Below, in pieces: positions 1-31,546 of a stretch of 31,546 nucleotides of DNA (position 1 is its first letter; every line of letters begins with the position of its first letter). The position numbers and the translations under genes are program-made. The stretch is from positions 1 through 31,546 of IMG/VR virus record IMGVR_UViG_3300042478_001714. The stretch is one strand, 5' to 3'. The notes beneath the pieces are model-generated. The model ran no database searches. It was not told where the DNA came from and was given only the letters and a program-made list of their open reading frames with translations. Origin of the DNA: a virus.

Positions 1-1158
1 GTAAAAGTCGCCAATTACCCCTATTGTGGAGGTTGGAGCACCTGTTCCAGAGTGTATTGATTTAGCTGCATCACTAGTTCCGGCTACCCATGCTGTTCCG
101 TTGTATTTTAGAACATTGCCCGTAGCTGCATTTGGCACACTAAAGGTAAGTGAGCTTGTGGTTGAATCCCATACTAATGGTTCATTTGCAATTATATTTG
201 CAACACCACTTCCTGTGCTTCCTGTGCCCTTAGACGCTACTAAATCCCAATACTCGGCGTTAGTCGGTATATTGGTTGTAGTTTTTATTGATACATAGCT
301 AGAGCCTAGATATTGAACAACCGAATGTTCAGGGTAGGTTGTTCCCGATGACCATGTTCCGCGCCATTCTAGACCAGCACTACCTGCATTACCCTGTGGG
401 CCTGCTACACCTTGTGGGCCTAGGAGAGATACACCTGCCCCCCAACCTTGTGAATTTGTGTAACCACCGTACAGCCTGCCTGTGACTAGATTTATAAAAA
501 AGTCACCTTCCCTACGCTCTGTAGGGTTAGGAAAGTTAGTAGTTGGTACTTCGTTTCCGTAGAAAATTTTAGAACCTGCGGGTCCATCAGCACCAGCTAA
601 ACCCTGAATTCCCTGTGGCCCTTGTGCCCCGGTTTCTCCTTTTAGGTCTATTGCGCCGCCCCAACTGACAACGCCGTTTGTAGTGACCCTAGGGCCGTAT
701 AATAAGCGTGTTGTTGTATTAAGGAAGTAATCCCCATCTATCGCAGTAGTTGTTGAAATTGGGCCTGTTGTGCCTGATAAAAAGGTAGATCCACGAACGC
801 CTTGAATACCTTGTAATCCTTGTGCGCCTATTGCGCCTATTGCGCCAGTTGGTCCGGCAGGGCCTGTTGACCCTGAAGCTAGAACACGAGTCCACGCGCC
901 TGTGCCACCAGCGTACTTCCAGATGTATAAAAAGTTATCGTCTGTATCAAACCAAAAAGCTTTAGCAGTCTCAGGGTTAGTTGGGTCTGTGGGTTGTGTG
1001 CCCTGGACATAATAAGTAGCACCTGTGGATAGTAGAACCCCACCAATGTATAGACTATTGGTGTTGTTTGCGTAGGCTGGTTCACCAGCTAGGTACGCAT
1101 TAGCTGCTGCGTTTGCTTCTATTACAGAAGATGGGCCATTTTTAAATTGGATCTGCAT
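1..1158 (-). CDS. Collagen-like tail fibre with carbohydrate-binding module, 3' end missing
   Basis: The frame is open from the ATG at 1158 to the left edge (386 codons, no stop), so the gene continues outside the window. Collagen-type Gly-X-Y stretches lie at about residues 95-123 (for example GPAGPTGA), 174-196 (GAQGPQGIQG) and 247-262 (GPQGVAGPQGNAG). Between them are repeated short modules of the form GDYFLNTTTRLLYG and GDFFINLVTGRLYG, which I know from many phage fibres. Residues 264-310 (GTWSSGTTYPEHSVVQYLGS, then a YWDL) match the chitin-binding/CBM5-12 type module that binds surface sugars. The start follows the stop of the upstream hub-like gene by one base, so translation is probably coupled. 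Likely role: receptor-binding fibre at the tail tip. The fibre class is well supported; the receptor is unknown. Confidence 0.85.
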   Translation of the reverse strand, partial: MQIQFKNGPSSVIEANAAANAYLAGEPAYANNTNSLYIGGVLLSTGATYYVQGTQPTDPTNPETAKAFWFDTDDNFLYIWKYAGGTGAWTRVLASGSTGPAGPTGAIGAIGAQGLQGIQGVRGSTFLSGTTGPISTTTAIDGDYFLNTTTRLLYGPRVTTNGVVSWGGAIDLKGETGAQGPQGIQGLAGADGPAGSKIFYGNEVPTTNFPNPTERREGDFFINLVTGRLYGGYTNSQGWGAGVSLLGPQGVAGPQGNAGSAGLEWRGTWSSGTTYPEHSVVQYLGSSYVSIKTTTNIPTNAEYWDLVASKGTGSTGSGVANIIANEPLVWDSTTSSLTFSVPNAATGNVLKYNGTAWVAGTSDAAKSIHSGTGAPTSTIGVIGDFY

Positions 1159-1159
1159 G

Positions 1160-3826
1160 TTATGCCTCTTGAATAATTATTTTTGTGGTTGAGCCTACGC
1201 AAGAGAATGAAGTTAAATTACCTGCCATAAACTGTAATTTAAAAGGTGTGCAAATACAGGTAGTTCCAGAAGTCAGTTGTACTTGGGGCTTAGATACATT
1301 GACTATATCTTTAAATGTAAGGTCAAATCCGTTGTTACCTACTAACCTTAGCTTGGCTTGGATTATGTCTTTTAAAGGGCCAAACTGATCATTTATTCCA
1401 GCCCAACCACCATCAAAAACAGATTGCTGTAATGGTATTGTGATGTCTTTTAACCACTTGCAAGAGTCAGGAGGTGATTCAAAAGACATTATAAGGTTTG
1501 CAGGTATAGTGCAATTTACCCCACCGCACTGAAAGTCTGATTCTGCTGCGTCCGCTACACATACTGAGGTGTTTGGTACTAAACCATTGCTGCTCGATGG
1601 TATGTTAATTGGAATACTAGTAAACATACCTAAGGTAAATATTCCACCAACCTCATCCAGCTTCTGATCGCACGCAACCGCCCTGGGTGCAGGGTATGGC
1701 TGTGAATCTACACACCTCATATTCATGTACCAATTTTGGTTTTGTAATAGCTGTAAATCTGTGTCGTAGTCGTTTACTTTTTCAATTACTACGGTTGCGT
1801 ACGCAGGGGTTTTTGCAGTTTTTGCAAATGTGAGTCTTCCCCAACATTGTGCACATCCTTGGCAGGTAAAAGATTTTGCACCGTTAATTTGGCGTGATGT
1901 TACCTTGCTACCATTCCAATACACCGATACCATTGCCTGTGTTTGGAAATGATAATCCAGGGCAACATTACCAACAGCAGATCCTAAGCAAAATTTAACT
2001 ACATATGGTGGCTTGTGGTAGTTCGGGTAGTTAGCTGGATCGGCATTAATTGGAAGTGTAGAGTTTTTTACCTGCACCGGGCTGTAGGGTAAAAACATAC
2101 TAGAGTTACCAAAACCGTATAGCTGGCTAGTGAGACTACCGCCCTGCATACCCTTGCATTGACCGCATGGGTAGGCATCAGCATCACACCCTGATTCATC
2201 ACCTAGGTACGACTCAATGTAAATATCTTGTACTGGGTCGTTGTAGGGTGCTCTTGCAACTTTAGTTACTATATTGCCGATGTCGTACAGAACATAGTCA
2301 AACATTCCGGTAGGATCTATCTTTTCTATACCGTTTAAAATTAGATTAACATCGCTCATCTGATACAGAAGCCAGTCGTTCTTATACACCTCAATAAAGT
2401 TGTTTAGCTGGGTTTGGCTAAATTCTTTATCTGTCTTGTTGCTAGGCTTTTGCGCGTATTCTGGACAGCTTTTTACCTTTAATTTATAGCTAGATGCATT
2501 AATTTTAAAATATTTAGAAGGTAGTGATTTCCCTGATGATGGTTCGCCCCAAGTTGTAGTGAATGGGTATAGTAGTTTCTTATTTAGGTCGTAAGCGTAA
2601 TCTCCTGAAATAGGTGTAACAACTTCTGTAGTTGTACCGCCAATGTTGCGCGTAAATGTGCTTGGTGGTAACGGAGATGCATCTGTAGAGGTATAATAGT
2701 AAACCTGACCACCTGACATAAAAGCAGAATTAGTGTTGTCATCACCTTCGGCGTTAACAACATTACCTGTCTCTCCGCCACCTTCTGTTGTAACTGTGGC
2801 GTACACTGACCCAGACATTAAAAAGCTAATTGCCCTGGGTATTACACCCGCAGTATCGCGCATGATACTTTTTAGTTTTTTAAACTCTGTTTCACTTTTT
2901 GTAATGTCAGAATTAGTTGAGTAATTAGAAGCCATTGAATCTTTTGCAGTAGATATCAAGCTTCCAAAACCACCAGACCTCTGCGTGTTTGATGTAGAGT
3001 ATCTTGTGCTGTCCTCTTCAAAACTTTTCTGTGCGTTCATCACACGAACACTACCATCGTAGTTTAAAATAATCCTAGTGCCGCACGAATGTGCAATTGT
3101 ATCTAGGAGAAGAGGAACCTTAGTCAATTGCGAAGCTGTTCTAAATATAGAGTGCGGAAACAAGTAATCTACTGAGATAGGGTCTATTATAATTTGTGAA
3201 TCTGTGTACCCTAAGTTTTTAAAAATAGCTTTGAATAGGTTTTCCCAACTAGTGCATGTAGGAAGTTTAAAATCGCCTGTGGTAAAGTTCCACCAAAAAT
3301 ACCTATCATCCACTAATGGAAGTACCCAAATACCATTAAGGTGCGGGTAAGGAATTCGTGCGGTGTTTTCTGCTAATCCTGTAGGAACCCTACGCTGTTG
3401 AAATAGTGGCCTAGGGGGCAACATCCACATTTTAGCTTGTAGTGGTTTGTAGCCTTCTGAAAGATCTAAATTTTTTGATGTGTACCTATGCAGGTGGTTT
3501 ACGGTGGAGCGTAAACCACCTAATGTGTCTTCTGAATCCGCACTACCTGATAAATCAAACTTTGGTAATTTTTCTAAAAAGTCTGAACTGACTAAGAATA
3601 ACCCACAGCCAAATCTTTTAGCTCCAGTAGGCCAGTACAACTGCCCTAATTGTAATTTGCTGTAAATGTTTTGTTGGGTAGGGGAGTAGATATCTGTGGA
3701 ATCTACATTTGTATTATAAATTCCTTGAAGGTAGTCTTCAATCAATAGCATACCGTCTGTACTTGCATATTGAAGTACATCTTCGCTGGGGTGCAACAGT
3801 GGCGTTCCATCGTAGTATGCTTGCAT
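1160..3826 (-). CDS. Large tail-tip / baseplate hub-like virion protein
   Basis: This 888-aa protein sits immediately before the fibre gene and after the lectin-like protein, the usual place for a tail-tip or baseplate hub protein. Around residues 238-265 it has LLLDTIAHSCGTRIILNYDG followed by SVRV, a pattern I associate with hub/tip proteins (a Leu-rich helix and then a strand with a DG turn). The second half has clustered cysteines: CDADAYPCGQC near 540, CQGCAQC near 656 and CGGVNC near 767, which could bind metal or form disulfides. No signal peptide or membrane segment is evident. Its ATG overlaps the previous stop by one base (TAATG), so translation is coupled. The specific function is inferred from position and weak motif resemblance only. 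Confidence 0.6.
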   Translation of the reverse strand: MQAYYDGTPLLHPSEDVLQYASTDGMLLIEDYLQGIYNTNVDSTDIYSPTQQNIYSKLQLGQLYWPTGAKRFGCGLFLVSSDFLEKLPKFDLSGSADSEDTLGGLRSTVNHLHRYTSKNLDLSEGYKPLQAKMWMLPPRPLFQQRRVPTGLAENTARIPYPHLNGIWVLPLVDDRYFWWNFTTGDFKLPTCTSWENLFKAIFKNLGYTDSQIIIDPISVDYLFPHSIFRTASQLTKVPLLLDTIAHSCGTRIILNYDGSVRVMNAQKSFEEDSTRYSTSNTQRSGGFGSLISTAKDSMASNYSTNSDITKSETEFKKLKSIMRDTAGVIPRAISFLMSGSVYATVTTEGGGETGNVVNAEGDDNTNSAFMSGGQVYYYTSTDASPLPPSTFTRNIGGTTTEVVTPISGDYAYDLNKKLLYPFTTTWGEPSSGKSLPSKYFKINASSYKLKVKSCPEYAQKPSNKTDKEFSQTQLNNFIEVYKNDWLLYQMSDVNLILNGIEKIDPTGMFDYVLYDIGNIVTKVARAPYNDPVQDIYIESYLGDESGCDADAYPCGQCKGMQGGSLTSQLYGFGNSSMFLPYSPVQVKNSTLPINADPANYPNYHKPPYVVKFCLGSAVGNVALDYHFQTQAMVSVYWNGSKVTSRQINGAKSFTCQGCAQCWGRLTFAKTAKTPAYATVVIEKVNDYDTDLQLLQNQNWYMNMRCVDSQPYPAPRAVACDQKLDEVGGIFTLGMFTSIPINIPSSSNGLVPNTSVCVADAAESDFQCGGVNCTIPANLIMSFESPPDSCKWLKDITIPLQQSVFDGGWAGINDQFGPLKDIIQAKLRLVGNNGFDLTFKDIVNVSKPQVQLTSGTTCICTPFKLQFMAGNLTSFSCVGSTTKIIIQEA

Positions 3827-5187
3827 TATTGTATTAATGAGTCCAATACACTTGGTACGGTGCTAAAAGGTAATGTAATGCCTTTTTCCGCAGTAGAAAA
3901 AAGCCTGTTAAACAAAACTTGAAAAGTGTTGTTGGTGTATGTTCCAGAACCACCGTCTAAAGTTTTTGTGATGGAAATGTTGACACGCTGTCCGGTGTAC
4001 ATAGGCTCTGAATCTAAACCTAGAAGGGAGATGTATGGACCACCTGTGTACAGTTCGTTCATCTCAGTTAGAACAAGCCTGTTAAGCTCAACTGTAACCC
4101 CGGTTTGATTTGTACCATTGCACATGATTCTTAAAAACACCGTAGTTGGTGTTTTAGACCCAACCACAAAGGTGGCACTAACATTTTGATAAACGCCTAA
4201 GTTTGCTGCGTTTATTGAACTAAATAAAACGCTCTTGGCTAGGTATGCGTTAGAATTGTCCACCATAGTGTTGTCAGCAGAATCCACTAAATCTACTGTG
4301 ATTGAACCACTAGACAAGACAGCGGCCGAATTTAATTTAAACCTAAAATACACATGATAAACCTTCTTAGCACTTACATACGATGACACATTTTGCTTTA
4401 GTCGAACACTTGCTAAGTTTTGGATTTTTAGGCCGTTTGAAGATACGAGCCAGTTTGTTCCGGCTACACCATAGGATGTTACAGCATCCCAATTAGCAGG
4501 TATAGTAGGTGTTGCTGCGTCTGTAAGATTAAAATTACCGTTGGTGATAGAGTTTCCTTCAGAGGCACTGGCGTTCATGTTTACGCGCTCAACTGTAATA
4601 TCTGCACCTGATCCAGATGGGTAGTCGTAGTTAAACACCCCGGTGGCAATGTCTTTTGCTCTAACCGTTAGTGTTTCGTTACCTGCACCAGTGCCACCTG
4701 TGAATGAATCAGAAGTTACTTCTAGTCTTATATTTTCTGCCAGGGTGTGTTGGTTAGAACCACCATCCGAATTTACAACGGCAACACTAATTAAATTTAG
4801 TCCGCTAGGGTCTGATACAGTTACAGTGTTTAACATCTTTTGAACGGTGATGTTATCCGCCTTCATTTGAGATACTAGTTCTAACAGGCAATCATCTACG
4901 GTGGCTGGTATTAGAGGGTCGTTTGCTGTTACAGAATCTATTAAAACACCTTCCGCCACATTTACAAAAACATCAGGAACTAGATTGCTTACAGAACTAA
5001 TTTGGCTATCAATAGCAGGTATGTAATCAAGTACTATTTTAGTCTTACCGTTGGATGTAAACTTATTAGTTAATGTTGGAGATTTTACATTAACTAAGGA
5101 TTTTTGAAATGTGTTTATATCGGATATAAACCCACCAATAAGCCCTAGTTTAGTAAATAAACCGTAGGTTCCTGTGTAATCTATCAT
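3826..5187 (-). CDS. Virion protein with carbohydrate-binding jelly-roll-like domain
   Basis: The protein has 453 residues. The first 200 residues are not recognised. At about 213-375 there is ITNGNFN...IPANW, then strands ending in YHVYFRF and TVFLRIMCNG, the layout of CBM4_9-like jelly-roll modules (NGNFE...W opening, a ligand-facing beta-sandwich). The C-terminal 75 residues are again unrecognised. The start has AGGA 7 bases upstream and lies 11 bases after the previous gene. Position next to the hub-like gene and fibre suggests a baseplate or tail-surface protein that contacts host polysaccharide. The CBM reading is by pattern, without any search, and the domain could equally be a purely structural beta-sandwich. 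Confidence 0.6.
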   Translation of the reverse strand: MIDYTGTYGLFTKLGLIGGFISDINTFQKSLVNVKSPTLTNKFTSNGKTKIVLDYIPAIDSQISSVSNLVPDVFVNVAEGVLIDSVTANDPLIPATVDDCLLELVSQMKADNITVQKMLNTVTVSDPSGLNLISVAVVNSDGGSNQHTLAENIRLEVTSDSFTGGTGAGNETLTVRAKDIATGVFNYDYPSGSGADITVERVNMNASASEGNSITNGNFNLTDAATPTIPANWDAVTSYGVAGTNWLVSSNGLKIQNLASVRLKQNVSSYVSAKKVYHVYFRFKLNSAAVLSSGSITVDLVDSADNTMVDNSNAYLAKSVLFSSINAANLGVYQNVSATFVVGSKTPTTVFLRIMCNGTNQTGVTVELNRLVLTEMNELYTGGPYISLLGLDSEPMYTGQRVNISITKTLDGGSGTYTNNTFQVLFNRLFSTAEKGITLPFSTVPSVLDSLIQ

Positions 5188-5198
5188 GTTTTATCCTG

Positions 5199-5735
5199 TT
5201 AGTTTGTAGGGGTTGTGCTGTATTCCATTCCACCCATCCAGTCGTAAACAAAGGATGTCCAATCTTCTGTGTTTTCGCCGTTTAGTGAAGATGTATGAGC
5301 AAAGATATCGTTTCCATCAATTGGGCTTCTAGGGTAGAAAAACCTCTTCGACTTAAGACTATAAATATCCGAATATTCTAACATGTACACTGCGGAACCG
5401 CTACAGGAATATTCCGTAGTTCCTGTGGTATGGTTGACTTCTGGAGCCTCCATGCGAACAGTGTGGCTTATAAGTGTTCTTTTGTTTAAAGATGTGTATT
5501 GGCTTAGGAAAGACGGTATGTCAGGGGGTTTGTTTGACCGCACAAATGAGAACACAACTGTCTCTGTAGCAGTTGACCCAAGTTCAAATATTTTTGAGGA
5601 TGATTGCAACCCAAGAACTCTAGTTTTAAGTATGTCGTTTTCCGTTAAATACGACACAGAAATGCTAGCCATAGTGTATGGGAATCTGGCGTGCGCTAGA
5701 GATATTAACACTTTTCTAGAGTTAGGGTTACTCAT
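5199..5735 (-). CDS. Tail-region structural protein, unrecognised
   Basis: I do not recognise this 178-aa product. It is mixed alpha/beta with no signal peptide, membrane segment or obvious catalytic motif. GAGGAG lies 9 bases before the ATG, and the first 8 bases overlap the stop region of the preceding gene (ATGAGTAA), so the two are translationally coupled. It lies in a run of five genes of the tail-tip section, so a baseplate or tail-assembly role is the natural inference. Gene reality is well supported by spacing, the ribosome-binding site and the compact operon; function is not. Confidence 0.7.
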   Translation of the reverse strand: MSNPNSRKVLISLAHARFPYTMASISVSYLTENDILKTRVLGLQSSSKIFELGSTATETVVFSFVRSNKPPDIPSFLSQYTSLNKRTLISHTVRMEAPEVNHTTGTTEYSCSGSAVYMLEYSDIYSLKSKRFFYPRSPIDGNDIFAHTSSLNGENTEDWTSFVYDWMGGMEYSTTPTN

Positions 5736-6282
5736 CGTACTGCTCCTCTATTTTTCTTAAAAGTTCGGTTAGATGGAGTCCGGGCATGAATTGTTGGTCA
5801 TGGTAACCGCCACTCATCAGCTTGTTAATTGCTAGCATCCAGAACCCTGTGCCACCTTTAGCAGAAGAGCGATTAGCATCTGAAGGTTTGTAAACCTTGT
5901 ACCAACTGTTGAAAGATTCAAACCCAGTTAGCATTACATCATCTTCCCAAACATCCTGTTCAATCCAATACTCTCTAGGTTTTTTAGTTTTATCCCAGGG
6001 GAAGTTTTTAAAAATAAAATTACTTACTTGAGAATTTAGGATTTTATCGAACTTTACTTTATCTTCAGCGCTTAGTTTAGCTCGTTTAGAAAGTTGAGGT
6101 TTAGCTACTACTACATCGATGAACACATCTTTTAATTCTTCCTCACGCACCGGAAGTTTAGGCTTGCCCTTGTTAGGGTTTTTATCTTCTCTGTAATACC
6201 GAATACTTTTTCTAGGGTATAGAGAACCTTCTACCCTTATTGCTCCACCATTCTCCTGTTTTATTCTGTTGTAATAGCTCAT
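5728..6282 (-). CDS. Tail-region protein, unrecognised, charged
   Basis: This 184-aa product is rich in Lys and Glu, with a basic N-terminal third and the central segment YWIEQDVWEDDVMLTGFESF. The C-terminal part (TGFWMLAINKLMSGG, HLTELLRKIEEQYDE) looks helical. No known domain is recognised and no signal peptide is seen. It overlaps the gene before it by 4 bases (ATGA) and the gene after it by 8, so all three are coupled. The size and basic character would suit an assembly chaperone or a minor tail protein, but this is only inference from position. Confidence 0.7.
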   Translation of the reverse strand: MSYYNRIKQENGGAIRVEGSLYPRKSIRYYREDKNPNKGKPKLPVREEELKDVFIDVVVAKPQLSKRAKLSAEDKVKFDKILNSQVSNFIFKNFPWDKTKKPREYWIEQDVWEDDVMLTGFESFNSWYKVYKPSDANRSSAKGGTGFWMLAINKLMSGGYHDQQFMPGLHLTELLRKIEEQYDE

Positions 6283-7862
6283 TTGTTTTTATCCCCTAGG
6301 TGTTGTTCAGGGCTATTATCTTTACGATCATTGTTATATTCCTCATGTGTATTCTGATGAGGATCAATTGGGTATTCTGAAGGGTTAGAGCGTACGCCTT
6401 CAACAAATATCTGCTCCATGAAAGATCCGCGCATCTGATCGCTACCTGATCTAGCAGATATAGGTGATAAATCTATAAGATCGGGATTTAGCTGCCCCTT
6501 TACATAAGTCTTGATGAAAACACCATCCATACTTTCTCCGTAAGTTTTTTTATCTTTTTGGAGATCTGCGAAAAAGCTCTTGTTGTGAAGTCGATTTAAA
6601 TCAAATTTATCCCCAGTTAGAATTACTGAAGCATCTAAAAATCTGTTGTGTAAGTCGGCGTTTTTTTGTGGCCCAAATAACCACTTGGTTAGATCGTTTC
6701 CTAATAAACTTGCAAGCCCCTCGCCAGTAACATTTAATGGGCTACTTGTGCGGTTTACTTGAATACGCGCGTAACTGCCCATAGCATCAATTTCAAGTTT
6801 AAAATTGTATTTCCCTGCTGACTGTTGGTAGGGAAGCTTTTTTTGAACTATGTAATAAATAAGGTATTCTAAATCAGATTTATCAGACAAGTTGTTACCA
6901 TAAACCTGAATGGTTAAATTCTCTTCAGTGACAGGTAAAGCAGCACCAATAGCGGCACCAACATTAGACAAGGTTCTCCACCTCTGCATACCTTTACCAG
7001 ATTCGTTCATAGTCGCGCTAGCAGCTTTATATGCGTCTTGTGCTGCTGAGTATGTGGTAGGTTGCATACATGTCACGCCTTGGGTTATTTCCAAGCGTGT
7101 TATGTTTTTCATGTTGGGTTTAGGAAAGGTTGTGTAACTGTCTACTGCTTTATTAAGACGATTATCTAAGTGGAAATGTGTCTCTCTGTCAATGAATGAA
7201 TACTCCATCTTCATTGAACCTGGGTGTAGCCTGCACTTGACTAAATCCCTTTTCATTGTGATTGGTGTGGGTATATTTATTAGCTCTCTAAAATCGTCAG
7301 GTGATAGGTTTTCATCTATCATCACATCAGTTCTGAAGTGTATCATCCCTGACACTTTTCTTGATGTGTAGAAGTCTTGATCAATAATGTGTTCCATTGT
7401 GTAACTATTGCTTAAAATAGCATACTTAGGCGCGCCGAAAATATGTGCGTCATTTACATCCGTTTGTATTGTAAATGTTACTTGGGTGCTATTTACACCG
7501 TTTATCTTGTTGATTGAAAAACCTTTAGGTTTTGGTCCGTTAGTGCAATCTATTATTTGACCTTCCTCAGGGCTTTCTAAAAGCACTGTGCCGCCAACCA
7601 CATATTTAAGTTTTTGTCTAGGTTGTGTTAGGAAGTGTTTAATGATCACATCTACTTCAATAGCATCATCCGCAACTTCAAATGTTTTAAAATTAACTTC
7701 ATTATCTTGAGATACAACACCTTCTACATTTAATGTGTGTCGGGTGTAGAGGTAATGTGTTTGCTCTTTGTCGGCGTACATAGGCTCGCGCTTGTAATCC
7801 TTTACATGCACTAAGTTAATTTTAATTGGGCCATATTCTAAGTAATTTGCGGATATTCCCAT
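6279..7862 (-). CDS. Virion structural protein, probably tail, 527 aa
   Basis: The N-terminal 60 residues include THYLYTRHTLNVEGVVSQ, a pattern I associate from memory with a family of uncharacterised phage structural proteins. The rest is mixed beta/alpha. A short Ala/Gly-rich segment (LSNVGAAIGAALPV, about residues 295-308) could be a helix or linker. The last 30 residues are highly polar and probably disordered. The ATG shares one base with the upstream stop (TAATG), and the gene overlaps the next by 4 bases. Given its place just after the tail-completion candidate, it may be a main tail or baseplate component. It could also be a sheath-like or tube-like protein, but I see no signature that decides this. 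Confidence 0.65.
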   Translation of the reverse strand: MGISANYLEYGPIKINLVHVKDYKREPMYADKEQTHYLYTRHTLNVEGVVSQDNEVNFKTFEVADDAIEVDVIIKHFLTQPRQKLKYVVGGTVLLESPEEGQIIDCTNGPKPKGFSINKINGVNSTQVTFTIQTDVNDAHIFGAPKYAILSNSYTMEHIIDQDFYTSRKVSGMIHFRTDVMIDENLSPDDFRELINIPTPITMKRDLVKCRLHPGSMKMEYSFIDRETHFHLDNRLNKAVDSYTTFPKPNMKNITRLEITQGVTCMQPTTYSAAQDAYKAASATMNESGKGMQRWRTLSNVGAAIGAALPVTEENLTIQVYGNNLSDKSDLEYLIYYIVQKKLPYQQSAGKYNFKLEIDAMGSYARIQVNRTSSPLNVTGEGLASLLGNDLTKWLFGPQKNADLHNRFLDASVILTGDKFDLNRLHNKSFFADLQKDKKTYGESMDGVFIKTYVKGQLNPDLIDLSPISARSGSDQMRGSFMEQIFVEGVRSNPSEYPIDPHQNTHEEYNNDRKDNSPEQHLGDKNK

Positions 7863-8392
7863 TATGCAACATCCATTATGTATTTAACTTCAAAGTTTAA
7901 AAACGACCTGGATACCTGCCTCTGTGATGACTTGTCTGAATCTTCTTTGTTGTAATGTGCTAATTCCCCCCAAGCAGAATTAGGTTCGCTTAGGCGCACA
8001 GGTTCCGCACTAATCATGTCACCGTTAGTGTTGAATAGGAATTTTAAGTGCAAACAATTTAATATCTGTTCTTCACGCCTTAGGTGACCGTAAATAGGAT
8101 CCATCAAAGCGCGCTCATCCGTATCACTTCTATCAACTGCTAACCTAGTTCGTATTACTATTGTGATAGTTCTAAGAACCACGCTAGCTGTTCTACCTGC
8201 CCCAGAAACAAATTCTTCAATAGGGTAGGGCAGGTTAGCCTTTATAAGTACATCGAAATCCCCTGCGTAAATAGGTAGATCATCCCTAGCAACAATTTTA
8301 ACTGTTGTGTCATTGGTGATTCCTAAGCTTGTCTTAATAGCTGTTTTTATAGCTTTTAGAATGTCAACTATTGGGGATTTTACTTGTGCCAT
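7862..8392 (-). CDS. Tail completion/terminator-like protein
   Basis: This 176-aa protein opens with a helical segment (VDILKAIKTAIKTSLGI), followed by alternating strands (TITIVIRTRLAVDRSD) and LRREEQILNCLH. That order, the size, and its place after the capsid and connector genes resemble gpU/HK97-gp10-type tail terminator or completion proteins, which cap the tail and join it to the head. The start codon directly follows the stop of the previous gene (TAAATG). The assignment is by size, order and secondary-structure pattern only, so another head-tail joining protein is possible. Confidence 0.5.
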   Translation of the reverse strand: MAQVKSPIVDILKAIKTAIKTSLGITNDTTVKIVARDDLPIYAGDFDVLIKANLPYPIEEFVSGAGRTASVVLRTITIVIRTRLAVDRSDTDERALMDPIYGHLRREEQILNCLHLKFLFNTNGDMISAEPVRLSEPNSAWGELAHYNKEDSDKSSQRQVSRSFLNFEVKYIMDVA

Positions 8393-9844
8393 TTAGAACC
8401 CCAATTCGGAATAGTAATTTATCTCTAGTTGTGTTTTTTCAAATGATGGTGCGCTGTGTGTTGGAATACCTGTGATCAAGCTAGGGAATGACTGTACGCT
8501 TGATTGCGTTGGTAGCATAAATGGCACTTGCCAAGGTTCAGGAGGTTTGTCTTTTTTAGGAGGTTCTTCTTTTTTAGGAGGTTCCTTTTTGTCTTCTGGT
8601 TTAGGCTCTTTTATAGGTTCGTCATCTGTGCGTGTTTCTTCTTCTGGTTTAGGATCAGCAGGTTTAGGGTCAACAGGTTTAGGGTCTTGTCTCTTTTTAT
8701 CTTCCTCTTCTTTTTTTCTGCGTCTTATTTCGTCTTCTGGGTTTTCGTTTGGATCTACTTTAGTTGGATCTGGTTTAGTTGGATCCGGTGGCACAGGATT
8801 TGGTGTTGGTGGCACAGGCACAGGATTAGGTACAGGCTTTGGAACTACTGGTGGTGGTTTAGTAACAGGGCCTCTAAGTGCTTGTGTTAAGGCAAATATA
8901 CCTAGTCCTGCTGCTGCCGTTCCACGAGCTACACTTGGAAGCATTGAGAAAGCTTTTCCCATTTGCGTAGGTGTAATTATTTGTGGTTTAACTTGAGTTA
9001 GTTTTGTTTGCTCTTTTATATTTTCTTGCCCAATTGCAGGAGGAGCAGGTATATCTGCTATTGAACTTGTATTATTTTGGGTTGGTGTAGGAGCAGGGCT
9101 AGGTGTTTTTTCTTCTGTATCTACACTTGGTGCAGGCATTAATGAGTTTTGATTCTTAGGTTTTGATAAAGAATTAAAAATATCTTCTGCTGATTTACTA
9201 AAACCCTTTAGTGTTGTTTCAGGTTTTACAGAATTTGCAAACCTAGCAGTAGGAATACCTGTTATTAGATTTAAAGGAAAACTATTAAAGCTAGTTGTTG
9301 GAAGTACTTCCTCTGGCTTCTTTCCCTGCCTGTCTGTGTCTTGCGATATGCTGCTAGTTCTGTTTGATTGATTCTTTACTGCGTTAAAGAATATTTTCTG
9401 TTCCCTTGTGTCGTTTTCACCTGTGCCTATTAAATTGTTTTTTTCATCTACTTTTTTTAGGTCTTGTAATCTCTCAGATTTTAGGTTTTTTAGATCTTCC
9501 TTACTCCAATTAGATCCAGCCATAACAGCAGAATCTTTTTCTTGTTGCATTCTTATTGTGGCGTTAGCTTTATCCCTTACTTCTGGGTTAGTGCTAAAAC
9601 CCCCTAAATTTGTCATTTGCTTAAGTAAGTAGCTAGGCATTGCACGCTCTGATATAGCGTCTTTAGAGTACTCTACATCCGCTATAAATGTGCCTTGGGT
9701 TTTTTGATGCCCTCTAGGGTCACTCCTAGCAGCTTCATTATTCTTCTTTATAATTTCTGCGGGATCTCTAGGAAGAGTTAAGCCTAGGAATTTCTCCCTA
9801 GGCTTATCGTGATCTATTGGGATCATGTTAGGTTTTTCTGGCAT
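8393..9844 (-). CDS. Proline-rich, largely disordered virion-region protein with repeated LITGIPT motif
   Basis: Not recognised. Of 483 residues, most are predicted disordered by eye. Residues 1-180 are polar with charged helices. A single hydrophobic stretch near 305-325 (GTAAAGLGIFALTQALRG) could insert in a membrane. Residues 330-440 are a Pro-Lys-Asp-Glu region (PKPVPNPVPVPP, DPKPVDPKPADPKP, PPKKEEPPKKDKPP). The motif LITGIPT occurs twice, once before the hydrophobic stretch (about residue 195) and once near the C-terminus (about 455). A long flexible protein with one hydrophobic helix between the virion paralogs and the tail genes might be a tail-length or ejection component or an internal virion protein. 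That is inference without family support. Confidence 0.6.
   Translation of the reverse strand: MPEKPNMIPIDHDKPREKFLGLTLPRDPAEIIKKNNEAARSDPRGHQKTQGTFIADVEYSKDAISERAMPSYLLKQMTNLGGFSTNPEVRDKANATIRMQQEKDSAVMAGSNWSKEDLKNLKSERLQDLKKVDEKNNLIGTGENDTREQKIFFNAVKNQSNRTSSISQDTDRQGKKPEEVLPTTSFNSFPLNLITGIPTARFANSVKPETTLKGFSKSAEDIFNSLSKPKNQNSLMPAPSVDTEEKTPSPAPTPTQNNTSSIADIPAPPAIGQENIKEQTKLTQVKPQIITPTQMGKAFSMLPSVARGTAAAGLGIFALTQALRGPVTKPPPVVPKPVPNPVPVPPTPNPVPPDPTKPDPTKVDPNENPEDEIRRRKKEEEDKKRQDPKPVDPKPADPKPEEETRTDDEPIKEPKPEDKKEPPKKEEPPKKDKPPEPWQVPFMLPTQSSVQSFPSLITGIPTHSAPSFEKTQLEINYYSELGF
8540..8850. repeat. Short tandem repeats encoding the Pro/Lys/Asp/Glu region
   Basis: The DNA here is made of short imperfect tandem repeats: TTTTTTAGGAGGTTC three times around 8545-8590, GGTTTAGG(A/G)TC copies around 8648-8690, and TTTAGTTGGATC pairs around 8759-8786. 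They encode the PPKK, DPKP and DPTK repeats of the overlapping gene. Such repeats expand and contract easily, so length is likely to vary among related phages. Confidence 0.7.
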
Positions 9845-9854
9845 AACCTACCCC

Positions 9855-10517
9855 TTAGTCGATGTTAGGGAGTGCAGCAAAATCAAAAATGCTTGTGTCT
9901 GTTGAATACAAACGCAAAGTGTAATCACCTGCTGTCATACCTGAATTTACGCCGTTAGCTGCGTACACCCCAGGTTTAACTACTGCTGCGTGTGCTTCTA
10001 CACCTAGTTGAAGCTTTTTACCATTTGTGCCTAGTGCACCTTCCTCGTACCCAAATTGTGATGGGCTAACCGATGGGAAAAAGTATCCTTTAGGTAAAAA
10101 GCTATCTACTGCGGTTAATGCAGCAAATTCAAATTTAATAGCCATCCAATATCCAGCGTTGACTACAGACGCATGGGTATATTCAGATAGTGAACCTATC
10201 TGACCACCATCAGTAATACCGGGCTGGTGTGTGATTCCGTGCCGTTTAGCCCTGGAGTTAACATTCCCAACAAAGTTTTGCACATTTGCGTCATTGAAGC
10301 GGGTCATGAGGAATTGCAGTTTGCTCATCATACCTTTAAACACAAGATCTATAGGTGCTGAACCTGCAATGTCGTTGTTGATGTCTCCCCATTTAAATTC
10401 AGTTTCAAAATCTGGGGATTTCTCACATGTTCCCAAATAAATACCGCTAGCAGGTAAATCAGATTTGTGCCCTACGAAAACATGTGCTGGCCCTGTTACA
10501 TGGATTTTAGCTGGCAT
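9855..10517 (-). CDS. Virion structural protein, paralog B
   Basis: This 220-aa protein is a clear paralog of the next upstream gene. Both start with (V/I)TxTGPAH(I/V)FVG-type sequence, followed by YLGTC(E/Q)KSP, a (D)(V/I)(N/M)ND(I)xG(G/S)x(A/T)PI segment, and an LxLxRxxDxxV segment. This copy differs after about residue 90, where it has FLPKGYFFPSV and KLQLGVEAH. I recall proteins of this GPAHxFVG type in phage structural modules, without a defined function. It starts 3 bases after its paralog's stop. Candidate roles are tail tube, head-tail joining or head decoration. The pair lies between the connector and the tail-completion candidate, which favours a tail or neck role. Confidence 0.7.
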   Translation of the reverse strand: MPAKIHVTGPAHVFVGHKSDLPASGIYLGTCEKSPDFETEFKWGDINNDIAGSAPIDLVFKGMMSKLQFLMTRFNDANVQNFVGNVNSRAKRHGITHQPGITDGGQIGSLSEYTHASVVNAGYWMAIKFEFAALTAVDSFLPKGYFFPSVSPSQFGYEEGALGTNGKKLQLGVEAHAAVVKPGVYAANGVNSGMTAGDYTLRLYSTDTSIFDFAALPNID

Positions 10518-10519
10518 AT

Positions 10520-11167
10520 TTAGTTCACCTTTGCTTTAAGGGTTGCAGAAACGGTCTTAATGTGGTTGTACAACACAAATTCACGGATGTTAGGAGATAC
10601 AGGCCCTGAAGCTCCGTTACTGTCAGCATTAGTGTTACTAAAGTACATCTTTGGTATACACCTAAGCTCTAAAGACACTGTGCGCGCGCGAGTGCCCATC
10701 TCTGATAACTTCTCTTTAGTAGGTACTACAGAGGTAAAATGAATACCTTCAGGATGTGAAGTTGTGTGAGTAGATGATGTACTGCCTGAAAGAAAACCTT
10801 GGTGGAATGGGAAGTAAAACAGCAAATCAAAGTCAAACCCCATACCTTGTGCAAGTGCACCCATCTGTGCTCGTGATATTTCACCACGGTTTAAACCATC
10901 GCTAAATAAACCTGTTGCGATTTTTGCAAATACAGATTCATCGTATCTGTTTAATGTTAGTTTAATTTGTCCGATCTGACCTTGGTTAGTAAATGATATC
11001 GGTGTTTCACCACCGATATCATTCATTACATCTTCTTTTAGAGTTTGAATAGTAATGCCGGGGCTTTTCTGACATGTTCCTAAGTACTCTAAAGATTCAA
11101 GGTCAACATCAAGTGCCGATCTTCCAACAAAAATATGTGCTGGCCCTGTAGTAATAATTTGTGCCAT
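10520..11167 (-). CDS. Virion structural protein, paralog A
   Basis: The best start is the ATG at 11167, with AAGGAG 6 bases upstream and 1 base after the previous stop. It gives 215 residues; an in-frame ATG at 11218 would add 17 residues inside the previous gene without such a site. Residues 1-85 carry TGPAHIFVG, EYLGTCQKSP, VMNDIGGETPISF and LTLNRYDESVFAKI, all with counterparts in the tandem paralog downstream. The middle has a Gly/Phe-rich segment (GMGFDFDLLFYFPFHQGF). Two adjacent, divergent copies suggest two related ring or tube components, or a main and a minor subunit. Function is not established from sequence. Confidence 0.7.
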   Translation of the reverse strand: MAQIITTGPAHIFVGRSALDVDLESLEYLGTCQKSPGITIQTLKEDVMNDIGGETPISFTNQGQIGQIKLTLNRYDESVFAKIATGLFSDGLNRGEISRAQMGALAQGMGFDFDLLFYFPFHQGFLSGSTSSTHTTSHPEGIHFTSVVPTKEKLSEMGTRARTVSLELRCIPKMYFSNTNADSNGASGPVSPNIREFVLYNHIKTVSATLKAKVN

Positions 11168-11168
11168 T

Positions 11169-11693
11169 TTAACTCCTTGGGTTGAAATATTCGTTTGATG
11201 ATGATTGCCTGATACCAAAGTACCTGTCTAGTTCTTGAGAAAACAAAGCAATGTTTTTACTTATTTGTGCTTGTTGTGGTGTTGAGGCTTGTTCGTTTTT
11301 TTCTATTTCAAACATGCGTTCGCCTGTACGCAATAGTTCTAATATAGCTTCTGTTTCTTTAGACCTTGATGTCATTGCATCTAAGTCAGCGCCGCCATAC
11401 CCACGCCTAGAAATCAATAATCCATATGCTAGGTCGCAACATAGTCTTTTAAGGTAGGCTTTAGAATCTACAGTCATAGATAGCAGGTCTTCAAGTTTGT
11501 ACCTTCCACCTGCAAGAATTGCACTATTGATCATACCTGATGCATCAGAAAGGGCGGTCTGTACGACCACCCCTGCTGTGCTGTTTCCGGCTAGTTCCTC
11601 CGCAGTAGCTCGTTGATCTGTGTCTAGCACAAGATCACCAATTCTACGGAGGTCGTAACGCATCAGAAGATCAGATACTGTTGCATGTGCCAT
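11169..11693 (-). CDS. Head-tail connector, DUF1320/Mu-gp36-like
   Basis: The N-terminus has SDLLMRYDLRRIGDLVLD, followed by ALSDASGMINSAILAGGRYKLEDL and LKRLCCDLAYGLLISRRG. This succession (DL..R.D, LxDASGxIxSA, RY..DL, LK.L..DLA...L..RRG) fits the DUF1320 family of head-tail adaptors known from Mu-like phages, about 140-175 residues long; this one is 174. The ATG shares a base with the capsid stop (TAATG). Such proteins form the ring below the portal that the tail docks to. Position right after the major capsid gene fits. The family call is from memory of the pattern. Confidence 0.7.
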   Translation of the reverse strand: MAHATVSDLLMRYDLRRIGDLVLDTDQRATAEELAGNSTAGVVVQTALSDASGMINSAILAGGRYKLEDLLSMTVDSKAYLKRLCCDLAYGLLISRRGYGGADLDAMTSRSKETEAILELLRTGERMFEIEKNEQASTPQQAQISKNIALFSQELDRYFGIRQSSSNEYFNPRS

Positions 11694-12796
11694 TACGCTG
11701 TCACGACTTTGTTAAATCGGAACGCAGTGATAGGTGCAACAATTTCAACGCCGTAATCTTCTACAATACGCGCATTGATGCGGCGATTATCTGGATCATC
11801 TTTTTGTTCTACAGTCATCTCTTCATATGCGAAGAGGTGTACAGTAGAAAATGAAGGCGAACCTTCAAATCCAACTAAATCACCTGGGCGTGCAAGGATC
11901 CACGCTTCATTGTCTCCCAACACATAGTCGGTTGCTCTGGTAGCACCCTTCTTGTTGGAAACCCTTACGACATCTTCAACAATAATGTCGTAACCATAAA
12001 GTTTATCAGGCAAACCGTACTTGCCGTTGATGCTTTCAGAATCACCACGAATCTGTGCTAGAGCTACTGGAGACTCTTTAAGATAAGTGTGCAATTCTTT
12101 AGACCTCGAAAGTGCATCAGCAACAGTTGGGTTGATAATCATGCACATTTCTTTAGGGCCACATGCACCAAGGGTGTCCTTGTTGATCTTTCGGGCAACT
12201 GCATTGAGTGCCTTCTTGAACACAGGTCCTTTAGAAGTGCCTTGTGCAATATCACCGGAGTCACCATCCACAAGGAATGATCCACCAGTAAAGTCGTTTC
12301 CAGCGGTATTGCAGTTAACAGATGCAATATCATTAATGCCAGAACCAACTGCGGATTGCAATTTATCCCAAACTTTAACCACTCGTGCGGTCATAGCTTG
12401 TTGTGCATTGATCGCGCTATAGGAAGCTACAATCTTCCAGTCAGCTTGATCAACAGCTTTATAGCCTAACCTGAATGGGAATACATAGCGTTGAGTGTTG
12501 AAGTTCAACCACTCAAACTTTTCATTATTCCATTCGCCGTGTGGAGCGTCATTACCATCGTGCCATACATGATCTTTAAGATCGCTATAAGCAACACGGC
12601 CAGCTTGTTCTGCATTAAGCTTCAGGTAGTATCCTGAACTCTTTTTTACAGGGGTGATTGTGATATACTTGTTCAACGCAAAGTCTTTAGGATTGCGTGA
12701 GAACGATACCACAAGTTGTCCCGTAGCGTCAAAGCTAGGGATGTATGTGTTTGTTCCACTTGGAAATTGTGCTGCACTAGATACGAAATCTGCCAT
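11693..12796 (-). CDS. Major capsid protein
   Basis: The 367-aa product lies directly after the decoration protein and protease/scaffold genes and before the connector, the standard position of the major capsid protein. Its length is typical. The C-terminal part has VGFEGSPSFSTVHLFAYEEM and RRINARIVEDYGVEIVAP, features I associate with HK97-fold capsids (spine, P-domain and a final strand pair with a conserved Tyr/Gly). The start has AAGGAA 8 bases upstream. A propeptide is not obvious; the N-terminal 20 residues may be the arm. It assembles into the icosahedral head under the control of the protease-scaffold encoded upstream. Confidence 0.85.
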   Translation of the reverse strand: MADFVSSAAQFPSGTNTYIPSFDATGQLVVSFSRNPKDFALNKYITITPVKKSSGYYLKLNAEQAGRVAYSDLKDHVWHDGNDAPHGEWNNEKFEWLNFNTQRYVFPFRLGYKAVDQADWKIVASYSAINAQQAMTARVVKVWDKLQSAVGSGINDIASVNCNTAGNDFTGGSFLVDGDSGDIAQGTSKGPVFKKALNAVARKINKDTLGACGPKEMCMIINPTVADALSRSKELHTYLKESPVALAQIRGDSESINGKYGLPDKLYGYDIIVEDVVRVSNKKGATRATDYVLGDNEAWILARPGDLVGFEGSPSFSTVHLFAYEEMTVEQKDDPDNRRINARIVEDYGVEIVAPITAFRFNKVVTA

Positions 12797-12824
12797 GATA
12801 TTTGTTCCTTAAATTACAGGGTTA

Positions 12825-13247
12825 TTACGAAATTACCACTACATGTGGGTTTACTTGGATTAAAACTTTTTCACCGGAAACTACACTGTTAAGTGCAGTA
12901 CCACCTACTTGATGTGTTCCAGCAGCAGTACCAATGGTAAGTGCTTTTCCGTCTGTTCCAGATTTTACTTTGGCACCAGCGGTGATAGTACCACCTGCAA
13001 GCACCATACACACATCACCTAGGCCAAACACCTTTAGTGATTTACCTGCACTGGCAGCTACACCACTCTCAGTGCCACCCAAAAGGTTAGCAAGATTAGG
13101 TGGAGCAAGTGTACCTTCTTGAGATACACCAATGATTGGTTGAGTAATAGCACTCACTTGTGAAACAGTGAATTCCCCAGAGATTGTCACAAATCTTGCT
13201 GGGAAGATATCACCACCTGCCAAAAACGCTGGATTGTACAAAGGCAT
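12825..13247 (-). CDS. Capsid decoration (cement) protein, DUF2190-like
   Basis: This small beta-rich protein of 140 residues begins MPLYNPAFLAGGDIFPARFV. It contains GLGDVCMVLAGGTITAGAKV followed by SGTDGKALT, then a VLIQVNP ending. Gly-rich turns and the (D)VxVxAGGxIxAGxxV pattern are typical of DUF2190-type decoration proteins that trim the capsid lattice. It is placed between protease/scaffold and major capsid genes, exactly where such proteins are usually encoded, and is separated from the capsid gene by 28 bases. Confidence 0.8.
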   Translation of the reverse strand: MPLYNPAFLAGGDIFPARFVTISGEFTVSQVSAITQPIIGVSQEGTLAPPNLANLLGGTESGVAASAGKSLKVFGLGDVCMVLAGGTITAGAKVKSGTDGKALTIGTAAGTHQVGGTALNSVVSGEKVLIQVNPHVVVIS

Positions 13248-13262
13248 GAATTATTCTCCTAG

Positions 13263-14402
13263 TTAAAGTACTTTTTCAGCATTAATCTTTCCAAGTGCCT
13301 CTTGGTAGCTAATGCCGTTAGATGTTGCAAAATTGATAGCCTCGTTCACTTCGTCTCTGGTACGGCCACGCGCCCCACCAGATCTAGATTCTTGATAGTA
13401 GGAGGCTCGTGCACCAATAGGTGCTTTTTGATACCTCTTACGAATGATTTGCAAGTGCGCCCTGTAGGTGTTCTCAGGAAGAGATTGCACCAAGGATAGC
13501 TCTTCGCCACGGTCTAGCATGTAACCTTCTGCTTCCAACTCAATAAGATCTTTCTCCCGCTCTGCACGCTGGAATTTAATCTTGATGTTTTGGATTTCTT
13601 TTTGAAGAAGTTGGTTTTCTTGTTCTACCCTGGATAGTTTAATTCTGTCGTAGCGTTTACCACGACTAGCTTGGACAGGTTGTTCTTCTTCCATGCTTTC
13701 TTCTGGCATAGGCTCTTCGCCCATACCATCATCCATAGGTGGTTCTTCACCCATGCCAGGATCCATGCCTTCTTCAGGCATAGGAGCTTCTTCACCGGGC
13801 ATACCATCAGGTGGCATACCACCTTCCTCAGGTGGTGCTTCACCACCTTGCTGTGAGAGTTGTGTAAGAAATTGCCAAACATCCGTTTGTTGGAGTCCAG
13901 CTAACACACCGTCAATAATGCCTTGTTGATCATTCATTCCTATAGTCCTTTGATATTTTTTAACTCCACCTTTAGACAGGCGGAGAAGTCCAAGATCCCG
14001 TTCTGGTGTAGTTGCGCCGAGCAAACTAATCGGGTCTATCTTGTAATCACTAAGCCAAAGCTCTATTGATCTCCTTGGGAAACCACGAACTTTATCAGCA
14101 GCATGTTTGAAGAACTTAAAAGTTGCTGTGATACACTTTCTTCCTGTTTTGAAGAATGGCTCAACCTTTAGGTTAGTAGCGTATCCAACAATCTCAGGTT
14201 GTTCACCTTCAGGGGCATCATCTTTGGTATGCCCTATGACAAGTGGTATCTCGTCACCAGTAGTACCCATGCGCTTATTGTTAACCTTAACTATCTCTGA
14301 TAGTTTCTTCTGGTCGAGCCGGATCACCACATTCCCCTTACCATCCTTAAGCTCATGCTCGTCCAGAATGGGAACATGGTGTTTAACAATCATTTCTTCC
14401 AT
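13263..14402 (-). CDS. Capsid maturation protease fused to scaffold
   Basis: The N-terminal 145 residues look like a phage head protease. There is IPLVIGHTKDD with His58, GFPRRSIELW with Ser112 in an RS.E context, and SLLGATTPE soon after. This is the H...RSxE...LLGxxxP arrangement I know from serine-type prohead proteases. Residues 190-245 are an acidic Met/Pro/Gly/Glu segment (for example MGEEPMPEESMEEE), and 248-310 form a charged coiled coil (RVEQENQLLQKEIQNIKIKF), together a scaffold. Such fusions cut themselves and the capsid during head maturation. The gene starts with a TAATG overlap and GAGGAG upstream. His58 and Ser112 as catalytic residues are inferred; the third residue is not identified. 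Confidence 0.75.
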   Translation of the reverse strand: MEEMIVKHHVPILDEHELKDGKGNVVIRLDQKKLSEIVKVNNKRMGTTGDEIPLVIGHTKDDAPEGEQPEIVGYATNLKVEPFFKTGRKCITATFKFFKHAADKVRGFPRRSIELWLSDYKIDPISLLGATTPERDLGLLRLSKGGVKKYQRTIGMNDQQGIIDGVLAGLQQTDVWQFLTQLSQQGGEAPPEEGGMPPDGMPGEEAPMPEEGMDPGMGEEPPMDDGMGEEPMPEESMEEEQPVQASRGKRYDRIKLSRVEQENQLLQKEIQNIKIKFQRAEREKDLIELEAEGYMLDRGEELSLVQSLPENTYRAHLQIIRKRYQKAPIGARASYYQESRSGGARGRTRDEVNEAINFATSNGISYQEALGKINAEKVL

Positions 14403-17400
14403 TAAGCTCCTCGCAGTTTTCTAATCATGTGTGTTAGGTTGGAGTCTTTTTCAAATCGTTTTACACCATCGTCTTTTGGTGCAAATTGTCCACCGTTGTA
14501 GTTTCTTCCACGGAAGGTTACACCGTGTTTACCTGCACGGTACTGATCTTTAGCGTGTTCAGATTTAGCAAACTTTTGTGGCTGTGGCTGTGTTCGCATT
14601 TTATCCCACACCTTTCCTGCTTTGTTGTACTCCTTCTCTGCGGCTTTCGCAAAAGCCCGCAGTGAAGGTACACCATGTTTTAGCTCTGAACTGATGGCTT
14701 CTAATGAAAAGTAATCGCCATCTTTAGCGTCTTCTATCAAGTGCTGTGCGTGTTCAGGTATCATTTTTTGCACTTGCAGGCTATCTATTAACTTTTTTAA
14801 ACCACTGCTTTGTAATACTGTTCGCGCATGTTCTTTGCAGTACATCTCTTTGCGGTTAGATTCACTAGTCATATCGTCATAGAGGCTAGGATCTTGTTGC
14901 AGTGAAGTTACAGCGCCTTCTATGTCTGACCACTTCGCATCTGGAATCAACTGTTGATATTTTGATAGATGCTCTGGCTTGATGTTCTGTAGGTCTTGGC
15001 TTAGTAAATCCCCAACAGGTGGTAACTCTCTGTTGGGTGTGTTGTGCTGTCGTAGAAATCCTTCTAAGATTCTTCGACTACGGTCAAATTTTATTTTGGC
15101 CTTGGTTGTGGTTTTGCGGGAGAGTTGCTGGGCTTTCCCTGCGCTGGGGCTTGTGCCATTGGTGGATGCCCCACTAGGATTGTTGGTAGGCCCGGCTTGG
15201 TTACTATTCTGCTCATATTCACCTATAATATTTTGGTAAGCTTGTCGTGACTTAGGTAGAGCACCTGCACTGTTCCAATCACCATTATGACCTACAATTT
15301 CGCCTTGTCCAATGTTTTCTTCTACATTTAAGTTATTTAATGTAGCAAATTGGTCTACGGTGTTCCTCATTCCTCTATTTGGATCGTACACCACTACTCT
15401 AGTGTTTGTCTTTCCCGGTAGAAGAGTTTTGTAGTTTATACCTGCTGCAATTAGTTGTTCTCTTACTTCGCCCATGTCTGTTGAAGGGTGAACCATGTGG
15501 TACAAGCTGTCTGGACCTTTTGGATTTGGGTGGAACACAAGTACAGATTTCTTCTGTCCTGAGATACCATGCCAAGCACCTAGGTATTTTAATTTAAATG
15601 GGTCTGTGCCTTGTGGTGCTGTGTGTATGATTGATTCTTCAGAACCATTAGGCCAATCACCCACTGCGTTTTGTGCTGTGGTATTTACACCACCCTTAGC
15701 ATTAATTTGGTTACCAAGTGCACCTTGTGCTAGGTTCTTTCCACCTGGAGATTTAGCTACAGCGTTTGAGAATGGTTGATTAGTTCTAGTCGCAACAGGT
15801 GCCCCGGTCATACCACCGGGTGCTGGTTTAAACTGTGCAAATTTTACAACTCCCCTTCCTCTTCCGGGTAGTCTTGTCTTTCCTTTTCCTTTAGCTTGTT
15901 GGCGTGTTCTGTTAGATGGGTTGTCCATCGTGAACGGCTTCCTCGTAAGGTCGCTATTACTTTTTCCAAGGACGGCATAAGCCCTTGCGAGATTAGCTGC
16001 TGAGAAATTTTTTGGCACTCCTGCTCTGTTAGAGGGAGGTCCATTTGGGTTTTTCTTTGCATATGCATTAGCTTTATCCTTTGGTATTTCTGGCATAGGT
16101 TCGGGATCCTCTCCCGCGCCTGTTACCATAGCGTCATAATGTTTTTTTGATGCGGATGTGTAGTTTTCCATACCCGCAGTTTTTACACCCATCCTAGTGC
16201 AAAAGTTTTTCCAATGATACCAACCTACAGCTTGTACTTGTTTGTTAGTTAATTTAAATTCATTAGCTGTAAAGTTATTTATTAAGTCAAAAACACCAGC
16301 TAATTGAGTTGGGGGAGTATCTATAAGTTTACCACTTTTATTTGTCATAGTACCTAGACCCCAAAGCATCCATCGTGTGAACCACAGATCCTTTGTTGGG
16401 TAACCACCGTTGTATGACAAATCTTGATGAAAGTTTCCACCTTTAGGTCCAAATATATATGAACCCGATACACCTAGTTTGCCTTCTTTTATTTGATCTC
16501 TTAAACCTGCTGGAGCAGCTTTTATAAATTTAGCTTCTGTTTTTTTTATAAATCTAACATAATCATCTTTTACATCTTCAATTGCCTTAGCCCGATTAAA
16601 CGGGTTTTTAATACTTCTAGCTTCTTCCATATCAACTTGAAAAGAATTTTTACCATTTTCATCTGTTGCTAAAGAATACTTAGCCCATTCTTGTGCCATA
16701 AATGCTGCGCTATGGGATCCTTGTAAAAATGATGACAGTTGGTGATCACCATCTTTACCAAACGCAAGTGAGTAATTTTTTATAAATCTTAACATAGGAT
16801 TTATAGACCCGCCTCGAGTTGTCCAATCTTTTTGAAGATCGTCAGAGGAGAACTGCATATTTTTTAAATCTTTTTTTAGTTGTTCTTTTTGCTTGTCTGA
16901 CCAAGTGTTTGTTTCTGAACCTGTAGCAGCTTTGTCTGCCCAAGTATTTATCATTGTTTGATCATCCCCACGCTTGTGGTTGCGTGTAAGCGCGGAAAGA
17001 CTAGGTTTTTTTAAAGCACCTTTTACTGTCATATCTAAGTCATCTTCTTGTGATTCCTTACCAGAAGGAATAACAAAATTAGGATCTAATGCCGCAAGCC
17101 TTATTTTTTCTATAGTGTTTGTAAAAATATTGTTTGCTTTAATATTGACAGATTTTAATTCGGCTTTTTCTTCTGATTCATCGTCATCTTTGTTATTTTT
17201 TTTTGGTGGTCTTAACTTTGCATCTTCGTCTTTTTGTATAAGTATGTCTCTATATTCAAGCCGAAGCCATTCTTTTTGAAGATGTATAGCTTTTCTTATG
17301 TTTTCTTTATCTTCACTTGCATACAGGAAATTTATATTTTTATAAAGTTCTGGATCTAGTATTTCCATAGAGTTTGATACAGCTTTAGCTCTTCCGTAAA

Positions 17401-19216
17401 GTCTATTTTCGTGCTGTAAATGCAAAACCCCGTCTGGGTCGCTAGATTCATCTTGTTTAGTATTTATGTATGAAAATACGCTACGGTTTTGGCCATTCTT
17501 ATCAGCTTTTTTTTCTTTAAGTGCCTGAAGATACATTTTAGTGGCAACCCCTAAATTAGCCCCAGGTTGCATTCCAAAACTTGTAGGTGCCATTAAAGCT
17601 TTAAAGCATGTTAAATATATATTTTGTTCATTTCCAGAAACATCTGTTGGGGGAACTGTGTCATTAAGTTCTTTTATTTTTTTCCACTCATTGTTATCTT
17701 TGTTTACAAAATTTAACATTCTTATGATATTAGAATCCGTCTGAGCCATATCATCGTCATACCACAATGCACCAGAGTCTTGTGTGGCGTTATGTTCTTT
17801 TATTAGTTTATTTTTTTCACCTGCGTCTTTGTATTCTTTCCATTCGCCATTAGGTAAAATTAAAAATCCTTTATTGTTATTTCCTGAGGTTTTACCTTGG
17901 CCTTCTGAAAATAACGCTTGTGCTACATGATCTGTTGCAAAAGTTAAACCTAACGCAACTAGTGCACGCATACGCTCATCTTCAATTACAGCTTGTTCTT
18001 TATCTCCGGCTGGTCCTTTCTTCCTGGCTTCTACTAACTTAGCTTCCGCAAGTCGTTCGATTACACCACGACCGCCAAATTCATGGTAAAGTGCCATTTT
18101 TTCAGAAGATGAGTGATCTTTACCTATTGTAGTGCCGTCAATTAAATCCCATACTTCTTGGTGCATAACAGCGTGCCACATGCGTGTAAAATTTGCATTG
18201 TCTGTAGGGCTGTATCCACCTTTATTACTAAAATCTTGATCCAGCATATGTAATTGTTCGTTGGTAAATTCTCCGTTTTTACCCGCAGGCTGTAGGGGCA
18301 TCATTGTGTCATCAGGTTTAGTGTTTTTAGCTAACCCAACAAAAGATGCCGCTCCCTTTATCATTCCCCTTACTACCGAAGGAAACATATCCACAGTTTG
18401 GGCTACGGTTAGTTTACCACTTTCAGATTTAGTGTCAGACCCAAACCTATCTCCACCTGACATTTCTGGAAGTATTGATTTTCTTACTCTTTCGTGAATA
18501 CCACTTAGTGAGGATTTAGTAACTTCCCATTTTGGGCTTAGTCTGGGTTTACCATTTTTGTCTAAAAGTGGTTTACCATCTTTATCTAGCAATGGCTTTT
18601 CTGAGCCTGCTTGTTTGTTTGCTATTTCTTGTCTCATTAAATCAAAGTATCTTGATTGTTGATACCTATCAGAAACTACAGGTGGCGCGTCCTTTAATAT
18701 GTCGTGACTATCTAAATACAACAATGCATGAAGTTGAGTTTCATTAAGTCCGTGATCTATGCTGTTGATTTCATTAGCATGATCTTCAGACAGTCCTGTA
18801 GTTTTAAGGTTAACTTTAGCTTGTTTTTCTTTATCTACTCTGGAACCAAAAAAGTAATGGGTGTTATTTAAAATTGATAAAAGATGGTCTTTTTGCCCAA
18901 TTCTAGAGCTTCTAAGTTTTGCGTATTCTCCGTTATCGTGACCTTTAGTTTTTAAAAAGTCTGTAATATTTTGATCATTGTCAGGTGGCGCAGCTTTTCC
19001 ATAAGGAAGAAAATCAGTTTTTTTTCTGTCGTTATTAACTGAATCTGAACTATCTAATTGTGAATTCGCAAAATCTGCATGATTAGCGTTTTCTGGAGGA
19101 GTAATACCTTTAGTTGGAGTATTTGTTTCTAATTTTTTAAATTTTAATTTGTGGGAATACGCTAACTTTTTAAAAGCTATAACGCCGTCTATAAATTTGC
19201 CAAATTGTGCACTCAT
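14402..19216 (-). CDS. Giant 1604-aa protein between portal and protease, possible internal virion or polyvalent protein
   Basis: This is the largest gene of the window. It is highly polar, helix-rich and Lys/Asp-rich at the N-terminus. Around residues 935-1010 it has GGYPTKDLWFTRWMLWGLG and later QVQAVGWYHWKNFCTRMG. This T.D.W..R...G, then QA..W pairing resembles a domain I remember from large phage polyvalent proteins. Residues 1040-1210 are low-complexity Pro/Gly/Asn/Ala linker. A compact segment follows near 1215-1310 (GAWHGISGQKKSVLVFHPNP, RVVVYDPNRGMRN). The C-terminus has RGRNYNGGQFAP. In Mu-like phages the minor head protein (gpF) sits here, but I see no gpF signature. Candidates: ejected internal protein, minor head protein, or polyvalent enzyme. 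The last codons overlap the protease start. Confidence 0.6.
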   Translation of the reverse strand: MSAQFGKFIDGVIAFKKLAYSHKLKFKKLETNTPTKGITPPENANHADFANSQLDSSDSVNNDRKKTDFLPYGKAAPPDNDQNITDFLKTKGHDNGEYAKLRSSRIGQKDHLLSILNNTHYFFGSRVDKEKQAKVNLKTTGLSEDHANEINSIDHGLNETQLHALLYLDSHDILKDAPPVVSDRYQQSRYFDLMRQEIANKQAGSEKPLLDKDGKPLLDKNGKPRLSPKWEVTKSSLSGIHERVRKSILPEMSGGDRFGSDTKSESGKLTVAQTVDMFPSVVRGMIKGAASFVGLAKNTKPDDTMMPLQPAGKNGEFTNEQLHMLDQDFSNKGGYSPTDNANFTRMWHAVMHQEVWDLIDGTTIGKDHSSSEKMALYHEFGGRGVIERLAEAKLVEARKKGPAGDKEQAVIEDERMRALVALGLTFATDHVAQALFSEGQGKTSGNNNKGFLILPNGEWKEYKDAGEKNKLIKEHNATQDSGALWYDDDMAQTDSNIIRMLNFVNKDNNEWKKIKELNDTVPPTDVSGNEQNIYLTCFKALMAPTSFGMQPGANLGVATKMYLQALKEKKADKNGQNRSVFSYINTKQDESSDPDGVLHLQHENRLYGRAKAVSNSMEILDPELYKNINFLYASEDKENIRKAIHLQKEWLRLEYRDILIQKDEDAKLRPPKKNNKDDDESEEKAELKSVNIKANNIFTNTIEKIRLAALDPNFVIPSGKESQEDDLDMTVKGALKKPSLSALTRNHKRGDDQTMINTWADKAATGSETNTWSDKQKEQLKKDLKNMQFSSDDLQKDWTTRGGSINPMLRFIKNYSLAFGKDGDHQLSSFLQGSHSAAFMAQEWAKYSLATDENGKNSFQVDMEEARSIKNPFNRAKAIEDVKDDYVRFIKKTEAKFIKAAPAGLRDQIKEGKLGVSGSYIFGPKGGNFHQDLSYNGGYPTKDLWFTRWMLWGLGTMTNKSGKLIDTPPTQLAGVFDLINNFTANEFKLTNKQVQAVGWYHWKNFCTRMGVKTAGMENYTSASKKHYDAMVTGAGEDPEPMPEIPKDKANAYAKKNPNGPPSNRAGVPKNFSAANLARAYAVLGKSNSDLTRKPFTMDNPSNRTRQQAKGKGKTRLPGRGRGVVKFAQFKPAPGGMTGAPVATRTNQPFSNAVAKSPGGKNLAQGALGNQINAKGGVNTTAQNAVGDWPNGSEESIIHTAPQGTDPFKLKYLGAWHGISGQKKSVLVFHPNPKGPDSLYHMVHPSTDMGEVREQLIAAGINYKTLLPGKTNTRVVVYDPNRGMRNTVDQFATLNNLNVEENIGQGEIVGHNGDWNSAGALPKSRQAYQNIIGEYEQNSNQAGPTNNPSGASTNGTSPSAGKAQQLSRKTTTKAKIKFDRSRRILEGFLRQHNTPNRELPPVGDLLSQDLQNIKPEHLSKYQQLIPDAKWSDIEGAVTSLQQDPSLYDDMTSESNRKEMYCKEHARTVLQSSGLKKLIDSLQVQKMIPEHAQHLIEDAKDGDYFSLEAISSELKHGVPSLRAFAKAAEKEYNKAGKVWDKMRTQPQPQKFAKSEHAKDQYRAGKHGVTFRGRNYNGGQFAPKDDGVKRFEKDSNLTHMIRKLRGA

Positions 19217-19228
19217 TACATCACCTTT

Positions 19229-20734
19229 TTATTTGCGTAATCGTCCGCCTAGGCGTGGAAATAAGGGTTTTCTTTGTTGAGTTGGCTGTTGGATCGGTTT
19301 AGGCGGATTTGCCTCAGGAATAGGCGTATTTGAGGCTTTAATCGTGTCTGTTATAGGGCTAGACTTCTTGATTTTAGGCATCTTGTTTACACCCTCTATA
19401 CTTGGTGTAAATTTTGGAGAAGTCGTTGAACCTCTAAGGCCTGAAGATGGGGGGGCAATTGGCCTAATTGGCATGCGTTGTGGTTTAGGTGCAAAACTTG
19501 GATTTGGTTTAAGGGTGGGCGGGGCTGGCATTTTTGCATCTTGGGGTTTAACACCTAAAATGTCTTCCCCTCCACGCATTAAAGGGTATCCATCATTTAA
19601 TTTTTGCGGTTCCCCTGGGTCATTCCATATGGGTTTAGGGCCTGCTGGTGGGGCTTTAGGTGTAAAGTTAACATCAGGTGCAGGTAAACCTAATGGGTTG
19701 TCTGGTCCTGGTATACCTGCTGGTGGGTATTGTTCTTCAACATCTAAGCTGCCTTCTGAGTCAGGAGGGCCTAAGACTCTATCCCTAGTAACCTTCATCG
19801 CCTGTGCTTGTTTTTGACCTTCTGGTGTGTTAAACCACTGCTCATCCGTCATTCCATATCTACCAGCGGGTCTAGGGGCCATCTGACCGGATGCTTGGAG
19901 TTCCGCAGTAGTTTGTTGTCCACCGGGTAGGCTAGATATTTTAGGCCTCTGTGCTGCGGCACCACCTAATGAGCCACCACCCATATCAACATTTCCGTTA
20001 TATCCTGAATTTGGTTTGTTAACCGAATCGTCGTACAGTTTTTTAGCTCTTTCAGACTTCCATTGATACTCAGTTGGTGCAGGTGTAGCTTGTGCAACAG
20101 GTGGGGGTGTAGGTGCTGCAACAGGTGCAGGTAGTTTTTTTGGCCCAGCGTAGTTTACGCCGCCCTCATCTCTAGAAAATTTAGGTTCGCCGTTTTTAAT
20201 TTCTAATTTCCGTCTTTCACCTGAGATATCTACTCTATTGGATGGATTAACTGTATTAACACCTTTAGGCTGGAACTGTTCCCCCCTAGCTCTTGCTTCA
20301 GCACCCTCTCGTTTAATATCTGCCATAACTTGATTGTGCTGTGCATGTTGAGCAGATTCAGACCTTGTGTCTCTGGTATTAACACCTGGAGTGCCAAGTT
20401 TATACCCATTAGCATCAAGCATACCTGCGCGAATCATTGCATTGCCAGTACCGGGCCCACCTCGTGCAATCTGCTCTTGATCAACAGCTATCTCAGTATC
20501 TTTTTGTAGCTTATTACCGTAGTTTACGCCTCCGTAAACTGTGTCTATGCTTTGTTGAGGTATAGGGTTATTTTTTAACCACGCAGCTTGAGCTTCTCTA
20601 CCAGCGTGTGTGGTAGGATCGTTGTATATTTGCTGGCCTCTGTAGTTAGCGCCTTGTTGTCTTACATTTTGTAAGTGTTGTGCATTTGACGCAGCTTGAC
20701 CGGGAACGCCTAAACCGTTTTCTCTTAGTGGCAT
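19229..20734 (-). CDS. Pro/Gly/Gln-rich disordered protein, unrecognised
   Basis: This 501-aa product is almost entirely low complexity: Gln/Asn/Gly-rich at the N-terminus and Pro-rich after residue 200 (PAPVAAPTPPPVAQATPAP, PRAGRYGM-type and PAPPTLKPNPSFAPKPQ). It ends with a basic PRLGGRLRK. No fold, signal peptide or membrane segment is evident. A short ordered island GMTDEQWFNTPEGQKQAQAM lies around residues 295-315. It is between portal and the giant protein in the same operon, 12 bases before the latter. I infer a virion-associated or assembly protein; nothing in the sequence gives a specific function. Confidence 0.65.
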   Translation of the reverse strand: MPLRENGLGVPGQAASNAQHLQNVRQQGANYRGQQIYNDPTTHAGREAQAAWLKNNPIPQQSIDTVYGGVNYGNKLQKDTEIAVDQEQIARGGPGTGNAMIRAGMLDANGYKLGTPGVNTRDTRSESAQHAQHNQVMADIKREGAEARARGEQFQPKGVNTVNPSNRVDISGERRKLEIKNGEPKFSRDEGGVNYAGPKKLPAPVAAPTPPPVAQATPAPTEYQWKSERAKKLYDDSVNKPNSGYNGNVDMGGGSLGGAAAQRPKISSLPGGQQTTAELQASGQMAPRPAGRYGMTDEQWFNTPEGQKQAQAMKVTRDRVLGPPDSEGSLDVEEQYPPAGIPGPDNPLGLPAPDVNFTPKAPPAGPKPIWNDPGEPQKLNDGYPLMRGGEDILGVKPQDAKMPAPPTLKPNPSFAPKPQRMPIRPIAPPSSGLRGSTTSPKFTPSIEGVNKMPKIKKSSPITDTIKASNTPIPEANPPKPIQQPTQQRKPLFPRLGGRLRK

Positions 20735-20751
20735 TGTGTTTTCCTTAGTTG

Positions 20752-21078
20752 TTAGCAGGGGCCAGAAGATCCGTCTTTGCGCTTGCCCCAGTTAGGTAGA
20801 TGTGTGTTTGTGCCTGAGGGTTCTGAACCTGCTTCGTATTTAATTTTTGGTACTTTAGATTTAGGCCCAAAAGCTCTTTGGTATTGATCCCTAGGTCTAC
20901 CTTTGCCTGTCATTGCGGTATAGTCGTTCCAAGCTCTAGCTTGTGAGTTTTTATTTTTAGTCCTTCTTACTTGATCTTTAATAGTCTCACCCTTTTCAGG
21001 AATATCATCTTTTTTAGGCACTTTTGTGTCTTTTTTAGTTTGAAACTTTTTGTACTTGTCCTTCTTAGACTCTTCCAT
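20752..21078 (-). CDS. Small basic protein after portal, unrecognised
   Basis: The start at 21078 is preferred because TAGGAG lies 8 bases upstream; an in-frame ATG at 21129 would add 17 residues in the intergenic hairpin region without such a site. The result is 108 residues, strongly Lys-rich (ESKKDKYKKFQTKKDTKVPKK), probably disordered, with a central SQARAWNDYTAMTGKGRPRD. It may bind DNA or act as an assembly factor; I cannot identify a family. Confidence 0.65.
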   Translation of the reverse strand: MEESKKDKYKKFQTKKDTKVPKKDDIPEKGETIKDQVRRTKNKNSQARAWNDYTAMTGKGRPRDQYQRAFGPKSKVPKIKYEAGSEPSGTNTHLPNWGKRKDGSSGPC

Positions 21079-21136
21079 TGCAAAACTCCTAAGGTTGTAA
21101 ATAGAACACGAAACATTAAAATTACACACAAGGGCA

Positions 21137-21153
21137 GGGGGCTTTATGCCCCC
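21137..21153 (-). other. GC-rich hairpin spanning the portal stop codon
   Basis: GGGGGC and GCCCCC form a perfect 6-bp stem around a 5-nt loop that contains the portal stop codon (21144-21146). On the minus strand no T-run follows, so it is not a classical terminator. It could slow decay of the upstream message or attenuate transcription before the next gene, whose start is 59 bases downstream. Confidence 0.45.
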
Positions 21154-22619
21154 GCGCCTTGTGCCCCGTCCGGTGTAGGATTTTGAGTCGCTTCTGCACC
21201 TTGTTCAGGCACAGGCCCTGGTTGCCCTTGTGTTGGCACACCTGTTGGCTGACTTCCCATTGTGGACGGGTTTAGTGGCATATTTTGTGCTAATATCGCA
21301 TGACCTGGTTGTGGTCGGCTCAAGCCTAGAATAGCCCTAAGTTCATCTTCATCGAGTGTTCCACCCATCTGGTAGAACGCCTGTGCTGCTTGTAGGGTTT
21401 CCCCTGCATTAGGCTTATCAATGTCGAATACCCAGCGTATCTGCGGTAGTCCGGGGAAGTTATATTTTTGAAGAACCGCAACAAGTTCTTCTGTAAGTGT
21501 GTCTTGTAGATTTAGCGCGTCATATCGCACCATCCTAGAGTGCGTATCGCCGATCTCCTGTGCCTCTCCTGAGGTCATTTCATTGTCATCCGCACCTTTT
21601 ATAAACCTTCTAATCTGTTGATCAAAATAAGCCGTAATAAGGTCGTACAATAGCTGTGCGCCAGCGGGGGATGGGTCGATTCTTTCGATCCCAGGACCCG
21701 CAGTTGAGTTGTCACGGTATCTAGGGAATAGAATTGTGTTGTTTCGCATTTGCTCTTCGGCACACTGTTTAACTTCTGCTAGTGATTGTGGGTTACCCGC
21801 CTCAAAGTAATACACTGTGAGTCCGCCCGCGCCGATTCTTTCTAGGTAGTCCATTAAGAATGTGAGTACTTGTGAGCGAAGATACCACAACCAATAAATC
21901 TTACTGCGGATGCCTACGCCATGAATACCACCAGCTAATTCCCCCTCATAGAAATCTGCGTCTTCTGGTTCGTGTTTGTGGATTATTATTTGTTCGCGCT
22001 CATCAGGTGTGAAGAAGTGTGCTCTTCCACGGTCTGTAATAGCCCAACTACCGTCAAAAGTAGCGTGCACTAGGATTCCAGCTTGGCCTGAATACCGGAA
22101 TACAAGTTTATCACCGTTGATAGGTTTAAAATCCTTAACCAACATACGGCGTTTCTTTGTGGTGAAATCCCACTCGTAATTAAGCTGAACGGCGTACCTG
22201 CCATAGAACATAGCTTCTAACAGGTGCATCATTAATTGCTGTAATCTTGGAGTTTGTTTGATTATGTCGGTTAGTTCTTTAGCTGCTTCTGTTTGTGCAG
22301 TATCTTCTGGGTTTTGTGGCTCTAAATGCCAACCTAGTTGCGAGGTAGGCATCTGTCTAGACCGTATACATTCCATAATCACAGGGTCACGCCGCATCGC
22401 AAGGGTGTTTTTAGCACTGTGTCTTAGTGCTTCGTCAAATGTGTAACGGTATGTGCGTGAGGCCCAATTTACGACCTGACTAAATGTCATGAAGTGTGGT
22501 AATGGTTGACCACCATCTCCAGGTACACGGCCTTCCTTCATCTCTGCCTGTGGGAAGTCGTAACCACGCTCTTGTGGTATTTGTGCAAATGGATCAGGTA
22601 TTACATCATCATTAGCCAT
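21144..22619 (-). CDS. Portal protein, DUF935/Mu gp29-like
   Basis: This 491-aa protein carries the core pattern of DUF935 portals: RRDPVIMECIRSRQMPTSQL near residues 76-94 (the segment where such proteins count different host-side substrates), then LLEAMFYGRYAVQLNYEW near 133-150. GAGGLTVYYFEAG appears mid-protein, and the C-terminal region has the expected helical stem and a Pro/Gly/Gln tail (PTGVPTQGQPGPVPEQ). It forms the dodecameric ring at one capsid vertex through which DNA is packaged by the terminase and ejected. It overlaps the ASCH gene by 8 bases; no strong Shine-Dalgarno is seen, so it probably depends on coupling. Confidence 0.85.
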   Translation of the reverse strand: MANDDVIPDPFAQIPQERGYDFPQAEMKEGRVPGDGGQPLPHFMTFSQVVNWASRTYRYTFDEALRHSAKNTLAMRRDPVIMECIRSRQMPTSQLGWHLEPQNPEDTAQTEAAKELTDIIKQTPRLQQLMMHLLEAMFYGRYAVQLNYEWDFTTKKRRMLVKDFKPINGDKLVFRYSGQAGILVHATFDGSWAITDRGRAHFFTPDEREQIIIHKHEPEDADFYEGELAGGIHGVGIRSKIYWLWYLRSQVLTFLMDYLERIGAGGLTVYYFEAGNPQSLAEVKQCAEEQMRNNTILFPRYRDNSTAGPGIERIDPSPAGAQLLYDLITAYFDQQIRRFIKGADDNEMTSGEAQEIGDTHSRMVRYDALNLQDTLTEELVAVLQKYNFPGLPQIRWVFDIDKPNAGETLQAAQAFYQMGGTLDEDELRAILGLSRPQPGHAILAQNMPLNPSTMGSQPTGVPTQGQPGPVPEQGAEATQNPTPDGAQGAGA

Positions 22620-23061
22620 TATTTATTTTTCTCGCAACATTGCCTCTTGATGTAACTGGAACTGGCGTAATCGAAGAGACATTGTTAAATGGGTATCCCC
22701 ATTTTGTTGTTGGTGCGGGTTTTCCCTTTTTAGGTTTAGCTTTACCTATGTAGTGTTTAGAATCTTTACCAACTCTGTGCTTTTCAAAATCTAAATCAAA
22801 ACTTTTCTCGTCTTCGTAGTGAACAGGTTCACCTACAGTTGCGTACCCAACTAAATGTGCTTTACCTTTACCTGTTCTAATAATTCCCATTTGTCTACCA
22901 ACATATGGGTGAAGAGATTTAGAGTTTCTAGTTTCAATAGTTTTCTCGCCGCTTAATATCTGATCAGTGAATGGCTGGCTTTTGTCGTTTACATTAATGC
23001 CGTGTGTAATAGCGATAGAGCCATCACTCCTTCGTACAAATTGTAAATTAGAATCCTGCAT
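22612..23061 (-). CDS. ASCH/PUA-like domain protein
   Basis: The 149-aa protein has QPFTDQILSGEKTIETRNSK at residues 29-48, matching the ASCH signature (sGeKtiExR), followed by strands GRQMGIIRTG and HLVGYATVGEPVHY, the beta-barrel of the ASCH/PUA-like fold. It then has a basic stretch and KWGYPFNNV. ASCH proteins bind RNA or modified nucleosides, and some (YqfB type) hydrolyse N4-acetylcytidine. Similar domains occur inside phage polyvalent proteins. It is the first gene of the structural operon and is divergent from a cytosine methyltransferase. The start is the only Met near the domain, with a G-run 8 bases upstream that is tied up in a hairpin. Binding partner unknown. Confidence 0.65.
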   Translation of the reverse strand: MQDSNLQFVRRSDGSIAITHGINVNDKSQPFTDQILSGEKTIETRNSKSLHPYVGRQMGIIRTGKGKAHLVGYATVGEPVHYEDEKSFDLDFEKHRVGKDSKHYIGKAKPKKGKPAPTTKWGYPFNNVSSITPVPVTSRGNVARKINNG

Positions 23062-23066
23062 AATAT

Positions 23067-23127
23067 GGACCCCCGCCGTTAAGCGGGGGCCTCTTGTGGG
23101 TGCACCCAGTCTAGGGGGAACTAGACT
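23067..23127 (-). promoter_or_regulatory. Three-hairpin 5' leader of the structural operon
   Basis: Three hairpins follow one another. CCCCCGC (23070-23076) pairs with GCGGGGG (23083-23089), and a GG/CC pair can extend the stem past one bulged base. TGGGTGCACCCA (23097-23108) is a perfect 12-base palindrome. AGTCTAG (23108-23114) pairs with CTAGACT (23121-23127). In the minus transcript, the G-run that could serve as ribosome-binding site for the ASCH gene lies in the stem nearest the start, 8 bases away. None is followed by a T-run in either direction, so they are more likely regulatory or stabilising than terminators. Confidence 0.6.
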
Positions 23128-23140
23128 TCTGGATCTATCT

Positions 23141-23168
23141 AAGATAACATTAGTATTTTATTAGTCAA
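23141..23168 (-). promoter_or_regulatory. Sigma70-like promoter for the ASCH/portal operon
   Basis: On the minus strand TTGACT (23168-23163) is followed after 16 bases by TATCTT (23146-23141). The -35 box matches five of six consensus bases; the -10 box four of six. The predicted transcript would start near 23134 and run straight through the three-hairpin leader. It could be host-polymerase driven; a phage-specific promoter cannot be excluded. Confidence 0.5.
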
Positions 23169-23206
23169 GATTAATTCTACTTCTATATACAATTTAGCTA
23201 TACACA

Positions 23207-23235
23207 TTGTAGCAATATAGATTATACTGTATAAC
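23207..23235 (+). promoter_or_regulatory. Promoter candidate for the methyltransferase
   Basis: TTGTAG (23207-23212) and TATAAC (23230-23235) are 17 bases apart; the -10 matches five of six consensus bases, the -35 only three. A transcript from about 23242 would have a very short leader containing AAGGGG before the ATG at 23255. The surrounding 100 bases are strongly AT-rich, typical for a divergent promoter region. Confidence 0.4.
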
Positions 23236-23254
23236 CATTAAAATAAGGGGTTTT

Positions 23255-24499
23255 ATGCAGTATTTATCTGTTTGTTCTGGAATTGAAGCAGCAACTTGTG
23301 CTTGGGAAAACCTAGGGTGGCAACCCGCAGGTTTTTCCGAAATAGAACCTTTTCCATGTGCGGTTTTAAAACACCACTACCCTAAAGTTAAAAACTACGG
23401 AGATATTAATGACCACAAGAAATGGAAACTACCACCAATCAACCTTTTGGTCGGAGGAACACCTTGCCAATCTTTCTCAATCGCAGGACTTAGAAAAGGA
23501 CTCGAAGACCCTAGAGGTAACATCATGCTTACCTACCTTAGAATCCTTGAAAGTAGACGGCCTAAGTGGACTATCTGGGAAAATGTCCCCGGTGTGTTGT
23601 CATCTAACAGAGGAAGAGATTTTTCTACCTTCATCACAGCGTTGGGGAACATGGGGTATGGGTGGGCCTACCGTGTGTTGGACGCTCAGTGGTTCGGATT
23701 GGCCCAAAGACGCAAGCGTGTGTTTGTTGTCGGATGTCTTGGAGACAGAAAAAGTGCACAAAAGGTACTATTTGAGTCCGAAAGCGTGCGCAGGGATACT
23801 CCGCCGTGCAGAGACAAGAGGAAAGAAGTTACCGGAACTATTACAGGTGGCTTTGGAGAGCGTGGTATTGACCACATCCAAATAAGTGATGGTGCGTATA
23901 AGATTGAATACTGTGAACCAATTACAGGTGCACTAGCTGCTGCTGATGGGCCTAAGGGGGTTAGTGATCAGTACGCACATGAAGGTAAGCTAATTACAAC
24001 CTACGACATGGCTAATCACCATAATCCTCAAGAAAGTTCTACTGCACATTTAACTACTCGTAACTGTGCTTTTGTTTGTGGTAACACGCCTTTAGCTGCT
24101 ATATCTTTTGAACCCGGCATCGCAGTTAGAGAAGGTGATCCTAGCCGATTTATACCGGAGTTAACAGGTACACTAAGGGGGGTTATGGGAGATAACCGAA
24201 CTGCGGTGGCACACATTGTGCATGGCACACAAGATCCATGTGTTTCGGATATTGCATTTGCCCAAGGTAGAAATAATGGCGGCGAAAATGTGCTAATTAG
24301 AAATACGGCTGTTAGAAGACTTACACCTCGTGAATGTGAAAGGTTACAAGGATTTCCTGATGACTACACATCTATTGCGTGGAAGAACAAACCTGCTGAA
24401 CTATGTCCAGATGCACCCAGGTACAAAGCCCTAGGTAATTCTATGGCTGTGCCTGTGATGCGCTGGATTGGCGAACGCATAAATAAACTAAAGGACTAA
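23255..24499 (+). CDS. DNA (cytosine-5) methyltransferase
   Basis: All key motifs are present in order: motif I LSVCSGIEAAT (4-14), motif IV GTPCQS with catalytic Cys71, motif VI ENV (109-111), motif VIII QRRKR (151-155), motif IX RRLTPRECERLQGFPD (354-369) and motif X GNSMAVPV (394-401). The target-recognition region is roughly residues 165-350 and is not recognisable as to sequence. It transfers a methyl group from S-adenosylmethionine to cytosine C5. AAGGGG lies about 5 bases before the start. It is the only large plus-strand gene, inserted between terminase and portal. No restriction endonuclease gene is adjacent, so it is probably an orphan protecting phage DNA from host cleavage. Confidence 0.95.
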   Translation: MQYLSVCSGIEAATCAWENLGWQPAGFSEIEPFPCAVLKHHYPKVKNYGDINDHKKWKLPPINLLVGGTPCQSFSIAGLRKGLEDPRGNIMLTYLRILESRRPKWTIWENVPGVLSSNRGRDFSTFITALGNMGYGWAYRVLDAQWFGLAQRRKRVFVVGCLGDRKSAQKVLFESESVRRDTPPCRDKRKEVTGTITGGFGERGIDHIQISDGAYKIEYCEPITGALAAADGPKGVSDQYAHEGKLITTYDMANHHNPQESSTAHLTTRNCAFVCGNTPLAAISFEPGIAVREGDPSRFIPELTGTLRGVMGDNRTAVAHIVHGTQDPCVSDIAFAQGRNNGGENVLIRNTAVRRLTPRECERLQGFPDDYTSIAWKNKPAELCPDAPRYKALGNSMAVPVMRWIGERINKLKD

Positions 24500-24500
24500 T

Positions 24501-24659
24501 ATGGACGAACGCCTAAGAGAGGCCTTAGAACGCATTGAAATTGCGTTCAAGGCCTCTAAACCATACATACAACTACAAGACGCACTTGTACTGTATAAAT
24601 TTATACTAGAGCTTCCCCCTTCTATATCTCAGTCTGAGAAACATACTGGACAAAACTAA
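24501..24659 (+). CDS. Small protein coupled to the methyltransferase
   Basis: A 52-codon frame starts 1 base after the methyltransferase stop, with AAGGA 6 bases before the ATG. The product is helical and amphipathic (RLREALERIEIAFKASKPYI, then ALVLYKFILELP), with a polar tail. No family is recognised. Tight spacing and the ribosome-binding site argue that it is real and co-expressed; a helper for the methyltransferase is a guess from position. Confidence 0.55.
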   Translation: MDERLREALERIEIAFKASKPYIQLQDALVLYKFILELPPSISQSEKHTGQN

Positions 24660-24674
24660 TCACATAGTGTAGGC

Positions 24675-24694
24675 TCACACATATATGCGTGTGA
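24675..24694 (+). terminator. Weak terminator-like hairpin after the methyltransferase unit
   Basis: TCACAC (24675-24680) pairs with GTGTGA (24689-24694) around an 8-nt loop, 15 bases after the small gene's stop. Only a short TTTT follows a few bases later, with a seven-T run further on (24717-24723), so termination would be inefficient. It is nonetheless the natural end for the methyltransferase transcript. Confidence 0.35.
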
Positions 24695-24742
24695 AGGTTT
24701 TGTGAAGAGGGTGTCATTTTTTTGTCCTGTAAATTTTAGGTA

Positions 24743-24765
24743 CCCCCCCCGTGGGTGCCCCCCCC
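24743..24765. other. Paired C8 tracts separated by GTGGGTG
   Basis: Two runs of eight cytosines (24743-24750 and 24758-24765) flank GTGGGTG in otherwise AT-rich DNA. Such strand-biased GC blocks can form unusual structures on the opposite G-rich strand or mark a nicking/packaging site. No matching known cos sequence is recognised. The exact run lengths could also be affected by sequencing errors in homopolymers. Confidence 0.6.
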
Positions 24766-24869
24766 TAGCGCAAAAAACATTTTGAACGCAAAACGCCGTA
24801 CTCGCATATTAGCTACCTGCAATGTCCACTATAGGTAATAGTGCACTAAGCGTGTCTCTAATAGGTGTG

Positions 24870-25416
24870 ATGAAACCCCTATTTTTATAGGCTTTGGTGA
24901 ACATGCGATGTTGTAATTACGCACACACTAGGTATAAATATATTGGGACTAGAAATATCCGTTATTCGCCGCTATTGTGCAGTAGAAGAAAGAGGCATGC
25001 ACGAAACACCTATATTTATAGGGTTTGGTGCACATCGATGCAGGCAATAAAATATTTACGCACACTCTTTGTCTCTAATGTTGTGCATGTCACGAAACCC
25101 CTATAAACATAGGCTTTGGTGATAGCTAGCGGCATTAAGTATATAAGACATCTTAACTCTTTAATTCGCCCCGTTAGTTCCGGGAGCGTAGCGACCGGAA
25201 CACCACCAACTACAGATGTGGTGCACGAAGTGCACTACAAGAAATGTGTGAGCGAAGCGAACACCATTAGACACTGATACACATTGCAGGCTATCGCGCA
25301 GCGATGCCTACATTAGTGTAAGACATGCAGGCAACACGCCTTTTCTCTCTCTCTATACTCAGTGTAAGAGTTGCAGGCAACCCACCCCCAAACACCTATA
25401 ATCATAGGGTTTCGTG
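24870..25416. repeat. Four-copy hairpin repeat family
   Basis: Four copies share CCTAT-N4-ATAGG stems embedded in AAAC(C/A)CCTAT and ATAGG(C/G)TTT: stems at 24878-24891, 25009-25022, 25100-25113 and 25395-25408. Loops are always four bases but differ (TTTT, ATTT, AAAC, AATC). Copies 1 and 3 have the C/C variant, copies 2 and 4 the A/G variant, where AAAC then pairs with GTTT. Three copies end in TTTGGTG. Further matches outside the stem include GTCTCTAAT before copies 1 and 3 and ACGCACAC after copies 1 and 2. Confidence 0.8.
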
Positions 25417-25631
25417 CAGGCTATCAACTACATTGTTTGTCTCTTATTACTTTCAAAAAATAAATGCAGGCTAACCAATTACGCACTATCCCACTCCCTT
25501 ATTCCTAATCACATGCAGGCTAACCAAATATATTTCTAGTTGTGCCCTGGGGTTTTAGACCTAACCCAAACATGCCATTGAACTTGGGTGTGCGCAGGCT
25601 ATAGTCTGTTGGTGCTGGTTTTTGCAGGCTA
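25039..25631. repeat. Iterated 9-mer TGCAGGC(T/A)A
   Basis: Eight exact copies at 25039, 25285, 25326, 25372, 25415, 25465, 25514 and 25623, plus GCAGGCTA at 25594 and a variant TGCAGGCCA at 25713. From 25285 to 25514 the six copies are spaced 41, 46, 43, 50 and 49 bases. Longer matches extend some pairs: AGTGTAAGA precedes the copies at 25326 and 25372, and the 14-mer TGCAGGCTAACCAA is repeated at 25465 and 25514. The copy at 25514 contains the large terminase stop codon. Confidence 0.85.
25177..25308. repeat. Cluster of hairpins with GCGnAGCG cores
   Basis: GTTCCGG (25177-25183) pairs with CCGGAAC (25195-25201) around the loop GAGCGTAGCGA. GTGT (25246-25249) pairs with ACAC (25261-25264) around GAGCGAAGCGA. 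ATCGC (25293-25297) pairs with GCGAT (25301-25305) with flanking GGC/GCC pairs. A fourth hairpin, GTGCAC-GAA-GTGCAC (25221-25235) extendable to 10 bp, lies between. The near-identical 11-nt loops in different stems suggest a shared recognition element. Confidence 0.7.
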
Positions 25632-27094
25632 CCCGGTGCTACCCACGGACCTACCTGTTGTTGTGCAGCTAGTGTGACTAGCGCCATGCCCATCGATACT
25701 GTGCGGTCATCGTGCAGGCCATTGGAGTGGTCGAACCTGTAAGACGCACCTGTAGTCTTGATAATCAGGCTAGCCATCTCATCAACAAGCGTCTCTTTTC
25801 TCTTACCAACTATGAGTGGTGCAGGGTCAGAATACCACGCTAATTGGTTGTTCACCAATAGGCTTCTAAGTAGTTCAGCCATCTCATAATTACTCTTACC
25901 TGAACGCCCATCAAACCTAGTGCAACGCAGTCGATGTTCATACTTTTGAACTGTAGCTTCCATCTGCCAAGGATCTATAATTATAGTGGGATTGTTGAAG
26001 TTACTAGCTACATTTTCTATCCATGCATCAACACTAGCAATAGGCACTGGGTTAGCTGGTGTACCCTGTATAATGTCCATACGGTCAAGCACATACACAC
26101 CATCCAAATCACGGTGCATAACACACATGGAAGTCCTATCTCTTCTGGCTCCGTAATCAATTGCGGCAACATACTCCATGCCATGCAGACCGGAGGTGGT
26201 GTAAACAAGGTTTTTTGTTGCACCTAGTTGTGTACCCAGGTTGATTTCCTGTCTAGTTAAATAACCTGATTCTTCTGCTGGATCTATCCACACATTGTCT
26301 AGCACTCTACGCGCTACACCATTAGGTAGAAGTGCTCGATCACGCTGTATAGCTTCAGCATCCATCCAAGAGTCCAATTGTCCGGGTGCTTCGTAGACTG
26401 TCCAGCTATCATCAGTCTTTACCTGTTCTAGAATATCATGTTGCCAAGATCCTAATGTACCTGCGTTAGTAATAACAACAAACACAGACCCAGGGCGCTT
26501 CTGTCGCCCTGACCACAATGTATCCCACAGATCTCTTTTCTTCCAATGTGTCACTTCATCACAAACGACCAAATCCGCTCTAAGACCAAATGATGTTGCA
26601 CTATCCGCTGTAAGAATTTTTAATACACCACCTGGGCCTTTTATTCTTTTAGCACCATACACAATGCGTTTAGCTAGCCAAGGATTCAGTCTAGCTTCAG
26701 CTGCCATAGACTCTACTAGTAGTGCTGCCTGATCGAAATCTGCCGCTGCCGCTACGATTTCGATAGGCTTCCTAGAGAATGCTAATACCCAATTACATAT
26801 ACGCGCTAGGCCTGTAGTCTTGTCGTGTCCGCGCGGAAGTGTTTCCCAAGTGTTTCTAGGCCCTTTAAACTCAGGGCGTAAACCACATAGAGCCTCAATA
26901 GGTGATAACATGTAATCAGTACGCTTCCACTGCCAAGGGCGTGCAACATGTGCAAACCTTTTAGGTTCTGGCCGTGAGTCTATGATTACACTTTCTAAAT
27001 AGCCTTTTATACTGCGCGCGGAGGCTAATTCCGCAACAGTATATGCCTGCTGTAATTTTGTCTCAAGTTCTGCTCTAGTCATGCCTGCTGACAT
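25520..27094 (-). CDS. terL: Terminase large subunit
   Basis: This 524-aa protein has both terminase domains. ATPase: LPRGHDKTT (86-94) as Walker A-like loop, DLVVCDE (174-180) as Walker B with catalytic Glu, and VVITNAGT (206-213) as coupling motif. Nuclease of RNase H fold: Asp313 in VAAIDYG, Asp374 in IIIDPWQ and Asp462/463 in GLHDDR. It docks on the portal, pumps DNA into the head and cuts it. The P-loop has Asp where the usual PRGxGK(S/T) has Gly. The start has AAGGAA 8 bases upstream. The small subunit lies 1.5 kb away, separated by other genes including plus-strand ones, instead of adjacent. Confidence 0.93.
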   Translation of the reverse strand: MSAGMTRAELETKLQQAYTVAELASARSIKGYLESVIIDSRPEPKRFAHVARPWQWKRTDYMLSPIEALCGLRPEFKGPRNTWETLPRGHDKTTGLARICNWVLAFSRKPIEIVAAAADFDQAALLVESMAAEARLNPWLAKRIVYGAKRIKGPGGVLKILTADSATSFGLRADLVVCDEVTHWKKRDLWDTLWSGRQKRPGSVFVVITNAGTLGSWQHDILEQVKTDDSWTVYEAPGQLDSWMDAEAIQRDRALLPNGVARRVLDNVWIDPAEESGYLTRQEINLGTQLGATKNLVYTTSGLHGMEYVAAIDYGARRDRTSMCVMHRDLDGVYVLDRMDIIQGTPANPVPIASVDAWIENVASNFNNPTIIIDPWQMEATVQKYEHRLRCTRFDGRSGKSNYEMAELLRSLLVNNQLAWYSDPAPLIVGKRKETLVDEMASLIIKTTGASYRFDHSNGLHDDRTVSMGMALVTLAAQQQVGPWVAPGSLQKPAPTDYSLRTPKFNGMFGLGLKPQGTTRNIFG

Positions 27095-27122
27095 TGTGTG
27101 TTTCCTTGATACTTAGTATACT
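27094..27122 (+). promoter_or_regulatory. Promoter candidate for the plus-strand small genes
   Basis: TTGTGT (27094-27099) and TATACT (27117-27122) are 17 bases apart, giving a start near 27130 and a 35-base leader to the ATG at 27165. The -10 box is part of the palindrome AGTATACT (27115-27122), so it can also serve as -10 on the minus strand for the terminase, though I find no matching -35 there. Confidence 0.35.
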
Positions 27123-27164
27123 TGCAAACTGTGTTGACTATACCACAAAGTAAGGGGAATTACT

Positions 27165-27434
27165 ATGTTGAAGAGAGGCTTATGTTTCAGGATCAATGTT
27201 TTGTTCACAGATAACACAGATTATCAATGTGACTGGCAGCTAAACCTAGGGAAGATGTATAAGTTTATAGGTAGTATGCTGAAGTTTAGAGATGATGTGG
27301 AATATTGGACTATTGAAGCTAACGATGGTACATTTGTAGCCACCCAGGACAACCCAGTTGAGTTAGAGGCTTATTGTGCTTCTATGTATAACCTGATGGG
27401 GTTTTGTTCTGCTAGTGCACAGGATGATGATTAG
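27165..27434 (+). CDS. Small plus-strand protein, unrecognised
   Basis: The 89-aa product is mixed alpha/beta with an acidic tail (ASAQDDD), and AAGGGG lies 8 bases before its ATG. It is divergent from the large terminase and convergent with the minus-strand genes to its right. No family is recognised. The segment VEYWTIEANDGTFVATQ looks like paired strands. A plus-strand gene between the two terminase subunits suggests a late-acquired accessory cassette, but its function is unknown. Confidence 0.6.
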   Translation: MLKRGLCFRINVLFTDNTDYQCDWQLNLGKMYKFIGSMLKFRDDVEYWTIEANDGTFVATQDNPVELEAYCASMYNLMGFCSASAQDDD

Positions 27435-27555
27435 TGCACAGTATATAGCAAAGACAATTAAGGGAGAGATTCATGTGCCTGACGCTCGCGCTCTGGCACT
27501 GAATCTCCCTAAGATTAATTATACCTATCAGGTATTTTATGTGTCAAGTAAATAA
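27427..27555 (+). CDS. Possible 42-aa protein overlapping the previous gene
   Basis: A 42-codon frame begins at the ATG inside the last codons of the previous gene and stops at the foot of the terminator. Its sequence, beginning MISAQYIAKTIKGEIHVPDA, looks protein-like. There is no well-spaced ribosome-binding site, so it would rely on reinitiation. A large hairpin lies within it, so the sequence may be conserved as RNA instead. Confidence 0.35.
   Translation: MISAQYIAKTIKGEIHVPDARALALNLPKINYTYQVFYVSSK
27461..27510. other. Long imperfect hairpin
   Basis: AGGGAG (27461-27466) pairs with CTCCCT (27505-27510), ATTCA (27469-27473) with TGAAT (27500-27504), and GTGCC (27475-27479) with GGCAC (27495-27499): 16 pairs with two small bulges and a 15-nt GC-rich loop. 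No T-run follows on either strand, so it is not a simple terminator. It may be an operator, an RNA structure, or a processing site. Confidence 0.6.
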
Positions 27556-27592
27556 AAAAACCCAACTACATTTAAGCAGTTGGGTATTGTTT
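27553..27592. terminator. Bidirectional terminator between convergent units
   Basis: ACCCAACT (27560-27567) pairs perfectly with AGTTGGGT (27578-27585). On the minus strand it is followed by seven T's and further T-rich sequence, a strong rho-independent terminator for the two genes to the right. On the plus strand ATTGTTTT follows, a weaker signal for the plus-strand genes. Confidence 0.85.
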
Positions 27593-27602
27593 TAATAATT
27601 GT

Positions 27603-27935
27603 TTATCTAGTACCACAACACCTATCCATTGCCCATTCATATTCTAGCTGTTCATATCGTTGAATGATAGGCTTTCCTGTCTTCCTATCATATTTATCCA
27701 GGGTAGGAACGCTATATCTATCTTGGGCATTAAACTCATCAGTTTCAATGTAGTAATAGGGGTTCTCATTAGTGCACAGTTTCTTTGAATAGTTATCAGT
27801 GCACTCATTAGCCTCTTCTATAGAAATCGTGCAAACCTTAGGCTTCCTAGGGGCTATATTAGCCCCTGTAGTTATGTAACCATTAGCAAGTAACGCAGGT
27901 ATGATTTGATCGTTTCTAACGAATTGAATAGCCAT
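27603..27935 (-). CDS. Small hypothetical protein, 110 aa
   Basis: The start at 27935 has GGGAGG about 10 bases upstream and comes 1 base after the previous stop; an earlier in-frame ATG at 27968 lies inside that gene and has no such site. The product begins MAIQFVRNDQIIPALLANGY, has a middle segment with several Cys and Tyr, and ends YEWAMDRCCGTR. No family is recognised. It ends 18 bases before the terminator and so is the last gene of its transcript. Confidence 0.6.
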   Translation of the reverse strand: MAIQFVRNDQIIPALLANGYITTGANIAPRKPKVCTISIEEANECTDNYSKKLCTNENPYYYIETDEFNAQDRYSVPTLDKYDRKTGKPIIQRYEQLEYEWAMDRCCGTR

Positions 27936-27936
27936 G

Positions 27937-28203
27937 TTATGCGTCCTCCCCTGTTTGGTTGCACACAAAAGCGTCTATCTTGTGTTCTAAATTTCTAAGT
28001 TGGCTTAGGGTGTTGTTAAAATCCTTTAATTCATCGTATAAATCACACTTTTTAACACAATTTTTAACAGTTGATGATTTAGTTGAATCTATTGCTTTTT
28101 TACAGCGTCTTTTGTTTTCTTCAGTCACTATCAGCTTGGTTGTAATAGCGTTTCTGATTGCGTTAATTTCTGACATGTTAAATTCTAAACTTACTGTTGT
28201 CAT
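27937..28203 (-). CDS. Small coiled-coil-like protein, 88 aa
   Basis: The 88-aa product is helical, beginning MTTVSLEFNMSEINAIRNAI, with charged heptad-like stretches through the middle and the segment LKDFNNTLSQLRNLEHKIDAF near the end. GAGGGAG is present about 10 bases before the ATG, and a promoter candidate lies just upstream. No family recognised; probably a small oligomer or regulator. It is followed at 1 base by the 110-aa gene, a two-gene unit with its own promoter and terminator. Confidence 0.6.
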   Translation of the reverse strand: MTTVSLEFNMSEINAIRNAITTKLIVTEENKRRCKKAIDSTKSSTVKNCVKKCDLYDELKDFNNTLSQLRNLEHKIDAFVCNQTGEDA

Positions 28204-28256
28204 CTCTTCACTCCCTCAAGTGGTTCAGGCAACTAAGTGTTACCTGTATACTGAGT

Positions 28257-28284
28257 ATTGTAAGACACTGAGTTACAGAATCAA
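28257..28284 (-). promoter_or_regulatory. Sigma70-like promoter of the two-gene unit
   Basis: On the minus strand TTGATT (28284-28279) is followed after 16 bases by TACAAT (28262-28257), which matches five of six -10 bases; the -35 matches four of six. It lies directly after the terminator of the preceding unit and about 50 bases before the 88-aa gene's start. Confidence 0.5.
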
Positions 28285-28302
28285 GCTTAGCAGAAAAAAA
28301 TA

Positions 28303-28337
28303 AATAAAAAAAACACCCAGATTTTCATCTAGGTGTT
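28303..28337 (-). terminator. Rho-independent terminator after the terminase small subunit unit
   Basis: AACACC plus AGAT (28312-28322) pairs with ATCT plus GGTGTT (28327-28337) over 10 of 11 positions with a 4-nt loop. On the minus strand the stem is followed by eight T's and then ATTTATTTTTTT, a textbook terminator. It separates the polymerase-to-terminase unit from the small-gene unit. Confidence 0.88.
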
Positions 28338-28415
28338 CTGTTGTCGTCTTCGCTAACAAGATCCAACGAGCCAACATTAGTTATTCGCTAAATGTTGCAG
28401 ATTATTTCTACAAAT

Positions 28416-28634
28416 TTAGAAAAAGATGTCATCATTTGCATTTCCTAGCAAATTCTTCACAACCTGGGTTTGGGTTGGATTAAGTGAGATGTGATCAAGA
28501 ACATTATTCTTATCATCTTTAAGAATTATGTTCACACCATCATTATTGAAGGATATATCTATGAAAGATGATTCATCATTCCATAAAGCCTTCACGGTAA
28601 CAAAAGTGACCTGACCGGGCGAACAACTAACCAT
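28416..28634 (-). CDS. Small hypothetical protein, 72 aa
   Basis: Starts 6 bases after the terminase small subunit stop with GGAAGGATAGGG upstream. The product looks like a small beta-sheet protein (GQVTFVTVKALW, FIDISFNNDGVNIILKDD) ending in NANDDIFF. No family is recognised. Being between TerS and a terminator, it is co-transcribed with the packaging gene. The 79 bases between its stop and the terminator contain one more 7-bp hairpin (28372-28397). Confidence 0.6.
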   Translation of the reverse strand: MVSCSPGQVTFVTVKALWNDESSFIDISFNNDGVNIILKDDKNNVLDHISLNPTQTQVVKNLLGNANDDIFF

Positions 28635-28640
28635 AAATCC

Positions 28641-29180
28641 CTATCCTTCCTGAGTTTGAGTAAATGTACTGGACTTTTGTATATTATCAGTAATTTGACC
28701 GGATTGCAAGGATAACTGGTCTAAAGGAATAGAAATTCCCCACATACTAGCTTGTTGAATAAGCTCTTGGTCACTCAGTGTCTGATAGGTGATTGTAGAT
28801 TCAGATTTTTTGGGTGCTTCTAATCCTAGTATCTTAATCTGCCTGTCTATGATAGAAAGCGCGGAGTGTAATGACTCCCTATTGCCCTCTTTAGCTTCTT
28901 TATAGTACACCTTTAGCAATTCATCGAATCTAGCTAATGTAAGCGATAGGGCCTTTTCAGCTACTACACTGCCCTCCTTCATCAGGCTCTTGAACTCCCT
29001 TTCCACATACGAATAGGCAGCCTGCCTTGTCACACCCATTGCACGACCAATCTCCGCATATGTTAAGCCCTGTTTTCGCATGGCTATTGCTTCTAGTCTC
29101 CTTTCCTTCTTTATTATTTTGTGCTGTGACATCCTGTTCTTCTGTCCTGCATTGTTCTCGCCTGTGTTGTCCATTGACAT
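28641..29180 (-). CDS. terS: Terminase small subunit
   Basis: The 179-aa protein has a helix-turn-helix at about residues 30-58 (AMRKQGLTYAEIGRAMGVTR, then QAAYSYVE), a middle helical part with ARFDELLKVYYKEAKEGN, and IIDRQIKILGLEAPKK, the usual layout of phage TerS that binds the packaging site and loads the large subunit. The start at 29180 is strongly supported: AGGAG lies 7 bases upstream. That start is 224 bases inside the preceding gene in another frame. The C-terminal 50 residues are Gln/Ser/Thr-rich and probably bind TerL. Confidence 0.85.
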   Translation of the reverse strand: MSMDNTGENNAGQKNRMSQHKIIKKERRLEAIAMRKQGLTYAEIGRAMGVTRQAAYSYVEREFKSLMKEGSVVAEKALSLTLARFDELLKVYYKEAKEGNRESLHSALSIIDRQIKILGLEAPKKSESTITYQTLSDQELIQQASMWGISIPLDQLSLQSGQITDNIQKSSTFTQTQEG

Positions 29181-29526
29181 AACCTTCTCCTAGTTGGGGC
29201 GGAAGTTTACCTTCTGTAACTTGTTCTGCTGTCCACATTGCTGCCATTACATTCCAACAGCACGCAGCTAGGTGGTCCTCATCACGATAGCCCATGCAAT
29301 ACTTAGTTATGTGGCGTATAGCACTGTTGATATAGCGTGCAACTGGTTGACCCTTCTCCCAGTTACGATCACCGTATTTAGCAGCACCTAACTCTGTGTG
29401 AATGGCAATCCTCTCCAGGGCAGAGAAGGGTAATAGGTCGTACCTACCCTTAGCCCACTGAGAGTCACGCACAGAACCACTTGGAAACACCTCACGCTCA
29501 CCACTGTCTTTTATTTCGTATTTCAT
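28957..29526 (-). CDS. DUF5664-type dATP/dGTP diphosphohydrolase-like protein
   Basis: Residues 28-105 match the DUF5664 (dATP/dGTP diphosphohydrolase N-terminal) pattern: RYDLLPFSALERIAIHTELG, AAKYGDRNWEKGQPVARYIN, AIRHITKYCMGYRDEDHLA and CCWNVMAAMW. The paired acidic and His residues fit an all-alpha nucleotide pyrophosphohydrolase of the MazG-like group, which lowers dNTPs or removes unwanted ones. Related MazZ proteins act in phages with 2-aminoadenine genomes. It starts with a one-base overlap of the polymerase stop and GGAG upstream. Residues 116-189 are encoded over the start of the terminase small subunit and form a Cys-rich tail (CGDWSCNGCDKAGCLFVC) absent from the domain itself. Confidence 0.75.
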   Translation of the reverse strand: MKYEIKDSGEREVFPSGSVRDSQWAKGRYDLLPFSALERIAIHTELGAAKYGDRNWEKGQPVARYINSAIRHITKYCMGYRDEDHLAACCWNVMAAMWTAEQVTEGKLPPQLGEGYVNGQHRREQCRTEEQDVTAQNNKEGKETRSNSHAKTGLNICGDWSCNGCDKAGCLFVCGKGVQEPDEGGQCSS

Positions 29527-31546
29527 TATTTACTCCATGTGTCAGATACAACCCATTCAACTTCAGATTTAACAAACCCGTTAAGAACCTTATCCATGTT
29601 TTCGCACATTAGTTTTTCAATCACCTTACCGTGTGCTTCAGGTGCATCGTTGGGAACCTCTACAACTAATTCATCGTGCACAAACGCAACGACCGGATAT
29701 AGCTGTGACACAGCATATAGTGCAAGTTTTGCACCATCAGAAGCCAAGCCTTGGAACTGTGTGTTGCAGCTTTCAGTGTACTCTGCTGCACCTCGCACAC
29801 GGCCTGTAAGTGTAACCACAGTATTTCCAAATATTCTGCGTCTTAAACTAGGGCTTCCGCGCTGTGATCGTAGTGGCATTTCTAATGAACTATCTTTGTT
29901 TATCTTGGATAAGGCGTTCCAAACATGTCTTCTAAATGAACTGTTGTATGCTGTGCCTTTCTTAGATCGTAGATTGCCTGACACAACATCTTGTATGGGT
30001 GTGAATGCGTATACCCCAGCGGATCTCAGATTAAAAGCATCACAGACATCATCAGGCCCACATTGCAAGTTAAAACACAATGCACCTAATACATCGTTGA
30101 ACAAGTACCTGGACAATTCTGGATACACTTCTGTGATTAGTTTGTTCTTCCATTCCTTAGCTTCGTCTAGTGTCATTTGCACACCATATGATGCTAATGC
30201 GTATTCCATTAAAGACTTAGCACCAAGACCACCGGGTACACCAAAGTTTACGGCCTTGGCAGATTGTCGAAACTTCTTATATTTCTCAGGATCTGTTTTC
30301 TTAAGACTCATGAACTCTTTAAATGGTATATTTGATAGGCTAGCTGCTGTGTAGGCATGTGGGTCAACACCTTCATGAAATGTATGTGCTAACTGACTAA
30401 AGCCATAACGACTTTTACAGATCGCGCCTAAACATCTAAGCTCTACTGCGTTGTAATCAGCAATAATGAACTTAGAACCTTGGCTAGGAACAAATAGTTT
30501 CCTGAACCATTGTGCTTTTGGCATCTGTTGCAAGTTAGGCTTGCTGCATGATGTTCTGCCTGTGCGAACTAAAGGTTGATAATTAGGATTAACTCTGTCT
30601 GTTTTAATTTGATCAACAAAGTTTAAAAGTTTGGCTTTAGTAGCCATGTCTTGCCATTTTTGAATAAACTCATGCTTATGCTCTGACCAATAGTCAGCAC
30701 TAGTCGTTATCTCACCGGACTTATCTGTTTTAGGTATGCTCTTATCTTTTAGCTTTAGTTCTGCGGCAATGCTTAACAAATATACACGCAGTGCCTTTGA
30801 ATCTATTGCAGGTACGCCTGTAGTTTCGTTGTACATCAACGCACCCTTATACTTCTTGCGTACATCTCGCTTAAACAGGGAAGGGTAGTTTGTATCCAGC
30901 CATTGCACTAGGTCATTAATCTGTAGCCTAATTTCTACGCCAATATTTTGTTGTGCTTTAGTGTCTACCTTTATGCCAACTCTACTACAATCTGTGAGTG
31001 CGATAGAACCTTTAACCTGGGTGTGATGTGTCAACGGCCCGTGTGCGTCTATTAAACAACTGTTGTGATTCGCAATGTGCACCGCAACTGGGTGAAGCTC
31101 ATTGAATAGCTCCCTAGTTACCGCGCTATCCTTTAATGCGTACTCTAGGTATTCATCAGGGATTTCATGCATTGGCTGATGTAGGTGTTTGTACCATTCA
31201 GTTTGTAAAGACTTATCAAGTTTTATATTTAGGTAATGCTCACACAGGTCACTGAGGCTTTTAGGCCTCAGTGGACCGTCCTCTTCTCCATTAGCTAACC
31301 TAATAAGAAAGTCTAGAATCATGGTATCCCAAACACGATTCTGCTCAATCATCCGTTTCCAAATCTGCACTTCTTCAACATACTTCAACGCAGCAAATAC
31401 AACATGGTAGTCAAACGCAGCATTATGTGCGACAATGTTACAGCCACTGTGATAGATCATCTCTACCCAAGCACCAACCATATCTGGAGATACAATGTAG
31501 CTACGCTGATTGTCGCTAAATGTAAGTACGATTAGTTCTGGAATTA
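29526..31546 (-). CDS. Family A DNA polymerase with 3'-5' exonuclease, 5' end missing
   Basis: The frame is open to the right edge (672 codons visible, no stop upstream of the Met at 31481), so the N-terminus including Exo I is missing. Numbering from that Met: Exo II NIVAHNAAFDYHVV (15-28), Exo III YALKD (114-118), RTGRTSCSKPNLQQ (306-319), motif A ADYNAVELR with Asp342, motif B RQSAKAVNFGVPGGLG (405-420), and motif C VHDE with His602-Asp603-Glu604. It copies the phage genome with proofreading. In the O helix the position of E. coli Pol I Tyr766 is Gly, a change I recall in other phage enzymes. The next gene starts in its stop codon. Confidence 0.93.
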   Translation of the reverse strand, partial: IPELIVLTFSDNQRSYIVSPDMVGAWVEMIYHSGCNIVAHNAAFDYHVVFAALKYVEEVQIWKRMIEQNRVWDTMILDFLIRLANGEEDGPLRPKSLSDLCEHYLNIKLDKSLQTEWYKHLHQPMHEIPDEYLEYALKDSAVTRELFNELHPVAVHIANHNSCLIDAHGPLTHHTQVKGSIALTDCSRVGIKVDTKAQQNIGVEIRLQINDLVQWLDTNYPSLFKRDVRKKYKGALMYNETTGVPAIDSKALRVYLLSIAAELKLKDKSIPKTDKSGEITTSADYWSEHKHEFIQKWQDMATKAKLLNFVDQIKTDRVNPNYQPLVRTGRTSCSKPNLQQMPKAQWFRKLFVPSQGSKFIIADYNAVELRCLGAICKSRYGFSQLAHTFHEGVDPHAYTAASLSNIPFKEFMSLKKTDPEKYKKFRQSAKAVNFGVPGGLGAKSLMEYALASYGVQMTLDEAKEWKNKLITEVYPELSRYLFNDVLGALCFNLQCGPDDVCDAFNLRSAGVYAFTPIQDVVSGNLRSKKGTAYNSSFRRHVWNALSKINKDSSLEMPLRSQRGSPSLRRRIFGNTVVTLTGRVRGAAEYTESCNTQFQGLASDGAKLALYAVSQLYPVVAFVHDELVVEVPNDAPEAHGKVIEKLMCENMDKVLNGFVKSEVEWVVSDTWSK

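Follow-up and report, generated by a model that had tools for sequence, protein, structure and literature searches.

A near-identical directional palindrome in several phage families is a candidate cis-acting site for the start of DNA replication

Four hairpins beside the terminase gene of a virus fragment from IMG/VR (31.5 kb; the whole stretch analyzed is called the window here) are copies of one directional 23-base element that recurs in at least three phage families, every element-bearing phage being metagenomic. A cis-acting site usually belongs to a single phage lineage, since it is read by a phage protein. This element is found near the termini of linear phages that have a family-B polymerase, in terminase-linked non-coding gaps, and, in similar form, at a DnaA-box locus by the primosome-loader gene priA. 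A host factor would be its simplest reader because no shared proteins were found between the window's 50-kb family and the family-B polymerase phages, the two families covered by our full protein comparison. Because the settings all concern replication or DNA processing, and a host reader is the simplest, we favor, at somewhat less than an even chance, the reading that the four hairpins act in cis as a DNA element for the start of replication, recognized by a host factor.

The copies lie in a non-coding region of ~0.86 kb (24660-25519) that also holds most of the other repeats and is flanked by converging genes, a small ORF (24501-24659) and the terminase large subunit gene terL (25520-27094, minus strand), whose 3' end is at the region and 0.1 kb from copy 4. 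The core, CCTAT-N4-ATAGG (CCTATNNNNATAGG), occurs there four times exactly (24878-24891, 25009-25022, 25100-25113, and 25395-25408) and nowhere else in the window, compared with a mean of 0.01 in shuffled windows, none of 100 of which reached four. A longer pattern, GAAACMCCTATN4ATAGGSTTTGGTG, allowed up to two mismatches, has four matches in the window and none in shuffles. Read with equal spacing, the full unit is the near-palindrome AAAC-NN-CTAT-NNNN-ATAG-NN-TTT, and all four copies share a single orientation, on the minus strand. Copy 1 (24873-24895; AAACCCCTATTTTTATAGGCTTT on the plus strand), which is conserved in relatives, reads AAAG-CCTAT..ATAGG-GG-TTT on the minus (terL) strand; copy 2 (25004-25026; AAACACCTATATTTATAGGGTTT on the plus strand) has the best fold of the four; copy 3 occupies 25095-25117 (AAACCCCTATAAACATAGGCTTT on the plus strand); and copy 4 (25390-25412; AAACACCTATAATCATAGGGTTT on the plus strand) is kept in the relative with 98% TerL identity and missing from relative L026. 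The flanks are partly shared as well. TTTGGTG trails copies 1-3 and TTTCGTG copy 4, a TGTCTCTAAT box precedes copies 1 (24853-24862) and 3 (25070-25079), and TTACGCACA lies on the plus strand ~26 nt past copy 1 (24917-24925) and ~34 nt past copy 2 (25056-25064). By its letters, TTACGCACA resembles a DnaA box, with one mismatch to the consensus TTATNCACA. Thus, the initial annotation was right to describe four CCTAT/ATAGG hairpins in non-coding DNA by the terminase gene, with shared flanking pieces.

That annotation also took the bases outside the core for two matched variants and argued from the varied loop and constant stem for selection on structure. The alternation itself (C/C, A/G, C/C, A/G) is true of the window, but its coupling is broken in relatives: the 3' arm (ATAGGC, ATAGGG, or ATAGCG) and the 5' pair (CC or CA) vary independently, with A accompanied by C in L026 copy 2 and in L016, and C by G in L026 copy 3 (3' arm ATAGCG). 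The variants are therefore not coupled, and neither C-C nor A-G is a base pair; calling them matched is not supported. Nor was strong covariation found within the window's family, where outer-arm swaps between copies leave folding unweakened. When 29 elements drawn from every source are aligned, the inner pairs C-G, T-A, and T-A are unchanged and AAA/TTT nearly so, and the next pair goes from C-G to A-T in four cellular rows; some covariation is visible in the outer pairs, with 32 double-changed cells versus 19.6 in shuffles, a count inflated by related rows, and an arm-swap folding test across all sources gave p ~0.07. Of the four copies in the window, the second forms a strong fold, the third a moderate one (plus strand), and the first and fourth weak ones. 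The invariant stem shows conservation of sequence more than compensatory change, and we take the element to be sequence-specific, with dyad symmetry and perhaps acting as an extruded hairpin, rather than a proven covarying RNA. Comparison by eye with consensus sequences gave no fit to a CRISPR-repeat mimic, dif site, attC, REP element, sigma-70 promoter, or T7-like promoter.

The place of the array between converging genes and the AAA..TTT arms of its hairpins would suit bidirectional terminators of the terL and small-ORF transcripts, or an RNA element with a regulatory or protective role at their 3' ends. Relatives have another copy after an acetyltransferase gene, and some chance bacterial matches are perfect terminator-like palindromes, both of which fit this explanation. 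We nevertheless judge it quite unlikely: a terminator scan finds none of the four copies, which have a weak stem without a U-tract and fold poorly in copies 1 and 4; Rfam covariance models have no match in the window or the region; and the copies in family-B polymerase phages stand upstream of inward operons, where a terminator is not needed.

The region holds further repeated and conserved features. Two C-runs 7 nt apart (GTACCCCCCCCGTGGGTGCCCCCCCC, 24740-24769) are kept in the relatives that cover the region, as is the core of a ACGCCGTACTCG landmark (24793-24804) in those that cover that spot; the C-runs and GCCGTACTC landmark (24740-24804) are retained where the relatives' hairpins differ and are themselves a candidate processed packaging site. 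Four consecutive mini-hairpins with GNA triloops (25177-25308; GTTCCGG..CCGGAAC, GTGCACGAAGTGCAC, GTGTGAGCGAAGCGAACAC, and GGCTATCGCGCAGCGATGCC) are partly kept in relatives, and two of the four have tandem GA/GA beside a GC-GNA-GC core. About ten TGCAGGC(T)A repeats on the plus strand (25039-25721), interspersed with the other elements, extend into the 3' end of terL. Elsewhere in the window, an HTH-domain ORF (28641-29180) overlaps a dATP/dGTP diphosphohydrolase ORF (28957-29526) by ~220 bases in another frame, and both are conserved in relatives.

DnaA-like boxes number three in the window's region (0.7 expected, P 0.035) and five in that of the 98% relative (0.8 expected, P 0.001), and such enrichment is absent in four other relatives; they may point to origin use in the window phage and its nearest relative, not in the others. 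GC skew in the phages changes weakly near the region, dropping from roughly +0.1/+0.2 to near zero or just below it at 2-4 kb beyond the terL start. A precedent may be found in viruses of Thermocrinis that encode PolA, for which an origin with iterated dyads and stem-loop repeats was proposed in a long intergenic region (PMC7689252). The window phage likewise combines a long non-coding region, repeated predicted stem-loops, and a phage-encoded DNA polymerase A. However, the Thermocrinis virus region separates divergent gene blocks and has a strong GC-skew switch (PMC7689252), whereas the window's genes converge, its skew change is weak, and its element is common to several phage families.

A search with TerL recovered 18 loci at 76-100% identity, and these relatives keep synteny in the interval from terL to the small ORF. 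Apart from the group with 83% TerL identity, in whose syntenic gap no copy was found, relatives at 76-98% retain one to four copies in this interval: four in the 98% relative; three in the ~94% group, of which either one or two have ATAGC and the rest are exact; and one copy, ~60 nt from terL, in the ~76% group. The single copy in L010, L016, and L018 is preceded by a TGTCTCTAAT box, as in the window. The gap of the 83% group (L030, L031, L033) is occupied by seven to nine different hairpins, short-looped and variable in stem (for example GTGCAC and TGCGCA). Relatives also have an extra copy far from terL, intergenic and between hairpins that follow the acetyltransferase gene. In L117 (G007:23200-25600) and L096 these hairpins form trains of adjacent units, including a CCTAT element beside GATCACGAAA..TTTCGTGATC, whose outer pair is T-A in one phage and A-T in another; L117 has a tRNA ~1 kb off. 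Copy numbers that range from zero to four among relatives, and modules around copies 1 and 3 that are duplicates, are what one might expect of functionless duplicated repeats, or of a decoy or recombination target. We hold this to be very unlikely in view of the retention of the core while its surroundings diverge, across TerL identities of 100% to 76%, and of the presence of this element at genome ends in unrelated phages.

Those ends came to light through pattern scans for the element, which retrieved contigs without protein homology to the window. Three of them (18.6, 18.7, and 19.3 kb) carry it near both ends, in imperfect inverted terminal repeats of 84-92% identity. Phages of this ~18-19 kb kind encode a DNA_pol_B_2 polymerase and an SU10-like portal and capsid, with gene blocks running inward from both ends; a polymerase search found 15 contigs of 15.8-19.4 kb (members of the group are G001, G013, G014, and loci L202-L216). 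Inverted repeats are detectable in 10 of the 11 phages whose two ends were compared, and the element stands near an end, exact or with one mismatch, in 10 of 11, the eleventh having two mismatches. Exact copies number 18 in 23 ends (9.2 kb) versus 1 in 121.8 kb of interior. The element lies less than 200 nt from genome ends (contig ends may be some bases short of the true ends), mostly within the inverted terminal repeats, oriented inward, and outside and upstream of both inward-reading operons. Most copies have the shorter spacer first on the inward strand, which is the polarity of the window's terL strand. DnaA-like boxes are also numerous at these ends (21 versus 6.3 expected).

In protein-primed genomes the ends are the replication origins, and in adenovirus and phi29-type replication accessory-factor sites lie in the inverted terminal repeats of such linear genomes. 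From the polymerase family and inverted repeats, we infer that the family-B polymerase phages are protein-primed, and, if their replication starts at the ends, the element sits at the origin positions expected in these other genomes. The placement less than 200 nt from both ends, mostly in inverted repeats and in a fixed inward orientation, resembles the adenovirus and phi29 arrangement. Unlike those sites, the element is also found in circularly permuted phages with DNA polymerase A.

A third family, of ~38 kb, has a single copy next to terS-terL, in a gap of 0.7-0.9 kb between divergent genes, and this gap also holds many small hairpins and a C-run. Its nearest named relative is phage DSL-LC05 (TerL 70%), whose recorded host is Gammaproteobacteria. 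Against catalogued phages, BLAST of the window's whole region and of single elements gave no matches or chance-level ones; TerL and the family-B polymerase had no match, the latter among 50,697 records, and the portal had one weak match. Literature searches with the core strings returned unrelated papers, as judged by titles.

An origin of the element as a host chromosomal repeat was not borne out: no occurrence was seen in 399 genomes from the order of Aquitalea or in 295 from Bacteroidia, groups that may not be the host's, and matches across 85,462 species were scattered and near chance. This species-wide scan gave 38 matches, most of them plain palindromes or coding, where ~31 would be expected by chance given the length of the pattern and the size of the database. 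One match, in Gammaproteobacteria bacterium N2D-Bin_4, has exact 26-base identity with one copy from a family-B polymerase phage and is located immediately 5' of priA, with DnaA boxes around it; the locus was picked after the fact from this broad, near-chance scan. Eight more genomes of the same order have, at the homologous locus and 30-50 nt past the DnaA box TTATACACA or TTATGCACA, AAAC-NN-CTRT-ATNT-ATAG-NN-TTT or a close form, and DnaA-box spacings of ~178, 157, and 188 nt recur in several of them; in nine related gammaproteobacterial genomes, then, a palindrome similar to the element has a fixed place between DnaA boxes upstream of priA. Order-wide and class-wide searches place the cellular form mainly at the priA locus of this one order; class-wide matches outside it resemble chance or other kinds of palindrome, and the CTGT form scanned in viral contigs gave four matches, about the chance number. 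The DnaA-box array upstream of priA (L147 6760-7310 and homologues L278-L288 and L312-L316) is a possible origin or DnaA-controlled locus.

The locus upstream of priA looks replication-linked. In the one genome checked (G025:C30), GC skew is negative on both sides, with no skew switch at the locus, and the label oriC would therefore overreach. Primosome assembly sites of the phiX174 pas type are single-strand initiation hairpins bound by PriA. The element might be likened to them in being hairpin-forming and directional, in that host proteins would suffice, and in its cellular copy beside priA. With the DnaA-box arrays of oriC (PMC4285127), the cellular copies share a position between DnaA boxes (TTATCCACA and TTATACACA) and a recurring spacing; unlike oriC, the cellular locus is not a proven origin, and the palindrome does not figure among the oriC elements cited from that review.

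Alternatively, a transcription factor of the host could use the element as an operator or promoter-like site, by which phages would be co-controlled with host replication genes such as priA. Its dyad symmetry and A/T spacer are in keeping with this, and so are its positions 5' of priA in cells, upstream of the operons in family-B polymerase phages, and between divergent genes in the 38-kb family. The window argues otherwise, with copies between converging genes and no gene start near, -35/-10 pairs at the copies not above chance, and four copies distant from any start that would be hard to account for. We regard this explanation as distinctly improbable.

The main rival to replication start is a packaging initiation site (pac or cos), at which TerS or a host DNA-bending protein would bind the iterated palindromes and TerL would cut nearby. 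Repeated sites lie beside the terminase genes at lambda cosB and SPP1 pac, and the window too has repeated sites by its terminase gene. The element adjoins terL in the window and terS-terL in the 38-kb family, occurs at the genome ends of the family-B polymerase phages, and has close by the conserved C-runs and GCCGTACTC landmark, which resemble a processed site. Yet, unlike at pac or cos, no genome end is seen at the array: the five long relatives (48-51 kb) are circularly permuted with respect to one another, and none of the long-relative contigs has a natural end at the array, their ends scattering around the circular map. Furthermore, the element is near-identical among phages with different terminases and, in the two families compared, no common proteins, which is unexpected under recognition by TerS; the priA locus has no packaging role; and one copy in relatives is distant from terL. 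Taken together, these points leave packaging unlikely. The initial annotation had named a packaging site and a replication origin among its possibilities, and both stay as our top two readings; its interpretation as a whole is partly supported.

Under the favored replication-start reading, copies of one directional near-palindromic DNA element would act in cis where replication begins. A host-encoded replication factor would bind the element, whether in duplex form or extruded as a hairpin from single-stranded DNA, and would load the host replisome or primosome there; PriA and the primosome, or a DnaA-associated protein, would be the first candidates. Several tandem copies together with accessory boxes would make up an origin, and that of the window phage would lie in this region. 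Points that weigh against this reading are the group with 83% TerL identity, in which other hairpins stand in place of the element; the weak skew change in the phages and the negative skew to either side of the priA locus; the four relatives in which DnaA-like boxes are not enriched; the post hoc choice of the cellular match; and the extra intergenic copy after the acetyltransferase gene. From comparisons of sequence, then, we infer a common role in replication start, a factor supplied by the host, and an origin of the window phage at this place. We give a low probability to the further proposal that a bacterial palindrome between DnaA boxes upstream of priA was adopted independently by at least three unrelated phage families, whether protein-primed and linear or equipped with their own polymerase A, as a loading site for the host primosome (PriA or DnaA-associated).

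Our analysis also exposes an apparently undescribed group of ~18-19 kb linear tailed phages that combine inverted terminal repeats with a family-B polymerase. If the replication-start reading is true, phages of different families would share a near-identical 23-bp directional site at which their DNA replication docks onto the host, and the element would provide a sequence tag for locating origins in uncultured phages.
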